Assembly (NCBI GenBank): GCA_003279055.1
Contig: QCBP01000007.1
Span: 1-64,000, forward strand
Length of the DNA stretch: 64,000 bases
Source of the DNA: Prochlorococcus sp. AG-347-I21
GTDB taxonomy: Bacteria; Cyanobacteriota; Cyanobacteriia; PCC-6307; Cyanobiaceae
Reading direction: 5' to 3'
Shown: in pieces, positions 1 through 64,000 of the stretch
How the letters are laid out: each line of letters opens with the position of its first letter
Numbering within the stretch: position 1 is the first letter of the stretch
Translations under genes and position numbers: made by a program
The notes under the pieces: model-generated
Told to the model about the DNA's origin: nothing
What the model saw: only the letters and a program-made list of their open reading frames with translations
Database searches by the model: none

Positions 1-53
1 TGCAATGATTATATTTATCATTTAGGTGTATTTTTTCTATAATTATCAAATAG

Positions 54-364
54 ATATTTGATTTTCCATTATGTGGCTCCAAATCAAAATTTATTTTTGA
101 AAGTAAATTAAAAAGTGATGAAAAATTTTTATTACAACACATGGAGCTTCTGAAAAAGAATCTGAAACTAAAGCATTTGATACTATCTCACATATTCACT
201 TTTTTACAGAAAAAAGTTTTGTAAATCTAATTAAAAATTGTGGATTTAGAAATTTTATGTATCTTTACCCAAACATAATACAACCAAAATTTTTTGTAAA
301 TCAATTTCATAAAAATAAAATCTTCGAAAAATATAGAATAATTAAATCCGCTTTAAAAAAATAA
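54..364 (+). pseudogene. remnant of a SAM-dependent methyltransferase (C-terminal part)
   Basis: From about 122 one frame reads to a TAA at 362-364 and encodes about 80 residues. It contains a pattern common at the C-terminus of class I methyltransferases of polysaccharide clusters: THGASEKES, then HIHFFTEKSF and a NCGF segment, where a HxHF-T...SF..L...GF string is typical. This frame has no start: a TGA at 119-121 closes it. Upstream coding-like sequence lies in the next frame from about 54, so the two parts would be joined by a frameshift in the A5T5 run at 121-130. I infer a decayed gene or a fragment whose front part lies left of the window. The family assignment rests on a short motif only. 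Confidence 0.45.
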
Positions 365-550
365 TTGCTAATTATTCACTAAATAAAATATTAAAAAAAT
401 CAAAAATAAAACATATTGAAAATAAAATTCATCATATTGTGGTTTGCGCTGAATAAATTTTTTATATACTTAAGATAATTATTATTTTTAATCAATAAAA
501 TTCAAAATGACTACAGGTTTTATTTATAAGTTAATAAATATTAGAGATTT

Positions 551-1810
551 ATGAAATTAAGCAATATAAATTTTTTTCTTAAATTTATAGTTTCTATATT
601 ATTAAGTCTCTCATGCATTTACTTATCAGGAACACATAATCATTTAAATTATTTTTTATTAATTTTTATTTTAACTCTTTTTTTTAAAAGGAATTTAAAA
701 AAAGTTTTTATAGAAACCCTTCCTGCAGATTTAGTTTTAAGTTTTTTCTTTTTATCATTTTCTTCGATTGAATATGCTTCGATACAAAGTTTTAGAGAAA
801 GGGCTTTCCATTTAGCTCCTCTTTATCCTTCTTTAACTATATTTATACTTATTGTTTATTATTCAGTTTTAAAAGAAGAAGATTTTAAATTTAATTTATT
901 TCTAAATAAACTAACATATTTTCCTTTTGCTAGTCTCTTGTTAGGCTTCACTTCAGGAATTAGTACTGCAATTGACCCTAGTATTGGAATTTTTTCATCT
1001 CTACATTTATTTTCTTTAGTGAGCTTTTTTGCTGTAAATTTTTTTTTAATTACAAAATATATAAACAAAGATGATTTTATTATTAAGTTTTTCCCAATTA
1101 TTTTTTTTATTTTTACATTATTAATCTGTAAAAGTAAATTTTCAATATTTACTACTTTTTCATTGCTTCTCGTTTATGCCATAAGGATATTAAAACCTAA
1201 AAAATTTTTAAATTATAAGTTTAAAATTATTACTTTAAATTTTTCTAAAATAATGACTATATTTCTTGCGTTTTTGATAATTATGATCAATATATTTTCA
1301 TTTAATATGAATATTGGCGGATTTAACCCCAGTTATATTGATAAACTAATAACTTACAGGTTGACTATTAATAGTTCATTTTTTCAAGCCTCTAAGCAAA
1401 TAAATAATTCCAAATTTAGGCCACAAATACTACCAAATAGAGAGTATAAAATAATTAAAAATTTCAGTCCTATTTTAGAAGATCAACTATTTATTAAAGA
1501 AAGACTAAAATATTTACCAAAAACTATGAATAAAAAAAAATTTATTTTTTTAATTTCAAGTTATCCACATAATTCTCTACTTTACTATCTAATAATGCAT
1601 GAAGTTTTTTGGACTATTCTTTTACTCTCTCTAATAACTATTTTTTCATTTTTAATAATTCTCCAAAATAGTCTGATAAGTTTTTCTTTTTTTATTGTTT
1701 TTTGCGGACTTTTAATTTTTGAAGCAATTCCATATATAAATTCTATTTTGTTAGTAATTAGCTCTTATTTTTTAATACTTTTCTCTAATAATATTTTCAA
1801 AGAAATTTAA
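551..1810 (+). CDS. O-antigen polymerase-like multi-spanning membrane protein (Wzy type)
   Basis: A 419-residue protein made almost wholly of hydrophobic helices (about ten). A large soluble loop occupies roughly residues 250-340, followed by a SYPHNSLLYYLIMHE stretch leading into the last helices. That layout, with a conserved H-N-.-L pattern after the big periplasmic loop, is typical of Wzy polymerases and WaaL ligases, which act at the periplasmic face of the inner membrane on undecaprenyl-linked glycans. It sits at the left of a glycosyltransferase cluster, which supports polymerase. Sequence is too divergent to say polymerase versus ligase; a second protein of this class lies at 17247-18545. 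No clear ribosome-binding site precedes the ATG. Confidence 0.6.
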   Translation: MKLSNINFFLKFIVSILLSLSCIYLSGTHNHLNYFLLIFILTLFFKRNLKKVFIETLPADLVLSFFFLSFSSIEYASIQSFRERAFHLAPLYPSLTIFILIVYYSVLKEEDFKFNLFLNKLTYFPFASLLLGFTSGISTAIDPSIGIFSSLHLFSLVSFFAVNFFLITKYINKDDFIIKFFPIIFFIFTLLICKSKFSIFTTFSLLLVYAIRILKPKKFLNYKFKIITLNFSKIMTIFLAFLIIMINIFSFNMNIGGFNPSYIDKLITYRLTINSSFFQASKQINNSKFRPQILPNREYKIIKNFSPILEDQLFIKERLKYLPKTMNKKKFIFLISSYPHNSLLYYLIMHEVFWTILLLSLITIFSFLIILQNSLISFSFFIVFCGLLIFEAIPYINSILLVISSYFLILFSNNIFKEI

Positions 1811-1813
1811 TTT

Positions 1814-2806
1814 TTATTCTTTTTTTATAATTGATTTTGTAGATAAAAAATTAAGCAATTTAAATATGTAATTTTTTAAATAATATTTAATAAGCCGCAT
1901 AATTTCTAGTGGATAATTTTCTTGTATAGGCAAGCCACATTCAGAAGTAATTAGTTTTTCAAGAGTTGAATTTGCATAATTATTAATATCAATTTTATTA
2001 TCATTATTAAACTCGAATTTATCTATAGTTGTCCATGGAGGGTTATCTACATTTGTATGAGTAGCATCTTCTCTAAATCCATGATTTAAAATATGAAAAT
2101 CTTTTGGAGTTATAGATTTCTTGTTATTTAAAATATGAAAGTAATTCCATTCATAATCCCAAGTATCAAATCTATTATTTAAACATTTCCATATTATTAA
2201 AGCTGTATTAAAACACCTATATCTAATTGGTGTAGTAAAGAAAAGTCTTAATAAACTATATTTCTCTAATTCTTTTGTTGATTTAATATGGTTTTCCCAT
2301 CGATCTTTCCATGTAGCCCAACCCCATACTCTGCATAATGGCATTAAATAAAAATCTTTTTTAGATCTTAATTTCTTTGGATAATTAATTGAATTATGAC
2401 TTGAAATAGAACATATTCTTTGATCTTTAGAATATTTTTTTAGAAAATCATTAATCTGTAAAATATAATTCCTGTCTAATTCAATATCATCTTCTATTAT
2501 TAATCCATAGTTAACTTTATTAAAAAACCAACTTATTGCATCTACAACTGCTTTTCTGCAGCCAAGATTATTTTTGTTAAACTTTAGGTTTTTTTTTGGT
2601 ATTTTTTCAAGGAAGCATATTTGTTTTATTTTATTTATTTCAATTAAATCTCTTCTGTTATTTTTTCTAGGGCCATCAATTGAAATCCATAAATCTTTCT
2701 CCTCAAGATTTTTTAATCTTTGAATAGATTTATAAATCAAATCACTTCTATTAAAACCTATTAAAAGAATATTAATTTTATTTTTTGATTTATTCGAAGA
2801 TTTCAA
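1814..2806 (-). CDS. GNT-I/HlpA-like glycosyltransferase
   Basis: A 330-residue soluble glycosyltransferase. The N-terminus has the start of a GT-A fold (NILLIGFNRSDLIYKSI), then a WISIDGPR strand and a NNLGCRKAVVDAISWFF helix. IIEDDIELD at about residue 100 carries the acidic metal/nucleotide-sugar binding motif, and WGWATW follows near 165. These features match the family of bacterial proteins annotated as hemolysin/HlpA-like or GNT-I-like glycosyltransferases, which are frequent in marine polysaccharide islands. Its start lies 3 bp after the stop of the ABC transporter gene on the same strand (2810-4603), so the two are probably co-transcribed. Donor and acceptor cannot be told from the sequence. 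Confidence 0.65.
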   Translation of the reverse strand: MKSSNKSKNKINILLIGFNRSDLIYKSIQRLKNLEEKDLWISIDGPRKNNRRDLIEINKIKQICFLEKIPKKNLKFNKNNLGCRKAVVDAISWFFNKVNYGLIIEDDIELDRNYILQINDFLKKYSKDQRICSISSHNSINYPKKLRSKKDFYLMPLCRVWGWATWKDRWENHIKSTKELEKYSLLRLFFTTPIRYRCFNTALIIWKCLNNRFDTWDYEWNYFHILNNKKSITPKDFHILNHGFREDATHTNVDNPPWTTIDKFEFNNDNKIDINNYANSTLEKLITSECGLPIQENYPLEIMRLIKYYLKNYIFKLLNFLSTKSIIKKE

Positions 2807-2809
2807 AAA

Positions 2810-4603
2810 TCAATACCATTCTATAATTTCTCTATTATTTGCGAGCATTTCATTGAATGATTTCTGCTTTGTTAATGTATTTTTATCTAAAAGAAATATT
2901 TGGGAGCATTCCTTTATATTTTCCAAGTTATGACTCACAAGAAAAATAATTTTATCTTTTGAAATTTCTTTGATTTTTTTAAAAACCTTTCTCTCTGAAA
3001 TATTATCTAATGCATTTGTGGCTTCATCTAAAATTAAAATGTCATTATCTTTGTATAGTTCTCTAGCAAGAGAAATTAATTGAGCTTGACCTCCACTTAT
3101 AGAAACCCCTCCTTTGCCAATTTGTGTATCAATTCCCTCTCTTAAACCTTTAATAAATTTAATATTGTCTATTTTATGAATAATATCGAAGGCCTTTTTT
3201 TTATTAGGTTTCTGATCCCAAACTATATTTTCATAAATTGTTCCACTAATGATGTAATTCTCTTGGCATACAATAGAAATGTTTTTATTGACTTTGTTGT
3301 ATAAGTTCTCAATATCAACTTTATTAATTTGAAATTGGCCTTTGGAAGGTTTAATTAACCCACAAATTAAATTTAAAAAAGTCGTTTTGCCAGACCCAGA
3401 TCTTCCGACTATTCCAACTAGATCTCCTTTTTTAAGATCAAAATTTATATTTTTTAATATCCATGAATTATCACTTTTAAATTTATAGGATAGACCTTTG
3501 CAACTTATGCTATTAATTTGTTCATTTGGATTAACCCCTAAATTATCTAAAATAGAAGTTGTTTCTTTTCCTGTTGAATGTGAAGAGTCATAATTAAGAA
3601 TTAATTCGTCATATAATTGCATTCTCCCTTTATTTTGGTTGAATCCATTATTTAATTGTGCAAGTTCAGAAATTTTACCAATTAACCTTTGAAGAGTCAC
3701 AATAAATATTCCAATCGTTGGGAGTAGGATATTTGTACTTAAACTACTTTTTGTAAATATATATACAATAAACGCTATAGTACAAATACCAATGAATTTA
3801 CTCAAAGGGGGAGTAATTCCAAAAAAAATGCTTTCATTAATCATTTGTTTTTTTAAATAATAAGTTTTTCTTGCAAACTTATTTTTTGCGAATTTAATCG
3901 ATCCACTTGCTTTTATATATTTTATTCCCAATATCATTTCATTTAATGCTTCACTTACTACTGATTTAAAGTTATTAGTTTTTGAAGCTAAATATCTTAC
4001 TTTTTTTTGTGTAAAAAACTGAACAGAGCAAACTAGGATTAATGCAATAAAAGAGAAAAAGAATTCTTTGAATGATAATTGTAGAAGTATTCTTGAATAT
4101 ACAAATAAATATAAGAAAGCAATTATGGAATTAGTTAAAGTTATTATCTGTTCTCTTAACGCTTCAGGACATTCGACACTAATAGTCAATAATTCACCAG
4201 ATTTGATTTTTGATATCTTTTCGTAATCACCAGTTAGTATTACTCTACTAATATCATTATTTATTTTTTCTCTTAGCCATGAACCAAGAACCTCACTATT
4301 TAAAGGACCAAAATACTGACAAAAACCCTGTAATATAGCAATTACTATAATGATTATCAAAATAAAGTTTATGTTGATAGGCATTACAGCTTCTCCAATA
4401 AATGAGAAAAATTTTTGTCCTATCGGAAATGAAATTTCTGATTGATTTATTTCACCATTTTGGATAAAGGTTAGTAAGTAAAATGTAAATATTATTATAC
4501 TGTTTTCACAAATCACCTCTATTGCATTAAAAATAAAAATCAAAATAAATGCAATTTTGTTTGACTTTATAGTTTCTATAAATGCATTATATGAAGGCCT
4601 CAT
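2810..4603 (-). CDS. ABC transporter, fused permease-ATPase (MsbA/PglK-like flippase)
   Basis: A 597-residue half-transporter: six predicted membrane helices in the first 330 residues, then a nucleotide-binding domain. The Walker A motif is GRSGSGKT (about residue 397), the signature VSISGGQ (about 500) and the Walker B ILILDEATNALD. Size and architecture fit exporters of the MsbA/PglK class; PglK of Campylobacter flips lipid-linked oligosaccharide across the inner membrane. No Wzx-type flippase is visible in this island, so moving the undecaprenyl-linked glycan is a reasonable inferred role. It is upstream of, and nearly abuts, the 1814-2806 glycosyltransferase. Lipid or peptide export cannot be excluded. 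Confidence 0.8.
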   Translation of the reverse strand: MRPSYNAFIETIKSNKIAFILIFIFNAIEVICENSIIIFTFYLLTFIQNGEINQSEISFPIGQKFFSFIGEAVMPININFILIIIIVIAILQGFCQYFGPLNSEVLGSWLREKINNDISRVILTGDYEKISKIKSGELLTISVECPEALREQIITLTNSIIAFLYLFVYSRILLQLSFKEFFFSFIALILVCSVQFFTQKKVRYLASKTNNFKSVVSEALNEMILGIKYIKASGSIKFAKNKFARKTYYLKKQMINESIFFGITPPLSKFIGICTIAFIVYIFTKSSLSTNILLPTIGIFIVTLQRLIGKISELAQLNNGFNQNKGRMQLYDELILNYDSSHSTGKETTSILDNLGVNPNEQINSISCKGLSYKFKSDNSWILKNINFDLKKGDLVGIVGRSGSGKTTFLNLICGLIKPSKGQFQINKVDIENLYNKVNKNISIVCQENYIISGTIYENIVWDQKPNKKKAFDIIHKIDNIKFIKGLREGIDTQIGKGGVSISGGQAQLISLARELYKDNDILILDEATNALDNISERKVFKKIKEISKDKIIFLVSHNLENIKECSQIFLLDKNTLTKQKSFNEMLANNREIIEWY

Positions 4604-4696
4604 AATTATAAAAATAGAAGTATTAATTTTTCTGGAAAAATTGAAAGTTTAATCATTATTCTAAATCTAATTTTATATTCATGATCAATTGTCATT

Positions 4697-5644
4697 TTAT
4701 ATTTCTATAAAACCTGCAGGGCTTAGCCAGCCTTTTTCAAAAGCACTTTCTTTACAATTAATCCACTTTGGTAGAATACATCTCAATTTATTATTTAAGT
4801 TACTAATGTTGAGTAGTGCTGATGTATAAGAAAAAGTACTATTAGAAACTATATTAATGAACGAATTATTTAAAATACACCAAGTCTCTATTGAATCTTT
4901 CTTATCTAATAAGAGCAGCTTGTTTTTAAAATTATTTGCTATCAAAGAAGTTATTTTTGAGGCCCATTCGTAATCGTCAGATATTAAATATATAGGGACA
5001 GATTCAAATTCTTTTGGGATTAAATTTAAGGATCCTAATATAAATTGAATTTCAGAAAATCTCGAAAAATAGGTAAAATATTTTTCTTTATCTTCTAAAA
5101 AATCTCCTCGCCTTATATGAATGGTAATGTACTTCAATGATTGAAAATTTGAGGGCAAAAATTTTTTTGTATTTTCAAATAGCAAATTTATATTTTTAAT
5201 ATTATCTACATAACATGAGGGATTTTGCCAGTAACCTATTACTTTGATAGGTGAATTTGAGTGCTTTGTAATTTTTAATTTTTGATAAAGTGCTACTAAA
5301 GTGTTTTCAAATTTATATTTGTGGTGAAATTCATTTTCTTCTATTGTTTCTAAAAATTTTAATTTAAGTATTAAGTCTCTTGCATTTACACTATTGAGTA
5401 AATAAATATTATTAAAAATTTTCTTCAATAATTTAGATCTAAAAGATTTGTATTCTTTTTTAATATTTATCTTTTCAATAAGAATTCTATTCATCTCAAA
5501 ATTTCTATAACCTTTCAAAATATATTCTGATAATGAATAATTAATATCTAACTCAGGAATTAGTTTTGTTATATATTTTGATGCCAGATACTGAAATATT
5601 TGATTACCAAGACCACCATTTAGTAGAAATTGTAACTGACTCAT
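4697..5644 (-). CDS. GT11-family glycosyltransferase (alpha-1,2-fucosyltransferase-like)
   Basis: A 315-residue protein beginning with the GT11 signature LLNGGLGNQIFQY at residues 7-19. The donor-binding motif ITIHIRRGDF lies at about residue 175 and an N-S-T-FS-.-.-A segment near 268. GT11 enzymes use GDP-fucose to make alpha-1,2 (less often alpha-1,3) fucosyl linkages. GDP-fucose can be made by the Gmd and Fcl proteins at 8821-10938, so substrate supply and use sit in one island. A second GT11 gene is at 18660. The start chosen places the GGLGNQ motif at its usual distance from the N-terminus. No Shine-Dalgarno is visible. Confidence 0.8.
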   Translation of the reverse strand: MSQLQFLLNGGLGNQIFQYLASKYITKLIPELDINYSLSEYILKGYRNFEMNRILIEKINIKKEYKSFRSKLLKKIFNNIYLLNSVNARDLILKLKFLETIEENEFHHKYKFENTLVALYQKLKITKHSNSPIKVIGYWQNPSCYVDNIKNINLLFENTKKFLPSNFQSLKYITIHIRRGDFLEDKEKYFTYFSRFSEIQFILGSLNLIPKEFESVPIYLISDDYEWASKITSLIANNFKNKLLLLDKKDSIETWCILNNSFINIVSNSTFSYTSALLNISNLNNKLRCILPKWINCKESAFEKGWLSPAGFIEI

Positions 5645-5942
5645 TATTAATTTTTTTGAATATTATCACTTTTATTTTTATTATTCTATTAGTTTATACT
5701 CCTATAAATTTTTATTTATTAAAAAATTTTTTTTTTGAAATAAAGTGATATCCTAATTAAAGAAATTTATAAGTGATTACGATCATATTTTATATTTTAA
5801 TAAATTTTCCATAATATCTATTTAGAAGATTTTTTAAAATATGTATTCTTCAAATTATAAATGATTGATAGATAAAAAATATTTGCATCAAATATATATC
5901 TTTGCATATTTAAAGTAATATTATTATGTAAAAAGTTCTAAA
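5645..5942. other. AT-rich intergenic stretch, no gene seen
   Basis: A gap of 298 bp between the divergently read GT11 gene and the sugar O-methyltransferase gene. It is nearly pure A/T with many stops in all frames. It must carry the promoters of both neighbours, but I see no convincing -35/-10 pair, hairpin or repeat. A short plus-strand open frame here is a by-product of low stop density over the 5' end of the neighbouring gene. Confidence 0.5.
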
Positions 5943-6875
5943 ATGACTAGAAAACTAGGGATTTTGAATAAATTAAAAAATTTTTTAAAGTCTAAATTAT
6001 TTTTTTATCTGAAAAGTAGTTATAAAAAAAATTTATATATTCATATAAAAAAATATAGGTCCGTCTCTGAAAGTCACCCCTACAGTTATGAAATTAAAAA
6101 ATTTTTGGAAAAGCCAAAACTTTTTAAAAACTTTAAAAGAAATAAACATTATATGGGAGTGGTTGAAACAGTTACAGAAAAAGAAGGATATGAATATCTA
6201 AAAGTACTTGAATCAAGAAATGATGGCTTTCTAAAAAAAGCATTAGGATCAGTCCTTATTTCAGATAATATTGGAAACCCATTAAAATATTTTTATGATG
6301 GCTACTCTATTCCCTTGTCTCCCACAACCTTAAGATATATAAAAGTAGCTTCTGATCTAAATATATTATTCGGGAAAAAGTATCATAATATTGCTGAAAT
6401 AGGAGCTGGTTATGGGGGGCAAACCTTGATAAATGATCAAATATTAGATGTTTATTCTGCTAAATTATTTGACCTTCCACATGTAAACAAATTGATAGAA
6501 AAATATCTTAATTATTTCTTATTAAAAGGTAGTTATAAAACAACTTTTATTAATAATGAAGTACCAACAAATTATGATTTAGTGCTAAGTAATTATGCAT
6601 TTTCTGAATTACCCAAAGATTTACAAGTTGCTTATATTGATAAAGTACTAAAAAAATCAAAAAGAGGTTATTTAACCATGAATAGTGGTTTGGGAGGGGT
6701 GTTTTCTGATGGAAAACTTTCTGCAATTGAAATATTGAATCAACTTCCAAACGTGAAATTTCTTGAGGAATATCCATTGACCTACAAATATAACTATATA
6801 GTTGTATGGGGTTATGAAAATTCTGAAAAAATTGATAAAAACTTCAAAGAAAAAAAGTATGAATTGAATTTGTAA
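5943..6875 (+). CDS. putative sugar O-methyltransferase
   Basis: A 310-residue protein with a SAM-binding core: NIAEIGAGYGGQ at about residue 150 is motif I, followed by AKLFDLPHVNKLIEKYL and then YDLVLSNYAFSEL, which resembles the strand-4 region. This arrangement (AEIGAGYGG, DLP, SNYAFSEL) is that of the family annotated as putative sugar O-methyltransferase in LPS and capsule clusters. It would methylate hydroxyls on island glycans or sugar precursors in the cytoplasm. It is transcribed away from its left neighbour and converges with the GT32-type gene 11 bp downstream. The substrate is unknown. Confidence 0.7.
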   Translation: MTRKLGILNKLKNFLKSKLFFYLKSSYKKNLYIHIKKYRSVSESHPYSYEIKKFLEKPKLFKNFKRNKHYMGVVETVTEKEGYEYLKVLESRNDGFLKKALGSVLISDNIGNPLKYFYDGYSIPLSPTTLRYIKVASDLNILFGKKYHNIAEIGAGYGGQTLINDQILDVYSAKLFDLPHVNKLIEKYLNYFLLKGSYKTTFINNEVPTNYDLVLSNYAFSELPKDLQVAYIDKVLKKSKRGYLTMNSGLGGVFSDGKLSAIEILNQLPNVKFLEEYPLTYKYNYIVVWGYENSEKIDKNFKEKKYELNL

Positions 6876-6886
6876 ATTTTCGAGAA

Positions 6887-7792
6887 TTATTTAATTCCAA
6901 TAATTTTTTTTATTCCTATACATAAATTAATAATTATAAATTTGATTTTAGATAATATTTTCTTTAATATTCTGGATAATAGAGATTCAACCCAACTTCG
7001 TTCCCAGTGGTGAATACCAATAGAATCTTTAGTTATTAATTCTTTAATATTAAAATTTTTTTCTAGCAAAAAATGAGGAAAGGGATAAAAATAATTTGAG
7101 GGTAATATCATAATTTTATCTTTTTCCTTATCCTTTAAATCAAAGTAAAGTCTGGTCAATAAGTAAGGTCCAGAGGCATCAAAAACATGCATTTTATTGA
7201 TTTTCTTATTTAACTTTATTTTGTTTAGCAAATCATTAATTAGTGGTGAATTGGGCTGAGCTAGAATTATTGCATTATTCATAATGGGTTTGAAATCATA
7301 AACAGAAGCACAAACAAAGTTATAATTTAAAAGGTATGCAGGTAATTTTTTTAAACATTCGAAATCTGTATCTGCATATAAACCTCCGTATTTATTTAGG
7401 ATTTCATATCTTAATAAATCACTTTTAAATCCAAAGTTTTTGCTTTTTTTATAGGCTATCAAATCAGTGATTTCTAATTCTTTTATTCGATCATTATCCC
7501 AAAAAATATAATCCCAATCTGGATTTAATAATTGCCAAGAATTCATCCATTTCTTGTATTTAAGAGGCAATTTTTTAGGTCCGATCCAGATTTGGTGAAT
7601 TATTTTAGGTATCTTATTTGAGTTTTTTTTAAATTCAATATTTTTTGTTTTTTCATATTGTTTAGCTAAAAAAAACCATTTTTCTAGTTCCTTATTCTTA
7701 CTTATGAAATCCCAATGAAATTTACATTTCTTGGCAAATTCAGTATTAAAAAATTCATAATATTTTGTTTTTTCATTATTATAATTCTGCAT
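6887..7792 (-). CDS. GT32-like glycosyltransferase with DXD motif
   Basis: A 301-residue protein with the full hallmark set of the DXD sugar-binding family: IPKIIHQIWIGPKKLP at about residue 62, an NPDWDYIFWD segment, FKSDLLRYEIL, and GGLYADTDFEC where DTD is the metal-binding DXD motif (about residue 138). A conserved HHWERSW motif is near 260. Family members transfer hexoses in capsule and O-antigen synthesis. A basic hydrophobic C-terminal tail (last 30 residues) may bind the membrane. The gene is an isolated minus-strand gene between two plus-strand genes, the patchwork order typical of these islands. Confidence 0.8.
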   Translation of the reverse strand: MQNYNNEKTKYYEFFNTEFAKKCKFHWDFISKNKELEKWFFLAKQYEKTKNIEFKKNSNKIPKIIHQIWIGPKKLPLKYKKWMNSWQLLNPDWDYIFWDNDRIKELEITDLIAYKKSKNFGFKSDLLRYEILNKYGGLYADTDFECLKKLPAYLLNYNFVCASVYDFKPIMNNAIILAQPNSPLINDLLNKIKLNKKINKMHVFDASGPYLLTRLYFDLKDKEKDKIMILPSNYFYPFPHFLLEKNFNIKELITKDSIGIHHWERSWVESLLSRILKKILSKIKFIIINLCIGIKKIIGIK

Positions 7793-7856
7793 TCTGGCAT
7801 TAAGAAAAGCTAATTTTAAATGATACTATATATATTAGTTTGACTAATAATACTAA

Positions 7857-8642
7857 ATGGTTAAAACATCATTATTGTTATTAGTTTTTAATGGAGAGAA
7901 CTATTTAAATAGATCTTTAGATTCAGTTTATAAACAAACAATAAAGTTAGATGAAGTATTAATCATTAACGATGGTAGTAATGATTTAACCGTGGATATT
8001 ATAAAAAAATGGTCAGATAAATTACCTATAAAACTTGTTAATAATAAAAAAAATATTGGCACCTTTGCTTCTTTAAAAAAAGGGGTTTTAAGCTGCTCTG
8101 GTGATCTAATATTTAGGATTGATCATGATGATCAATGGGCTAATAATCATGTAGAAGAAATTATAAAACTTTATTTTGAAGATAAAAATACAAAACTTTT
8201 TGCTACAAGGGCAATTTATTTAAATGAGGATTTTAGTTTCATTAAATATTCTGGATATATATCAGATAAAGATATTAGAAAGAATCTTCTTTGGGATAAT
8301 CCAATTGTACAAAGTAGTACAGCTTTTTTTAAAAAAGACTTTATTTATTTAAATAGATCCTCAGATTTGAATTATTGTGAAGATTATGATTTGTGGATAA
8401 GGTTATTAAATATAGGTAAATTGAAATTTTGCAAGAAAGAAACTGTTAGATACTTCGTATATAAAAACTCTTTATCTAGGAGAAAAAAAAATAGATTCTT
8501 AATTGAACGCTTTAAATGCCAAAAATTGGCTTTGAAGTGTTATTTCTGGAAATATCCAATATATGCTTTTTTCATTGCAATTATATTGCGTTTAAGATTA
8601 TTAATCTTTCAATTTAAAAAATTTCTGAATTATGATCCTTAA
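7857..8642 (+). CDS. GT2-family glycosyltransferase
   Basis: A 261-residue protein of the GT-A type. The first strand and helix read SLLLLVFNGENYLNRSLDSV, followed by VLIINDGSND (first aspartate motif, about residue 40) and FRIDHDDQW (the DXD, about 93). W-D-N-P and CEDYDLWIRL later in the chain match the acceptor side of GT2 enzymes. The last 30 residues are basic and hydrophobic and may anchor the enzyme at the membrane. It stands alone on the plus strand and is followed by about 180 bp without a gene. Specificity cannot be inferred. Confidence 0.8.
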   Translation: MVKTSLLLLVFNGENYLNRSLDSVYKQTIKLDEVLIINDGSNDLTVDIIKKWSDKLPIKLVNNKKNIGTFASLKKGVLSCSGDLIFRIDHDDQWANNHVEEIIKLYFEDKNTKLFATRAIYLNEDFSFIKYSGYISDKDIRKNLLWDNPIVQSSTAFFKKDFIYLNRSSDLNYCEDYDLWIRLLNIGKLKFCKKETVRYFVYKNSLSRRKKNRFLIERFKCQKLALKCYFWKYPIYAFFIAIILRLRLLIFQFKKFLNYDP

Positions 8643-8820
8643 TTTTTGAATGTCAACTAATATATTTTTGACTTTAATTCAATAGCTTTACGAAATTATT
8701 AAAAAAGGAACTTAATTTATATTTAATTAAATTTATTTTTTAGCGTGAATTTTATTTTTATCTTTATTCTAATTATTTAAATTTTTATTATGCATAAATT
8801 TCTTATTGAAATTTAGTTTT

Positions 8821-9813
8821 TTATTTTTTTAATTTATTTTGTGCCAATTCATCTAAATAGTTTTTATAAGTTTTAACTATACCATCATTTAAATTTGTTT
8901 TAGCTTTCCAACCCATATTTTCTAATTTTGAGGTGTCTAATTTTTTTCTAGGAGTCCCATCAGGCTTGCTCTGGTCCCATATTATTTCACCACTAAATCC
9001 AATAATTTTTGATATCTTAATCGCTAAATCTTTTATAGATATTTCAAATTCGCTTCCAACATTAAGCCAATTATTTTTTAATTTTTTTTCTTTTTGATTA
9101 ATATTTTCTAATATAAAAATACACGCATCTGCTAAATCATCCACATATAGAAATTCCCTTAGCGGTTTACCAGATCCCCAGCATTTAACTTGATTAAGAT
9201 TATTTCTTTTGGCTTCATCAAATTTTCTTATTAAAGCAGGTAGAACATGGCTGTTTTCTAAATTATAATTATCTTTTGGCCCATATAAATTGGTCGGCAT
9301 TAATGAAAATGCATCAAAATCATATTGTGAGTTAAGTGCCTCGCACATTTTTAAGCCAGCAATTTTAGCTATTGCATAAAATTGATTTGTTTCTTCTAGG
9401 GGACTTTTTAAAAGATATTCTTCTTTAATTGGTTGTTCCGATAGTTTTGGATAAATGCAACTACTTCCAAGAAATAGAATTTTTTTTATCTTACAAACCC
9501 TACAAATTTCAATTAAGTTTGTTTGAATTTTTAAATTTTCAAAAATAAAATCATAAGGATTATTTTTGTTCGCCAAAATACCTCCAACCTTCGCAGCCGC
9601 AATAATTACTATAGTAGGTTGAAATTTATGAAACCAATCTAAAAGTATTTCAAAGTTTGAAAAATCGAGTTCTTTCCTAGATGGGTTATAAATCTTCCCT
9701 CCTTTTGACTTGTTTCCATAACCCTTTTTTATTAATGCTCTATTTATGGCACTTCCAACCATCCCAGAAGCTCCTGCAATCAGAATTTTTTCATGTATTT
9801 GAATCTGTTTCAA
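8821..9813 (-). CDS. fcl: GDP-L-fucose synthase
   Basis: A 330-residue extended short-chain dehydrogenase that epimerises and reduces GDP-4-keto-6-deoxymannose to GDP-L-fucose with NADPH. The Rossmann motif is GASGMVG at residues 14-20. The catalytic set is visible as GSS at 116-118 and Tyr146-x3-Lys150 (FYAIAK). KVGGILANKNNPYDF and LMPTNLYGP are typical of the family. It lies 6 bp downstream of gmd on the same strand, so the two-step GDP-fucose branch is one operon. Length and motifs are complete; the call is secure. Confidence 0.93.
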   Translation of the reverse strand: MKQIQIHEKILIAGASGMVGSAINRALIKKGYGNKSKGGKIYNPSRKELDFSNFEILLDWFHKFQPTIVIIAAAKVGGILANKNNPYDFIFENLKIQTNLIEICRVCKIKKILFLGSSCIYPKLSEQPIKEEYLLKSPLEETNQFYAIAKIAGLKMCEALNSQYDFDAFSLMPTNLYGPKDNYNLENSHVLPALIRKFDEAKRNNLNQVKCWGSGKPLREFLYVDDLADACIFILENINQKEKKLKNNWLNVGSEFEISIKDLAIKISKIIGFSGEIIWDQSKPDGTPRKKLDTSKLENMGWKAKTNLNDGIVKTYKNYLDELAQNKLKK

Positions 9814-9819
9814 TTTGTT

Positions 9820-10938
9820 TTAATTTTTTTTTATTTTTTCGTTTCGCGCAATTCTTAGATCCTCTGAAACCATTTCTGAAATCATTTCTTCTAATGATAT
9901 TTTTGGTTCCCACTTTAATTTAGATTTTGCTTTTGAGGAATCGCCAAGTAATTCATTCACCTCTGTTGGTCGATAGTATCTTGGATCTATTTTTATAACT
10001 ATTTCTTTTGTGTCAGCTCTTTTCCCAATTTCATTTACTCCTTCCCCTTCCCAAATGATCCCATTAGGACTTTTTTTTGTGCCCCATCCTAATTCTTTTG
10101 CAGTTAATTCACAGAATCTTCTTACTGTTTCCATTCTTCCTGAAGAAATAACAAAGTCTTCTGGTTTATCTTGTTGAAGCATTAGCCACTGCATTTCAAT
10201 ATAGTCTTTAGCATGCCCCCAATCTCTTTTTGAATTAATATTTCCTAAATAAAGAATTTTTTCAAGTTTACATTCAATTCTTGAAAGACCCATTGTGATT
10301 TTCCTTGTAACAAATGTTTCTCCCCGCCTAGGACTTTCGTGATTAAATAAGATTCCATTACAAGCAAAAATTCCATAGGCTTCTCTATAGTTAACTGTTA
10401 TCCAGTAAGCATATAGCTTTGATACTGCGTATGGACTTCTAGGATAAAAAGGCGTATTTTCATTTTGAGGTGATTCTCTTATAAGACCATATAATTCACT
10501 TGTGCTGGCCTGATAGAACTTAACTTTTTTTGTTAAATTTAATATTCTTATCGCCTCTAGTAATCTGAGGGTTCCTAAAGCATCACTATTGGCCGTATAT
10601 TCAGGGGTTTCAAAACTTACAGAAACATGACTCTGAGCACCCAAGTTATAAATTTCGTTAGGTTGAACTTCTTGGAGGATTCTGATTAAGTTTGTACTAT
10701 CTGTTAAATCTCCATAGTGAAGTATAAAGTTACAATTTTCTTCATGCGGATCACTATAAATATGATCAATTCTAGATGTATTGAAACTACTTGATCTTCT
10801 TTTTATTCCATGAACTTCATAATTATTTTCTAGGAGGAATTCTGCCAAATAACTACCATCTTGACCTGTAATTCCAGTTATGAGTGCTTTTTTCTTATTA
10901 TTCACTACTTTTTTCATTCTTAATTTGTAATCAAACAA
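9820..10938 (-). CDS. gmd: GDP-mannose 4,6-dehydratase
   Basis: A 372-residue extended SDR enzyme converting GDP-mannose to GDP-4-keto-6-deoxymannose, the first committed step to GDP-fucose. Seen: [14 protein letters not shown] (NADP binding, residues 20-33), STSELYG with Thr146, and Tyr170-x3-Lys174 in SPYAVSK, and the [16 protein letters not shown] stretch characteristic of Gmd. Start: ATG at 10938 gives seven extra residues; the internal ATG at 10917 (MKKVVNN) is equally plausible because neither has a good Shine-Dalgarno. Upstream lie 111 bp of AT-rich DNA, so this is probably the first gene of gmd-fcl. Confidence 0.94.
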
Positions 10939-11049
10939 AATTAAACTATTTGTTCTTATATTACTTAATTAGAAAAAAATATTTTATGACAGGATTGTAC
11001 TTTTAAACAATTTGAAAAAATAAAATTATTTTATGAATTTATAATTATC

Positions 11050-12075
11050 TTAATTAAGATAATAATATTTGTACCAATTGACAAATTTTTTAAGACCTTC
11101 TTTGAGCGATGTTTCAGGTTTTATGTTGATATTTGATTTAATAGATTTTGTATCTGCAAATGTTCTTTCTACATCACCCAATTGCATATTTTCAAATACT
11201 TTATTAGCTTCAATCCCTAATTCTTTTTCAAGTAAATTGATAAAATCTAATAAAGCAATTGAAGTACCATTTCCTATATTAAATATCCTATAAGGGGCCC
11301 AACTTTTTGATGGGTCTGCAGAATTTTGAATTAACTTATCTTTTTTTTCTGGTTTTTTATTTACTAACTGAAACATTATTTTTATTACATCATCTATATA
11401 AGTAAAATCTCTAAACATATTTCCATTATTAAAAATCTTTAATGGTTTTTTGTTTGTGATTGCGTTAGCAAAAATTATTGGAGCCATATCAGGTCTACCC
11501 CATGGACCGTATACAGTAAAGAATCTGATTCCAGTGCAGGGGAGTCCATGAATATGACTATATGAATGTGCTATCAATTCATTAGATCTTTTTGTCGCAG
11601 CATATAGACTTACTGGATGATTTACAGGATCATCTTCTGAAAAGGGTATTTTTGTATTTCCCCCATAGACAGAACTACTGCTTGCATAGATAAAGTGATC
11701 AATATTATATTTGACGCATAGATCAATGATATTACTGAACCCTACAATGTTTGAGTTGATATATGCCTTAGGATTCTCAATAGAGTATCTCACGCCTGCC
11801 TGAGCTGCCAAATGTACTATATATTTTGGTTTGTATTTGCTTATTATTGCATCTAAAAAATTATCATCTTCTATGTTACCCCTAAAGAAATTCCATAAAC
11901 TATTATTTTTATCTTTAAATTTTTCTATTTCTTGGATACGACTTTCTTTAAGTCTTTTATCGTAATAGGAATTAATGTTGTCTATTCCAATAACATGAAA
12001 ATCATTTTTTAACATTTCTATTGCAAAATGAAATCCGATAAATCCAGCTGCTCCAGTAATTAGGCACTTATTCAT
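11050..12075 (-). CDS. UDP-glucuronate 4-epimerase
   Basis: A 341-residue extended SDR protein. Key parts: TGAAGFIGFH (residues 7-16), the family-typical GIDNINSYYDKRLKESR, HLAAQAGVRYSIENP, ASSSSVYGG and Tyr158-x3-Lys162 in LYAATK. The YYD-LK-R and AAQAGVRYS strings separate it from GalE and mark the CapI/LspL group that interconverts UDP-glucuronate and UDP-galacturonate. Its substrate would come from Ugd encoded just upstream at 12122-13528 on the same strand, 46 bp away. I infer an operon uxs-ugd-epimerase. Confidence 0.88.
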   Translation of the reverse strand: MNKCLITGAAGFIGFHFAIEMLKNDFHVIGIDNINSYYDKRLKESRIQEIEKFKDKNNSLWNFFRGNIEDDNFLDAIISKYKPKYIVHLAAQAGVRYSIENPKAYINSNIVGFSNIIDLCVKYNIDHFIYASSSSVYGGNTKIPFSEDDPVNHPVSLYAATKRSNELIAHSYSHIHGLPCTGIRFFTVYGPWGRPDMAPIIFANAITNKKPLKIFNNGNMFRDFTYIDDVIKIMFQLVNKKPEKKDKLIQNSADPSKSWAPYRIFNIGNGTSIALLDFINLLEKELGIEANKVFENMQLGDVERTFADTKSIKSNINIKPETSLKEGLKKFVNWYKYYYLN

Positions 12076-12121
12076 ATATAAATTTAATTTTAAAAAATAA
12101 TTTGCTAGTCAAGATTTTATT

Positions 12122-13528
12122 TTAACCCCTTCCCATTATCCATATATTAATTCCATTGGATTTTGCTTCTTTAAAATTAATAATTGATCTGGTATCAAAA
12201 ACCCATGAAGGAGATCTCATATTGGTTGAGATTGATTTCCAATCTAAATGTTTGAATTCTTCCCATTCAGTTAGAATAACGATAGCATCAGTTCCCTCTG
12301 CGGCCTTATAAGAATCGGTTGTGAATTTCCATGAGCCATTAGAAGGACCTAACTCTTTATCATGTTTTGTATTCAGTCCTAAATCTTTTTCTAATTGTTT
12401 TATCGAGACTCTGGGATCATAAATCTTCAAGTTAGCTCCTTCATTAATTAATTGATGACATATTTCTATGGCAGGGGATTCTCTGGTGTCGTTTGTATTG
12501 GATTTAAAAGAAAATCCAAAAATTGCTATATTTTTACATGTAATTGTACCAAAAAGTTTTTGAAAAATAATTTCTGTGATTCTTTGTTTTTGCCATGTAT
12601 TGATTTCCAAAACTTTTCCCCAATATTCTGCTACTTCTCTTAACCCATAGAAATTACATAAATAAACTAGATTTAAAATATCTTTTTTGAAACAACTTCC
12701 TCCAAATCCAGGTCCTGGGGATATAAATTTGTTACCAATTCTACTATCTGTTCCTATTGCTTTTTTTACCTCTGATATGTCAGCTCCTGAAGCTTCGCAT
12801 AATGCAGATAAAGAATTAATTGAACTTACTCTTTGTGCTAAAAAAGCATTTGCTGCTAATTTAGATAATTCTGAACTCCATAAATTTGTTGTAATTATTT
12901 TATTTTCATGAACCCAATTAAGGTAAATGTTTTTTAAGGAGGTAATTGCATCTTCTGATTCACCTCCTATTAAAATTCTATCCGGATTATTCAGATCATT
13001 AATAGCATTTCCTTCAGCAAGAAATTCAGGATTAGATAAAATATCAAATGTTGCAGAATTTGGATATTTTTGATTTGCAGATGTGAGAATCTGTTTTATG
13101 GTATCTGCAGTTCTAATAGGTAATGTACTTTTTTCTACTACGATGGTATGTTTTTGTCCATGCTTTGCTATTAGTCTCGCGGCGGCTTCAACAAACGTCA
13201 GATCACTAGCTTGACCTGCTCCAATTCCTCCTTTTTTAGTAGGAGTATTAACTGAAATAAAAATCATATCTGCATCTTTAATATTATTTTCTACATCAGT
13301 AGAGAAATGAAGGTTTTTACCTCTGCACTTTGCAATAATTGATTCTAAGCCAGGTTCATAAATCGGTAAATTTTTTAAATCATCGCTATTCCAAAATTTA
13401 ATCCTTTCTGGATTATTATCTACTACATTAATTTGAATATTTTCACATTTTTCTGCCAGGACTGCCATTGTAGGGCCTCCTACATAGCCAGCACCAATAC
13501 AACAAATTTTTTTTATTGAAAAATTCAT
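12122..13528 (-). CDS. ugd: UDP-glucose 6-dehydrogenase
   Basis: A 468-residue enzyme oxidising UDP-glucose to UDP-glucuronate with two NAD+. The Rossmann motif is IGAGYVGGPT (residues 11-20). Other family blocks are FISVNTPTK, VEKSTLPIRTA, LSNPEFLAEG and GPGFGGSCFKKD with the catalytic Cys279. The length and the sequence style (RIKFWNSDDLKNLPIYEPGL, RGKNLHFSTD) resemble the animal/plant UGDH group rather than the shorter bacterial Ugd. It overlaps the upstream decarboxylase gene by 4 bp (ATGA), which implies translational coupling. Product feeds both the decarboxylase and the 4-epimerase. Confidence 0.95.
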   Translation of the reverse strand: MNFSIKKICCIGAGYVGGPTMAVLAEKCENIQINVVDNNPERIKFWNSDDLKNLPIYEPGLESIIAKCRGKNLHFSTDVENNIKDADMIFISVNTPTKKGGIGAGQASDLTFVEAAARLIAKHGQKHTIVVEKSTLPIRTADTIKQILTSANQKYPNSATFDILSNPEFLAEGNAINDLNNPDRILIGGESEDAITSLKNIYLNWVHENKIITTNLWSSELSKLAANAFLAQRVSSINSLSALCEASGADISEVKKAIGTDSRIGNKFISPGPGFGGSCFKKDILNLVYLCNFYGLREVAEYWGKVLEINTWQKQRITEIIFQKLFGTITCKNIAIFGFSFKSNTNDTRESPAIEICHQLINEGANLKIYDPRVSIKQLEKDLGLNTKHDKELGPSNGSWKFTTDSYKAAEGTDAIVILTEWEEFKHLDWKSISTNMRSPSWVFDTRSIINFKEAKSNGINIWIMGRG

Positions 13529-14454
13529 TCAGATAAAATCATTTTAAAATAATTAATGGTTTTGTTTAACCCATCTTCTAGGTCAATTTTTGGTGCCCAA
13601 TCTATTTCTTTTTTTGCTAATTCAATTGATGGTTTTCTTTTTAAAGGATCATCTTTTGGAAGAGGTTTATGGATAATCTTAAGATCCTTATTTATTTTTG
13701 TTCTAATAATTTTAGATAATTTATTTATTGTAATTTCATTTGGATTGCCAAGGTTTAATGGTCCTTTGATATCCGAATACATTAATTTGTATATTCCTGA
13801 GACAAGATCATCTACATAACAAAAAGATCTTGTTTGTTTTCCATCTCCGTATATAGTGAGATCTTTTTTTGAAATAGCTTGGACTATAAAATTACTAATT
13901 ACACGTCCGTCCTTAGGGGACATCCTTGGTCCATAAGTATTAAATATCCTAGCTACATGAATATTTATATCGTGAACTCGGTGATAATCGAAGCATAAGC
14001 TTTCCGCAATTCTTTTACCTTCATCATAGCAACTTCTAATGCCAATATTATTTACTGAACCTTTATAGGATTCTGTTTGAGGAGATACTTCAGGATCACC
14101 ATATATCTCACTTGTACTCGCTAAAAATATATGAGCATTTTGTTTTAACGCTAGTTCAAGCATGTTTAATGTCCCTATGAAATTAATTTTACTAGTTTTT
14201 ATAGGGTCTTTTTGATAATGTTTGGGTGATGCTGGGCAGGCTAAATGCCATATTTTATCTATCTCTAGATCTATTGGATTTGTAATATCATGTTCTATTA
14301 ATTTAAAATTTTTATGTCCTAGCAAGTGATTAATATTAGTATAATTTCCAGTCATGAAATTATCTAAGCAATATACAAATTCTCCTGTACTTATTATTTT
14401 ATCAATAAGATGGGATCCAACAAATCCCCCTCCACCAGTTACTAAATGTTTCAA
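13525..14454 (-). CDS. UDP-glucuronate decarboxylase (UDP-xylose synthase)
   Basis: A 309-residue extended SDR. VTGGGGFVGSHL at residues 5-16 binds NAD, CLDNFMTG and HLACPASPKHYQ are strong markers of UXS proteins, and the catalytic set is STS at 113-115 with Tyr143-x3-Lys147 (SCYDEGKR). RIFNTYGPRMSPKDGRVISN is also diagnostic. The enzyme converts UDP-glucuronate to UDP-xylose through a 4-keto intermediate. The gene leads the minus-strand block and shares 4 bp with ugd, so precursor and product enzymes are translated together. The N-terminal start fits the family exactly. Confidence 0.93.
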   Translation of the reverse strand: MKHLVTGGGGFVGSHLIDKIISTGEFVYCLDNFMTGNYTNINHLLGHKNFKLIEHDITNPIDLEIDKIWHLACPASPKHYQKDPIKTSKINFIGTLNMLELALKQNAHIFLASTSEIYGDPEVSPQTESYKGSVNNIGIRSCYDEGKRIAESLCFDYHRVHDINIHVARIFNTYGPRMSPKDGRVISNFIVQAISKKDLTIYGDGKQTRSFCYVDDLVSGIYKLMYSDIKGPLNLGNPNEITINKLSKIIRTKINKDLKIIHKPLPKDDPLKRKPSIELAKKEIDWAPKIDLEDGLNKTINYFKMILSE

Positions 14455-14636
14455 AAATCTTAAAACTTCAATTTTTAACTCTAACTTAAAAGCTTTCTAA
14501 ATTATAAAAATATTTAATATTTTTATAAATCACAATAATCTATTCTTTAGAAATAGGTTTTTTAAAAATAAATATAATGTAAAGACTTTTTATAATAGGA
14601 TGTAATGATATTTTAACTTAATAATTTATGTAATAT

Positions 14637-15695
14637 ATGAGAAGAATTTTAGTTACCGGTGGAGCAGGTTTCATAGGCAGTCACATTTGCGTAAATTTGT
14701 TAAAAAAAAATTACGAAATAATTGTCATTGACTCTTTAATAAATAGCTCTTTGAATGCGCTTAATAGAGTTAGCAGGATTGTTAACTTAAAAGATGATAT
14801 TAATAAAAAAATTTCTTTTATAAATTGTGATATTCGAGATTATGAAGCTCTCAACCAAATTTTTCTGAATTCTTCTGAAAAAGATAAGCCAATTGAAGGA
14901 GTTATCCATCTTGCAGGATTAAAATCTGTCGAAGATTCATTAAATTCTCCTATTGAGTATTGGGATTGCAACGTCAATGGAACAATAAATCTCATAAATG
15001 TTATGAATAACAATAATTGTAAGTCGATTGTTTTTAGTAGCAGTGCAACAATATATGATTTATCCGAAAGAAATAAAATTCATGAGAATTCATTTAAAAA
15101 ACCTAAAAATCCATATGGATCGACAAAATTTGTTATCGAGTGCTTTTTGAATGATCTTTTTAAGAGTAATTTAAATGAATGGCGTATTATTAATCTGAGA
15201 TATTTTAATCCAATAGGTGCTCATCCAAGTGGTTTAATAGGTGAAAGTCCAATTGGGAAACCAAATAATATTTTCCCTTCGATAACACAAGTAGCATCTA
15301 GAAAAAGAAAAACTCTAAATATTTTTGGAAATGATTGGCCAACTAAGGATGGAACTTGTATTAGAGATTTTATTCATGTCATGGATTTGGCTGATGGACA
15401 TATCTCAGCAATAGAATATCTTAGAAAGAATAAACCACTAATCAAAGACTTTAATCTTGGAACCGGTCTTGGAACTTCGGTTTTGGAGTTAGTAAATACT
15501 TTCCAAAAAGTTAATAATATTGAAATCCCATACATTTTCTTGCCTAGAAGAAAAGGAGATATTTCAAAAGTAATAGCTGATAATTCACTTGCAATCAAAG
15601 AATTAAAATGGAATCCAAAGAGAAATTTAGAAGATATGTGTAGAGATGGATGGAATTGGCAAAATCAAAATCCTTACGGCTTTGCCAATAAATAA
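14637..15695 (+). CDS. galE: UDP-glucose 4-epimerase
   Basis: A 352-residue GalE. VTGGAGFIGSH (residues 6-16) binds NAD, the FSSSATIYD strand carries the catalytic serine and NPYGSTK has Tyr160-x3-Lys164. NLRYFNPIGAHPSG-IGE is the GalE substrate-binding signature and GDISKVIADNS lies near the end. It interconverts UDP-glucose and UDP-galactose. It is transcribed divergently from the uxs-ugd block, with 182 bp of AT-rich DNA between them that should hold both promoters. Serves both galactose supply for the island and general metabolism. Confidence 0.93.
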   Translation: MRRILVTGGAGFIGSHICVNLLKKNYEIIVIDSLINSSLNALNRVSRIVNLKDDINKKISFINCDIRDYEALNQIFLNSSEKDKPIEGVIHLAGLKSVEDSLNSPIEYWDCNVNGTINLINVMNNNNCKSIVFSSSATIYDLSERNKIHENSFKKPKNPYGSTKFVIECFLNDLFKSNLNEWRIINLRYFNPIGAHPSGLIGESPIGKPNNIFPSITQVASRKRKTLNIFGNDWPTKDGTCIRDFIHVMDLADGHISAIEYLRKNKPLIKDFNLGTGLGTSVLELVNTFQKVNNIEIPYIFLPRRKGDISKVIADNSLAIKELKWNPKRNLEDMCRDGWNWQNQNPYGFANK

Positions 15696-15804
15696 TTTTC
15701 TAAAAAAATAAATTTAAAATTATTTATAGATTAAGTTGGTAATATAATTAATAATTACTAAAGTATTTAAAATTTAAAAATTCCTAAAACATATACAAAT
15801 TTAT

Positions 15805-17241
15805 ATGGCAAGAAATACAATTATTCCTGTAATTTTATGCGGAGGAAGTGGTACTCGGTTATGGCCTTTGTCAAGGCAAAGTTATCCAAAACAATATCTT
15901 TCGCTTACTAAGAATTCAGAAAAATCATTATTTCAAAATACTCATTTAAGATTAGAAGAAATTCCCAAAATATCTGAACCGATAATTATTTGTAATGAGG
16001 AGAATAGGTTCCTTGCCGCTGAACAATTGAGAGAAATTAATATAAAACCAAGAAATATTTTTCTTGAGCCTTTTAGGAAAAATACATGTCCTGCTATTGC
16101 AATATCTGCTCTTGAGGCACTAAAAAATGAAGAAGATCCATATTTACTAGTATTGGCTTCAGATCATCAGATAAATGATATTAGAAAATTCCAAATTACA
16201 ATTCAAGAAGGTATTAAATATGCTAACCAAGGAAGGATTGTAACTTTTGGAATTGTACCTGACTATCCTGAAACTGGTTATGGTTATATAGAAACTAAAG
16301 TTGAATACTCACTAAGTGATTTAAAAGGTATCCCAATAAAAAAATTTATTGAAAAACCAAATCTAGAAAAAGCAAAACAGCTTATAAAAGATAAGCACTA
16401 TTTATGGAATAGTGGCATGTTTCTTTTTAAAGCAGGGAGTGTCCTAAATGAATTAAATAAATATAAAAGTGACATGGTTAAAGCATGTCAAGAATCATTA
16501 TCTAAAAGTTCGAGGGATTTTGATTTTACAAGAATCGATAAAAAATCATTTGAGAAATGTGAAGAAATTTCTTTTGATTTTGCTGTTATGGAAAAAACTA
16601 ATCTTGGAACAGTTCTACCTCTTGACGCAGGTTGGAATGATATTGGAAGTTGGAGATCATTGTGGAGTTATGAAGATAAGGACTCTTTAAATAATGTTTT
16701 AGTTGGCAATGTAATTTCAAACAATAATCAAAATTGCTATATAAGAAGTGAGGAAAGATTGGTTGTTGGAAATGGTTTAAGAAATCTTATAGTTGTTGAA
16801 ACAAGAGATGCGGTTTTAATTTGTGATATCAATGATGCTCAAGGTATAAAAGAGATTGTTGAAAAATTAATTAATGATGGATATGAGGAGGGAATAAACA
16901 ATAAACTTGTTTATAGACCTTGGGGAAATTTTATTACTCTTGCTGAGGATGCTAACTGGAAAGTTAAGAGAATCGAGATAAATTCTGGGGCATCAATATC
17001 ATTACAACTGCATAAGCAAAGATCAGAGCATTGGGTAGTTGTTAAAGGGGAGGCAATAGCGCAAATTCAAGATAAGAAATTTAATCTTGTTGAAAATCAA
17101 AGTATTTTTATTCCATTGGGGGTTAAACATAGACTAACTAATTCTGGTAAAAATAAGCTTGTAATAATTGAAGTTCAAGCAGGAAACTATCTTGGTGAGG
17201 ATGATATTTTCAGGTTTGAAGATAATTATGGAAGATACTAA
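15805..17241 (+). CDS. manC: mannose-1-phosphate guanylyltransferase / mannose-6-phosphate isomerase (bifunctional)
   Basis: A 478-residue two-domain enzyme. The N-terminal nucleotidyltransferase has the CGGSGTRLWPLSRQSYPKQ signature (residues 12-30), LVLASDHQI, GYGYIE and FIEKP. The C-terminal cupin (from about 350) has YRPWGNF, QLHKQRSEHWVVVKG and a PLGVKHRL stretch. These domains give GDP-mannose from mannose-1-phosphate and fructose/mannose-6-phosphate interconversion. GDP-mannose then feeds Gmd-Fcl. A phosphomannomutase to link the two steps is not in this window. It follows galE by 109 bp on the same strand. Confidence 0.93.
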   Translation: MARNTIIPVILCGGSGTRLWPLSRQSYPKQYLSLTKNSEKSLFQNTHLRLEEIPKISEPIIICNEENRFLAAEQLREINIKPRNIFLEPFRKNTCPAIAISALEALKNEEDPYLLVLASDHQINDIRKFQITIQEGIKYANQGRIVTFGIVPDYPETGYGYIETKVEYSLSDLKGIPIKKFIEKPNLEKAKQLIKDKHYLWNSGMFLFKAGSVLNELNKYKSDMVKACQESLSKSSRDFDFTRIDKKSFEKCEEISFDFAVMEKTNLGTVLPLDAGWNDIGSWRSLWSYEDKDSLNNVLVGNVISNNNQNCYIRSEERLVVGNGLRNLIVVETRDAVLICDINDAQGIKEIVEKLINDGYEEGINNKLVYRPWGNFITLAEDANWKVKRIEINSGASISLQLHKQRSEHWVVVKGEAIAQIQDKKFNLVENQSIFIPLGVKHRLTNSGKNKLVIIEVQAGNYLGEDDIFRFEDNYGRY

Positions 17242-17246
17242 ATTTA

Positions 17247-18545
17247 TCATTTTATCAAATTTCTCAGACCACCTAATAGAAACCAAAACATAATGCCTAT
17301 CCTGAAGTCAAAATACTGTAAATCAAACATTTGACTAAATAAAACTACAATAAATGAAGCTCTCCATGCTTGATCATATAATTTGAGCTTATTATTTTCA
17401 TGGATATTTTTCTTATAAGCCATCCAGATTATTAGTGAAATTATTAAAAAAAATAAAAGAGCACTTATGATCCCATAACTAAAAGCTATTTCTAAAAATA
17501 AATTGTGAGTGTGCCCTTTATATATACCTTTATTAATCTCAAATAATAAAGGGAAAGCAGAAGATCCCAATCCCCAAAAAGGGCTTATTGAAATGTATTC
17601 GATAGCTAATTTCCAAATTTCGAGCCTACCAAAATTTTCAATACTTTCTAAGCCAATATTTTTGAATTTATATTCCCAAAAAATTTTAGGTACAAATTTT
17701 CTAGTAAAATTTGTGAGAACTTCATTATTTATAATTGAAGTACTTACTATAATCGGAGAAATAATAAACGTTATGAGAGGTAAAAACAATTTTAAAATTT
17801 TGGGACCAAATAAAATAATAAATCCCAAAAATAAACCAATCCATGCATTTCTTGAAAGAGTTAAAATTGTAGAAAAAAAAGTAAGTAAAAGAAAAATTAC
17901 TGAAATTATTTTTGAATAAAGTTTTTCTTTTTTCTCTATTAGAAAAGCTATTGAAAAAGGCCAAATTATATTAAGCCATGTACCTGTGTAGTTTGCATTA
18001 CTAAATAAACCACTTAGACCGTTATAGCTATCTATTGGTTTTGAATACCATGTTATTAGTCCATTTAAAAAAATAAATGGACCATTAATGTCAAAGAAAT
18101 ATTGCAAGATACCAGTTATGAAAACTGGCACAGTACCAGATATCAAGATTAAACCAATAGACTTTCTTTGTTCATAACTAAATGAAAAATATTGCAAAAC
18201 CCAAAACAACCAGAAATATGGAATCCAGTTGAACAATCTTAACCAATTTGAGGAGATTAAATATCTAGATGAAAATTCTAAATTATTAGAAGCAAAATTA
18301 TAAATTTCGTTTGGATCATTAATTATTTGATAAGTTGAATAAATTGTACTTATTATTATTAATAATCCCAATCCAAAAAAAGGGATATTCCACTTATCTC
18401 CAAAATATGAGCTTTTCCTTTTAAATACTGAAAATATTCCCGATATCAAAATTAAGATTGCGGATATCAAAGGAGCCGAGGGTAGAAAAAATATAGCGGT
18501 TTTAAAAATTTTTTCTAAATTAAAATCAACAATGATTTTTTTCAA
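17247..18545 (-). CDS. O-antigen ligase/polymerase-like membrane protein (WaaL/Wzy_C family)
   Basis: A 432-residue integral membrane protein with about eleven hydrophobic helices. A soluble segment at roughly residues 290-350 contains WGLGSSAFP and then KGHTHNLFLEIAFSYG, the family motif in which the histidine of H-N-.-.-L is functionally important in ligases. Members attach O-antigen to lipid A-core or polymerise repeat units at the periplasmic face. The motif match is much clearer than in the 551-1810 protein, so I favour ligase here and polymerase there, but this split is inference. It converges tail-to-tail with manC, 5 bp apart. Confidence 0.72.
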   Translation of the reverse strand: MKKIIVDFNLEKIFKTAIFFLPSAPLISAILILISGIFSVFKRKSSYFGDKWNIPFFGLGLLIIISTIYSTYQIINDPNEIYNFASNNLEFSSRYLISSNWLRLFNWIPYFWLFWVLQYFSFSYEQRKSIGLILISGTVPVFITGILQYFFDINGPFIFLNGLITWYSKPIDSYNGLSGLFSNANYTGTWLNIIWPFSIAFLIEKKEKLYSKIISVIFLLLTFFSTILTLSRNAWIGLFLGFIILFGPKILKLFLPLITFIISPIIVSTSIINNEVLTNFTRKFVPKIFWEYKFKNIGLESIENFGRLEIWKLAIEYISISPFWGLGSSAFPLLFEINKGIYKGHTHNLFLEIAFSYGIISALLFFLIISLIIWMAYKKNIHENNKLKLYDQAWRASFIVVLFSQMFDLQYFDFRIGIMFWFLLGGLRNLIK

Positions 18546-18659
18546 ACTATAATTTTTTTTATATTAAATTTTTCTCTAAACCAAGTCAAATATTAATTAC
18601 AAAGATTTGCATATAAACCTTAAAATTTATTAGGATTTTTATGTCTTCAAAACTACTGG

Positions 18660-19514
18660 ATGAAAAAAATATCTGTAATATTTATGGGTGGTTTAGGAAA
18701 TCAGTTATTTCAATTAGCTTTAACCAAAAATCTGGAAAAAAAATACCCCAATTGTATTATCGAAATCTTAAATCTTACTGAAAATCAATTAGTAAAGAGA
18801 AAATTCTATTTGCATTTTATGGGAATAAGAGCGATAAAACTAAATAAATTTAATTATTTTTTTCTAAAGATTAAAAGGTATTTAAATCAAAAATTATTAA
18901 AATATGGTTCTAGAAATAACTTTATAAATATTGTAAATGAGGTTCAATTTAAAAACTTCAAGCCTGATAAATTTAAAAATAAATCAGTTATATTTGATGG
19001 TTATTGGCAATCTGAAAAATATTTTTATGAAAATAGAAACTTGATAAAAAATGAATTACTAAGCTATAGAAAGACGATCAAAAATAAGCATCAAGGATAT
19101 GAAACAGTTGCTGTTCATATCAGATTGGGAGATTATGTAAATCTTCCTTCTTCAAGAAAAGAGCACTACGTCTGTAACTTTAAATGGTATTTAAAAGCAA
19201 TTAATTATATCAATTTAAAGAAAAAGGGATTAAAGTTTTTAATTTTTACCGATGATCATAATTATCTTAAGGATAACTTTGTTTTCCCAAAGAAACTCGA
19301 TTATCAAATCTCATCTGATAAATATGATCCTCATATTGATTTGCTTAAAATGAGCTATTGTAATCACTTTATTATCTCAAATAGTTCGTTTAGTTGGTGG
19401 GCCTCATATTTAGGAGAAAATGAAGAATCATTAGTTATAGCCCCAAAGTATTGGTATCCAGGAAAATTAACGGTAAGAGAGCAAATTTTTAGGTCAAATT
19501 GGATATTATTATGA
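18660..19514 (+). CDS. second GT11-family glycosyltransferase (fucosyltransferase-like)
   Basis: A 284-residue GT11 protein. FMGGLGNQLFQLAL (residues 8-21) and VAVHIRLGDYVN (about 163) are the two family signatures; a DDHNYL and an ISNSSFSWWASYLG segment follow. The SSFSWWA motif is stronger than in the other GT11 protein at 4697, so this one is closer to well-studied alpha-1,2-fucosyltransferases. GDP-fucose for it would come from Gmd-Fcl in the same island. Its TGA overlaps the ATG of the next glycosyltransferase (ATGA), so the two are translationally coupled. Confidence 0.83.
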   Translation: MKKISVIFMGGLGNQLFQLALTKNLEKKYPNCIIEILNLTENQLVKRKFYLHFMGIRAIKLNKFNYFFLKIKRYLNQKLLKYGSRNNFINIVNEVQFKNFKPDKFKNKSVIFDGYWQSEKYFYENRNLIKNELLSYRKTIKNKHQGYETVAVHIRLGDYVNLPSSRKEHYVCNFKWYLKAINYINLKKKGLKFLIFTDDHNYLKDNFVFPKKLDYQISSDKYDPHIDLLKMSYCNHFIISNSSFSWWASYLGENEESLVIAPKYWYPGKLTVREQIFRSNWILL

Positions 19515-20632
19515 GCCAAAGAATAATAATCCAGATCCAAAGTGGCTCAGAAGATTCTGGAGGAATAGCAAACTATATTAGCCTTTTAGTAAAGTCAGAA
19601 ATATTTTCAAGATATAAATATATTGTTACTGTAAAAAAAATAAATAAAAAATTAAAAAAAAAATATGATAATGCAAAGTTAGAAATTTTCGATAATAGTA
19701 TAAATTGCTTTAATTTTGTAAATAAAGTTTTTGCTGTTAGATCGCTTTCATTAAAATATAAAAATTCAATTTTACATTCTCATGCTTTGAAAATTGGATT
19801 ATTAACTGCTTTTACAAGATTGTTTTTTAATGCCAAGTTTATTTATACAAATCATGGCCTTAGATATAAACAAAAAAGAAAATATATATCTTTTATATAT
19901 TTTTTATTTGAAATTTTTGTTATGGTTTTATCTGAAAAATATATTTGCATAAGAGCTACTGACTATCATTATTTAAAATCAAAAATAAAATTAAACTTTC
20001 TTTTAAAAAAAATAGTGTTAATTAAACTTCGCATAGATTTTCAAAAATATAAAAATAAAACAAAAGCTTTTAAATTTCAACCACCTTATATAATATTGGG
20101 TGTTGGTAGCTTAATAGATATTAAAAGGCCTTATAAATTTATATTATGGATAGATTTATTAGTTAAAAAAGGCATTCCAATTAAGGCTTTTTGGCTTGGT
20201 GATGGTCCATTAATGAGAGAAATGATAGAGTTAACAAAAAAATTGAAACTTGATATTACTTGGAAAGGAGAAGTTTCAAAAAGAACTGTTTATAACTTTC
20301 TAAATAAAGCTTCTTATCTTATTCAAACTTCCCAATTCGAAGTATATCCAACTGTTGTTATTGAATCTTTTTGTTGCGGTACTCCCGTAATTTCAACTAA
20401 TTATTGGGGAGTAGATGAATTAATAAAAGACAAAATAAATGGATATATTATAAAAAGTGAATATTTAAATGATGAAATAAAAAGTATTGAATTAGTCAAA
20501 ACTTTATTTAATGAATCAAAATATAAGATTATTTCAGAAAATTGTAAAAGAGATTTTTATAATCATTTTCATAACCATAAATATACATCAAATAAATATA
20601 AGAAAGTTTACGAGAATTTTTTTAAAATTTAG
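19511..20632 (+). CDS. GT4-family glycosyltransferase
   Basis: A protein of 373 residues from the ATG at 19511, preferred over an earlier ATG at 19499 because it gives a 4-bp overlap with the upstream stop and the usual N-terminus. SGSEDSGGIANYI near residue 12 matches the glycine-rich acceptor loop of GT-B enzymes. ILGVGSLIDIKRPY (about 197) and SQFEVYPTVVIESFCCGTPVI (about 277) are the GT4 retaining-transferase motif with the E-x7-E pattern. Neighbour and coupling to a GT11 enzyme suggest both act on the same glycan. Lys-rich, AT-driven composition is typical of the island. Confidence 0.8.
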   Translation: MSQRIIIQIQSGSEDSGGIANYISLLVKSEIFSRYKYIVTVKKINKKLKKKYDNAKLEIFDNSINCFNFVNKVFAVRSLSLKYKNSILHSHALKIGLLTAFTRLFFNAKFIYTNHGLRYKQKRKYISFIYFLFEIFVMVLSEKYICIRATDYHYLKSKIKLNFLLKKIVLIKLRIDFQKYKNKTKAFKFQPPYIILGVGSLIDIKRPYKFILWIDLLVKKGIPIKAFWLGDGPLMREMIELTKKLKLDITWKGEVSKRTVYNFLNKASYLIQTSQFEVYPTVVIESFCCGTPVISTNYWGVDELIKDKINGYIIKSEYLNDEIKSIELVKTLFNESKYKIISENCKRDFYNHFHNHKYTSNKYKKVYENFFKI

Positions 20633-21944
20633 AGGTCCACCCTCTTGCAAAGAAAATTATTTTGATTGTTTTAAATAAAATTATTAAATCAAGGAAGATT
20701 GATTGATGCTTTATATAGTAAATGTCATAATTTAACTTATTAATAGCATCGTTAATATTTGAACTGTAATGGTAGTTAACTTGCGCCCAGCCACTAAGTC
20801 CTGGTTTTACTGAATATCTAAAACTATAATTGGTAATTTTTTCTCTTAATTCTTTGTCGAATTCTGGTCTTTCTGGTCTAGGTCCTATTAAGCTCATTTC
20901 GCCTTTAATAACATTTAGTAGTTGGGGTAATTCGTCTAATCTGAATTTTCGTAATAATTTACCAATAAACGTTACTCTTTTATCATCCTTAACTGACCAT
21001 TGAGGACCGTTAATTTCTGCATTAACTACCATAGTTCTAAACTTTATAATTTTTATGTAATTTGAATTTAAGCCTGTTCTTACCTGTGAGTAAAAGATTG
21101 GATTTCCTTCCAGAAAGAATAGAAATAAACTAATAATTACTATTAATGGTGCTAATGTTATAAGTAATAATAAACTAAAAAAAATATCTCCTATTCTCTT
21201 TATTCTGTAGTTTATGCTTTTAAAATCTAATCTTGATTGAACATCAATTAATAAGTCTAAACTATTTTGATTATTTGGAGATATTTGTAAATATTTTTCA
21301 TACCAATTAAGAATATTAAGAATTTCTAAATTACTCTTTTTAATCTGATTAAAAATATTTAATTTTTTATATTCATAGTTAATGCTTTGATCAATAACTA
21401 AACCTTTTATTTCTTTACAATCTATTTTTTGATTGTAATCTGTTAACTTTATAAATTCGAAATTATTTTTAAAATTTGAATTTGTTTGAATGAGTTGAGC
21501 AAAATCTTTTTCCATTGAAATTACTAGCCATTTGTTTTTTTTAAAAAACTTTTTTTGCAATATGGTGTCAATGATCGATTGAAAAATTAGAATATATATA
21601 GATATTTTTGATGTTATATTAATAAATAAATAGAAGTTAATTACGTTAAAACTTATTTCATCCGTTATCAAGTTAATTGTTATGTAAATTATATTTGAAG
21701 AAATAAGCACTAATAATGTATTTACTATATTTGATAGTAATTTATTTTTTAATTCTTTATAGTCAATTTCATATTGACCTAAAATATAACTAAATAATAA
21801 CCAATATATGATTAAAAATAAAATTATTAATATGTTTGCAGGCATATTTATAATTTTATTAAATTCATTATTATATATAAAAAAAATAATTAAAAAATCT
21901 TTAATGACTGACGTAAAAATATAGGATGATTTTATCCAATTCAT
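20622..21944 (-). CDS. undecaprenyl-phosphate sugar phosphotransferase (WbaP-like)
   Basis: A 440-residue membrane protein of the polyprenyl glycosylphosphotransferase family. Four or five N-terminal helices span residues 1-150, a central domain follows, and a further helix near 245 precedes the catalytic bacterial sugar transferase domain. That domain shows FYSQVRTG, IIKFRTM, KLLRKFRLDELPQLLNVI and MSLIGPRPERPEF. Such enzymes transfer sugar-1-phosphate to undecaprenyl phosphate and so start repeat-unit synthesis. Only one such gene is visible, so it probably initiates the island glycan. Its 3' end overlaps that of the GT4 gene by 11 bp. Confidence 0.9.
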   Translation of the reverse strand: MNWIKSSYIFTSVIKDFLIIFFIYNNEFNKIINMPANILIILFLIIYWLLFSYILGQYEIDYKELKNKLLSNIVNTLLVLISSNIIYITINLITDEISFNVINFYLFINITSKISIYILIFQSIIDTILQKKFFKKNKWLVISMEKDFAQLIQTNSNFKNNFEFIKLTDYNQKIDCKEIKGLVIDQSINYEYKKLNIFNQIKKSNLEILNILNWYEKYLQISPNNQNSLDLLIDVQSRLDFKSINYRIKRIGDIFFSLLLLITLAPLIVIISLFLFFLEGNPIFYSQVRTGLNSNYIKIIKFRTMVVNAEINGPQWSVKDDKRVTFIGKLLRKFRLDELPQLLNVIKGEMSLIGPRPERPEFDKELREKITNYSFRYSVKPGLSGWAQVNYHYSSNINDAINKLNYDIYYIKHQSIFLDLIILFKTIKIIFFARGWTSKF

Positions 21945-21963
21945 TTATTTTTAAAATCATTAA

Positions 21964-21989
21964 AGTTCGAAAAAATCATTATTTCGAAA

Positions 21990-21990
<1 letters not shown>
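21964..21990 (-). terminator. hairpin after tRNA-Arg
   Basis: Directly 3' of the tRNA, an inverted repeat GTTCGAAA / TTTCGAA-C with a 9-nt A/T loop can form a stem with one bulge. Only a short T run follows, so it is a weak terminator or a processing structure. It touches the final base of the tRNA. Confidence 0.35.
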
Positions 21991-22063
<73 letters not shown>

Positions 22064-22353
22064 AAAGAGGTTTTGAGTTTTAACTTTTAGAACTTGCCGT
22101 AGAGAAAATATCACTACTTTTAGAAGTCCTTTAGAAGAAAACCCAAAATACTTTATATATTTTATATCAAGTTCACACCCTCTAACCATTAAATAATAAA
22201 AATAAATACTAAATACTGTATGAATTATTAAAAGGGGTATTTTTTTGAATCTTTTTTGAGGAACAAAAGTTCAACTTTTTATTTTCTTACTTTTTATTGT
22301 TATGATACTTTTTAAAAATTTTAATTATAATTACAATAAAACCAAGAATAAAT
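22064..22353. other. intergenic stretch between tRNA-Arg and the HTH gene
   Basis: This 290-bp gap separates the island and its tRNA from conserved core genes. It should hold the tRNA promoter (minus strand) and that of the HTH gene (plus strand). A short GAAC-AAAA-GTTC inverted repeat at about 22260-22275 is the only structure I notice. No open frame of note. Confidence 0.5.
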
Positions 22354-23037
22354 TTGGCTAAGAGACTTACAGAAAAACAAAAGGAAGAAATAATAAAGTG
22401 TTTCGAAGAAGGACAAAATATCAATCTTTTGTCCCAAGAATTTGATTGCACAAGATTAACAGTAATAAGAAATCTAAAAAAAAATCTTGGAGAAATAAAA
22501 TATAATGAGTTATTAAAAAAAAGTAAACCCTTAAAAAGTAAACCTACAAAAAATAATAACCAAACAACAGATTCACCAGAAAAACTTTTTTATAAAAAAG
22601 AATTCAAGAAGGATTTTGATGATTCTAAAGTTTTAAATGAAAATATTACTTCTTCAAATTTCGCTCCAATTGATTCTTTTTTGGAAATAGCTCCTATTGA
22701 GTATGAGATGGATAATAAATCTCGAAAAGAATTATCTTCAGTGCCTATATCGGAGGTAAATTTCCCTAAATTTGTTTATATGATTGTGCATAAGAAAATT
22801 GAGTTAGAAATAAAATTATTAAAGGATTTTCCAGAATGGGACTTCTTGCCTGATGAAGATTTAAATAGAAAAACTATAGAAATATTTTTTGATTTAAATC
22901 TTGCCAAAAGATCTTGTAATAAAGAGCAAAAGGTACTCAAAGTTCCTAATACTGATGTTTTTAGAATTGCAGCACCTGTTCTTATTGCTAAAGGAATTTC
23001 AAGAATTGTTTGTGATGAAAATTTAATAGCTCTTTGA
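22354..23037 (+). CDS. conserved picocyanobacterial protein with N-terminal helix-turn-helix
   Basis: A 227-residue protein starting at TTG; no ATG or GTG lies in frame upstream. The N-terminal 50 residues (RLTEKQKEEIIKCFEEGQ, then a LSQEFDCTRLTVIRNLKK segment) form a resolvase/transposase-like helix-turn-helix as seen in proteins that choose targets by an invariant HTH. A polar Lys/Ser/Asn linker covers residues 50-120, and the last 100 residues are a compact domain rich in Phe, Ile and Asp that I do not recognise. It may be a DNA-binding regulator, but no partner can be named. It is the first core gene beyond the island tRNA. Confidence 0.75.
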   Translation: MAKRLTEKQKEEIIKCFEEGQNINLLSQEFDCTRLTVIRNLKKNLGEIKYNELLKKSKPLKSKPTKNNNQTTDSPEKLFYKKEFKKDFDDSKVLNENITSSNFAPIDSFLEIAPIEYEMDNKSRKELSSVPISEVNFPKFVYMIVHKKIELEIKLLKDFPEWDFLPDEDLNRKTIEIFFDLNLAKRSCNKEQKVLKVPNTDVFRIAAPVLIAKGISRIVCDENLIAL

Positions 23038-23046
23038 CTAAATTTT

Positions 23047-23265
23047 TTATTCATTATTAATATCTACAAATAGAAAGCTTCCTAAAATTGAACCTAATAT
23101 AAAACTAGACCCTACTATAAAACTGATTGGAAGTTCAATTGTTTCATTGATTAATAAGTCTATTTTGCTTTTGTTTGAACTATTTTGTATTCCAATAAAT
23201 AAGAAAACAAATAAGCAAGAATTGATAATTACTGATAATAATAATTTTCTAATTAAAAAGCTCAT
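23047..23265 (-). CDS. small two-helix membrane protein, LapA-like
   Basis: A 72-residue protein with two hydrophobic helices (about 8-26 and 46-67) separated by a polar loop with a NSSNKSKIDLLIN segment. The second helix reads SFIVGSSFILGSILGSFL, the glycine-spaced pattern of LapA/DUF1049 proteins, which in other bacteria help LPS assembly. The homology is suggested only by pattern and size. It lies downstream of rsmI's end region, convergent with the HTH gene, and 25 bp from rsmI, so it may be the leader or trailer of that minus-strand unit. Confidence 0.6.
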   Translation of the reverse strand: MSFLIRKLLLSVIINSCLFVFLFIGIQNSSNKSKIDLLINETIELPISFIVGSSFILGSILGSFLFVDINNE

Positions 23266-23290
23266 ATAAATTAATCCTTTTATCTGAATT

Positions 23291-24154
23291 TTAAATCATA
23301 TTATAAATTTCGCTTTTTTTTAAGCCATTTTTCTTTGCTAAGTATTTTGAAGCTGCTGATAAGCTTAAGCCTGCATTTATTAAATCATTAAGGTCTTTTT
23401 TTATAATGGATCTATCAAGATTCAAATCATTTTTTTTGTTAGTACCTTTTATGACTATTGTTATTTCTCCAATTACATCCTTATCTCGAAATAATTCTTT
23501 AACCTCATAAATATTTTTTCCAAAATGTTCTTCAAATTTTTTTGTTAATTCTCTGGCCACCATAATCTCTCTATCACCCCCACAGAATTCAAATAATTCC
23601 CCTAATAATTTTTTAAGTCTTTTAGGTGATTCGTATATTATAGTCGTTTTTGTACTTCCACTTATTTCTAAAAGAATTTTTTCTCTATCAATTTGCTTTT
23701 TAGGAAGAAAACCCTCAAATACAAAACTAGATGAGGGTAAACCACTTGAAACAAGAGCAGTTATTGCAGCACATGCTCCCGGAACGCAAATAATATCAAT
23801 GCCTTCAGATTTTAATATTTTAGCGATTTCTTCACCTGGATCGCAAATCCCTGGCATCCCAGCATCGCTTACAATTGCCATTGATTTTCCTTCTTTAAGA
23901 TCTTTAACTATTTTGGGAATTTTTATTGAAGAATTATGTTGATTAAAACTAATAAGTTTATTAGAAATATTAAACTTGTTCATAATTTTTTTCGTTTGCC
24001 TCGTATCCTCACAAGCAACAAAAGAGACATTTTCGAGAATATTTAATGCTCTTAGGGAAATATCATTTAAATTCCCAATTGGCGTGCCAACTATATATAA
24101 CACTCCTTTTTCAGGTTCCTCTTTTCTATGGGATAATGAGAAATTATTATTCAT
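23291..24154 (-). CDS. rsmI: 16S rRNA (cytidine-1402 2'-O)-methyltransferase
   Basis: A 287-residue member of the tetrapyrrole-methylase fold. Seen in order: VLYIVGTPIGNLNDIS (residues 18-33), CEDTRQTKKIM, SDAGMPGICDPGEE, VPGACAAITALVSSGLPS and FEGFLPKK. These are the RsmI blocks; the enzyme methylates the ribose of C1402 in the decoding centre, with RsmH. The gene starts 3 bp from the start of the divergent cysQ gene, so each promoter lies within or very near the other's coding region. Confidence 0.94.
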   Translation of the reverse strand: MNNNFSLSHRKEEPEKGVLYIVGTPIGNLNDISLRALNILENVSFVACEDTRQTKKIMNKFNISNKLISFNQHNSSIKIPKIVKDLKEGKSMAIVSDAGMPGICDPGEEIAKILKSEGIDIICVPGACAAITALVSSGLPSSSFVFEGFLPKKQIDREKILLEISGSTKTTIIYESPKRLKKLLGELFEFCGGDREIMVARELTKKFEEHFGKNIYEVKELFRDKDVIGEITIVIKGTNKKNDLNLDRSIIKKDLNDLINAGLSLSAASKYLAKKNGLKKSEIYNMI

Positions 24155-24157
24155 GTA

Positions 24158-25057
24158 ATGATTAAATTACCTTCTGGAGTAGATATTAATAATCTTATCG
24201 ATGATATAAGAATTTTCAGCTGGCAAGCAGCAGATATTTTGCTTTATTACTCTAAATTGTTAGAAGATTCTGATTACAAAAAAAAAATATTAAAGAATAA
24301 TAATGAGGAAGATCCTGTCACCTTAGCTGATTTAAAAGTAAATGAAATTATTATCAAAAGAATAAATGAAAAATATAAAAATATTAATTGGGATATTTTG
24401 AGCGAAGAAAATGTTAAAACTTCAAAAATCTTTGTCACAAAGAATGATTGGGTATGGGTTCTTGATCCTCTTGATGGCACTAAGGATTTTATTCAAGGGA
24501 CAGGTAATTATGCAATGCATTTGGCGTTAAACTTTAGACAAAAGCCATATATCGGGTTTGTTTTGATCCCAGATAAAAATCAATTATGGATTACAGATGG
24601 AAAAAAAACATGGTGTGAAAAAAGAGATGGTACGCAATATAAACCAAATCTATTAAATAATGGGAAACTTCAAGAAATGACTTTAGTTACGAGTAAAAAT
24701 CATGGAAATGAGAATTTGAAAAATTTAATTCAAAAAATTAATTTTCGCAAAGTTGAAGTTATGGGAAGCATTGGCTGCAAAATTGCATCTATAGTTAGAG
24801 GAGATAGTGATATCTATATTTGTCTAAGTTTACCGGGGAAAAGCTCACCAAAAGATTGGGATTTTGCTGCACCAGAATCTATTTTGAAAGCTGCAGGCGG
24901 AGCAATCACAAATTTAGATAATGAGGAACTAACATATGGACATACTAATTTTCAGCAAGAGGGAGTTATAGTTGCAACAAGTAACAGAATTACTCATGGG
25001 AGAATTTGTCTCGAAATAAAGCAAATTATTGAGGATAACGGAATTTATCCTCTTTAG
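24158..25057 (+). CDS. cysQ: 3'(2'),5'-bisphosphate nucleotidase, inositol monophosphatase family
   Basis: A 299-residue phosphatase. DPVTLADLKVNEII (about residue 51), ILSEEN and VWVLDPLDGTKDFIQG (about 106) form the metal-binding core, and DWDFAAPESILKAAGG (about 228) closes the site. Family enzymes of this subgroup hydrolyse 3'-phosphoadenosine 5'-phosphate to AMP, recycling a by-product of sulfate assimilation; the GTKDFIQG loop favours CysQ over inositol phosphatase. Divergent from rsmI with only 3 bp between starts, and convergent with pnp 23 bp downstream. Confidence 0.88.
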   Translation: MIKLPSGVDINNLIDDIRIFSWQAADILLYYSKLLEDSDYKKKILKNNNEEDPVTLADLKVNEIIIKRINEKYKNINWDILSEENVKTSKIFVTKNDWVWVLDPLDGTKDFIQGTGNYAMHLALNFRQKPYIGFVLIPDKNQLWITDGKKTWCEKRDGTQYKPNLLNNGKLQEMTLVTSKNHGNENLKNLIQKINFRKVEVMGSIGCKIASIVRGDSDIYICLSLPGKSSPKDWDFAAPESILKAAGGAITNLDNEELTYGHTNFQQEGVIVATSNRITHGRICLEIKQIIEDNGIYPL

Positions 25058-25080
25058 TTTTACATTAAAGCGTTTAGTCC

Positions 25081-27246
25081 TTAATTAAGCGGAGCTACTG
25101 GAGTGGGTGTTGGTTCTGGATATGACATGCCATTATTTTGTCCTACACCTCTTAAGGTAAGATTAATTCTTCCTCTGCTATCAATTTCTCTAACTCTTAC
25201 TGTTACTTCATCTCCTTGTCTTACTACATCTTCGACTCTCTCAACTCTCGCCTCAGACAATTGAGAAATGTGAACCATACCTTCCTTCCCAGGAAGTATT
25301 TCTACGAAAGCACCTATAGGTATTATTCTAGTTACAACACCAGAGAAGATTTCACCTTCATGAACCTTGCGTGTTAATCCTTCAATTATCTTTTGAGCTT
25401 CTTCAGCTGCAGCTCCGTCATGAGATGCAATAGTTACAATTCCTCCATCTTCTATATCTATTTTTGTATTGGTCCTCTCAGTAATTCCTTTGATAGTTCT
25501 TCCACCAGGGCCAATTACTGTTCCTATAAGCTCAGGATCGATTCTAAAGCTTAAAAGTCTTGGAGCGTGCGGAGAGAGGGATTCTTGAGGTTTATCTATT
25601 GCAGCTTGCATCTTTTCTAAGATATGTAATCTTGCAGGTCGAGCTTTTTTGATTGCATCAGAAATAATAGAGACTGGTAAACCTGTAATCTTCATATCCA
25701 TTTGTAACGCTGTAATTCCTTTATCTGTGCCAGCAACCTTAAAATCCATGTCTCCAAGAAAGTCTTCAATTCCTTGAATATCTGTAAGAATTCGAACTTC
25801 TTTACCTTCTTTGATTAAACCCATAGCAGTACCACTAACAGGTGCTTTTAGAGGAACTCCTGCATCTAATAATGAAAGAGTGCTTCCACATACAGATCCC
25901 ATAGAAGTTGAGCCGTTAGAACTCAAAACTTCGCTAACTACCCTTAGGACATAAGGGAATGTTTCTTTGCCAGGCAATACAGGGATTATTGCTCTCTCTG
26001 CTAATGCGCCATGACCAATTTCTCTTCTTCCAGGAGTTCTCATTGGTCTTGTTTCTCCTACTGAATAAGGAGGGAAATTGTAGTGATGTAGATAAGTTTT
26101 TTCAGTGCTTGGATTCAGGTCATCCATTTCTTGAGCATCACTAGGAGTACCTAATGTGGTTGTAGATAAAACTTGGGTTAAACCTCTTTGAAATAATGCA
26201 GAACCATGTACTCTTTTTGGAAGAATTCCTGCGGAGGCTGATATTTTTCTAACTTCATCGAGATCCCTTCCATCAACTCTTTTCCCATCATTTATGATTT
26301 GCGACCTCATTAATTTTTTTGTTAATTTTTTAAAGTCGGAATGAATTAATTTTTCATTTTCTGAGGTTAGAACTTTTACTTGATTGTCATCTTTAAGTGA
26401 ATCAATTTTGCTTTGAGTTTCAGTTTTAATTTTTTCTAGTTCAAGATCTCTCTCTTCCTTTGAAAGGTCAAATTTCTTTAAAACTAACTCAATAGGTTTT
26501 GTGCAATTTTTTTCTAAATAAGAGGGCAATGTTTTATCTTCTTCAGGGTCAGATGGCTTAACCTGTTTTATTCCTAAATCTTTTAGTAAATCTTCTTGCG
26601 ATTTAATAAGTTCAGTAACAGCCTCATATCCGAAATCTATAGCTTCGATTGTATCTTGCTCTGATAATTGATTTGCACCCGCTTCAATCATGACGATACC
26701 GTCTGGTGATCCTGCAACAACAATGTCTAAATCTCCTTTCTCAATTTCTCTATAGCTAGGATTTAAGATGAAATCATCCCCTATAAGCCCAACTCTTACC
26801 GCAGCCATTGGCCCATAAAATGGAATTTCTCCAACTAAAGTTGCTAATGAAGCCCCTGTAACAGCCAAAACATCTGCTGGGACTCTTTCATCTAGAGAAA
26901 GGCATGATGCTACTATTTGAATCTCATCCCTCATCCATGTGGGAAAAAGTGGCCTCATTGGCCTATCAATTAATCTTGCAATTAAAGTCGCTCTTTCTGG
27001 TGGGCGACCTTCTCTCCTCATGAAACCACCAGGAATTCTCCCTGCAGCATAAAGTTTTTCTTCATAGTCGCATATCAGAGGTAGAAAGTCTGATGGTTCT
27101 TTTTTGGCAGTTTTTGTCGCTGTAACTAATAGTGAGGTATCACCACACTCAATCATTACTGATCCACTTGCTTGAGGAGCATATAGTCCTGTAGTTAGTC
27201 GTATCTCTCGTCCGTCAAACGTGATCGACTTATTTTGTCCTTCCAC
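25081..27246 (-). CDS. pnp: polynucleotide phosphorylase
   Basis: A 721-residue PNPase, a 3'-5' phosphorolytic exoribonuclease and polymerase. Two RNase PH domains flank an alpha-helical linker (about 240-320, Glu/Lys rich). A KH domain has [14 protein letters not shown] (about 577) and an S1 domain has [21 protein letters not shown] (about 641). The C-terminus is short, ending in a proline-rich tail, without a long RNase E-binding extension. Its start is 170 bp from rpsN on the same strand; that gap is AT-rich and probably includes its own promoter or leader. Confidence 0.97.
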
Positions 27247-27416
27247 TTTTTAAATTATAAATCTATACATAATTTATTCTTACATTTTATAGGGACATAT
27301 TGAGTAAATTATTTAGATAAGCTATAAAAATTTTTAAAAATATTCTAAAAATCAGTTTAATTTCTAAAAATATTATTTTTTCTTGTGCAATATCGTACTT
27401 AAGTTAAAGTCTTATA

Positions 27417-27719
27417 CTACCAACTTGATTTAACTACTCCAGGAAGTTCACCGTTATGAGCTCTTTGTCTTAACTGATTCCTGCAAAGACCAAAATCTCT
27501 ATATACTCCTCTAGGTTTACCAGTTGCCCAACACCTATTTCTTACTCTATTGGGTGCAGAGTTCCTTGGCAGACATTGAATCTTTCTATGAATTTCCAAC
27601 CTTTCCATTGGATCTTTTGCAGCATTAAATTCATCTAATAATGCTTTCCTTTTTGCAGCATATTTCTTCACAAGTTTTTTGCGTTTAACTTCTCTCGCAA
27701 TCATGGACTTTTTCGCCAT
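27417..27719 (-). CDS. rpsN: 30S ribosomal protein S14
   Basis: A 100-residue S14 of the long, zinc-free type: no CxxC ribbon, but the conserved C-terminal block [18 protein letters not shown], then [22 protein letters not shown]. The lysine-rich N-terminus ([15 protein letters not shown]) is standard. It assembles in the 30S head. As usual in cyanobacteria it stands outside the main ribosomal operons; here it follows rseP on the minus strand with a 64-bp gap. Confidence 0.97.
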
Positions 27720-27783
27720 TTAGTCAAAATATTTAAAACTAATTATTATACTAACAGCTTGGAGAACAGTTTTTAAAATTTAT

Positions 27784-28863
27784 TTATTGGTTTAATAATC
27801 TTTGAACTATTAAAAGTTGACTAGTATCTCTGATAATAAGCAGAACGCTTAGTCCAACTAAAAGAAAAAAACTGGACTGAGTAACAACCATTTGTACCTT
27901 GACTGGAACTGGTTTCCCTCTAAAACCTTCAATTAAAGTGAAAACAAGTTGTCCTCCATCTAACAATGGTAAAGGTAATGAATTAAGTACTGCTAAATTA
28001 ATAGAAATTAAAGCCGCAAATAATAGTATGCCTGTTCCACCTTGTTGAGATAATTGTGCACCAATTTCAACAATTTTTACTGGCCCACTTAATTGTTGAG
28101 CTGTTGACGAGAAGTTTGTTATTAAACCTTTATAACCTTGAATTGTTTTTACCAAAAGTGATGAAAATTCATTATTAGTGTATTTAAAAAGTTCGAAAAC
28201 GTTTTTTGTCTTTTTAGTTTCTTTCCTTATATTTGGTTGCAATTGAGCACCTATTGTTCCTTTCCCATCAATATTTTTTGGTACCAAAGTTAAATCTTTG
28301 AAAGTCCCATCTCTTTCAATTTTTATTGAAATTGGTTCTTCTGATGAATTTTGAATTTCTTTTACTAAAGTGGAAACTGCTTGATCCCCAACTCCTAAAG
28401 TACTAGTTTCGACTTCTAAAATCTTATCCCCAGGTTCTAAACCAGCGAGAGATGCAGCCTTCTCAGGTTGAGTAGCTAACACTAAAATACCTGGTTCTGG
28501 ATCAAATGGAATACCAACAGTAGTTACATTTATAATCAAGATTGAGTAAGCAAGTATCAAGTTGGCAAATACTCCAGCGGAAATTACGATAACTCTTTGA
28601 ATTATTGGCCTATTTTTTAAAAGATTTGGATCTTTAGGATCAATATTATTTAGCTCTTCATCAGGGAAGGATACAAAGCCTCCAAGAGGAAAGGCTCTGA
28701 ATGAATAAGTAATATCTCTAAATTTTTTTTGAATAATTGAAGGGCCAAAGCCAATTGAAAATCCATCAACATAAATACCTTGTAAAATGGCCGCAAGAAA
28801 ATGCCCCATCTCATGAAAAAAAATAAGAAATCCCAGTACTGTTATTGAGGTTAAAACATTCAT
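27784..28863 (-). CDS. rseP: site-2 zinc metalloprotease (RseP/S2P family)
   Basis: A 359-residue membrane protease. The zinc motif HEMGH is at residues 17-21 in the first helix, one PDZ domain spans about 105-190 (GILVLATQPEKAASLAGLEPGDK), and the second metal-ligand motif NSLPLPLLDGGQ lies at about 301. It cuts membrane-spanning substrates within the bilayer, usually anti-sigma factors or signal peptides. Chain length is normal for cyanobacterial homologues with one PDZ. It is 9 bp downstream of serS on the same strand. Confidence 0.93.
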   Translation of the reverse strand: MNVLTSITVLGFLIFFHEMGHFLAAILQGIYVDGFSIGFGPSIIQKKFRDITYSFRAFPLGGFVSFPDEELNNIDPKDPNLLKNRPIIQRVIVISAGVFANLILAYSILIINVTTVGIPFDPEPGILVLATQPEKAASLAGLEPGDKILEVETSTLGVGDQAVSTLVKEIQNSSEEPISIKIERDGTFKDLTLVPKNIDGKGTIGAQLQPNIRKETKKTKNVFELFKYTNNEFSSLLVKTIQGYKGLITNFSSTAQQLSGPVKIVEIGAQLSQQGGTGILLFAALISINLAVLNSLPLPLLDGGQLVFTLIEGFRGKPVPVKVQMVVTQSSFFLLVGLSVLLIIRDTSQLLIVQRLLNQ

Positions 28864-28872
28864 TTTTTTATA

Positions 28873-30150
28873 TTAAGCAGTTTTTAAAAAATTTGATCCA
28901 AAATATGGAACCAGAGCATCTGGGATCTTAACGCTACCATCTGTTTGTTGGCCATTCTCAAGAATCGCTGCCATTGTTCTTCCAATAGCAAGACCACTGC
29001 CATTTAAGGTATGTATATATGTATTTTTATTATCAATTTTTGATCTTATTGATGATCTACGTGCCTGAAAGTCAAGGCAATTACTGCAACTTGAAATTTC
29101 CCTATAACATTTACTATTTGGCAGCCAGACTTCAAGATCAAAAGTTCTGCTTGAAGAAAAACCTAAGTCTCCAGTACAAATATCAACTAATCTGTAAGGT
29201 AAATTAAGCTTTTTTAAAATGCTTTCTGCATCAGATGTAATCTTTTTATGAGCTTCAGTAGATTTACTTGGATCACAAAACCAATAAAGCTCAACTTTAT
29301 TAAATTGATGAAGTCTTATTAAACCTTTAGTATCCCTTCCATAACTTCCAGCTTCTCTCCTGAAACATGGGCTATATGCAACATACTTAATGGGTAATTT
29401 CTTGGGATCAATAATCTCATTTCTATGAAATGCAGTTAGTGGAACTTCAGCTGTGGGCGAAAGCCAGAGATCGTCATTGGAACACTTAAAACTTTCATTT
29501 GAAAATTTAGGTAATTGACCAGACCCGGTAAGACTTTCTGAATTCACCAAAGCTGGAGGCATTAATTCTAAATAACCATTTTTTGTATGCATGTCGAGCA
29601 TAAAATTTATTAATGCCCTTTCCAATCTGGCGCCATTTCCAGTAAGTGTAATAAAACGACTTTTTGATATTTTAGTTGATTTTATAGAATCAAAAAGGTC
29701 AAGATTTTCTCCTATTTCCCAGTGTGATTTAAGATTTTCTTTTACTAAAGGATCTCCCCAAGTTTTTACTTGCACATTATTATTTTCATCTTTACCAATA
29801 GGAGCATCTTTGCTAGGTAAATTTGGTAAATTACAAATTTCATTATGTATTTTTTTATCTAATGTTCTTTTTTTCTCTTCAAATTCAGAAATTTTAGTTC
29901 TATATTCATTACCTTTTGTCTTTAAGTTATTTAGTTCTGGAGAATCATTGTTTTTAGATTTGCTTATTTCTAGACCAATCAATTTACTTAATTTTTTGCT
30001 CTCAGATTGGAGACTGGATATTTCTATATCAATGTCTTTTTTTTGAAGAGTTAATTCTTGTATATAAGAGATATTAAAAACTTTTCCTCTAAGGGATAAA
30101 TTCTCTTCAACAGAAATTGGATTTTCTCTTATTAATTTTTGATCTAACAC
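28873..30150 (-). CDS. serS: seryl-tRNA synthetase
   Basis: A 425-residue class II synthetase. The N-terminal arm is a long antiparallel coiled coil (about 30-100) that grips tRNA-Ser. Motif 2 is visible as [21 protein letters not shown] and motif 3 as [16 protein letters not shown] near the C-terminus; [10 protein letters not shown] is the TxE serine-binding loop. It charges tRNA-Ser, including the CGA isoacceptor encoded at 51731, and belongs to the minus-strand run from yidC down to pnp. Confidence 0.96.
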
Positions 30151-30272
30151 TCTTTTTTTTATACTTTAATTAAGATAATTAATCTAAATTCATTATTAGG
30201 GAATTTTGGTGAAAAATTAACTAAATTAATGATTCCTAACTTATGCAATATTTTTAACAAATTGAGATTTAG

Positions 30273-31739
30273 TCACGATGCAGAACGCGCACGCCCTGAA
30301 GATGACCATTTTTTGAGTAAATCAATTTGTTCTTTAGCTGTTCTAGATAAAGGAACCAATTCAGAGACTGCCTTTATTAAATCTTTTTCCATAAGTTCTC
30401 TATTCTCGGAGAATGAAATATGCATCCCCTCTATTACTGATTGTTCCAATTCTGCACCAGAGAATCCATCGGTTCTGTCAATAATTGTAGAAAGAGGAAA
30501 ACTATAGTTGGGTCTCCTTTTTTTTAAGTGCAAATCAAGGATACTTAATCTTTCTGAGGAATTTGGTAAATCGAGAAAAAATATTTCATCAAATCTACCT
30601 TTCCTTAATAGTTCCGCAGGAAGCTTATCTATAGCATTAGCCGTGGCAATTACAAACACGGCTGATTCTTTTTCCGCCATCCAGGTTAGCAAACTTGCCA
30701 AGACCCTTTGACTTGTCCCCCCATCACTTCTGGCATCCCCACCAAAGCCTTTATCTATTTCATCGATCCAAAGGATACAAGGTGACATAGCTTCAGCTCT
30801 TGATATTGTCTCTCTTGTTCTCGCTTCACTCGATCCCACTAAGCTAGAAAATAGTCTCCCCACATCTAACCTAAGGAGAGGCATTGACCAACTTTTGGAA
30901 ATTGATTTTGCGGTAAGTGATTTACCGGTTCCCTGCGGCCCAACAAGTAAGACTCCTTTTGGAATGGGGAGTCCATAATCTCTGGCTTCTTTCGAAAAGG
31001 CCCTATATCTTTGATTTAGCCAAATTTTTAAAACATTTAAACCACCGATATCATCTTGACTTGATTTGGCTTCAAAAAATTCTAATATTTCGCTTCGGGC
31101 TATAACTTGTTTTTTCTCTTCAAGAATATCTTTGATATCTTCTCTGCTGATTTTCCCTCGTTGAGCAAGTGCCTTTGCAGTAACTTGCTTTACTTTTATT
31201 TCGGTTAATCCACTTGAAGCTAAAGAAAGTTCGTTAAGGTCAGTTTCTTCAAGATTTGAGTTAGTGTTTATAGCAATTTTTTTTATGAGATTTTTCAACT
31301 CTTTTTGATCTGGCAAAGGTAAGTTTATAATTGTCATTAATTCATCAAGCTCTTCCGATGAGGGAAATAGATGAGAACTAATAAATAAATTATGATTAGT
31401 TTCCTTAAGTGCGGAAGATAGTTCTTTAATAGTTCTATTTATAGAAGGATCATCATAAAATTTATGAAAATCTTTAACTAACAAAATGGTCGATACTTCT
31501 GGACTTTGTTCTTTAAGCCAATTAAGAACACCTAATGGATTGTTAGAAAATTTTCCTTTTTCATTTACTAAACCTTTAATACCATTAACACAATCCCAAG
31601 AAACATATCTTTTTATATTTAATCTTTCACATAATAAACATAGTATTTTTTCTAATCTTTCCTCCTCTTTAGTCCTTACCCAAATTAAAGAAGTTCTTGA
31701 TTTAATAAATAATTCTAAATTGTTGAACCAAGAATTCAT
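30273..31739 (-). CDS. ycf46: AAA+ ATPase Ycf46
   Basis: A 488-residue protein. The N-terminal half (about 1-230) has a degenerate ATPase-like fold, and the C-terminal half is a canonical AAA+ module: Walker A GPQGTGKS (about 268), Walker B ILWIDEID (about 325), and the second region of homology ending in LRKGRFDEIFFLDLP. This is the cyanobacterial/plastid Ycf46 family. Reports in other cyanobacteria link Ycf46 to CO2 uptake regulation and cell size; the substrate here is unknown. The end of the protein is rich in Ser/Arg. It follows yidC by 12 bp. Confidence 0.9.
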   Translation of the reverse strand: MNSWFNNLELFIKSRTSLIWVRTKEEERLEKILCLLCERLNIKRYVSWDCVNGIKGLVNEKGKFSNNPLGVLNWLKEQSPEVSTILLVKDFHKFYDDPSINRTIKELSSALKETNHNLFISSHLFPSSEELDELMTIINLPLPDQKELKNLIKKIAINTNSNLEETDLNELSLASSGLTEIKVKQVTAKALAQRGKISREDIKDILEEKKQVIARSEILEFFEAKSSQDDIGGLNVLKIWLNQRYRAFSKEARDYGLPIPKGVLLVGPQGTGKSLTAKSISKSWSMPLLRLDVGRLFSSLVGSSEARTRETISRAEAMSPCILWIDEIDKGFGGDARSDGGTSQRVLASLLTWMAEKESAVFVIATANAIDKLPAELLRKGRFDEIFFLDLPNSSERLSILDLHLKKRRPNYSFPLSTIIDRTDGFSGAELEQSVIEGMHISFSENRELMEKDLIKAVSELVPLSRTAKEQIDLLKKWSSSGRARSAS

Positions 31740-31751
31740 TTAGGATTCAGA

Positions 31752-32894
31752 CTATTTCTTACTATTAGGTTCAAAAGGTAATCTTTTTTCTGAAATAGTA
31801 GATGCTGCAGTTGTTATTGCTTCATTTTTTCCTAATAATTGTTGATCCAGTATTTTCTGAAGATTTTCAGGAAGAGCTTCTTTGTTAAGAAGAAAGGTCT
31901 GAAATGCCTGAAAAATGTTAGCAACAACCATATATAGTAAAACTCCTGCTGGTAGTGGGAAAAATAGAAACATACCAGTAATCATAACTGGAGTGATTTT
32001 GTTAGCTGTTGATTGCTGTGGATTCGCTGGCATTCCTTGGCTTGACAAGACTTGAGAGAGAAGTAAGGTTAATCCAAATGCACCAACAAGTGCAGCAATA
32101 TCCCAATTAATAGATCCGTCTACATAAAAACCAACTTGACCTAGTGCTTTAATAAAAAGAAATCCACTTTTAGCTGCCAGACCAGGAATTTTAGCTTCAA
32201 TTGTTGCATCGCCTGGCTTGATAGCAGTTACTGTGCCATCTTGAGAAACTTTTAAATTTTCAGATCCTTTTGAAACTTTCCAAGTAGGGAGAAATTTTGA
32301 TCCATTATCATATTTAGATAAAACTTCCGAATAGCTTTTACCATTTGTTGTTTGCAAATTTATGTGTATTGATTCTTCTGTGCCTAGTTTTGTTCCATTA
32401 GGAATGGTTGCTATTACAGGGAAATGAGATTTTTCTGTAATAAATATAGAGTGTCTAGGTGACTTATAAGGTTTCGGATCAATTGCTGCAATTTGATCTT
32501 GGGGGACAACTTTTAGATTTATATTGTATGGAACATCAGCAAATGGTGAACCTCTTAAGGTCGCAAATAATGCAAATAAAACAGGCATTTGAACTATTAA
32601 AGGGAGACAACCTGCAAGAGGGCTGCCAAATTCATTCATTAATTTTCCTAATTCTTCTTGCTGTTTCTTTGGATCACCTGAAAACTTAGATTTAATTTCT
32701 GCTTGCCTTTTTTGCATTACTGGTTGGGCAATCTTCATTCTTCTTGCGCTTCTAATTGAGCCAGCGCTTAAAGGGAAAAGTGCAATTCTTATCACAACAG
32801 TCAATGCAACAATAGCCAAACCATAACTAGGTACTAAACCGTAGAAAAAATCTAGAATAGGGATAAGAAGTTTTTCAGAAATGAACCCTATCAC
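31752..32894 (-). CDS. yidC: membrane protein insertase YidC/Oxa1
   Basis: A 380-residue insertase. The first helix is followed by [18 protein letters not shown] and a basic [16 protein letters not shown] coiled segment; [18 protein letters not shown] is the conserved hairpin-helix region. A periplasmic/lumenal insert of about 130 residues (VVPQ... to GFLFIKA) separates helices, as in other cyanobacterial YidC. It inserts membrane proteins with or without SecYEG, including photosystem subunits. Located in the rpmH-rnpA-PH-yidC block conserved across bacteria. Confidence 0.95.
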
Positions 32895-32966
32895 GATATT
32901 AAAAGGAGTGTAAATTTGCTAGACATTTTATTTTACAGGAAAAAAAGTTTTTTGTAATTAATTTAT

Positions 32967-33380
32967 TTAGGATTTAGTAGCAAATCCCTCTACTTCTTTA
33001 AGATTTAGTGCTTTTGATTTTTTAATAATTATTTCTTCAATAAATCTTTGTTTTTCTCGAAAAAGAGGTAGAGATTTCATTTCAACCTTTGATCCATCAT
33101 TAAGAATAAGAACCATATCACCATAGGATCCAAATCCCCTTGGAATAGATCTAATTTCTTCAATGTTACTTAGTGAAACTTGTGTTTTGTTTTTACCGAA
33201 CCAACCACCATTTATTGTGATTCTTTTATTTGTAATTTTAAATCTCAACCATAAGGCTCTTACTATTGCAGCAAAGGTAAATGGTAAACCAAGAATTGTT
33301 ACTCCTGCAAAGAGATTTAGTATTAAATCTCCTTTCGCAGGGCCACCTTCGTATAAGGTTTCTTCATTCATGTTAATCAT
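32967..33380 (-). CDS. PH-domain (bPH2-like) membrane protein
   Basis: A 137-residue protein: YEGGPAKGDLI at the start, one or two hydrophobic helices at about 15-45, then a beta-rich KITNKRITINGGWFGKNKTQVSLSNIEEI segment and a GDMVLILNDGS strand typical of bacterial PH domains. Between rnpA and yidC this gene is conserved in cyanobacteria and may assist membrane insertion, but its biochemistry is not established. The ATG at 33380 shares ATGA with the rnpA stop; an ATG three codons later (33371) is also possible. Confidence 0.8.
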   Translation of the reverse strand: MINMNEETLYEGGPAKGDLILNLFAGVTILGLPFTFAAIVRALWLRFKITNKRITINGGWFGKNKTQVSLSNIEEIRSIPRGFGSYGDMVLILNDGSKVEMKSLPLFREKQRFIEEIIIKKSKALNLKEVEGFATKS

Positions 33381-33763
33381 TTGATTAGACGAGATTTGAA
33401 CATTAAATTTTGAAATTCCTCCAAAAGCTTATTTTTATCATTGCAGAAATCTCCAACTTTAAGGTTAACAAGTAACCAACAAGGTTTGTGGTTATTAATT
33501 TTTTGAATATTTTTTAATAGCCATTGTTGGAGAATTCTTCTTATTTTATTTCTTTCTACAGCTTTTTTTGAAACTTTTTTACTAACGGCAAAAGCTATCC
33601 TTAAATTGTTTGATGGATTTTTGATTTTATGAGATGAAAGGATTTCGGGATTTGATCTTGCAACTTTAAAAGTCATTAATTTCCCATGATATTTTTGGGA
33701 ATTTTTATGTATGTAATTAAAAGTCCTATGACCTTTTAAACGCATATCTTTTGGTAAGGCCAT
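33377..33763 (-). CDS. rnpA: ribonuclease P protein component
   Basis: A 128-residue basic protein. It has the Arg-rich signature FAVSKKVSKKAVERNKIRRIL (about residue 73), the RNR-type motif that contacts RNase P RNA and the tRNA precursor leader, and LKGHRTFNYI at the start. It cleaves 5' leaders of tRNA precursors together with RnpB, which is not in the window. It is 12 bp downstream of rpmH and overlaps the PH-domain gene by 4 bp, so translation is likely coupled. Confidence 0.94.
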   Translation of the reverse strand: MALPKDMRLKGHRTFNYIHKNSQKYHGKLMTFKVARSNPEILSSHKIKNPSNNLRIAFAVSKKVSKKAVERNKIRRILQQWLLKNIQKINNHKPCWLLVNLKVGDFCNDKNKLLEEFQNLMFKSRLIK

Positions 33764-33775
33764 ATTAATTTATAA

Positions 33776-33913
33776 TTACACAGCTATTCTTTCTCTACCT
33801 TTTTGTCTTCTGCTTTTAATAACTCTTCTTCCTGTATGAGAACGCATTCTTACTCTAAAACCAGATACACGTTTTCTTTTTCTTGACGTTCCGCCAAAAG
33901 TTCTTTTAGTCAT
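33776..33913 (-). CDS. rpmH: 50S ribosomal protein L34
   Basis: A 45-residue ribosomal protein, too short for many gene callers. It reads [20 protein letters not shown], then [20 protein letters not shown], which is unmistakable L34: the R-x-H-T-G-R-R block and the basic character are complete. Start ATG at 33913, stop at 33776. It heads the rpmH-rnpA-PH-yidC order that is conserved near replication origins in many bacteria, though no dnaA or origin is visible here. Confidence 0.97.
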
Positions 33914-33944
33914 TTTTTCTAATTGTCCTTAATTAATTTATCAT

Positions 33945-34523
33945 TTAATCGATCACTATGGTCCAGCTCCCTAAATAAGTTGACGCGGATTCTCCTTTAG
34001 GTTGACCATATGAATGAAATTGGTACAATCCTGAGCGTTTTGGATTAAACACTTTTAAGGCAATTGCATAACTTTCTTTATTAATAGGAATTGGCTTGTA
34101 AGGATAAATATTTAATGATCGTAATGATGATTCGTCTGTTTTTACTTCGATATCAGCCGGAATATTTTCTAAACATTTAGTTCGATTTTCGAATCCACCA
34201 ATTCTTACTCTGCAGAGACTAATTTTATCTGTCTTGAGAGTTGATTTAAAGGTTTTAGGGATAGCTAGATTTAATTTTAAAATTTCTGTTTTTCTTTCAC
34301 TAGGCCTCAAGAAAAAATAGATTTTATTTCGAAATTTCCTTTTTTTTTCTGTTTGAAACCACTTTAATTGTCTGAATGCAGGGTTTTGGTCCCATTGAAA
34401 TTCAATTCCTGCTTTAACATTTTGGATGTTATTAAAAAGTGGTGTTACAAATACAATTGATGGAATAAGAAAAAATTTTAAAATTTTAAAATCAAAAGCA
34501 AATTTTTTTGTTTTTTCTAACAT
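33945..34523 (-). CDS. exported DUF2808-family protein
   Basis: A 192-residue protein with a basic start and a hydrophobic segment at about 14-36 (a signal peptide or anchor). FEWDQNPAFRQLKWFQ follows, then a beta-rich domain in which LRPSERKTEILKLNLAIPKTF, VRIGGF and GLYQFHSYGQP fit the cyanobacterial DUF2808 family. The family is exported or in the periplasm and has no assigned biochemistry. Gene order sppA-aroH-DUF2808-rpmH on one strand suggests a long transcription unit, but nothing links the functions. Confidence 0.8.
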   Translation of the reverse strand: MLEKTKKFAFDFKILKFFLIPSIVFVTPLFNNIQNVKAGIEFQWDQNPAFRQLKWFQTEKKRKFRNKIYFFLRPSERKTEILKLNLAIPKTFKSTLKTDKISLCRVRIGGFENRTKCLENIPADIEVKTDESSLRSLNIYPYKPIPINKESYAIALKVFNPKRSGLYQFHSYGQPKGESASTYLGSWTIVID

Positions 34524-34592
34524 TGGTTGAATAAATTAATAAAGGATTAATCTGAAATACTTTGTTTCAAGGAGGAAAATTGTTTTAATAGA

Positions 34593-34964
34593 TTAACATC
34601 TATCTGTCCTCAATTTTGAAGCTCCTCTTAGGTAAGGATGCTTTACGGGATTTTTTGTCGTTAATAAAACTTGTGCCATTATTCTTATACAAAAATCAAC
34701 ATCATCAGGAACATACATTTGTTGACAGTCAAGAAATGCCACCGAATCAAGGCCATTACATTTTCTCGCAATTGAAGCAGGGAAACAGGCATCCAAATCT
34801 CTTGTTGTAGTGAATGTTATGGATAATAAGTTTTCCTTAATCAAATTGTTGCGTAAAATCAATTCATCAATTAACTCCACTACGGCAACTTTTATTTCCC
34901 TAACAGAATTCCCAGTTGCAGTAGTAGCACCTCTAATAAATGTAATTTTATATTCATCTTTCAT
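34593..34964 (-). CDS. aroH: chorismate mutase, AroH type
   Basis: A 123-residue protein of the Bacillus-type trimeric chorismate mutase. RGATTATGNSVREI (residues 10-23) supplies the first active-site arginine, and SITFTTTRDLDACFPA, CQQMYVPDD and HPYLRGASKLRTD match the family. It converts chorismate to prephenate for Phe and Tyr synthesis. It sits 14 bp downstream of sppA. Length is complete at about 120 residues. Confidence 0.93.
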   Translation of the reverse strand: MKDEYKITFIRGATTATGNSVREIKVAVVELIDELILRNNLIKENLLSITFTTTRDLDACFPASIARKCNGLDSVAFLDCQQMYVPDDVDFCIRIMAQVLLTTKNPVKHPYLRGASKLRTDRC

Positions 34965-34978
34965 TATTTTAAATTAAT

Positions 34979-35788
34979 TTATGGCTTATATAACCAAAGT
35001 ATTTTATTAGATGAATTAATTTCAAAATAGATATTTTTTATAACTTTTTCTATAATATTACTTCCAGGAATTAGTCCAAGTATTTTCTTTTTTTTCTTCC
35101 CAAATGTTAAGGGTTGAATTTTTGGATCAATATTTACCATTTTTGCGGCAAGTTCCCTTGCAACAAATTCATCTCCAACTTCATCAACAAGACCCAATTC
35201 TTTTGCTTGCGATCCAGTAAAAATTCTTCCATCTGCAAATTTTCTCACTTCTTCAACAGATAAATTTCTTCCTTCAGCAACAGCTTCAGTAAATTGCTTG
35301 TAGCTTTCATCTATGAGACCTTGAAGGAGTGTTCTGCCCTCCTCACTTAAAGGTTTATCTGGAGATAAAATATCTTTAAAAATGCCGCTTTTAACAGTTT
35401 CAAATTTTATACCAATCTTATCTAATAATTCAGATAAATTATTTCCTCTTATAATCACACCTATAGATCCTGTAATTGTGCCCGGATTTGCAACTATTCT
35501 GTCAGATGCAACACCAATGTAAACACCTCCAGATGCTGATATGTTCCCAAAACTAGCAATGACTTTACATCCTTTATGTTTAAGCCTTTTAATAGCAGAG
35601 TATATTTCTTGGCTATCCCCAACAGTACCCCCTGGCGAATCAATTCTCACGATTAAAGCAGGAAATTCTCTATCCTCAACTTGTTTAAGAGCCTTAAGGA
35701 TGGAAACTCTTGTGGAACTTGTGATAGGCTCATCAATTACGATACGTGCCATTCTTTTTTTTGACTTTCGTCTAAAAGGCCAAATCAT
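34979..35788 (-). CDS. sppA: signal peptide peptidase SppA (protease IV, short form)
   Basis: A 269-residue S49-family peptidase. VRIDSPGGTVGDSQEIY precedes the nucleophile block FGNISASGGVYIGVASD (Ser in SASGG), followed by TGSIGVI and VKSGIFKDILSP, where the lysine of the Ser-Lys dyad is expected. The short form lacks the N-terminal duplicated domain of E. coli SppA. A hydrophobic N-terminal anchor is weak; the first residues are basic (RRKSKKR), so association with the membrane is uncertain. It degrades cleaved signal peptides. Confidence 0.92.
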   Translation of the reverse strand: MIWPFRRKSKKRMARIVIDEPITSSTRVSILKALKQVEDREFPALIVRIDSPGGTVGDSQEIYSAIKRLKHKGCKVIASFGNISASGGVYIGVASDRIVANPGTITGSIGVIIRGNNLSELLDKIGIKFETVKSGIFKDILSPDKPLSEEGRTLLQGLIDESYKQFTEAVAEGRNLSVEEVRKFADGRIFTGSQAKELGLVDEVGDEFVARELAAKMVNIDPKIQPLTFGKKKKKILGLIPGSNIIEKVIKNIYFEINSSNKILWLYKP

Positions 35789-35840
35789 TCTTTTAAGGTA
35801 AAAACATAAAACTACTTTAAAAAGATTATCAGCAGACCTA

Positions 35841-36782
35841 ATGAATTCAATCCTAAATTGGTTTTTAATGATACTCCCTTTTGCTCTTTGGGGTACTTCA
35901 ATGGCAGCTATGACTCCATTAGTATCAAGTGCTGGTCCTGAGTTTGTGGCTTCATTAAGATTGCTTCCTGCAGGAATTCTTGTTCTAATTACAACATATT
36001 TGTTTAAAAGAGATTTAACAATTTACAGGTGCGATATGAAGTGGTTCTTAGTTTTTACACTTATAGATGCCACTTTTTTTCAGTTATTTTTAACTTATGG
36101 TATCGAAAAAACGGGTGCAGGTCTCGGCTCTGTATTGATTGATTCACAACCCCTTTTGGTAGCGGTCTTAGCGAGAGCAATTTTTGGAAATTTAATTAAT
36201 CCCATAGGATGGTTAGGGTTAATATTTGGTTTGGGAGGGATAGTGTTCTTAGGAGTTCCGCAAGAATTTTTAGAAAATTGGTGGTTAATGTCTGATAAGG
36301 CCATTACAAATGTGGCTTTTAACTTTGGAGAACTTTGGATGCTTGCTGCTTCGCTTGCTATGGCACTAGGAACTATCTTAATTCGATTCACTTGTACTAA
36401 AAGTGATCCAGTTGCGGTAACGGGTTGGCATATGGTTTTAGGAAGTTTACCCCTGCTTATAAAGCATTCCTTACAAACAAAGTTTCAAATAATACCAGAT
36501 TGGTCAATTTTAGATTGGGGACTCATGGCATTTGCAAGTATTTTTGGAGGCGCAATTGCTTACGGATTGTTTTTCTATTTTGCAAATAATAAAGAAATAA
36601 CTGGATTTAGTACTCTTGCATTTTTAACTCCTGTATTTGCTCTTCTAAGTGGAGGTGTATGGTTAGATGAAAGACTCACTATGGTTCAATGGATAGGAGT
36701 AGTTTTTGTTCTTATCTCGGTATTTTTTGTTAGTCAAAGAAAGTCCTTATGGGAAAATAAATTCACTGACACTAGTATTTAA
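35841..36782 (+). CDS. EamA/DMT-superfamily transporter
   Basis: A 313-residue protein with about ten helices in two EamA repeats. It begins NWFLMILPFALWGTSMAAM, and VASLRLLPAGI and the second-repeat block RFTCTKSDPVAVTGWHMVLGS are the expected repeat starts. Members export amino acids or metabolites or are nucleotide-sugar carriers; substrate cannot be read from sequence. It is divergent from sppA (52 bp between starts) and 28 bp upstream of a glycosyltransferase on the same strand. Confidence 0.85.
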   Translation: MNSILNWFLMILPFALWGTSMAAMTPLVSSAGPEFVASLRLLPAGILVLITTYLFKRDLTIYRCDMKWFLVFTLIDATFFQLFLTYGIEKTGAGLGSVLIDSQPLLVAVLARAIFGNLINPIGWLGLIFGLGGIVFLGVPQEFLENWWLMSDKAITNVAFNFGELWMLAASLAMALGTILIRFTCTKSDPVAVTGWHMVLGSLPLLIKHSLQTKFQIIPDWSILDWGLMAFASIFGGAIAYGLFFYFANNKEITGFSTLAFLTPVFALLSGGVWLDERLTMVQWIGVVFVLISVFFVSQRKSLWENKFTDTSI

Positions 36783-36810
36783 TTAGTTTCTAGGAGTAAA
36801 AAGTCAAATA

Positions 36811-37887
36811 ATGCGAATAGTTTTGATTAGTACTCCAATTGGTTTCTTGGGAAGTGGAAAAGGTGGTGGAGTTGAATTAACTTTAAATTCCTTAGTCTCA
36901 GGTTTGCTTTCGCTAGGGCACTCAGTAGAGGTGATAGCACCAAAACATTCTAAATTATATAAAGGTAATGAACAAGCAAAATTACATTTTGTAGAAGGTG
37001 AAGATCAAATTAGTTGGCAACATCAAAATTACAACTCTCCTGTAACTATCCCAGACAATTCACTTCTAGCAGGAATGCTCGAAAAGGGTTTAGATATCGC
37101 TAAGCAATCAGATGTATTGCTGAATATGTCTTATGACTGGTTGCCTATTTGGATGACTTTAAATGTAGAGATACCAATTGCACACATTATTAGTATGGGT
37201 TCTGAAAGTTTAGTTATTAATAATTTAATTGCAAAGGTATATGCAAAATATCAATATAATTTTGCTTTTCATTCAAGAATCCAAGCTAATGATTATCCAT
37301 TCATTAAAAAACCAACAATTATTGGTAATGGTTTTAAATTAGATAATTATATTTTTCAAGATTCAATGAAGGGACCCTTGGCTTGGGTTGGAAGAGTGGC
37401 CCCAGAGAAAGGTTTAGAGGATGCAGTTTATGTAGCAAGTGAACTTGGCGAAAAACTAAATGTCTGGGGATTTATAGAAGATGAAACATACGCCCAAAAT
37501 ATAGAACAATCATTTCCTCAAGGAACTATAAATTGGATGGGTTTTTTATCAACCGATAAATTACAAAAAGATCTTGGCAAATGTAGGGTTTTGATAAATA
37601 CCCCAAAATGGAATGAGGCATATGGGAATGTCATTGTTGAAGCGTTAGCCTGTGGGGTTCCTGTTATTGCTTACAGAAGGGGAGGACCTAGTGAAATTAT
37701 TCAGCATGGGCAAACAGGATTTCTTGCTGATCCTGATGATAAAGAAACCCTGCTTGCTTATGTAAAGATCATCGAAAATATAGAGCGCAAAAATTGCAGA
37801 GAATGGGTAGAAAAAAATGCTTCAACAGATATATTTGCTAACAAAGTTGTGAACTGGCTTAATAAGGTAATCAAAGAATATAAGTAA
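36811..37887 (+). CDS. GT4 glycosyltransferase resembling cyanobacterial UDP-glucose:tetrahydrobiopterin glucosyltransferase
   Basis: A 358-residue GT-B enzyme. The N-terminus ISTPIGFLGSGKGGGVELTL and the middle stretch YDWLPIWMTL, IAHIISMGSESLV closely resemble what I remember of the BGluT of Synechococcus, which glucosylates tetrahydrobiopterin. The donor domain has GRVAPEKGLEDAV and NEAYGNVIVEALACGVPVIAY with the E-x7-E catalytic pattern. If the call is right, the product is a pterin glucoside, a proposed UV screen or cofactor in cyanobacteria. A simple lipid or polysaccharide transferase is the alternative. Confidence 0.65.
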   Translation: MRIVLISTPIGFLGSGKGGGVELTLNSLVSGLLSLGHSVEVIAPKHSKLYKGNEQAKLHFVEGEDQISWQHQNYNSPVTIPDNSLLAGMLEKGLDIAKQSDVLLNMSYDWLPIWMTLNVEIPIAHIISMGSESLVINNLIAKVYAKYQYNFAFHSRIQANDYPFIKKPTIIGNGFKLDNYIFQDSMKGPLAWVGRVAPEKGLEDAVYVASELGEKLNVWGFIEDETYAQNIEQSFPQGTINWMGFLSTDKLQKDLGKCRVLINTPKWNEAYGNVIVEALACGVPVIAYRRGGPSEIIQHGQTGFLADPDDKETLLAYVKIIENIERKNCREWVEKNASTDIFANKVVNWLNKVIKEYK

Positions 37888-37900
37888 GTTAATATAGTCA

Positions 37901-39706
37901 ATGATGCTTCTCAAAACAAAAAAAAGGCTTATAACTTTTTTCATAGTTTTAGTTTCTGGAATTATTATATTTATTTTGGGTTTAGGGACAACAGGATTGG
38001 TTGATGAAACTCCCCCTTTATTTGCGGCTGCTGCAAGGGCAATGAGCGAATCTGGTGATTGGTTAACTCCAAGAGTCAATGGGATACCCCGTTTTGACAA
38101 GCCACCATTAATTTATTGGCTAATGGGTTTTTTCTATTCATTACCCAAAAACGAGATTTGGGACAGTTTTGGAACACTTTCAGCAAGACTCCCTTCAGCT
38201 TTGGGATCGTTATTTTTAATGTTGATGATTGGAGATACTTTGTATTGTTGGCCACAGAAGGGTGATAAGCAATTTCTTACTCCTATCGTTGGTTCATTAG
38301 CTTTTGCGCTGTCTCCATTAATAATTATTTGGAGTAGAACTGCTGTAAGTGATGCTCTTTTAACTGGAACTTTAGGGATTAGTCTGCTTCTTTTTTGGAG
38401 AAGAATGGCAAGTGATAATAATAAAAAATGCATCTCAGCATGGGTATTTTTAGGGTTTGCAATTTTAACTAAAGGACCTGTTGCATGTGTCTTGGCATCA
38501 TTTACTATTACATCTTTTTTATTAACTCAGAAGAATTGGAGAAGTTTGGTTTGCAAAATAAACCCTAAGAAAGGTTTTTTAATAACAATCTTGATAAGTC
38601 TTCCATGGTATATCTTGGAATTAATAAAAGAAGGAAAGCCCTTTTGGGAAAACTTTTTTGGGTATCATAATATTCAAAGATATACCTCAGTTGTCAACAA
38701 TCATGTAGAACCTTTATGGTTTTTTCTTTACATAATGATATTGGCTTCATTACCATTTACACCTTTTTTGTATCACGGCATATTTAACGCTTTTAAGGAT
38801 TACTTGAAAAGTTTTAAAGAAAATTGCAGTGTTAATGAAACCCTACATATTTATTGTCTATGTTGGTTAATGTCGGTTTTAATCTTTTTTAGTATTTCTG
38901 CGACAAAATTACCAAGTTATTGGTTGCCTGCAATTCCAGCAGCAGCAATTTTAATAAGTAATAGCTTTATAAGATTAAAAAATCTAAATAAAACTTATTT
39001 ATATCTATTGATTTTTAATATTTTTATTTTGTTTGGACTATCAATAACGTTCTTCTTCTCAAATATGTGGTTAAGTTCAATAAATGATCCTGAAATGCCA
39101 AATCTTGTATCTGAACTAATAACCTCAGGAATAATTTTTAAAACCAAATCGTTCTTTTCTTTATTTACACTTCTTGCAATAATATTATTTTCTTTGAAAT
39201 CCAGAAATGTCCTCCTTTACCTTCAAATTTTTCTTTTAACTGGACAATTTTTTTTGATGTCGCCAATAAGAAAATTAGCAGATAGCTCAAGGCAATTACC
39301 TATAAGGAACATCTCAAAATTAATTTTAGGTTTTCGTGAAGGGAAGGAAACATTGGCAATGATTGGGATAAGAAAACCATCATTACATTATTATTCTAGA
39401 CAAATAGTTTTTTATGAACCAAGTACTAAAGAAGGATTAATTAATCTTTCAGAAAGACTTAATACTGATAGGAGAGAAAATTATGAGGATCAACCTGATT
39501 ATGAGTATGAATCTTTATTAGTCGTGATAGATGAATACTCTTCGCGAGAACAGCACTGGACAAATATTAATCATCAAAAATTGGGGGAATATGGGATTTA
39601 TAAATTATGGCGTATTCAAAAAAGCGATTTGAATAAATATTCGGAATTTTTAGTTAATAGCGGTTATAAATCTGACTGGAAAAATAGAAAAGTTGAAAAA
39701 TTCTAA
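37901..39706 (+). CDS. ArnT-like (GT83) lipid-linked sugar transferase
   Basis: A 601-residue membrane glycosyltransferase of the GT-C fold. The first helix is followed by DETPPLFAAAARAMSESGDW, with the acidic pair of the first loop, and RFDKPPLIYWL, the family KPP motif; LSARLPSALGS and WSRTAVSDALL follow. About eleven helices precede a soluble C-terminal domain of 150 residues. ArnT relatives move sugars from polyprenyl phosphate to lipid A or proteins in the periplasm. It lies 13 bp after the GT4 gene, likely one transcript. The acceptor is unknown. Confidence 0.82.
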   Translation: MMLLKTKKRLITFFIVLVSGIIIFILGLGTTGLVDETPPLFAAAARAMSESGDWLTPRVNGIPRFDKPPLIYWLMGFFYSLPKNEIWDSFGTLSARLPSALGSLFLMLMIGDTLYCWPQKGDKQFLTPIVGSLAFALSPLIIIWSRTAVSDALLTGTLGISLLLFWRRMASDNNKKCISAWVFLGFAILTKGPVACVLASFTITSFLLTQKNWRSLVCKINPKKGFLITILISLPWYILELIKEGKPFWENFFGYHNIQRYTSVVNNHVEPLWFFLYIMILASLPFTPFLYHGIFNAFKDYLKSFKENCSVNETLHIYCLCWLMSVLIFFSISATKLPSYWLPAIPAAAILISNSFIRLKNLNKTYLYLLIFNIFILFGLSITFFFSNMWLSSINDPEMPNLVSELITSGIIFKTKSFFSLFTLLAIILFSLKSRNVLLYLQIFLLTGQFFLMSPIRKLADSSRQLPIRNISKLILGFREGKETLAMIGIRKPSLHYYSRQIVFYEPSTKEGLINLSERLNTDRRENYEDQPDYEYESLLVVIDEYSSREQHWTNINHQKLGEYGIYKLWRIQKSDLNKYSEFLVNSGYKSDWKNRKVEKF

Positions 39707-39954
39707 CAAAGCTTCTTTTTTAGAAGAGCGTTTTTAAGATCATTAAGACTACACTTAGTGGGGATTTCAATTTCATTCAAATCTTCAACTAATTTGAGAT
39801 CTATTACAGAATCTTCGGCTAAAAAACTAAAAACTTCATTAATGCTTATACCCATATCTTGAGCCATCTCTAAGATTAGCCTAAGAGTATCCCTCCTCAC
39901 AGAAATCCTGAGATCTAAGGGGATATATTCATTTTCAGGGTTTGCTGACTTCAT
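39703..39954 (-). CDS. small conserved hypothetical protein
   Basis: An 83-residue soluble protein with no recognised domain. It is mostly helical: IPLDLRISVRRDTLRLILE, then a MGISINEVFSFLAEDS segment and a charged KNALLKKKLC tail. Size and ribbon-helix-helix-like start (a short strand followed by two helices) would fit a small DNA-binding or dimerising protein, but no motif is decisive. Its stop overlaps that of the ArnT-like gene by 4 bp, tail to tail. Confidence 0.65.
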   Translation of the reverse strand: MKSANPENEYIPLDLRISVRRDTLRLILEMAQDMGISINEVFSFLAEDSVIDLKLVEDLNEIEIPTKCSLNDLKNALLKKKLC

Positions 39955-40029
39955 AACCTAAATCTTAAGACATTATGTAGTTATCAGGATATTATCTTTA
40001 CAATTTTCATTAATCATGCACGAGATTGT

Positions 40030-40953
40030 TTAGTTGAATTTTTCCATAAAAATTTTTAAGAGAGGTATTGTAATTATTGAAATTAAAGTTGTAGTAAAAA
40101 GAATTTTTGAAGCAATTTTTTGTTTCACATCATAAGCCTCTGCCATTAAGATTGTTGATATTGCAGTTGGAGTTCCTGCTTGAAGTATTAATGCTGATGT
40201 TTGGTAATAATCAAAATTTAAAAATTTGCTTATTAAAAAAACAATACAAGGAAGAATAAATAACTTTAACAAAATTGAGAATTTAATTTCTTCATTAAGA
40301 TCAAAAATTTTACCCTTCTGATTTGTAATTATCCCTAGTCTTGTTCCAACTATTATTATTGCTAAGGAAATAACTATTCTTGCAGGGATCCAAAGGTAAT
40401 TACCTAATACCTTATCCAGATGAAAAAGATATGCGAAAAGTACACCTATGATCCCTCTTGATGCAGGACTATTTATCAATGCGTTTAATAATCCTTTGAT
40501 ATTTGGGATGTTCTTGTTTTGGGATTTTTCTTTAAGAAAAAATGGTCCAAATATCCAGGCGAATAGTGTTGTTCCTAAGTCAAAACCGATAGTGAAGTTA
40601 ATAGTTGTTGATGGTAGAAGAGCTATAGCAATTGGTATCCCAAGGAACGATGTATTACCTATTAGGCCTGCCAGCTGCAAAGTATAATTCGAAAACCTAT
40701 ATTTAAATATTGGGCATATATTTATTAGAATTATTAAAAAACCAATTAGGGAGAATGCGAAAAAAGCGCTTTTGATAAGGTTTATATCTATACCTTCTTT
40801 TAATAAAAGACCCATTACACTTAAGGGAATGCCAAATCTTATTAAAGGTCTTGCAATATATTTAGAAATTTTTGGATTCTTTTTTCCAAGAAAAAAACCA
40901 AAAATCAAAAAAGGTATAATACTTATAAAGAGAGAGTAGATGGAATTAAACAA
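40030..40953 (-). CDS. AEC-family transporter (auxin efflux carrier-like permease)
   Basis: A 307-residue protein of about ten helices in two five-helix halves. LQLAGLIGNTSFLGIPIAIALL in the first half and LILQAGTPTAISTILMAEAYD near the end are the conserved crossing helices of the Mem_trans/AEC family. Bacterial members export or import small organic anions. No neighbour points to a substrate. Stands alone on the minus strand, with 76 bp to the next gene upstream of its stop and 63 bp upstream of its start. Confidence 0.85.
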   Translation of the reverse strand: MFNSIYSLFISIIPFLIFGFFLGKKNPKISKYIARPLIRFGIPLSVMGLLLKEGIDINLIKSAFFAFSLIGFLIILINICPIFKYRFSNYTLQLAGLIGNTSFLGIPIAIALLPSTTINFTIGFDLGTTLFAWIFGPFFLKEKSQNKNIPNIKGLLNALINSPASRGIIGVLFAYLFHLDKVLGNYLWIPARIVISLAIIIVGTRLGIITNQKGKIFDLNEEIKFSILLKLFILPCIVFLISKFLNFDYYQTSALILQAGTPTAISTILMAEAYDVKQKIASKILFTTTLISIITIPLLKIFMEKFN

Positions 40954-41016
40954 ATATCAATAATGCAATTTTAACTTGCCATAGCTAAGTCATAAAGTTT
41001 TTTATGCATTGATAAA

Positions 41017-41241
41017 TTAAATTATTTTCCATATTGCTTTTTCGGGAATTAAAGGGGATTTATTTAAATCTTCTGGCTCTTTAGTCAAAACTCTCCAAGT
41101 TGGCACTCTACAAGTTACGTAAGCAGGACTTTCTATTAAAACCCCGGGTTTCTCATCAAAAGTACAAGTAAAACCCTCTTTCCAGAAGCCACCATTGTTA
41201 AGGCTACCTTTAAACCAAACCCAGCATTTTGAAGTTTTCAA
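41017..41241 (-). CDS. small conserved cyanobacterial hypothetical protein
   Basis: A 74-residue soluble protein rich in tryptophan and cysteine: CWVWFKGSLNNGGFWKEGF, TCTFDEKPGVLIESPAYVTC and RVPTWRVLTKEP. Three cysteines and the compact beta-type pattern suggest a small folded domain. I know of no function. The low stop frequency, internal conservation of rare Trp and Cys and the proper ATG support a real gene. Confidence 0.7.
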   Translation of the reverse strand: MKTSKCWVWFKGSLNNGGFWKEGFTCTFDEKPGVLIESPAYVTCRVPTWRVLTKEPEDLNKSPLIPEKAIWKII

Positions 41242-41314
41242 GATAGGTAAAAATTTAGTTCTATATTAAATAAAAATTAAGTTGCATATCTATAAATTAA
41301 CACTAATAAAATAA

Positions 41315-41584
41315 TTATTGCTTATTTGAGATTTTTGAAAAATATACTTTTGAGATTAATATCGAGACATTTAAAATTATGGTAACTAAATTTGCTATTA
41401 GTATTGGTTTAGAAGAAATTTTATAACCGTAAATAATCCAAGATAAGACTCCAATAATAAACATTATTAAAGTTGTCAAAGAAACATCATCAGCCCTTTT
41501 TGTTTTTAGAGTCTTTATCAATTGAGGTAGAAATGCAGCTGTAGTTAAAATCGCCGCAAAATATCCAAATATGTCTACATTCAT
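41315..41584 (-). CDS. SemiSWEET-type PQ-loop sugar transporter
   Basis: An 89-residue protein of three helices. AILTTAAFLPQLIKTLKTKRADDVS contains the PQ motif at the end of the first helix, and the second and third helices (LIMFIIGVLSWIIYG and PILIANLVTIILNVSILI) complete a triple-helix bundle with the conserved aspartate-asparagine positions. SemiSWEETs dimerise to move sugars down a gradient. The gene lies 14 bp after the peroxiredoxin-like gene on the same strand. Confidence 0.88.
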   Translation of the reverse strand: MNVDIFGYFAAILTTAAFLPQLIKTLKTKRADDVSLTTLIMFIIGVLSWIIYGYKISSKPILIANLVTIILNVSILISKVYFSKISNKQ

Positions 41585-41598
41585 AAAAGTTTTAAAAA

Positions 41599-42333
41599 CT
41601 ATTCTTTAATTAAATCAGATAAAAAATCTAAAGGAGCTCTCATATTTGATGAATATCCAAGAACATCACTTGAAAAAAATTTATAAATAACTTGACTTTT
41701 GTTGTTCAATAGAAAAGAAGCCCCTCTTTGAGGAAGATACTTTTCATGAAGAATATAATCACTCCAATTTTGAATTATTTCCTTCATGTTATTTAATCTA
41801 AAAGTTGCCAACTCAAATGGTCTCAAATATCCATCCCCGAAAACTTTTCTAAAAGAATCACCTGAAAATTTTAGAAATTTTAAAGCGTCAATTTTGTCGA
41901 ATTCTGAATAAATTTGCTTCGCTTTTCGGTCGCCTGTGTAACCTCTAATAACTTCTTTAATTGTTTGAAAAGAATTTATACCAGACAACATCAAAAGCAT
42001 ATTGATCCAACCTCCCAAACCTATATCTAGTCCTCTGGATAAATTTAAATTGTTATGGATTTGATTATCAGAAACAACTACTAAATTTTCTTCACTAAAG
42101 CCAGTAAATTTACAGAATTTTTGTTTCCCATTTTGGTTGCCAATAGCAATGGCAAAAATATCTAAATTTTTTTCTTGATGATTATCGATAAAATGTTTTA
42201 AATTAATTGCATATTCAATTGTGTCAAAATCTCCCAACAGACCAAATAAAACAATTAATTTAAAATTTTTCTGCCCGTTAAAGTTAAATTCTTCAACAAG
42301 ATTTTTGATATTAGTATGAATTTTGTCAGTCAC
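41599..42333 (-). CDS. AhpC/TSA (peroxiredoxin-like, PRXL2-type) family protein
   Basis: A 244-residue protein with a thioredoxin-like fold. KLIVLFGLLGDFDTIEYAINL is the first strand-helix unit and LDIFAIAIGNQNGKQKFCKFTGF the second, with one cysteine (about residue 88). The usual peroxidatic PxxxTxxC motif is missing, so it is not a classic peroxiredoxin. A later segment, KYLPQRGASFLLNNKSQVIYKFFS, matches the C-terminal part of AhpC-TSA_2 proteins. It is divergent from isiB. Function unknown; possibly redox related. Confidence 0.65.
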   Translation of the reverse strand: MTDKIHTNIKNLVEEFNFNGQKNFKLIVLFGLLGDFDTIEYAINLKHFIDNHQEKNLDIFAIAIGNQNGKQKFCKFTGFSEENLVVVSDNQIHNNLNLSRGLDIGLGGWINMLLMLSGINSFQTIKEVIRGYTGDRKAKQIYSEFDKIDALKFLKFSGDSFRKVFGDGYLRPFELATFRLNNMKEIIQNWSDYILHEKYLPQRGASFLLNNKSQVIYKFFSSDVLGYSSNMRAPLDFLSDLIKE

Positions 42334-42402
42334 GATTTTTTAAATGTTTTAAAAATTATTCTCAAAAAAAATTTTTCTAACCTTGATTGGTATAAAATTT
42401 TA

Positions 42403-42420
42403 CGTGAAAAAGTTTTTACG
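42403..42420. promoter_or_regulatory. 18-bp near-palindrome upstream of isiB
   Basis: CGTGAAAAAGTTTTTACG, 55 bp before the isiB ATG. Three outer pairs and four inner A-T pairs match, with one G-T and one central mismatch. It could be a regulator site or a hairpin in the leader. It does not match the Fur consensus. Confidence 0.3.
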
Positions 42421-42475
42421 GAATTTAATTTAACGTTTTTAGATTTTATTATTTTAATGTAAATATTTTGAAGTT

Positions 42476-43000
42476 ATGACTGTAGGAATTTATTACGCTA
42501 CTACAACTGGAAAAACTGAAGACGTAGCTGATCGTCTTCACAACTTTATCTCTTCAGCAGAAGCACCTAAAGATGTCTCTGATGTAGATGATCTTTCGGA
42601 ATTTGAAGGTCTTGATGGAATTATCTGCGGTATACCTACTTGGAATACTGGTGCAGATGAAGAAAGATCGGGTACTGCATGGGATTCAATCTTAGAGGAT
42701 ATTGGTGAACTCAGTTTATCAGGAAAAAAAGTCGCAATTTTTGGTTTAGGAGATTCTTCTACCTATACAGAAAACTATTGTGATGCAATGGAAGAACTTC
42801 ATAGCTACTTCATTAAAGCAGGCGCCGAAATGGTCGGTTATGTAGATAAATCTTCTTATACATTTGATGAGTCTAAAAGTGTTATTGGAGAAAGCTTTTG
42901 TGGCTTACCTCTTGATGAGGATAGTGAATCTGATTTAACCGATTCACGTCTTGAAACATGGGCTTCTCAGCTTAAGAGTGAAATCCCTTCATTGGCATAA
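42476..43000 (+). CDS. isiB: flavodoxin
   Basis: A 174-residue long-chain flavodoxin. VGIYYATTTGKTEDVAD (residues 2-18) is the FMN phosphate loop, IICGIPTWNTGADEER (about 50) the tryptophan isoalloxazine loop and GLGDSSTYTENYCDAM (about 96) the second ring loop. It carries electrons from photosystem I in place of ferredoxin and replaces it under iron shortage; isiB is a classic iron-stress gene in cyanobacteria. The next gene is a pcb homologue on the same strand, 143 bp on, with no terminator seen between them. Confidence 0.96.
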   Translation: MTVGIYYATTTGKTEDVADRLHNFISSAEAPKDVSDVDDLSEFEGLDGIICGIPTWNTGADEERSGTAWDSILEDIGELSLSGKKVAIFGLGDSSTYTENYCDAMEELHSYFIKAGAEMVGYVDKSSYTFDESKSVIGESFCGLPLDEDSESDLTDSRLETWASQLKSEIPSLA

Positions 43001-43036
43001 GCTTTCTCAGATATTATTTCCCCAATTTGTAACATT

Positions 43037-43089
43037 TGTTCTTTCACAATATGTTTTTTTTACATAAGTAATTAAATCTGTAAAGAACA
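43037..43089 (+). promoter_or_regulatory. inverted repeat in the isiB-pcb gap
   Basis: TTGTTCTTT at 43036-43044 and AAAGAACAT at 43082-43090 form an inverted repeat (eight pairs within 43037-43089) around a 37-nt spacer that also holds the T-rich ATGTTTTTTTTACAT segment. The structure could fold the leader of pcb or mark a dimeric regulator site. No proof of use. Confidence 0.3.
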
Positions 43090-43143
43090 TGTAAAAACAA
43101 TACTTATTAGCAATATGCTCAATTTGCTGTTTACTTAAATCAA

Positions 43144-44202
43144 GTGTTACAAACTTACGGAAAATCTGATGTCACCTATGACTGGTACGCAGGGAATTCT
43201 GGTGTTGTAGGCCGTTCAGGTAAATTCATAGCTGCTCACGCTGCCCATGCAGGCCTAATGATGTTCTGGGCAGGAGCTTTTGGATTATTTGAATTGGCTC
43301 GTTATGACGCCAGTATTCCGATGGGTGCACAGAAAGCAATTGTTTTGCCCCATCTTGCGGGGATTGGAATTGGTGGCATTGAAAATGGTGTTATTACTGA
43401 ACCATATGGCATTGTTGTAATTTGCACATTGCATCTAATTTTCTCAGCAGTATTGGGTGCTGGGGGATTATTACATTCCAATAAATTTGCAGGTGATCTT
43501 GGAGACTATCCAGAAAATAGTAAGCCACAAAAATTTGATTTTGAATGGGATGATCCAGATAAATTAACTTTTATTCTTGGCCATCATCTAATCTTTCTGG
43601 GGCTTGGAGCAATTATGTTCGTTGAATGGGCTCGTATTCATGGGATTTACGACCCAGCAATAGGATCTACAAGACAAGTTATTTACAATTTAGACATTGC
43701 AGCTATCTGGAATCATCAATTTGATTTTTTAAAAATAGATAGTCTGGAAGATGTTATGGGTGGGCATGCCTTCCTTGCTTTTCTCGAAATAATTGGAGGA
43801 GTTTTCCATATATGTACTAAACAATTTGGAGAATATACAGAATTCAAAGGAAAAGGATTGCTTGGAGCTGAGGCAATTTTGTCATACTCAGTGGTGGGTG
43901 TTTCTTACATGGCATTTGTTGCTGCTTTTTGGTGTGCTTCAAACACAACAATTTATCCAGTTGACTTATATGGTGAGCCCTTAAAGCTTCAATTTGAATT
44001 CGCACCTTATTTTATTGATTCAGTAGATTTAGGTTCGGGAGCATATAGCTCAAGAGCTTGGCTTGCTAATACTCATTTTTATTTGGGTTTCTTTTTCTTA
44101 CAAGGTCATCTTTGGCATGCACTAAGAGCAATGGGATTTGACTTTAAGAAAATTGGTCAAGCATTTGACAATATAGAGAATACAAAAATTACTCAAAACT
44201 AA
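43144..44202 (+). CDS. pcb: Pcb/IsiA-family chlorophyll a/b-binding antenna protein
   Basis: A 352-residue protein with six helices and paired histidines for chlorophyll, related to CP43 but lacking its large lumenal loop. It starts at GTG (MLQTYGKSDVTYDWYAGNSG), in the family's canonical position, and has IAAHAAHAGLMMFWAGAF, FILGHHLIFLGLGAIMFVEW and QGHLWHALRAMGFDFKK. Pcb proteins harvest light with divinyl chlorophylls. The sequence differs at many sites from the main high-light PcbA as I recall it, so it is probably a second, iron-stress type antenna, which its place after isiB supports. A strong terminator follows. Confidence 0.93.
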   Translation: MLQTYGKSDVTYDWYAGNSGVVGRSGKFIAAHAAHAGLMMFWAGAFGLFELARYDASIPMGAQKAIVLPHLAGIGIGGIENGVITEPYGIVVICTLHLIFSAVLGAGGLLHSNKFAGDLGDYPENSKPQKFDFEWDDPDKLTFILGHHLIFLGLGAIMFVEWARIHGIYDPAIGSTRQVIYNLDIAAIWNHQFDFLKIDSLEDVMGGHAFLAFLEIIGGVFHICTKQFGEYTEFKGKGLLGAEAILSYSVVGVSYMAFVAAFWCASNTTIYPVDLYGEPLKLQFEFAPYFIDSVDLGSGAYSSRAWLANTHFYLGFFFLQGHLWHALRAMGFDFKKIGQAFDNIENTKITQN

Positions 44203-44212
44203 TTTAATTTAA

Positions 44213-44250
44213 GAAAAAAACCTCTCCCTTAACGGGGAGGTTTTTTTTGT
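44213..44250 (+). terminator. intrinsic terminator after pcb
   Basis: A stem CCTCTCC / GGGGAGG (one U-G pair) with a CTTAAC loop, flanked by A7 upstream and T8 downstream. It ends the isiB-pcb region just 11 bp after the pcb stop. Confidence 0.85.
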
Positions 44251-44277
44251 AGAATTATCACTACGTATAAAAAATTT

Positions 44278-44931
44278 ATGGATAATCTACAAAAAATTAA
44301 CTGTATAGAGATTTTTAGAAAGGCTTATGAAAGAAGGTACACCTGGAAAAATGATTTTAACGGTTACCAAGGTAGATGTACTTTTTTGACTAATAATAAT
44401 ATTCATCAAGGTAGTTTCGTATTAGGTAAAGATTTTAAACCAAATATTCATAATATAGAAGATGAGAAAATTATTAAAAGTATTGCCTCCCAGTTATTTG
44501 AAGTGTGTATACATAGGGTAAAGAGAGAATTCGAAACTGTTCATTCAGAAAATAAATTTAATTTACTTAAAAATTCTGAAAGTGGAATTGAGATGAGTGT
44601 TTCAGGTAAGAATCAAGGTGATAAATACAGAGTTAAAAATGACTGTATAAATATGGTCTATAGAAAAATTCATGGAACTATAATTGAAATTTTTGTTGAA
44701 GAGTTCTTAGATACAGGAATAGGTATCCTTAGTAAAAAATACACTAGTCAACAATTTGATCCCAATACACTTGAGGCAAGTTCTCAAAAACTAGAATATG
44801 AAGATGAATTTATGAAACTAGGAACTGACGATAATTGGATATTAAATTCAAGAACGATAAAATACTACGACCAAAACCAAGAAGAAAAAACTCAGAAGTT
44901 TATTTTTGAGGATATCTGTTTATTAAAATAA
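44278..44931 (+). CDS. DUF3386-like conserved cyanobacterial protein
   Basis: A 217-residue soluble protein. The opening FRKAYERRYTWKNDFNGYQGRC matches the RYTW..NF.GY block that I associate with the DUF3386 family, and the rest alternates beta-strands with hydrophilic loops (GSFVLGKDFKP, HGTIIEIFVEEF). No catalytic motif is evident. Family members are found in most cyanobacteria and have no established function. It starts 28 bp after the pcb terminator, so has its own promoter. Confidence 0.68.
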   Translation: MDNLQKINCIEIFRKAYERRYTWKNDFNGYQGRCTFLTNNNIHQGSFVLGKDFKPNIHNIEDEKIIKSIASQLFEVCIHRVKREFETVHSENKFNLLKNSESGIEMSVSGKNQGDKYRVKNDCINMVYRKIHGTIIEIFVEEFLDTGIGILSKKYTSQQFDPNTLEASSQKLEYEDEFMKLGTDDNWILNSRTIKYYDQNQEEKTQKFIFEDICLLK

Positions 44932-44937
44932 GACTTT

Positions 44938-45183
44938 TTATTCAACCAATCTAAATCCTTTATCAAGAAGTTTTTGATAAAGCAGTCTCGCTCTGAAGGC
45001 TAAAATTTGTTCTTCTTTTTCATTACTAATTACATGAAAATAATTATTATCTAGTTTATTTTTGCTAAAACATACGTTGGCCTCTCCCAATCTTAAAGTC
45101 CAGTTTTCTTCTTTAGCTAAATGCTGATTAGGTCCTAGATCCCATGGGCATTTCTCAGGATATTTTTCTCTTTTAGAACCCAT
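44938..45183 (-). CDS. small conserved hypothetical protein
   Basis: An 81-residue soluble, charged protein: KYPEKCPWDLGPNQHLAKEENW, LRLGEANVCFSKNKL and ILAFRARLLYQKLLDKGFRLVE. The clustered Pro/Trp/Cys start and the helical end suggest a compact fold. I do not recognise a family. It converges with the DUF3386-like gene, 6 bp apart. Confidence 0.65.
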   Translation of the reverse strand: MGSKREKYPEKCPWDLGPNQHLAKEENWTLRLGEANVCFSKNKLDNNYFHVISNEKEEQILAFRARLLYQKLLDKGFRLVE

Positions 45184-45279
45184 ATGATTAATTTAACTAT
45201 CCAATGTTAGTAAAAATTTAAAAGTATGGCTATAAATTCTAATCTTTCGATTTGTATGAAAATGTAATCAAAGTATTAT

Positions 45280-45918
45280 TTATTCTTTAGTGGCAATTAG
45301 ACAATAAAAAGGATCTTTACTTAAAAGATTAAAGATATTAAGGACTGGTTGATTAAACTTTTTAATAATTTTTGGTTCTTTAAATCCGTTTGTTATTAAT
45401 ACTTTTCTTACATATTGAATTCTCTCTTCCTCATTTGAAGAAGTCCATATATTAGGAGCCTTATGCCAAAATGCTCTATTTGAAAAGGCTATTATAAATT
45501 TGCCTTGATCACTCAAAATTCTTACGATTTCGTTAGTTAAATTTTCTGGATATTGTAAATACTGCCAAGCTGCCACCATTAAACAATAATCAATACTTCC
45601 ATTATCTAGTGGAATTTTTTGACTTAAATTGAAATTTTGTATCCAATAGTTGTCAAAAACTTTGTTTTTTTCAAGTTCTTGTTTGTTTAATCCATGCCCA
45701 ATAACTTTTTTATATTGCTTATCTTCAGGTAGATAACTATCCCAACTGGACATTAAATCAAGAATAGTTGAATATTCTTCAATTTCATTTTTATAAATAG
45801 TTGACAAATACTGCCGGAAATTTGAATCGAGATGGTATACAAATTTTGGTTCAGAATAAAATTCTTCATCATTACTCTCATCAAGTTTTTTTCTTTGATA
45901 ATTATTTAAAACTTCCAA
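45280..45918 (-). CDS. class I SAM-dependent methyltransferase-like protein
   Basis: A 212-residue protein. ILDLMSSWDSYLPE at about residue 47 takes the place of motif I (D-L-M-S-S-W instead of D-.-G-.-G-.-G), and IDYCLMVAAWQYLQYPENLTNEIVRILSDQGKFIIAFSN is the usual motif II-III region of methyltransferases acting on small molecules. The degenerate glycine-rich loop resembles a picocyanobacterial group in which SAM binding is unproven. Substrate unknown. Confidence 0.65.
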   Translation of the reverse strand: MEVLNNYQRKKLDESNDEEFYSEPKFVYHLDSNFRQYLSTIYKNEIEEYSTILDLMSSWDSYLPEDKQYKKVIGHGLNKQELEKNKVFDNYWIQNFNLSQKIPLDNGSIDYCLMVAAWQYLQYPENLTNEIVRILSDQGKFIIAFSNRAFWHKAPNIWTSSNEEERIQYVRKVLITNGFKEPKIIKKFNQPVLNIFNLLSKDPFYCLIATKE

Positions 45919-46070
45919 AACGAAAATTATGAAAAGTAACTTAAATTTAATAAATAGATATTAATATTGTGTTTTGGAATGGATTTTAAATTTAATTAAT
46001 TAAAGATTTCTAAAAAACCTAGACATCTATTCAAAAAAAGTTAAATTAATAATTAATAATTTAATTAATA

Positions 46071-46241
46071 ATGATTGAATTCAAAAGGAGCAAAAAACGT
46101 AGATCTAAAAATGCCCTTTTCAATCCCTATAAAAACGGAATAAGTGAATACGATATGGCATATCTTTCAACAAAAAAAACTTTAAAAAATAAAACTCTTA
46201 ATCTAAAAGATGATTTTCAAAAAGATAATTTAGCTGCATAA
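46071..46241 (+). CDS. small basic hypothetical protein
   Basis: A 56-residue ORF starting with MIEFKRSKKRRSKNALFNPY and ending in DDFQKDNLAA. It is very basic in the first third and includes a FNPYKNGISEYDMAYLS segment. The stop lies 2 bp before the next start, and AAAAGG-AG stretches precede neither gene clearly. Codon pattern and tight spacing favour a real gene translated with the tautomerase downstream. No function known. Confidence 0.5.
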   Translation: MIEFKRSKKRRSKNALFNPYKNGISEYDMAYLSTKKTLKNKTLNLKDDFQKDNLAA

Positions 46242-46243
46242 AT

Positions 46244-46576
46244 ATGCCTTACATTAATGTTTCTACTTCAGCAAAAATAGAGGATAAGAAAAAATTACTT
46301 GAAGAAATCTCAATATTAATTTCATCTTTAACAAATAAATCAAAAAGATTTGTTATGGCCAAATTAGATGATAACTCCGAAATGTATTTCGAAGGTGAAA
46401 GCCCTTGTTGTTTTTTAGAGATTAAGTCAATAGGCTCTTTAAATCCTTCAGAAATGGCAAAGCCATTGTCTAATTTTGTACATGAGAAAATAGGAATTCC
46501 AATAGATAAAATTTATATTTCTTTTGAGGATGTCCCTGCTTCGATGTGGGCTTGGAATGGAAGAACATTCGGTTGA
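46244..46576 (+). CDS. MIF/tautomerase-superfamily protein
   Basis: A 110-residue protein whose Met is followed by Pro2, the catalytic base of tautomerases. PYINVSTSAKIED and the C-terminal VPASMWAWNGRTFG block are shared with macrophage migration inhibitory factor (MIF) homologues, known in Prochlorococcus, where the protein has been structurally studied. It likely works as a trimer with phenylpyruvate-like keto-enol activity; its natural substrate is unknown. It is followed by a DUF1824 gene 25 bp later. Confidence 0.9.
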   Translation: MPYINVSTSAKIEDKKKLLEEISILISSLTNKSKRFVMAKLDDNSEMYFEGESPCCFLEIKSIGSLNPSEMAKPLSNFVHEKIGIPIDKIYISFEDVPASMWAWNGRTFG

Positions 46577-46601
46577 AAATTATTATTTTAGGTATAAATT
46601 T

Positions 46602-46991
46602 ATGGCAATAAATAAGTTAGTTGATTTAAACAGTCTTAGAAATGCTCCTCAATTAAGCAATAGTCAAGTAAAAAAACTTTTAGAAGAACTGGAAGCAAAT
46701 ATTTTGGATGCTGATTGGATAACAATAGGAATAATGGCTCCTTGTGATATTAAAGCTATTGAAGCATTGAAATCGATTTCTAAGAAATATTCATCAATTA
46801 AGTTTGGCAATTTAGATTCGCTTCATGCGGATGGAAGTGTTTTTTTAAAGGGTAATCAAAAAACAGGTAATGTTTTTGTTAGATCTGAAAATGGTCTCGG
46901 AGAAGGCATATTAATAACATGCCAGTATGATCAGGATGCTGTAAATTCAAACACTTTTGGACCTTTGCCTTTAGATTTTTTTTCTAATTAA
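46602..46991 (+). CDS. DUF1824-family protein
   Basis: A 129-residue protein from the ATG at 46602; an open frame further upstream overlaps the tautomerase gene and looks non-coding. The sequence LNSLRNAPQLSNSQVKKLLEEL, ADWITIGIMAPCDIKAIEALKSI, KFGNLDS, and GNVFVRSENGLGEGILITCQ matches the cyanobacterial DUF1824 family, whose members are soluble and of unknown function. Probably co-transcribed with the tautomerase. Confidence 0.75.
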   Translation: MAINKLVDLNSLRNAPQLSNSQVKKLLEELEANILDADWITIGIMAPCDIKAIEALKSISKKYSSIKFGNLDSLHADGSVFLKGNQKTGNVFVRSENGLGEGILITCQYDQDAVNSNTFGPLPLDFFSN

Positions 46992-47160
46992 TTATTGAAC
47001 AAAATTACCTAATTTATTGGCTGAAGAATGGGTTCTGAACTAGATTTACTGCTAATGTTTTTAGTCAAAATGGGAAAATTTTTTTTTATTATCCTTTTCA
47101 ATAAGCTTTGTTATTATGTTTTATGGACTTGTTCTTAATTTTTCCACTTTTTAAAAGTTA

Positions 47161-48033
47161 ATGTTTTTTCAGGACATAATTCAAAATCTTAATAATTTTT
47201 GGTCTAAAGAGGGGTGTTTGATTATGCAGCCTTATGATACAGAAAAGGGGGCTGGCACTATGAGTCCTCATACTTTTTTGAGGGCTATTGGGCCAGAACC
47301 TTGGTCTGTTGCATATGCCGAACCATGTAGAAGACCTACAGATGGAAGATTTGGGGAAAATCCGAATCGTGCTCAACATTACTTTCAATATCAGGTAATA
47401 ATTAAGCCCTCTCCTGATGGGATTCAAGAAAAATATTTGAAATCTTTAGAATCTCTTGGAATAAACCCTAAAGATCACGATATCAGATTTGTAGAAGATA
47501 ATTGGGAGTCACCAACTCTTGGAGCTTGGGGTGTGGGTTGGGAGGTTTGGCTTGATGGAATGGAAGTTACTCAATTTACCTATTTTCAACAATGTGGAGG
47601 AGTTGATTGTAAACCAATTCCAATTGAAATTACATATGGTTTAGAGAGAATTGCGATGTTCTTGCAAGATAAGGAAAGTATTTGGGACTTAAACTGGAAC
47701 GAAAATCTGAAATATAGTGATATTTGGCTCCAATTTGAGAAAGGTCAATGCTCATATAACTTCACTGAATCTAATCCTGCTAATCTAAGAAAATTATTTG
47801 AAATCTATCAAGATGAAGCCAATTTATTAATTGGGAAAAGGCTTACTTACCCTGCTCTTGATTACGTTTTAAAATGTAGTCATACTTTTAATTTGCTTGA
47901 TGCTAGAGGTGTAATATCAGTAACAGATCGTGCTCAATATATAGAAAAAATTAGAAAGTTAGCAAGAGAAGTTGCCTCTGCGTGGGTAGAGGAAAGAGAA
48001 TTTATGGGTAACCCATTATTAGAAAAAAAATAA
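47161..48033 (+). CDS. glyQ: glycyl-tRNA synthetase alpha subunit
   Basis: A 290-residue alpha chain of the alpha2beta2 Gly[22 protein letters not shown] opens the protein, followed by [38 protein letters not shown] (motif 2 region) and [10 protein letters not shown] (motif 3). The catalytic class II core is complete. The beta subunit (glyS) is not in this window. It is preceded by a 169-bp gap without any gene I can support. Confidence 0.96.
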
Positions 48034-48138
48034 AAATTATTGCTAAGAAAAAAAATATAAGGTTAATGTAAAAAATTATACATTGATATGCATCTATTAG
48101 TTCTTCTCTAAAAAGTTACCTTCGATACAATTTAAATA

Positions 48139-48171
48139 CCCATTTCTATGGGCATTTTCGTGTGAGGTAAA
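48139..48171 (+). promoter_or_regulatory. som leader: small hairpin and Yfr1-complementary Shine-Dalgarno
   Basis: The leader contains a CCCAT-TTCT-ATGGG hairpin (48139-48152) and then GTGTGAGG at 48160-48167, four bases before the ATG at 48172. GTGTGAGG includes the Shine-Dalgarno GAGG and is the exact reverse complement of CCTCACAC in the Yfr1 signature. A TACAAT at 48126-48131 may be the -10 box. This sequence pairing would let a Yfr1-type RNA block ribosome binding. Confidence 0.65.
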
Positions 48172-49494
48172 ATGAAACTCTTCCAAAAACTTTTGGTTGC
48201 AGGTACTGCATTGGGTCTTTTAACACCGATTGCAGCACAGGCTACTGAAGCAGTCAATCTTGAAGCAATGGATAGCTATCGTCGTAGGTTTTCCAAAGCA
48301 AAAACATTTGATAGTAATACATTCGCTAATCAGATTAGTGAAGATGTCGCAACCCTCAATGGTCGGGTTGATGGTATAGAAGCCAGACAAAATAATTTTG
48401 AAGCTAGTGCTTTTTCGTCTACTACAACAATGGATGGAAAAGCTGTCTTTGCGATAGGTGCTGTTGATGGTGGAGACACCATTGGTGGAACAGAGGCGCT
48501 CTCTTCAGCTTATGTATACAAGATGAACTTGAATACAAGTTTTACTGGAGATGACAATCTTTATGTAAGGCTATCAGCAGGGGAATGGGGTTCTAACTTC
48601 ACTAAAAAACCTGGTAATTACCATATTGAAGCAAAGAATACTGGCGACAACAAATTAATTGTTGACAAACTATGGTACACATTCCCACTTGGAGATAATG
48701 CAACAGTTTGGGTTGGTCCAAATATAGAGAACTACTATATGATGGCGGCAACTCCTTCTATTTATAAGCCTGGCGTTTTAAAAGCATTTAAATTAGGGGG
48801 TAATGGTGCAGTATTTGGAGCTAGTACTGATGGTGGTGCTGGACTTAAGTATGAATTTGGAGATAGTGGCTTTGCAATGAGCACAAACTACGTTGGTAAA
48901 GGTAGTAAAGCAGATGCTGGAATCTTGACTGATGGTGATAAGAGTAAAATTGATACTATGATTGCTTTTACAAAGCCTCAGTATCATGCTTCTGTTACTT
49001 ACTCCAAGCAACATGGTGGTTGGGATGCACATGAGTATTATTCAACAGAACTAATTCATGGTAATAATGGCACTACTGTTACAAGCTTAGGTTCAGATAC
49101 TAATGCTGATGCATTTGCGATTAGAGGTTACTGGAGACCAGAAAATTCTGGTACTGCTACTCCTGAAATATCAGTTGGATATGATCTAATTAGTTTTGAT
49201 AATCATTCTCTTAATGTTTCAGAAGGTTCTGGATATTTTGTTGGTCTAGGTTGGCAAGATATGATCCAAGCTGAGGATAGAATAGGGATAGCTGTTGGAC
49301 AACCTGTTAAGGCAACAAAACTTACTACAGGAACTTTGAGTGAAGTTGATCCTTTCCTTTGGGAAGCATACTATTCATTCAAGCCTAACGACTCAATTAC
49401 TGTTACTCCTGCTATATGGGGAGGAACCGATGTTGAATCCTCAACTACAGAGGATGTCTTCGGAGCTATGCTGACCACAGTGTTTAAGTTCTAA
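48172..49494 (+). CDS. som: Som-type outer-membrane porin (iron-uptake-porin family)
   Basis: A 440-residue exported beta-barrel. Signal peptide: MKLFQKLLVAGTALGLLTPI, cleaved after AQA (about residue 24). Residues 40-80 form a short helical region with LNGRVDGIEARQ instead of a full SLH domain; the rest alternates short strands and ends in a terminal phenylalanine (TVFKF), the BAM recognition feature. Som porins form the general permeability barrier in cyanobacteria. Its ribosome-binding site is complementary to Yfr1. Two terminator hairpins follow. Confidence 0.9.
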   Translation: MKLFQKLLVAGTALGLLTPIAAQATEAVNLEAMDSYRRRFSKAKTFDSNTFANQISEDVATLNGRVDGIEARQNNFEASAFSSTTTMDGKAVFAIGAVDGGDTIGGTEALSSAYVYKMNLNTSFTGDDNLYVRLSAGEWGSNFTKKPGNYHIEAKNTGDNKLIVDKLWYTFPLGDNATVWVGPNIENYYMMAATPSIYKPGVLKAFKLGGNGAVFGASTDGGAGLKYEFGDSGFAMSTNYVGKGSKADAGILTDGDKSKIDTMIAFTKPQYHASVTYSKQHGGWDAHEYYSTELIHGNNGTTVTSLGSDTNADAFAIRGYWRPENSGTATPEISVGYDLISFDNHSLNVSEGSGYFVGLGWQDMIQAEDRIGIAVGQPVKATKLTTGTLSEVDPFLWEAYYSFKPNDSITVTPAIWGGTDVESSTTEDVFGAMLTTVFKF

Positions 49495-49503
49495 ATAAAT
49501 AAA

Positions 49504-49522
49504 ACCCCTCAAAAAGAGGGGT
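49504..49522 (+). terminator. hairpin after som
   Basis: ACCCCTC-AAAAA-GAGGGGT, nine bases past the som stop. It lacks a T run, so may act with the next hairpin. Confidence 0.6.
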
Positions 49523-49540
49523 AACTTCTTTTAATTAAAA

Positions 49541-49567
49541 AGCCCCAATATTATGGGGCTTTTTTTT
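49541..49567. terminator. bidirectional terminator between som and the small secreted protein
   Basis: Stem AGCCCCA / TGGGGCT with an ATATTA loop, followed by T7 on the plus strand and preceded by A4 in the other direction. It overlaps the 3' end of the minus-strand gene and can serve both converging genes. Confidence 0.85.
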
Positions 49568-49805
49568 ACCAGCAATTTTCTCCTTCACCTATTGGTACGC
49601 ACATATTGGAATTTTTTGCTTCATCAGCTAATTTCTGAGCCTCTTCATCAAGTATAAAATCAGCGTCTAATGACATATCTGTGTTCCATTCCTTTAATCC
49701 ACCTAAATCATTTTCTCCCGCTTTCAAGGAAAAATCTTCAGAAGTAGTTATTGCCAAAGCACTTGTAGCAGCTAGAAAAATGGCAATAGAGTTTCTCTTT
49801 TTCAT
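49566..49805 (-). CDS. small exported protein
   Basis: A 79-residue protein. Residues 1-22 (MKKRNSIAIFLAATSALAIT) look like a Sec signal peptide, then an acidic domain (EDFSLKAGENDLGGLKEW, then LDEEAQKLADEAKNSNMC) ending in two cysteines eight residues apart near the C-terminus. It probably acts in the periplasm or outside. No family recognised. A GATAAAAATAATTATAAAA string (13 of 19 to a Fur consensus) lies immediately upstream, but chance matches are common in this AT-rich genome. Confidence 0.65.
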   Translation of the reverse strand: MKKRNSIAIFLAATSALAITTSEDFSLKAGENDLGGLKEWNTDMSLDADFILDEEAQKLADEAKNSNMCVPIGEGENCW

Positions 49806-49878
49806 ATACTTTTATAATTATTTTTATCTTAGTTCTTTTAAAAGTAAAATTCTATTTGATGTATAAAATGATCCTAAA

Positions 49879-50544
49879 TTAACTTCCTAATCTTCTTAAA
49901 AGATTTGAATAAGATTTGAAAATTAGATCGACTTCATTTGATCTCCCATACTTAGCTAGTAATGATCTTGCCGCTGCATCTAGATCAAATAAATATTCTC
50001 TTTCTTCAATGCTTTTTACATAGCTTTCAATCCACCCTATAAATACTAATCTTTCACCATCAAGAACCTCTTCAACTGAATGTAAATATGTACTTGGATA
50101 AATTATTATTTCACCTGCACTCAATTTAAACTGTTCCTCGCAGTTCAAATTCTCAATAGATAATGCTCCTCCATCATATTTGTCTTTACGGCTTAAAAAA
50201 ATTGTAAAAGATAAGTCCGCTCTCCCAGAAGACATGTAGGCATTATCAATATGACGGCCATATTTCATACCTTTTGTTGATTTTGAGAACATTGTTCCAT
50301 GAACCTTTTTTGGTAATGCGAAGCTTTTGATTAGTTCATTACTTATTATCTTTTTTGTAATTAATTTAGAAAACTTTTTTGAAATATCTGAATCTCTTTT
50401 TAGCTGTAAATTATTTTTCACTTTGGCCGCATGTTTTCCAGCTGTTTGCTTGCCATCTTCCCAAAATGATTTTTCTTTATCTAAATTTGTTAGCAATACT
50501 TCCAATTCTTCAGAATTTAGTAGTGGTTGAGTTAAATAATTCAT
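49879..50544 (-). CDS. PKHD-type Fe(II)/2-oxoglutarate hydroxylase (PiuC/YbiX-like)
   Basis: A 221-residue dioxygenase. The iron ligands are visible as His98-x-Asp100 (YGRHIDNAYM) and His155 (STYLHSVEEV), and Arg165 (GERLVFIGW) would bind 2-oxoglutarate. TIFLSRKDKYDGGALSIEN and AGEIIIYPS are the family's core strands. PiuC/YbiX homologues are often next to iron receptors or storage genes and are iron-regulated. This gene diverges from futA with 102 bp between starts, in keeping with that. The substrate is unknown. Confidence 0.88.
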   Translation of the reverse strand: MNYLTQPLLNSEELEVLLTNLDKEKSFWEDGKQTAGKHAAKVKNNLQLKRDSDISKKFSKLITKKIISNELIKSFALPKKVHGTMFSKSTKGMKYGRHIDNAYMSSGRADLSFTIFLSRKDKYDGGALSIENLNCEEQFKLSAGEIIIYPSTYLHSVEEVLDGERLVFIGWIESYVKSIEEREYLFDLDAAARSLLAKYGRSNEVDLIFKSYSNLLRRLGS

Positions 50545-50547
50545 TTC

Positions 50548-50562
50548 TGATATTAAATATGA
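50548..50562. promoter_or_regulatory. Fur-box-like palindrome between the PiuC-like gene and futA
   Basis: TGATATTAAATATGA, a 7-1-7 inverted repeat matching the Fur consensus TGATAAT-N-ATTATCA at 11 of 14 positions. It begins 4 bp upstream of the minus-strand ATG and is 85 bp before the futA start. AT-rich DNA yields such matches by chance, but both flanking genes are iron related. Confidence 0.4.
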
Positions 50563-50646
50563 TACAAAGTTATGTATAGAAAATTTCTTTAAGAGGCCTT
50601 GTTATGAAGTTGGATATAAAGTAACCATAGATACTATTTTGAAAAA

Positions 50647-51669
50647 GTGCAAAACTATTTGAAATTACTTTATTCAGCACTAACATGTACATTTTTACTG
50701 AACGTAAATATACCTGTAAATTCAACACAAAAAGAAGTCAAAGTTTATTCAGGTAGACATTACAACACAGATAGAGGCGTCTTCAAAAAATTTGCTGAAG
50801 AAACAGGAATCAAAGTCAGACTTATTGAGGCGGCAGGTATATCATTAATTGAAAGATTGAAAAGAGAGGGTATGAATTCTCAAGCAGATTTAATACTATT
50901 AGTTGATGCCGCAAGAATTACCAATGCTGCCAAAGCTGGCTTACTTCAAAATATAGAATCTAAATCTTTAGAACAAGATGTTCCAATTGGACTAAAAGAT
51001 AAAGATAAGGAATGGTATGCATTAACTAGAAGAGTAAGAGTTATGGTTGCTAATCCAAAAGTTGTAGATATTAGTAAGATAAAAGATTATACAGATTTAG
51101 CTGATCCATCCTTGAAAGGTAAAGTATGTTTAAGAAATAGAAAAAGTCCATATAATCAATCTTTAGTAGCTAATCAGATAGTTAACAAAGGAGAATCAAA
51201 AACGAAGGCTTGGTTAAACGGAATGATTTCTAACGTTTCCCAGCCTTTCTTCCCTGGAGATATTTCAATAATTAGGGCAGTTTCTAAGAAAAAATGTGGC
51301 GTAGGAGTTATTAATCATTACTATCTTGCAAGAATGTTAGGAGGAGTTAATGGCAGAAGAGATGCTTTATATGCAAAAAAAACATCCGTTATTACTCCAA
51401 ATCCTGCACATGTGAATATTAGTGCTGGTGGTGTCGCAAAATACGCAACAAACAAAAATGAGGCCATTAAGCTCCTTGAATATTTGGCATCACCAAAAGG
51501 AAGTAAAGGTCTAGCTGCTCCAACCTTTGAACATCCATTAAATGAAGTTAATCAAAATCCAATTGTCAAAGGCTTTGGTGATTTTGTTCCTGATGAGGTA
51601 ACTGTAGAAGACCTTGGAGTAAATAACTCTCTTGCCATAAAATTGATGAAAGATGCAGGTTGGGATTAA
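50647..51669 (+). CDS. futA: iron-binding ABC-transporter substrate protein FutA/IdiA
   Basis: A 340-residue periplasmic iron-binding protein beginning at GTG, with a hydrophobic signal segment at residues 4-20. Iron ligand regions expected in FutA are present: VYSGRHYNTDRGVFKKF (His/Tyr near residue 35) and GVGVINHYYLARMLG (tandem Tyr at about 225). GLAAPTFEHPLNEVNQNP near the end is typical. It binds iron for an ABC importer whose permease and ATPase genes are not in the window. FutA of Prochlorococcus has been studied structurally and is iron-stress induced. Confidence 0.94.
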   Translation: MQNYLKLLYSALTCTFLLNVNIPVNSTQKEVKVYSGRHYNTDRGVFKKFAEETGIKVRLIEAAGISLIERLKREGMNSQADLILLVDAARITNAAKAGLLQNIESKSLEQDVPIGLKDKDKEWYALTRRVRVMVANPKVVDISKIKDYTDLADPSLKGKVCLRNRKSPYNQSLVANQIVNKGESKTKAWLNGMISNVSQPFFPGDISIIRAVSKKKCGVGVINHYYLARMLGGVNGRRDALYAKKTSVITPNPAHVNISAGGVAKYATNKNEAIKLLEYLASPKGSKGLAAPTFEHPLNEVNQNPIVKGFGDFVPDEVTVEDLGVNNSLAIKLMKDAGWD

Positions 51670-51730
51670 AAATTAAAATAATAAGATAGAACATAATATT
51701 CTCTTTTTTGTTGCATACTTATAAACAGGT

Positions 51731-51815
51731 GGAGGGGTGGCTGAGTGGTTGAAAGCGAACGATTCGAAATCGTTTAATAGATATCTATTCGTGGGTTCGA
51801 ATCCCACCCTCTCCG
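51731..51815 (+). tRNA. tRNA-Ser (anticodon CGA)
   Basis: An 85-nt class II tRNA: acceptor GGAGGGG with CCTCTCC, D-arm CTGAGTGGTTGAAAG, anticodon arm AACGA-TTCGAAA-TCGTT with CGA as anticodon, a long variable arm (AATAGATATCTATT), and T-arm GTGGG-TTCGAAT-CCCAC. No CCA is encoded. Reads UCG codons. Confidence 0.97.
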
Positions 51816-51840
51816 TTAATAATAGTTTCTGGAAGTCCTG

Positions 51841-51871
51841 AAAATAAATAAGAGGGTATTTATTTTCCCTC
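51841..51871 (+). other. two mutually exclusive hairpins after tRNA-Ser
   Basis: AAAATAAATA (51841-51850) pairs with TATTTATTTT (51857-51866) over 10 bp, while GAGGG (51852-51856) can pair with CCCTC (51867-51871) using that second arm as loop. Only one stem can form at a time. No T run follows. Might be a transcript switch or simply chance in AT-rich DNA. The rest of 51,816-52,058 has no gene. Confidence 0.35.
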
Positions 51872-52058
51872 CTCGAGTTTTATGCACTTTGTTGTCCAGA
51901 AAGTCGATGAAGTGCTTTTACTCTTGAATTATTTCTATTCCTAATGGATGACAAAAGATAATCGCGAAAACTACAAAGCGCCAATAATCGGGTATTAATA
52001 CTCTATTAATTTAAATTGGATAGAAAGATAATTAAGGAGTAGAGATAAAGGAGCTTTT

Positions 52059-52217
52059 ATGAGACTCACCACTCCATTTACTGCCCTTAGAAATGCAACT
52101 TCAGATATTTGGAGAATGCATGATTTTAATTATCAACTACCTGAAGATCATAGACAAGATTATTGGGAAAAAGAATGTATAGACCACCCAACAAGTTCTC
52201 ATTGCAAAGTTTACTAA
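52059..52217 (+). CDS. small conserved-looking hypothetical protein
   Basis: A 52-residue ORF starting MRLTTPFTALRNATSDIWRM and ending in a cysteine-containing HCKVY. The ATG has an excellent Shine-Dalgarno (AAAGGAG) seven bases away, which is rare here and supports real translation. Polar and aromatic: YQLPEDHRQDYWEKECIDHP. Function unknown. Confidence 0.6.
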   Translation: MRLTTPFTALRNATSDIWRMHDFNYQLPEDHRQDYWEKECIDHPTSSHCKVY

Positions 52218-52305
52218 TGGCAATATAAATTAAGATCTTAATAAAGATCATTGTCAGTGTCTTTTCTTCTAGTTAAGAAGATATTTCTTAATTTAAAACT
52301 AAAAA

Positions 52306-52908
52306 ATGCCTTTTAATAATTCAATATCAAAATATGATTGGCAGTATTTTGTGACTGGATTTTTTTTAATCTCAGTTTTTATTTTTACAGATTTAATTGG
52401 AGTTATTGATAAAGAACATTTTTACTATGTACCAAGATTAATTAGTGATCAACCCTATAGGATTTTCACTTCATTCCTAACTCATGCAGATTTAAATCAT
52501 TTATTAAGTAATCTCGGAGGAATAATCATTACTAGATATTTTTTGATGAGACTCGGAATTAAAAGCAGATTTTTTTATTTGAAATTTATTTTAATTTGTT
52601 CTTTTTTTAATTTTTTTAATATCTGGGTTTACGAAAAGATCTTATCGTATTTTAATATCTATCAGAATTATTCCGCTTTAGGATTTAGTGGAATAATTTA
52701 TGCTTTATTTGGATTCTTACTATTAACTTCTTTTTATGGAAAGAAATATTTTTTAGGTAAAGAAATTGGTTTTAAGGTCAATTATGAAGTTCAAAAAATG
52801 TCAAAGACAATGTGCCTTATAGGATTGATTTTCTCTTTTTTGCCAGGAGTGAGTTTACTAGGTCATTTAAGTGGATTTATTGCAGGGTGTTTTTTATTCT
52901 TAATCTAA
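52306..52908 (+). CDS. rhomboid-family intramembrane serine protease
   Basis: A 200-residue, six-helix membrane protein. RIFTSFLTHADLNHLLSNL (about residue 52) is the rhomboid loop/helix-2 region. The catalytic dyad is visible: Ser128 in LGFSGIIYALFG and His187 in LGHLSGFIAG. It should cleave transmembrane substrates in the inner or thylakoid membrane. Upstream lie 88 bp after the small ORF. No substrate candidate is identified in the window. Confidence 0.88.
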   Translation: MPFNNSISKYDWQYFVTGFFLISVFIFTDLIGVIDKEHFYYVPRLISDQPYRIFTSFLTHADLNHLLSNLGGIIITRYFLMRLGIKSRFFYLKFILICSFFNFFNIWVYEKILSYFNIYQNYSALGFSGIIYALFGFLLLTSFYGKKYFLGKEIGFKVNYEVQKMSKTMCLIGLIFSFLPGVSLLGHLSGFIAGCFLFLI

Positions 52909-52973
52909 TAAAGATTAATTTTTATTTGAACAAGTTAATATAGTTATTTCTCCAGATATCCAACTTTTTTCTT

Positions 52974-53078
52974 TTACTTTTTATTTTTAAATAGATCAAT
53001 TTTGATATCAAAAGTAACTATTATTCCAATACTTATAAACAGTAATCCAATTGCAATTTGGGGTGAAGGTAATTCCAT
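52974..53078 (-). CDS. possible 34-residue single-helix membrane protein
   Basis: An ATG-to-TAA frame encoding MELPSPQIAIGLLFISIGII, then a VTFDIKIDLFKNKK tail. One helix with a basic C-terminus resembles the small subunits of photosynthetic complexes, but I cannot match it to a known one. There is no good ribosome-binding site. Real or chance is open. Confidence 0.4.
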   Translation of the reverse strand: MELPSPQIAIGLLFISIGIIVTFDIKIDLFKNKK

Positions 53079-53173
53079 ATAAATCTTATTTTCAACCACC
53101 CTACCGAATCTTTCCCAGGAACGATTGAAGATTGAGTAATATTAATTCTAAATAAAGCAGCATCACCTTAAAA

Positions 53174-53368
53174 ATGGCAAAAGTAGAAAATGATCTTGAT
53201 ATATATTATGCAGTTGGGAATGCTAATACTCAAAGACAAGGAAACGAACTTGCAGCAATTATGAAAAAACATAATTCTGCAAGATGGAAGTTGACATCAA
53301 CAAGTACGGCAATAGTAGATATTAAAAACCAGTTTTCAAATCTTTATCTATTTTGGGATAAGAATTAG
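53174..53368 (+). CDS. small conserved hypothetical protein
   Basis: A 64-residue soluble protein (DLDIYYAVGNANTQRQGNEL, then AAIMKKHNSARWKLTSTSTA and a hydrophobic strand IVDIKNQFSNLYLFW). The pattern suggests a helix followed by two strands. Unknown function. It lies upstream of the small-RNA region on the same strand; its stop at 53368 is 21 bp before the first hairpin of the Yfr1-like element. Confidence 0.6.
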   Translation: MAKVENDLDIYYAVGNANTQRQGNELAAIMKKHNSARWKLTSTSTAIVDIKNQFSNLYLFWDKN

Positions 53369-53388
53369 TAATTAATACTGTAGATATT

Positions 53389-53486
53389 TGATACATTTTG
53401 CCATTATATTGTATGTATCAGAAACTCCTCACACACTAATTTCTGATAAGTAAACACCCTTTTCTCTAAATTAGGGTGTTTTTTAA
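53389..53486 (+). ncRNA. Yfr1-like small RNA with the ACTCCTCACAC signature
   Basis: The 11-nt signature ACTCCTCACAC, ultraconserved in the cyanobacterial sRNA Yfr1, is present exactly at 53424-53434. An intrinsic terminator follows: AAACACCC (53452-53459) / GGGTGTTT (53474-53481) and a T run. Upstream, TGATACAT / ATGTATCA (53389-53396 and 53413-53420) can form a first stem, and an alternative 9-bp stem TATCAGAAA / TTTCTGATA would put the signature in a 15-nt loop. This matches Yfr1 layout (stem, open signature, terminator stem). The 5' end is uncertain. As I recall, the MED4 yfr1 gene lies between guaB and trxA, neither of which is here, so this could be an extra copy or a relocated gene. 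Confidence 0.75.
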
Positions 53487-53584
53487 TGACAAATTTACTG
53501 CTATAAAGAATTGGTAAATTTGACAGTAAATTAACATTCCATTCGACCCTTCCACGGAAAAGAAATAGATGAAATAATTTATAT

Positions 53585-53596
53585 GTGTGAAGGAGT
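53585..53596 (+). promoter_or_regulatory. sequence complementary to the Yfr1 signature
   Basis: GTGTGAAGGAGT is the reverse complement of ACTCCTCACAC except for one extra A. It sits at the 5' boundary of the Yfr2-like RNA, about 150 bp downstream of the Yfr1-like signature. If transcribed, the two could form 11 base pairs with one bulge. Confidence 0.4.
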
Positions 53597-53680
53597 GGTT
53601 TTATTAAAACAGTGGAAACATGGAAACACTTGATTTAGTAGAACCGAGGAAGAGCTCTAGAGATAGGGGTCTTTTTTTAT
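53590..53680 (+). ncRNA. Yfr2-family small RNA
   Basis: The core AGTGGAAACATGGAAACACT at 53611-53630 has the two GGAAACA repeats and the AGUG/CACU clamp that define the Yfr2 family, abundant in marine picocyanobacteria. Downstream, an AGAACC...GGGGTCT stem with internal mismatches and a T7 run (53672-53678) acts as terminator. The 5' end is estimated from TTATAT/TAATTT -10 candidates at 53575-53584. A Yfr1-complementary segment lies at its 5' boundary. Confidence 0.75.
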
Positions 53681-53879
53681 GCAAACTCACTACTTTTATT
53701 CACTATCCTATATGGTCCAATATCTGCAAACTTTTTATTTTGTAGAATTTGGCCGATTTTAAAATAATAGTGCCAGTAAGTGTCTGCGAATGTATTATGA
53801 ATTCATCTCAACTAACACTCTCTACTTTTTATTGAAAAACCAACTCTTTAGATTAAAAAAAAGTCAAATAATATCTATT

Positions 53880-53912
53880 AAAAAAATAAATATAACGGGT
53901 TTTTTATATTTA
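53880..53912 (-). terminator. AT-only terminator after the ferredoxin gene
   Basis: On the minus strand TAAATATA pairs with TATATTTA around a short loop containing CCCGT, followed by T7. It lies 14 bp after the ferredoxin stop and probably ends the cobQ-ferredoxin transcript. Confidence 0.4.
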
Positions 53913-53925
53913 AAAAAGAAAAAAT

Positions 53926-54177
53926 TTACTTTTCCCAAAAGGGGTCTGTAGTTAAGGAAACGTTTAAGAAACATTGTTTATTACCTTTGATATTACTTAT
54001 ACAAGCCCTTACTGTCTCACCATTAACATCTATTTCACAGGCGCCACAACTTCCAGTTAAACATCCAGTTGGGATTTCTAATCCTGCTTTTTCGGCACTA
54101 GAAAACCAATCATCTCCGGCAGAAGCATATGTCTCAGAATTATTCGACCATCTAATTTTAATTTTTTTTTCTTTCAA
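53926..54177 (-). CDS. 2Fe-2S ferredoxin-like protein
   Basis: An 83-residue protein. IPTGCLTGSCGACEIDVNGE holds three of the cluster cysteines (39, 44, 47; C-x4-C-x2-C) and the fourth is Cys59 in VRAC, only 11 residues on, against about 29 in plant-type ferredoxins. This compact form resembles the 2Fe-2S domains of multi-domain oxidoreductases more than photosynthetic ferredoxin. Its start overlaps the cobQ stop by 4 bp (ATGA), so translation is coupled. It may donate electrons in corrin synthesis or another pathway; the link is only by position. Confidence 0.82.
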   Translation of the reverse strand: MKEKKIKIRWSNNSETYASAGDDWFSSAEKAGLEIPTGCLTGSCGACEIDVNGETVRACISNIKGNKQCFLNVSLTTDPFWEK

Positions 54178-55703
54178 TTTAAAAAAGAAGCGAGATTTAA
54201 ATGTTTATCGAATTCATTTGCAACTTTATTAATAATTGATTCTCTCTTCTTTTTATAAGAAATTGATTTTTTATTTAATGCTGGTAAATGTTTACTTTTC
54301 CTTATTAGATTAATATATTGATCTCTCCAAATATCATTTTCAAAGATCCCGTGAATGTAGGTACCTGCAATAGTTCCACCTTTATAATTTTCTTTGTACC
54401 AACCTAGATCTAAATCTTTGAAAATAGGATTAATTTTTAATGAGCTTTGCATTTTATCTAATTCAGTTTGGCCATTATGAATTTCAAATCCATTTATTTT
54501 TGATTGGCATGGCCATAAAGATTCAGAGTTGATTTGTCGTGTTATTTTCTTGTTAGAGAAAGTCGTTTTTAATGGTAGTAATCCAATCCCTCTAATTTTT
54601 TGTTCAGAATAATTTTTGGAACCCTCTTTAAAATAAGGATCTTCAAGTATTGTCCCTAACATTTGTAAACCTCCACATATTCCAATAACATTTCCTTTGT
54701 TATTTGAGTATTCCCTTATATCTTGAGATAAACCAGAATTTTCGAGAAATATTTGATCTTTAATCGTTTGTTTACTACCAGGAAGGATAATGAAATCATA
54801 TTTACTCAGATTTTGTGATTTTCTGACCCATTCAATTAATATTGTTTCTTCATTTTCTAATGGATCAAAATCCGAGAAGTTACTTATAGATGGTAATTTT
54901 ATAATCCCAACTGTGATCTCAGGATTTTTGAAAAGTGATTTTTTTTCTAATAAATCTAAAGAATCCTCTGGGGGAAATGAATCATTTAACCATGGAATAA
55001 TTCCAATAACAGGGATTTGAGTTTTATTCTCTATCCATTTTTTCCCGTCTTCAAATAATGAAAGGTCTCCCCTGAATCTATTTATAATAATTCCCTTAAT
55101 GAGTTTCTTTTCCTCAGGCTTCATTAATTCAAGAGTACCAATTATTTGTGCAAATACGCCTCCCCTTTCAATATCAGTAACCAAAATGCAATTTGCATTT
55201 AAATATTTAGCAACTCTTAAATTAGTCAGATCTCTATGAATTAAATTCATCTCTACCGGACTTCCCGCCCCTTCGATAATTAAACGGCAATTCGGATTCC
55301 CTTCGTAAATAGACTTTAAACTTTTTTTAATTACTTCCCAGCCTGGGAAAAACCAATCTTTATAGTAATTTTGTGCGGTTGTGGTCCCTATGCTTTTGCC
55401 AAGGTGAATCACCTCACTTATTGAGTTTCCTTGTGGTTTTAATAAAATTGGATTCATCTCTGCAGAGGGATTAATACCACAAGCAAAAGCTTGAAGTGCT
55501 TGCGAATATGCCATCTCTCCACCTTCCCAATCAACCCAAGCATTGTTACTCATATTTTGTCCTTTAAAAGGTATTGGCTCTTCTCCTAAATTTTTAAGAA
55601 TCCTGCAAATAGCAGTAACGGTTAACGATTTCCCTGCTCCACTGGAAGTGCCTAGGACCATTATTGGTTTCTTTATTTCATGTAATTTTGCTTTTGACTC
55701 CAT
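54174..55703 (-). CDS. cobQ: cobyric acid synthase
   Basis: A 509-residue amidotransferase. IMVLGTSSGAGKSLTVTA (residues 14-31) is the P-loop of the synthetase domain, with PFKGQNMSNNAW typical of CobQ. The glutaminase domain from about 270 has GNVIGICGGLQMLG (nucleophile Cys) and GTYIHGIFEN (His). It amidates adenosylcobyrinic acid a,c-diamide at four side chains in vitamin B12 (pseudocobalamin in picocyanobacteria) synthesis. The ferredoxin gene follows with a 4-bp overlap. Confidence 0.95.
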   Translation of the reverse strand: MESKAKLHEIKKPIMVLGTSSGAGKSLTVTAICRILKNLGEEPIPFKGQNMSNNAWVDWEGGEMAYSQALQAFACGINPSAEMNPILLKPQGNSISEVIHLGKSIGTTTAQNYYKDWFFPGWEVIKKSLKSIYEGNPNCRLIIEGAGSPVEMNLIHRDLTNLRVAKYLNANCILVTDIERGGVFAQIIGTLELMKPEEKKLIKGIIINRFRGDLSLFEDGKKWIENKTQIPVIGIIPWLNDSFPPEDSLDLLEKKSLFKNPEITVGIIKLPSISNFSDFDPLENEETILIEWVRKSQNLSKYDFIILPGSKQTIKDQIFLENSGLSQDIREYSNNKGNVIGICGGLQMLGTILEDPYFKEGSKNYSEQKIRGIGLLPLKTTFSNKKITRQINSESLWPCQSKINGFEIHNGQTELDKMQSSLKINPIFKDLDLGWYKENYKGGTIAGTYIHGIFENDIWRDQYINLIRKSKHLPALNKKSISYKKKRESIINKVANEFDKHLNLASFLN

Positions 55704-55769
55704 TAGTAATTTATATTAATTTTAAAATTTATTAATTATTAAATTGAATTATAATTTGGTAAAAAATTT

Positions 55770-56381
55770 GTGTTAATTCTAGCCTCTGCTTCTCAATCTA
55801 GAAAGAAATTACTAGAAAATTGTCAAATCGAATTTATCCAAATATCAAGTGACTTTGATGAAACTACTATTCAAGAAAAAAATATATTTAATTTAGCTTT
55901 GGAATTATCTTTTCAAAAGGCTAATAGTTTATCTGAAAATATTCAAAACATATCATTGCCAGAAGAATTTAATTTTGGTCCTTTGAAAATACTTGGGTGC
56001 GATTCGATTTTTGAATTTAAAGGAGAAGCTTATGGAAAACCATCTAATAAAGAGGAAGCATTTATTAGATGGAAAAATATGTCTGGAAAATTTGGATTTT
56101 TACATACTGGTCATACTCTAATATTTGGGAATTTTGATTCAACTTCCAAAATTTTTAAAATCACTCAAATAATAAAAAAAACAGTAAGTTCAAAAGTTTA
56201 TTTTTCTAATTTGGAAGATTGGGAAATCAAGAGTTATGTAGATACAAATGAACCTTTATATTGCGCTGGAGGATTTGCTTTGGAAGGTATAGGCGGTAAA
56301 TATATAGAAAAAATAGAGGGTTGTTTCAGTAATGTAATGGGTTTAAGTCTGCCATGGCTCAGAGAAAATTTATACAGGTAA
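55770..56381 (+). CDS. maf: Maf-like nucleoside triphosphate pyrophosphatase
   Basis: A 203-residue Maf protein starting at GTG, where the family N-terminus [15 protein letters not shown] begins directly. SSDFDET and [20 protein letters not shown] form the active site and [28 protein letters not shown] is the C-terminal signature. Maf enzymes hydrolyse non-canonical nucleotides such as dTTP/UTP analogues or 7-methyl-GTP. It is divergent from cobQ by 66 bp and converges with psbC over a shared terminator. Confidence 0.9.
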
Positions 56382-56398
56382 TAAAATTGAGCAAAAAA

Positions 56399-56427
56399 AA
56401 CCCTATCTTTAGATAGGGTTTTTTTAT
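56399..56427. terminator. bidirectional terminator between maf and psbC
   Basis: CCCTATC-TTTA-GATAGGG flanked by A8 on one side and T7 on the other. It is symmetric and can end maf (plus) and psbDC (minus). Confidence 0.9.
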
Positions 56428-56439
56428 TTGAATTAGAAA

Positions 56440-57824
56440 TTAATCTAAATCTGGCATTTCTAGAGCTGGTTCACTCTTTCTGTCGATTCCTTTTTCGAAA
56501 CCAGCAGCGGCTGCTCTAGCACGTCCAGCATGCCAAAGGTGACCGATGAATGTAAACCATCCTAGGAAGAATTGGGCTGCAGCTAGCCATTGTCTTAGAT
56601 TAACAAAGTTAACAGCATTAGGCTCTGTAATAATTCCACCAACAGAGTTGATAGAAGCATTAGGAGCATGAGTCATGTATTCAGCAGCTCTTCTAACCTG
56701 CCAAGGCTGAATATCATTTTGGATTTTCTCAAGGCTCAATCCGTTAGGTCCTCTTAAAGGCTCTAACCATGGACCTCTGAAATCCCAAAATCTCATTGTT
56801 TCACCACCAAATATAATTTCACCAGTAGGAGATCTCATGAGATACTTACCTAGACCTGTTGGTCCCATTGTTGAACCTACGTTAGCTCCAATTCTTTGGT
56901 CTCTCACGAGGAAAGTAAAGCTTTGAGCCTGCGAAGCTTCAGCATTTGTTGGACCATAAAACTCTGAAGGGTAAGCAGTATTGTTAAACCAGATGAATGT
57001 TGAAGCAATAAAACTTGCTACACAAATTCCACCAAGTGCATAACTTAATAGACCTTCACCATTCCAGATGAAAGCTCTTCTTGCCCATCCAAAAGGTTTA
57101 GTGAAGATATGGAATATTCCTCCAATAATTGCAGTAATACCCACGTAAACATGTCCACCCACAATATCTTCAATGGAGTTAACACCGATTATTGAACCAG
57201 CCCCCCCCCCCAAGGAGATCTAAATAGATAACCAAGAATAACTCTTGGATCTAAAGTTGGGTTAACAAGTCTGACTTCACCACCACCAGGTGCCCATGTG
57301 TCATATGCACCACCAATAAAACACCAGTTTACTGACCATGCTAATGCACCTACACCTAAAACAATCAAATGATATCCAAGAATGTTTGTCATTTGATTTT
57401 TATCTCTCCAATCGGTGGAGAAAAATGGGAAATCTTCTTCAAGTTTTTCTGGACCTGCTAATGAATGGTAAATACCACCAAAACCAAGAACAGCGGAAGC
57501 TATTAAGTGAACCACGCCTGCTTGGAAGAAAGGCATGATATCAGTAACTTCACCACCTGGGCCTATTCCGTAGCCAAACATTGCAACGTGAGGCATACAA
57601 ATTAAACCTTGCTCCCACATTGGTTTATCAAAAGTAAAATGATTAACCTCAAAGAGCATCATTGCTCCTGCCCAAAAGACTATTAGTCCAGAGTGAGCAA
57701 TGTGAGCTCCTAATAAACGACCAGATAAATTGATTAATCTAGCATTACCTACATACCAGGCATAACCAGTTTCCTCAATACTTTGGTTTGGAGCTCTTAA
57801 TAAATTATTAAAGGGCGTTTCCAC
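56440..57824 (-). CDS. psbC: photosystem II CP43 protein (frame broken in an 11-C run)
   Basis: The inner antenna of photosystem II, normally about 460 residues. The first part from GTG at 57824 reads [14 protein letters not shown], then [20 protein letters not shown], to [12 protein letters not shown]. The second part resumes with [21 protein letters not shown] and ends PALEMPDLD. The two are in different frames because of 11 C (57201-57211). With 9 C the reading would be SPWGGAGSII, in line with CP43 elsewhere (SPFGGEGW). I judge a homopolymer sequencing error likely, since loss of CP43 should abolish photosystem II. GTG start is preceded by GAGGAGG. Confidence 0.9.
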
Positions 57825-58884
57825 GTGGAAGAACCTCCTCAGGGAATACAAAGTTTTCGTGTGGTTGATCCACAGAAGACATCCATGCTCGCATACCTTC
57901 GTTCAAAAGTATATTTTTTGTATAGAAAGTTTCAAATTCTGGATCTTCTGCTGCACGGATTTCTTGGCTTACGAAATCATAAGCTCTCAAGTTTAGTGCT
58001 AAGCCGACAATACCAATTGAAGATGTCCACATACCCATAACAGGTACAAATAACATCAAGAAATGTAAGAAACGCTTGTTTGAGAAAGCAATACCGAAGA
58101 TTTGACTCCAGAATCTATTCGCTGTAATCATTGAATAAGTTTCTTCTTCTTGTGTTGGGTCAAAAGCTCTAAATGTTGAACTTTGAACCTTACCATCTGT
58201 ATAAATACTTGTATCTTCGTACAAAGTGTTTTGTACTGTAGCTCCATGGATAGCGCAAAGTAGAGCACCACCAAGAATTCCAGCAACTCCCATCATGTGG
58301 AATGGGTTTAAAGTAATATTATGAAAACCTTGGATGAACAGAATGTAACGGAAGATTGCTGCAACACCGAATGAAGGTGCGAAGAACCAACTATGCTGTC
58401 CTAAAGGATAAATAAGGAAAATACTTGTGAATACTGCAATAACTGCTGAGAAAGCTAATGCATTGTATGGTCTAATTCCAACAAGGCCAGCAATTTCAAA
58501 CTGACGAAGCATAAAACCAATTAGGCCAAATACTCCATGTAATGCAACGAAGTTCCAAAGCCCACCAAGTTGTAGCCATCTTACGAAACTACCTTGGGCT
58601 TCAGGACCCCATAAAAATAGAAGACTGTGTCCCATGGCATCACCAGGGGTGCTTACAGCTGCTGTTAAAAAGTTACAACCTTCAAGGTATGAGCTTGCAA
58701 CTCCGTGTGTGTACCAAGAGGTAACAAAAGTTGTTCCGACGAACCAACCACCTATAGCAAGATATGCACAAGGAAGTAGGAGTAGTCCGGACCAACCAAT
58801 AAATACAAAGCGGTCGCGCTTCAACCAATCATCAAGGACATCAAACCATCCTCTTTGTGGGGCGCTCCCAACTGCGATCGTCAT
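57808..58884 (-). CDS. psbD: photosystem II D2 protein
   Basis: A 358-residue reaction-centre protein. It has [20 protein letters not shown] at the start, the [15 protein letters not shown] and [14 protein letters not shown] regions, and the [16 protein letters not shown] stretch with the quinone-iron histidine, ending in a [22 protein letters not shown] tail. It binds P680 chlorophylls, QA and the non-heme iron with D1. The 17-bp overlap with psbC is the conserved cyanobacterial arrangement. Upstream lie 183 bp before ycf4 (divergent), which should hold the promoter. Confidence 0.98.
57834..57840 (-). promoter_or_regulatory. strong psbC ribosome-binding site inside psbD
   Basis: GAGGAGG, nine bases before the psbC GTG and inside the psbD coding end. 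It explains how the overlapping psbC is initiated from the shared transcript. Confidence 0.8.
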
Positions 58885-59067
58885 GAGAAATCGTTTTTTA
58901 GCTTCGGGATACGCAGTGACTGTAACAAAGATTGAGAGTAATGTGGGGAAATATTTGTATATCTGAAATGCCTTGTAAAGCTTTCCTGACTTTTTTATTA
59001 AAAATTAGGTAAGAATACTCCCTTAGTTTGTTAAATTATCTGAATTAGGCTCTAAAAAAAGATAAAA

Positions 59068-59625
59068 ATGAATTCAGACCTTACGTCTTTCGATAAAATC
59101 GAACAAAAAATTGGTGGATCAAGAAAAATTTCAAATTATATTATTGGAGGAATGTTAACGATAGGAGGTATTGGTTTCCTTTTGGCCTCTATATCTAGCT
59201 ATACAGGAAGGGATTTATTACCTTTAGGAAATCCCTCAACATTATTGTTTATCCCTCAAGGAATAATAATGGGAGCATACGGAGTGATAGCCAATTTATT
59301 AAATTTTTACTTGTGGTATTTGGTTTACATAAATTTTGGTTCCGGAAGTAACTATTTTGATAAATCATCAAAATCTGTAGAAATAAAAAGAAAAGGCTTG
59401 TTTAAGGATGTTGAAGTTAAATTGAATTTTGATGAAATTAAATCTGTAAAGTTGGATATAAGTGAGGGATTTAATCCTAGGAGAAGAATAGCTTTAGTAT
59501 TAAAAGGTAGAAAAAAACCTCTCCCTTTGAGCGGTGCAGGTGAGCTTAAACCACTGCTTCAAGTTGAAGAAGAGGGAGCTCGTCTGGCTAAATTTTTGGG
59601 TGTTAATTTGGAGGGCTTAAAATAA
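59068..59625 (+). CDS. ycf4: photosystem I assembly protein Ycf4
   Basis: A 185-residue membrane protein. Two hydrophobic helices (about 25-45 and 65-85) include GGMLTIGGIGFLLASISSY, and a soluble domain follows with IKRKGLFKDVEVKLNFDEIKSVKLDISEG, typical of Ycf4. It aids photosystem I assembly in the thylakoid. It is divergent from psbD, 183 bp away. The stop codon TAA overlaps an ATA that appears to start the cyclophilin gene. Confidence 0.92.
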   Translation: MNSDLTSFDKIEQKIGGSRKISNYIIGGMLTIGGIGFLLASISSYTGRDLLPLGNPSTLLFIPQGIIMGAYGVIANLLNFYLWYLVYINFGSGSNYFDKSSKSVEIKRKGLFKDVEVKLNFDEIKSVKLDISEGFNPRRRIALVLKGRKKPLPLSGAGELKPLLQVEEEGARLAKFLGVNLEGLK

Positions 59626-60278
59626 AAAAAATTTTTTCTATAAGAACATTATCTTTTATACAGATTTTGTTTTTGTTTCAAAGTTGTAGTTACAAAAATA
59701 AGGTTGATTCAAATTATTATTGCCAACAACTTAAATTCAGTTGTATTCAGAGCAATAAAATAGTAAATTTCAAAACTACAAAAGGTGATTTTGAGGTTAA
59801 ATTATTTGGTAAAGATAACCCAGTTACAGTATCAAACTTTCTTGAAAATATAAATAATGGCATTTATGTAAATCAAAAATTTTATAAAATATTAAATTTT
59901 CCCCAAATAAGTTTTATATATGGAGGTATTAATCCAGAAAATAATTTTTATATTCAACGAAATCAAATGCTGCATAAGAGAAGTTCATCAATACCTTTAG
60001 AAATAAAATTTCAAGATGAAATTAAACCAAGATATAACTATCAAATAAAAAATCCTAATGACACTGAAAATTTAGTTAATACTTTTGAGAGTGGTTCAAT
60101 CGCTATGGTTAAGAGTGGAAAGAATAAGTCTTCATCTACTGAATTTTTTTTTGTAACTAGTAAGATCCCAGAACTGGATGGAAGATATTCAATTTTTGGA
60201 AAGATTATTAATGGATTAGATGTACTAAAAAAAATCAACAAAGAGGACTATATCAAGACAGTCCAAATATCTAATTAA
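59622..60278 (+). CDS. cyclophilin-type peptidyl-prolyl isomerase, putative lipoprotein
   Basis: From an in-frame ATA at 59622 the protein is 218 residues, starting (I/M)[21 protein letters not shown], a normal lipoprotein signal with a FQSC lipobox. From the only listed alternative start, TTG at 59667, the signal peptide would be lost. The domain has [46 protein letters not shown] and [24 protein letters not shown], a cyclophilin fold. It accelerates prolyl isomerisation in the periplasm. The ATAA overlap with ycf4 replaces an expected ATGA. Gene end overlaps ilvH by 4 bp. Confidence 0.8.
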
Positions 60279-60799
60279 ATTTCTAGAGAATATTTGTTTA
60301 TTTTCAACATTTCTGTATTAACTCCTGAAGAGCGTTTAAGTGCAACCTTACCAGTTCTTGCTATTTCAAGAATGCCATAGGGCTCGAGTAATTTCTCTAA
60401 AGCAACTAACTTCCCAGGATCTCCAACAACTTCAAGAGTTAAGGCTATATCTGAAACGTCTACAACTTTTGCACGGAATATTTGCACTATGTCTAAAATA
60501 TTACTTCTTGTGTCTTCTTTTGATGAGACTTTTAGTAACATCAATTCTCTCTCAACAGCTGCGAGATTGGTAAAATCAATAACTCCCAGAACATTAAATA
60601 ACTTATTCAGTTGCTTAGTCATTTGTTGAAGGGTTTCATCGTCACCTTCTACAACCATTGTTAATCTTGAAATCCCTTTGGATTCTGCAGGACCTACTGC
60701 AAGGCTATCTATGTTGAATCCCCTTCTGGCAAAGAGACCTGAGATTCTACTCAAAGCTCCAGATTCGTCTTCTACTAAAACCGATAGTGTATGTTTCAT
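60275..60799 (-). CDS. ilvH: acetolactate synthase small (regulatory) subunit
   Basis: A 174-residue regulatory subunit. The N-terminal ACT domain, [31 protein letters not shown], is the valine-binding region, followed by [21 protein letters not shown] and the C-terminal half with [28 protein letters not shown]. It confers valine feedback on the large subunit (IlvB, not in the window). It runs toward the cyclophilin gene and ends in its last codons. Confidence 0.95.
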
Positions 60800-60802
60800 A
60801 TT

Positions 60803-61747
60803 TTAAAAGTTTTTTAAATCTTTAATCCACTCATAAGAGATACTATTGAATTCTGAAGGATCTTCATCATGGATACAATGCCCTGAATTGGATACTATTT
60901 TTAATTTTACCCATCTATGGAAATTTGCAATCTTTTTACCAAGAAACAAAGGTATGAAATTATCTTTTTCTCCCCAAATCAATAAAAAAGGAACTTTTTT
61001 TGTGGCACTAAGTTTTCTTAAAAGGTAAGAGGCTTGAAATTTTTCATCTCTTGAAGACATTCCAATACACATTGCTCTTAATGATCTAGCTGCAGTTCTC
61101 CTTAAAACCGGTTTTGTTACTATTTCTATAAGTTCTCGATCAATATTATCTTTTTTGAAATAGGCAGAATTTAGACCTAGTCTTATTACCCCTAGTTTGG
61201 TTATGAAAAATAAAATTATCTCTAGGGGTAAAAATATAAAAAATATTTTGGTGAAATTATCTTTGAATTTTTTAAATGAATGTTTATTTGTGATATTCTT
61301 TTTGTTTTCTTGAATTTGATCTGGTAAAGGCGAAGCAATAACTGTTGCAATTTGGTCTTCTAATGTAACAGCACATGTTAAAGCCACTAATGATCCAAGG
61401 GAATTTCCAATAAGAATGACTTTCTCAGAATTCTTTGGTCTTATGACCTCTGCAATAAAGTCTTTCACTTGATTGCACCAAATCTCATTATTTAATTTTC
61501 CAATTTGTCTTATGCCAGGTTGATCTGAATCCCCAAATCCTATTAAATCTAAAGAATAAGAGGCGCAATTCCTTTGTGAAAAATATTCTAAATTGCTTCT
61601 CCAATGTTTTCTACTGGCACCAAAACCATGGAGAAATATAATTGGAATTTCATTATCTTCGCCAGAAACACTCCAACAAATTTTAAAGCCATTCCAATTC
61701 CAGTAATTTGGAAAGTTTATATTTCCTTTTATATATTTACTTTTCAT
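60803..61747 (-). CDS. alpha/beta-hydrolase fold protein
   Basis: A 314-residue hydrolase. FLHGFGASRKHWRSNL (about residue 38) is the oxyanion region, GNSLGS (about 113) is the nucleophile elbow with Ser, and GHCIHDEDP near 295 gives the catalytic His; a cap domain lies between 155 and 235. Cyanobacterial relatives near photosynthesis genes are sometimes called esterases or chlorophyllase-like, but substrate is unknown. Its stop is 3 bp after the ilvH start, so the genes may be cotranscribed. Confidence 0.8.
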   Translation of the reverse strand: MKSKYIKGNINFPNYWNWNGFKICWSVSGEDNEIPIIFLHGFGASRKHWRSNLEYFSQRNCASYSLDLIGFGDSDQPGIRQIGKLNNEIWCNQVKDFIAEVIRPKNSEKVILIGNSLGSLVALTCAVTLEDQIATVIASPLPDQIQENKKNITNKHSFKKFKDNFTKIFFIFLPLEIILFFITKLGVIRLGLNSAYFKKDNIDRELIEIVTKPVLRRTAARSLRAMCIGMSSRDEKFQASYLLRKLSATKKVPFLLIWGEKDNFIPLFLGKKIANFHRWVKLKIVSNSGHCIHDEDPSEFNSISYEWIKDLKNF

Positions 61748-61840
61748 ATATTCAAAATTTTCAAGATATTTGCATTATCTACTTTTTTGACAAATAAATG
61801 TATATTGAATGTAAATTATAATAATAAATAAATTTTTTCT

Positions 61841-61939
61841 ATGGCTAAAGAAATTTTTAGTATTGCTGCAGTTTTTTGGATACTGATACCAATAGGATTG
61901 GTTGGTGGAGCATTATTATTGAAATTTCAGGGAGATTGA
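61841..61939 (+). CDS. petM: cytochrome b6f complex subunit PetM
   Basis: A 32-residue, single-helix protein, too short for many callers: [20 protein letters not shown] then a [12 protein letters not shown] tail. This is the full PetM sequence pattern. It is a small peripheral subunit of the cytochrome b6f complex. The start has no clear ribosome-binding site. A TTGACA at 61787 and a TATAAT at 61817 lie upstream but at unusual spacing. The next gene, ycf39, starts 57 bp on. Confidence 0.93.
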
Positions 61940-61996
61940 TTCTCACGAATACATAACAAATTGAGTTATGGTCTACAAGTTAAGCAAATCTTAAAT

Positions 61997-62959
61997 ATGA
62001 AGATTCTTTTAATAGGAGCAACAGGGACACTTGGTAGGCAAATAGCAAAGCAAGCTATAGAAGATGGACACGAGGTAAGATGTTTTGTTAGAAACCCAAG
62101 AAAAGCTTCTTTTCTTCAAGAATGGGGTTGTGAGCTTACAAAAGGTAATTTGTTAAATTCTTCGGATATTGAATATGCAATGCAAGATATTGAAGTTGTT
62201 ATTGATGCTGCTACCAGTAAACCAGATGATCCTAAAAGTATTTATGAAATAGACTGGGATGGAAAACTTAACTTATTCAATGCTTGCGAATCTTTAAACG
62301 TAAAAAGGGTAATATTCCTTTCTATCCTCCTAACGGAAAAGTTTAGAAATGTACCATTAATGGACATTAAATATTGTACTGAAAAACTTCTTGAGAAATC
62401 TGATCTAGATTATACAATCTTCAAATGTGCAGCTTTTATGCAAGGAGTTATAAGTCAATTTGCTATTCCAATTTTAGATAGTCAAGCAGTATGGATTAGT
62501 GGAACTCCAACTAAAATTGCCTACATGAATACTCAAGATATGGCAAAAGTTATTGTCTCAGCAGTTAACAATCCAAAAACTCATAGAACATCATTGCCAT
62601 TGGTTGGTCCCAAAGCATGGGATGCAAACGAAGTTATATCCCTATGTGAAAAATTTAGCGAGAAGAAGGCCAAAATTTTTAGAGTTTCTCCTTTTCTAAT
62701 TAGTCTCACTCAGAAAGTAGTTTCTTTTTTCCAAGACTCTTTAAATGTTGCTGAAAGATTGGCTTTCGCTGAAGTAACAAGTAGTGGAGAGTCATTGGAT
62801 TCTGACATGAGCGAAACATATGAAATATTGGATCTAAAAAAGCAAGATATGACGACTCTAGAAAGTTATATCAAAGAGTACTATCAACAAATACTCAAGA
62901 GATTAAGGGAAATGGAAGCTGATCTAAATATTGAAGAAAAAAAAAGATTACCTTTTTAA
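61997..62959 (+). CDS. ycf39: Ycf39 NAD(P)-binding assembly factor
   Basis: A 320-residue atypical SDR protein from the ATG at 61997 (a TTG further upstream adds a tail foreign to the family). KILLIGATGTLGRQIAKQA binds NAD(P), then DGHEVRCFVRNPRKASFLQEWG, and ILLTEKFRNVPLMDIKYCTE, with no catalytic YxxxK dyad. Ycf39 works with Hlip proteins to deliver chlorophyll to D1 in photosystem II assembly in other cyanobacteria. No hli gene is in the window. It lies downstream of petM. Confidence 0.9.
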   Translation: MKILLIGATGTLGRQIAKQAIEDGHEVRCFVRNPRKASFLQEWGCELTKGNLLNSSDIEYAMQDIEVVIDAATSKPDDPKSIYEIDWDGKLNLFNACESLNVKRVIFLSILLTEKFRNVPLMDIKYCTEKLLEKSDLDYTIFKCAAFMQGVISQFAIPILDSQAVWISGTPTKIAYMNTQDMAKVIVSAVNNPKTHRTSLPLVGPKAWDANEVISLCEKFSEKKAKIFRVSPFLISLTQKVVSFFQDSLNVAERLAFAEVTSSGESLDSDMSETYEILDLKKQDMTTLESYIKEYYQQILKRLREMEADLNIEEKKRLPF

Positions 62960-62977
62960 TGTTGCAACTATAGACTA

Positions 62978-62999
62978 ATGTAGTATATTTGTACTACAT
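62978..62999. promoter_or_regulatory. LexA-box-like palindrome
   Basis: ATGTAGTA-TATTTG-TACTACAT, an 8-bp perfect inverted repeat with 6-bp spacer. Its inner 14 bp, AGTATATTTGTACT at 62982-62995, match the cyanobacterial LexA (SOS) consensus RGTACNNNDGTWCB at all defined positions but one. It sits 13 bp upstream of the small gene at 63013. Confidence 0.55.
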
Positions 63000-63012
63000 A
63001 TAAATTAAGATT

Positions 63013-63225
63013 ATGTCTATCTCTAGATCAAAAAATTTTGAACGAAAATTAGATAATTTTGCAAAAGAAGCAAAAAATGAATTGAATAACGTTTGTGGAT
63101 CTTCATTATGGGAAAGTCTTGGCTTTGTTTTTTTTGATCAATTAGAAGATTCTGACAAAATCGCGAAAGCAAATTTTTACTATGGTCAACTTCAAATAAT
63201 TAACGAAATTAAATTCTCAATTTAA
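63013..63225 (+). CDS. small conserved hypothetical protein, possibly SOS-controlled
   Basis: A 70-residue soluble protein, helical and polar: SISRSKNFERKLDNFAKEAK, then NVCGSSLWESLGFVFFDQLE and KANFYYGQLQIINEIKFS. One Cys and one Trp in a conserved-looking centre. No family known to me. Its start is immediately after a LexA-like palindrome, so transcription may respond to DNA damage or be repressed. It is downstream of ycf39 in the same direction, 53 bp away. Confidence 0.65.
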   Translation: MSISRSKNFERKLDNFAKEAKNELNNVCGSSLWESLGFVFFDQLEDSDKIAKANFYYGQLQIINEIKFSI

Positions 63226-63326
63226 TTTTAATGCCAAATTTTTAAGTAAGTTATTTGTCCTAAATCAATTTAGGCCAATCTTTTTCTGATACTATAGATT
63301 TAGTAAGAAAACTAACTGAATAATTA

Positions 63327-63593
63327 ATGATTGAAACTTCAGGTGTAATAGAAAAAGAGCAGGGAAATGGGTTTTATTTGGTTACCTTAGAGCAACCTGA
63401 AGGACATCAATGTTTATGCAGAGCTGCAGGTAAATTAACTAAATTTAGAATTAAATTATTAGCTGGAGACAAAGTATTAGTTGAGATAAGTCCTTATGAT
63501 CTGTCTCGAGGGCGGATAACTTATCGAGAGAGAAATGCTGGTGGTGCCAAGCCTACTACTAATAAAAATAATCCTAAGAGGAATAATAAGTGA
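63327..63593 (+). CDS. infA: translation initiation factor IF-1
   Basis: An 88-residue S1-like OB-fold protein: MIETSGVIEKEQGNGFYLVTL, RAAGKLTKFRIKLLAGDKVLVE, and DLSRGRITYRERNAGG. The pattern GDKV.VE.SPYDL.RGRI..R is the IF-1 signature. The C-terminal tail is extended with basic KPTTNKNNPKRNNK. IF-1 blocks the ribosomal A site in initiation. It lies just before, and is convergent with, the thioredoxin reductase gene, 7 bp apart. Confidence 0.9.
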   Translation: MIETSGVIEKEQGNGFYLVTLEQPEGHQCLCRAAGKLTKFRIKLLAGDKVLVEISPYDLSRGRITYRERNAGGAKPTTNKNNPKRNNK

Positions 63594-63600
63594 AGTAGCT

Positions 63601-64000
63601 CTAGATAATATTTTTTATCGCTTCTTTAAACTCACTTCTTTGTTTAACACCTTGCCATTGTTTTTTTAGTAATTTTTCTTTAAAAAGTTGAACAGTAGGC
63701 GTTCCATTAATACCGGCTTGCTTCGCAATATCTTGATCTTTATCAATATCTATTTCAACTCCCAAAACTGCACCATCAAGTTCTTTGATTACCCTTTTTA
63801 ACTGGGGTTTCAAAACATGACATGGTCCGCAGCTTGGGGAACTAAAAATTACTAAGATAGGTTTTTTACTCTCATGATAAAGTTTCCTTAATGCATAACT
63901 GCCTTTTTGCCATTCAGAGTTTGAATTGAAAGTATCTTCATTAACTTCTTCTTCATTAAAATCTGATGAATTAAGTTTTTTTTCTGGTTCAGGAGTTTCT
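63601..64000 (-). CDS. trxB: NTRC-type thioredoxin reductase, C-terminal thioredoxin domain (partial)
   Basis: The right edge cuts the gene: 133 codons are visible on the minus strand, with no start. They hold a Glu/Asn-rich linker (ETPEPEKKLNSSDFNEEEVN) and a thioredoxin fold with active site SSPSCGPCHVLKPQL, then GINGTPTVQLF and the end FKEAIKNII. NADPH-thioredoxin reductase with a C-terminal thioredoxin (NTRC) is the usual cyanobacterial/plastid protein with this tail and motif. It supports peroxiredoxins and redox control of metabolism. The reductase domain lies outside the window. Confidence 0.8.
   Translation of the reverse strand, partial: ETPEPEKKLNSSDFNEEEVNEDTFNSNSEWQKGSYALRKLYHESKKPILVIFSSPSCGPCHVLKPQLKRVIKELDGAVLGVEIDIDKDQDIAKQAGINGTPTVQLFKEKLLKKQWQGVKQRSEFKEAIKNII

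Follow-up and report, generated by a model that had tools for sequence, protein, structure and literature searches.

The small RNA gene at the centre of this analysis is Yfr10, and the Yfr1 gene of the same genome remains at its usual place. The find is real and largely ordinary: it is a conserved, already described kind of gene, now in a new genome. We consider it very probable that the locus, which lies in a window of 64,000 nucleotides (the whole stretch of DNA analysed), is the Prochlorococcus Yfr10-Yfr2 cassette and that it acts in the following steps. Yfr10 would be transcribed from its own promoter and would fold into two hairpins, the first of which would expose a 13-nt motif in its loop. 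The loop would pair with GTGTGAGG-like mRNA stretches, some of them at ribosome-binding sites, and this pairing would alter the translation or stability of the target. The Yfr2-family RNA, encoded 86 nt downstream and carrying a complementary 5' end, would bind the Yfr10 loop and so keep both Yfr10 and Yfr1 off their targets. Family membership, a hairpin maintained under sequence change, the tandem order, the complementarity and a conserved upstream element are seen here; both transcripts, a joint precursor, a Yfr10-Yfr2 pull-down and the relief of a reporter were demonstrated in strain MED4 by others (PMC2518516 and PMC6778093, both cited from excerpts). The coordinates of the features are collected in the table.

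Features of the Yfr10-Yfr2 locus and of a candidate target site (positions in the window)
Feature	Position	Strand	Basis and remarks
GTGTGAGG, predicted Yfr10/Yfr1 target site	48160..48167	+	starts 12 nt before the start codon of the porin-like gene 48172-49494
Upstream element TAGTAATTAATACT	53366..53379	+	14-mer at -51 to -38 from the RNA start; putative promoter role
Possible -10 box TATATT (tentative)	53405..53410	+	by eye; not in the same register in relatives
Yfr10 sRNA gene	53417..53494	+	Rfam RF02362, 99.4 bits, cut-off 43, model 1-78 of 78
5' hairpin, motif in loop	53417..53447	+	Rfam alignment and fold; hairpin kept with changed arms in relatives
Motif ACTCCTCACACAC	53424..53436	+	13 nt; read from the sequence and motif search
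Terminator hairpin and T run	53452..53484	+	sequence, Rfam alignment and fold
Decayed inverted repeat AACTG(G/T)CAC..GTGACAGTT	53509..53527	+	by eye; repeat seen before many Cyano-1 genes
Yfr2-family (Cyano-1) sRNA gene	53581..53650	+	Rfam RF01701, 64.9 bits, cut-off 41, model 1-69 of 69
Anti-motif TGTGTGAAGGAGT	53584..53596	+	complement of the Yfr10 motif plus one extra A; at the 5' end of the Yfr2-family gene
Predicted terminator hairpin of the Yfr2-family gene	53646..53677	+	fold of 53417-53690

The assignment to Yfr10 comes from a covariance search of the window, in which the RF02362 match reached 99.4 bits against a gathering score of 43 and covered all 78 model positions. As the initial annotation had stated, the exact 11-nt Yfr1 signature ACTCCTCACAC is present on the + strand at 53424-53434, and a terminator stem with a T run lies behind it. 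The signature occurs once in the window; with 0.01 copies expected in dinucleotide shuffles, a chance occurrence was ruled out. The placement of ACTCCTCACAC in the loop of a 5' hairpin that is followed by a terminator hairpin is the layout of Yfr10. In both the Rfam alignment and the fold (-16.5 kcal/mol), the 5' hairpin has 8 bp (53417-53424 / 53440-53447) and a 15-nt loop. The motif begins on the last base of the 5' arm and is otherwise contained within this loop, where CTCCTCACACAC has a predicted unpaired probability of at least 0.93, compared with 0.27 for the leading A. The terminator hairpin has 9 bp (53452-53460 / 53473-53481) and runs into the T run.

The 5' hairpin was then compared across 55 motif RNAs. 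This set consisted of motif copies 85-260 nt upstream in 80 Cyano-1 regions, chosen from about 150 among the matches listed, together with the RF02362 loci, and membership needed 100 nt of upstream sequence; the hairpin table omits two RF02362 loci that lack the motif (L032 and L034) and two loci with variants such as CTCCTCGCAC (L052 and L067). In 53 of the 55 RNAs the motif is enclosed by a stem of at least 6 bp, and the 9-nt core is unpaired in 52. The RNAs without these features (L087, L105 and L115) all come from outside the two main genera. Among 16 distinct pairs of hairpin arms, 123 of 128 positions pair, whereas 1000 column shuffles averaged 97 and did not exceed 107; since the rows are related, this count supports the hairpin and is not a probability. 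Arms were aligned from the loop outward for the count (a MAFFT alignment left them out of register), L115, with a stem of 4, was excluded, and L010 was placed in register manually. These data support a hairpin that has been kept under sequence change in relatives.

A second proposal of the initial annotation was a possible first stem, one of two alternatives that might switch the accessibility of the signature. The stem can be read in the letters of the window, where GATACAT (53390-53396) and ATGTATC (53413-53419) form 7 of 7 pairs. However, its conservation failed: in 7 other Yfr10-family loci, 2 to 5 of the 7 pairs form at the same register, and up to 6 of 7 form at other registers in three of these loci. 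Further, the 5' arm and the first four bases of the 3' arm lie upstream of the base that matches the mapped 5' end of MED4 Yfr10. When the upstream stretch was added to the fold, the motif hairpin still formed and the motif stayed mostly free. For these three reasons, the switch was dropped.

The Yfr2-family gene starts 86 nt behind Yfr10 on the same strand. By its score it belongs to Cyano-1 (RF01701), and both the anti-motif and paired GGAAACA boxes are present in it. Cyano-1 was taken as the Yfr2 family because its match at G152:346826 lies where PMC2518516, as excerpted, puts Yfr2, directly behind Yfr10. The anti-motif copy in the window reads TGTGTGAAGGAG, with the extra A, and the second copy in the genome reads TGTGTGTAGGAG. 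Motif and anti-motif are complementary, as is characteristic of an sRNA and its antagonist. The Yfr10 loop pairs with the anti-motif at -18.0 kcal/mol through 12 pairs and one bulge. Of the 6397 + strand 30-mers sampled, only two, both overlapping samples of the anti-motif site, had this value and none had a better one, and the next best + strand 30-mer of the window (-17.5 kcal/mol) lies inside a coding frame near 47592. The motif's own minus-strand complement pairs more strongly, at -27.9 kcal/mol. The full-length Yfr10/Cyano-1 duplex was unexceptional, with 29 of 500 random 70-mers equally strong.

This arrangement is the published one, and by analogy the window strain probably behaves as MED4 does. 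Genome G152 was taken as MED4 because its RF02362 match lies at exactly 346661-346738, the coordinates given for the 78-nt Yfr10 of MED4 in PMC2518516 (Table 1 there has the mapped 5' end at 346661). According to the excerpted text of the same paper, Yfr10, Yfr12 and Yfr18 adjoin Yfr2, Yfr4 and Yfr5, and pairing between them is possible; an excerpt of PMC2190773 places two further motif copies of MED4 upstream of Yfr2 and Yfr5. The portion of PMC6778093 cited here reports a MED4 pull-down in which Yfr2 binds Yfr1 and Yfr10, and the restoration by Yfr2 of a Yfr1-repressed reporter in E. coli. It also states that Yfr2 homologues of HL strains have Yfr10 homologues upstream, and in the window the RF01701 gene is downstream of Yfr10 in just this way. 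The window gene shares with MED4 Yfr10 (PMC2518516, PMC6778093) all 78 model positions, the loop motif, the terminator and the same-strand Yfr2-family gene downstream, but it lies about 3.8 kb from a psbC-like gene, whereas the MED4 copy lies elsewhere. Proximity to the psbC-like gene is common to two of the four relatives for which distances were compared. Yfr12 and Yfr18 of MED4 resemble the window gene as motif RNAs that adjoin Yfr4 and Yfr5 (PMC2518516, in the part cited); Yfr12 has the ending ATATAC and the second pair of the window genome, on contig C9, has ATACAT, whereas the window motif is unchanged.

The same evidence bears on the possibility that the main product is a joint Yfr10-Yfr2 transcript in which motif and anti-motif are paired in cis, that is, a self-sequestering RNA activated by processing. 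In the fold of the whole stretch from 53417 to 53690 (-71.7 kcal/mol), the motif is paired with the anti-motif. Consistent with such a product, Table 1 of PMC2518516 lists a 270-nt precursor of Yfr10 and Yfr2 in MED4, and the order and spacing of the two genes are conserved. However, the two genes have separate terminator-like hairpins and, apparently, separate upstream elements, and section 9 of PMC6778093 reports different responses in MED4, with Yfr10 down in high light and up 2.4-fold in darkness and Yfr2 up in high light. We therefore consider a joint main product unlikely, and favour a cassette in which Yfr10 and its antagonist are separate RNAs.

The spread of the tandem pair was examined in related genomes. 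Among 251 sampled genomes of the family, 29 had an RF02362 match (above the cut-off in 17), 234 had Cyano-1 and 202 had Yfr1. Thirty-eight genomes were compared, comprising 16 of the window's genus (g1) and 15 of a second genus (g56) from among the 251, and 7 chosen others. In these, 131 ACTCCTCAYAYA sites (18 for the reversed pattern) were compared with 99 Cyano-1 genes. A same-strand motif lies 85-170 nt upstream of 23 of the 29 Cyano-1 genes of g1 and 28 of the 52 of g56, with three more g56 motifs 352-362 nt upstream; within 85-170 nt, no exact motif was present at the other 6 of 29 and 24 of 52 genes. In the remaining genera examined, where counts are thin, the tandem order was rare (2 of 11 in g11, 1 of 3 in g2, 0 of 3 in g4 and 0 of 1 in g39). 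Every genome examined in g1 (16) and in g56 (15) had at least one tandem pair. Among motifs within 600 nt of a Cyano-1 gene in the 38 genomes, 57 preceded the gene on its own strand, 3 followed it and 1 lay on the opposite strand; a further 6, in g56, are the complement of the anti-motif itself. In named genomes, a pattern covering the entire pair matched at least 116 stretches; among the matches listed (80), 79 were from Prochlorococcus and 1 was from an uncultured Synechococcaceae. We assign g56 to Prochlorococcus as a second genus that probably corresponds to the low-light LLI clade, in which case the tandem extends beyond HL strains. What had been a printed remark on Yfr10 upstream of Yfr2 in HL strains thereby becomes a counted arrangement in two genera, and these cassette counts, together with the dedicated upstream elements, may be new.

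Several individual loci were observed in this comparison. The window genome has a second pair of its own (L002, G000:C9:61440-61656), with the motif ACTCCTCATACAT, an RF02362 score of 35.8 bits (below the cut-off), a Cyano-1 score of 80 bits and its own copy of the 14-mer element. Prochlorococcus HNLC1 (L171, GL947594.1) carries two complete Yfr10-Yfr2 pairs on the - strand, at 567-758 and 1407-1607, separated by about 0.85 kb, as if the entire unit had been duplicated. In L033 (G151:C7, genus g11), two copies of CTCCTCACATAA lie at 1182 and 1510, about 330 nt apart. A decayed pair at L233 (G095:C1:1131950-1132500) has an intact 14-mer, the motif ACTCTTCACAC and a broken hairpin.

The conserved element upstream of Yfr10 overlaps the stop codon of a 64-aa + strand frame (53174-53368), for which no Pfam match was found. 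In the 16 g1 genomes, the pattern TAGTAATTWATACT occurs 21 times and its reversed form 8 times. Nineteen of the 21 precede a same-strand Yfr10-family motif, 18 of them by 58 nt and one by 59 nt; of the other two, one stands in G095 before the decayed pair L233 and one in G220 inside what by eye is a protein-coding stretch. The corresponding g56 element, TAGTGACAAA-N(8-14)-GAGTANAAA, occurs 26 times in 15 genomes, with 0 matches to the reversed pattern. It lies exactly 46 nt before the motif in 25 cases, and the last is upstream of a Cyano-1 gene that lacks an exact motif. Since each pattern was derived from some of the same loci, matches there are expected, and it is the constant distance and the few matches elsewhere that are informative. 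Counted by hand, the exact element is present at 19 of 23 g1 pairs and 22 of 28 g56 pairs; by eye, the g56 element was not seen in the second type of g56 pair (L046, L059, L090 and L106).

The Yfr10 element differs from the inverted repeat found before Cyano-1 genes, a repeat that we suspect of being CGRE1, the site of the GntR regulator PMM1637. CGRE1 was reportedly defined in a DNA Res paper of 2018, which is also said to be cited for the position of Yfr10 upstream of Yfr2. The Yfr10 element is a putative transcription-factor site and would be bound by a regulator of yfr10. We see an even chance that the Yfr10-Yfr2 cassette duplicates as a unit, is kept in at least 2 genera and is run by a dedicated factor that acts at a cassette-specific element (TAGTAATTWATACT in g1, TAGTGACAAA-N-GAGTANAAA in g56) whose distance does not vary. 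If this is true, a single locus would fix the ratio of the loop RNA to its antagonist, and copy number would adjust it. Of these findings, the putative dedicated promoter element most merits follow-up, and the 14-mer could serve as bait for the yfr10 regulator; the regulators of yfr10 under changing light are described as unknown in PMC6778093, as excerpted.

The intact state of the window locus argues against its being a non-functional relic of an sRNA gene that is being lost, like the degraded copies in relatives. Such decayed copies are known, at L233 and at L012 in G017 (motif ACTGCTCACAAAC), and the repeat before the Yfr2-family gene of the window looks decayed. However, the window motif, both hairpins, the T run and the upstream element are all intact, and we regard a relic as very unlikely and retain a functional Yfr10 gene.

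The initial annotation had read the locus as a possible second or moved Yfr1 gene and had called for a genome-wide search for the signature and a covariance search with the Rfam Yfr1 family. The genome (G000) comprises 1.56 Mb in 40 contigs and contains CTCCTCACAC twice, at the window locus and on contig C9 at 33529. The copy on C9 is flanked by an IMP dehydrogenase (guaB) frame and a thioredoxin (trxA) frame, as named from their translations, and scores 57.2 bits for RF01116; it is the only Yfr1 match that the covariance search found in the genome. The order guaB-yfr1-trxA is the location of Yfr1 in the 8 Prochlorococcus strains carrying it, according to the excerpt of PMC2190773. Among the reading frames of the window, neither guaB nor trxA was found near 53417, so that the remark about an unusual position held. 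No RF01116 match was found in the window at the gathering score, and the locus went to RF02362 instead. Because the single RF01116 match lies at guaB-trxA, the earlier 'second copy or moved gene' becomes the usual Yfr1 plus a known second motif RNA, Yfr10; an additional motif-bearing gene does exist, but its identity as Yfr1 and its relocation do not stand. That Yfr1 itself was duplicated or moved is thus ruled out for practical purposes: the window gene shares the exact undecamer and the 3' terminator with Yfr1, but in Yfr1 two stem-loops are joined by the motif as a single-stranded linker (PMC2190773, in the excerpt), and the window motif is in a hairpin loop. These findings settle the signature as Yfr10 and not a stray Yfr1.

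A candidate target of Yfr10 is present in the same window. GTGTGAGG occurs twice in the window, once as the motif's own complement and once ahead of the 440-aa frame that starts at 48172. An 8-mer of this kind is expected, by estimate, about 0.5 times per window, which counts against the target role. The latter site pairs with the Yfr10 loop at -14.5 kcal/mol. The frame itself had no Pfam match, and its best match in MED4 (38 % identity) lies at 1068601-1069407, beside Yfr21. The excerpt of PMC2518516 places Yfr21 between PMED4_12671 and PMED4_12681 (PMM1121), and PMC6778093, in the part cited, describes PMM1119 and PMM1121 as porins targeted by Yfr1. In three homologues (one from MED4 and two from the window genome), the same 8-mer begins 14-15 nt ahead of the matched start codon; GTGTGAGG is absent from two homologue loci that are more distant (L244 and L247). 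The gene was named porin-like and predicted to be a target because its MED4 match lies beside Yfr21, near the Yfr1-targeted PMM1121, and because the 8-mer recurs in the three homologues. From this sequence evidence, the porin-like gene at 48172-49494 is a likely target of Yfr10, with a site in the ribosome-binding region; on the porins of MED4, Yfr1 is known to act at this same region.

Other features of the window were also noted. The psbC-like gene (56440-57851, - strand; named from its translation) is split into two overlapping frames. Near 57200, it contains a run of 11 G and has two bases more than all four aligned relatives, and the split is most likely an assembly or sequencing error. 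Rfam matches to IsrR were found at 43546-43717 (- strand, 53.2 bits) and at 57227-57410 (+ strand, 159.8 bits). The latter runs antisense to the psbC-like frames; this match may be due solely to the conserved coding sequence to which IsrR is antisense in isiA.
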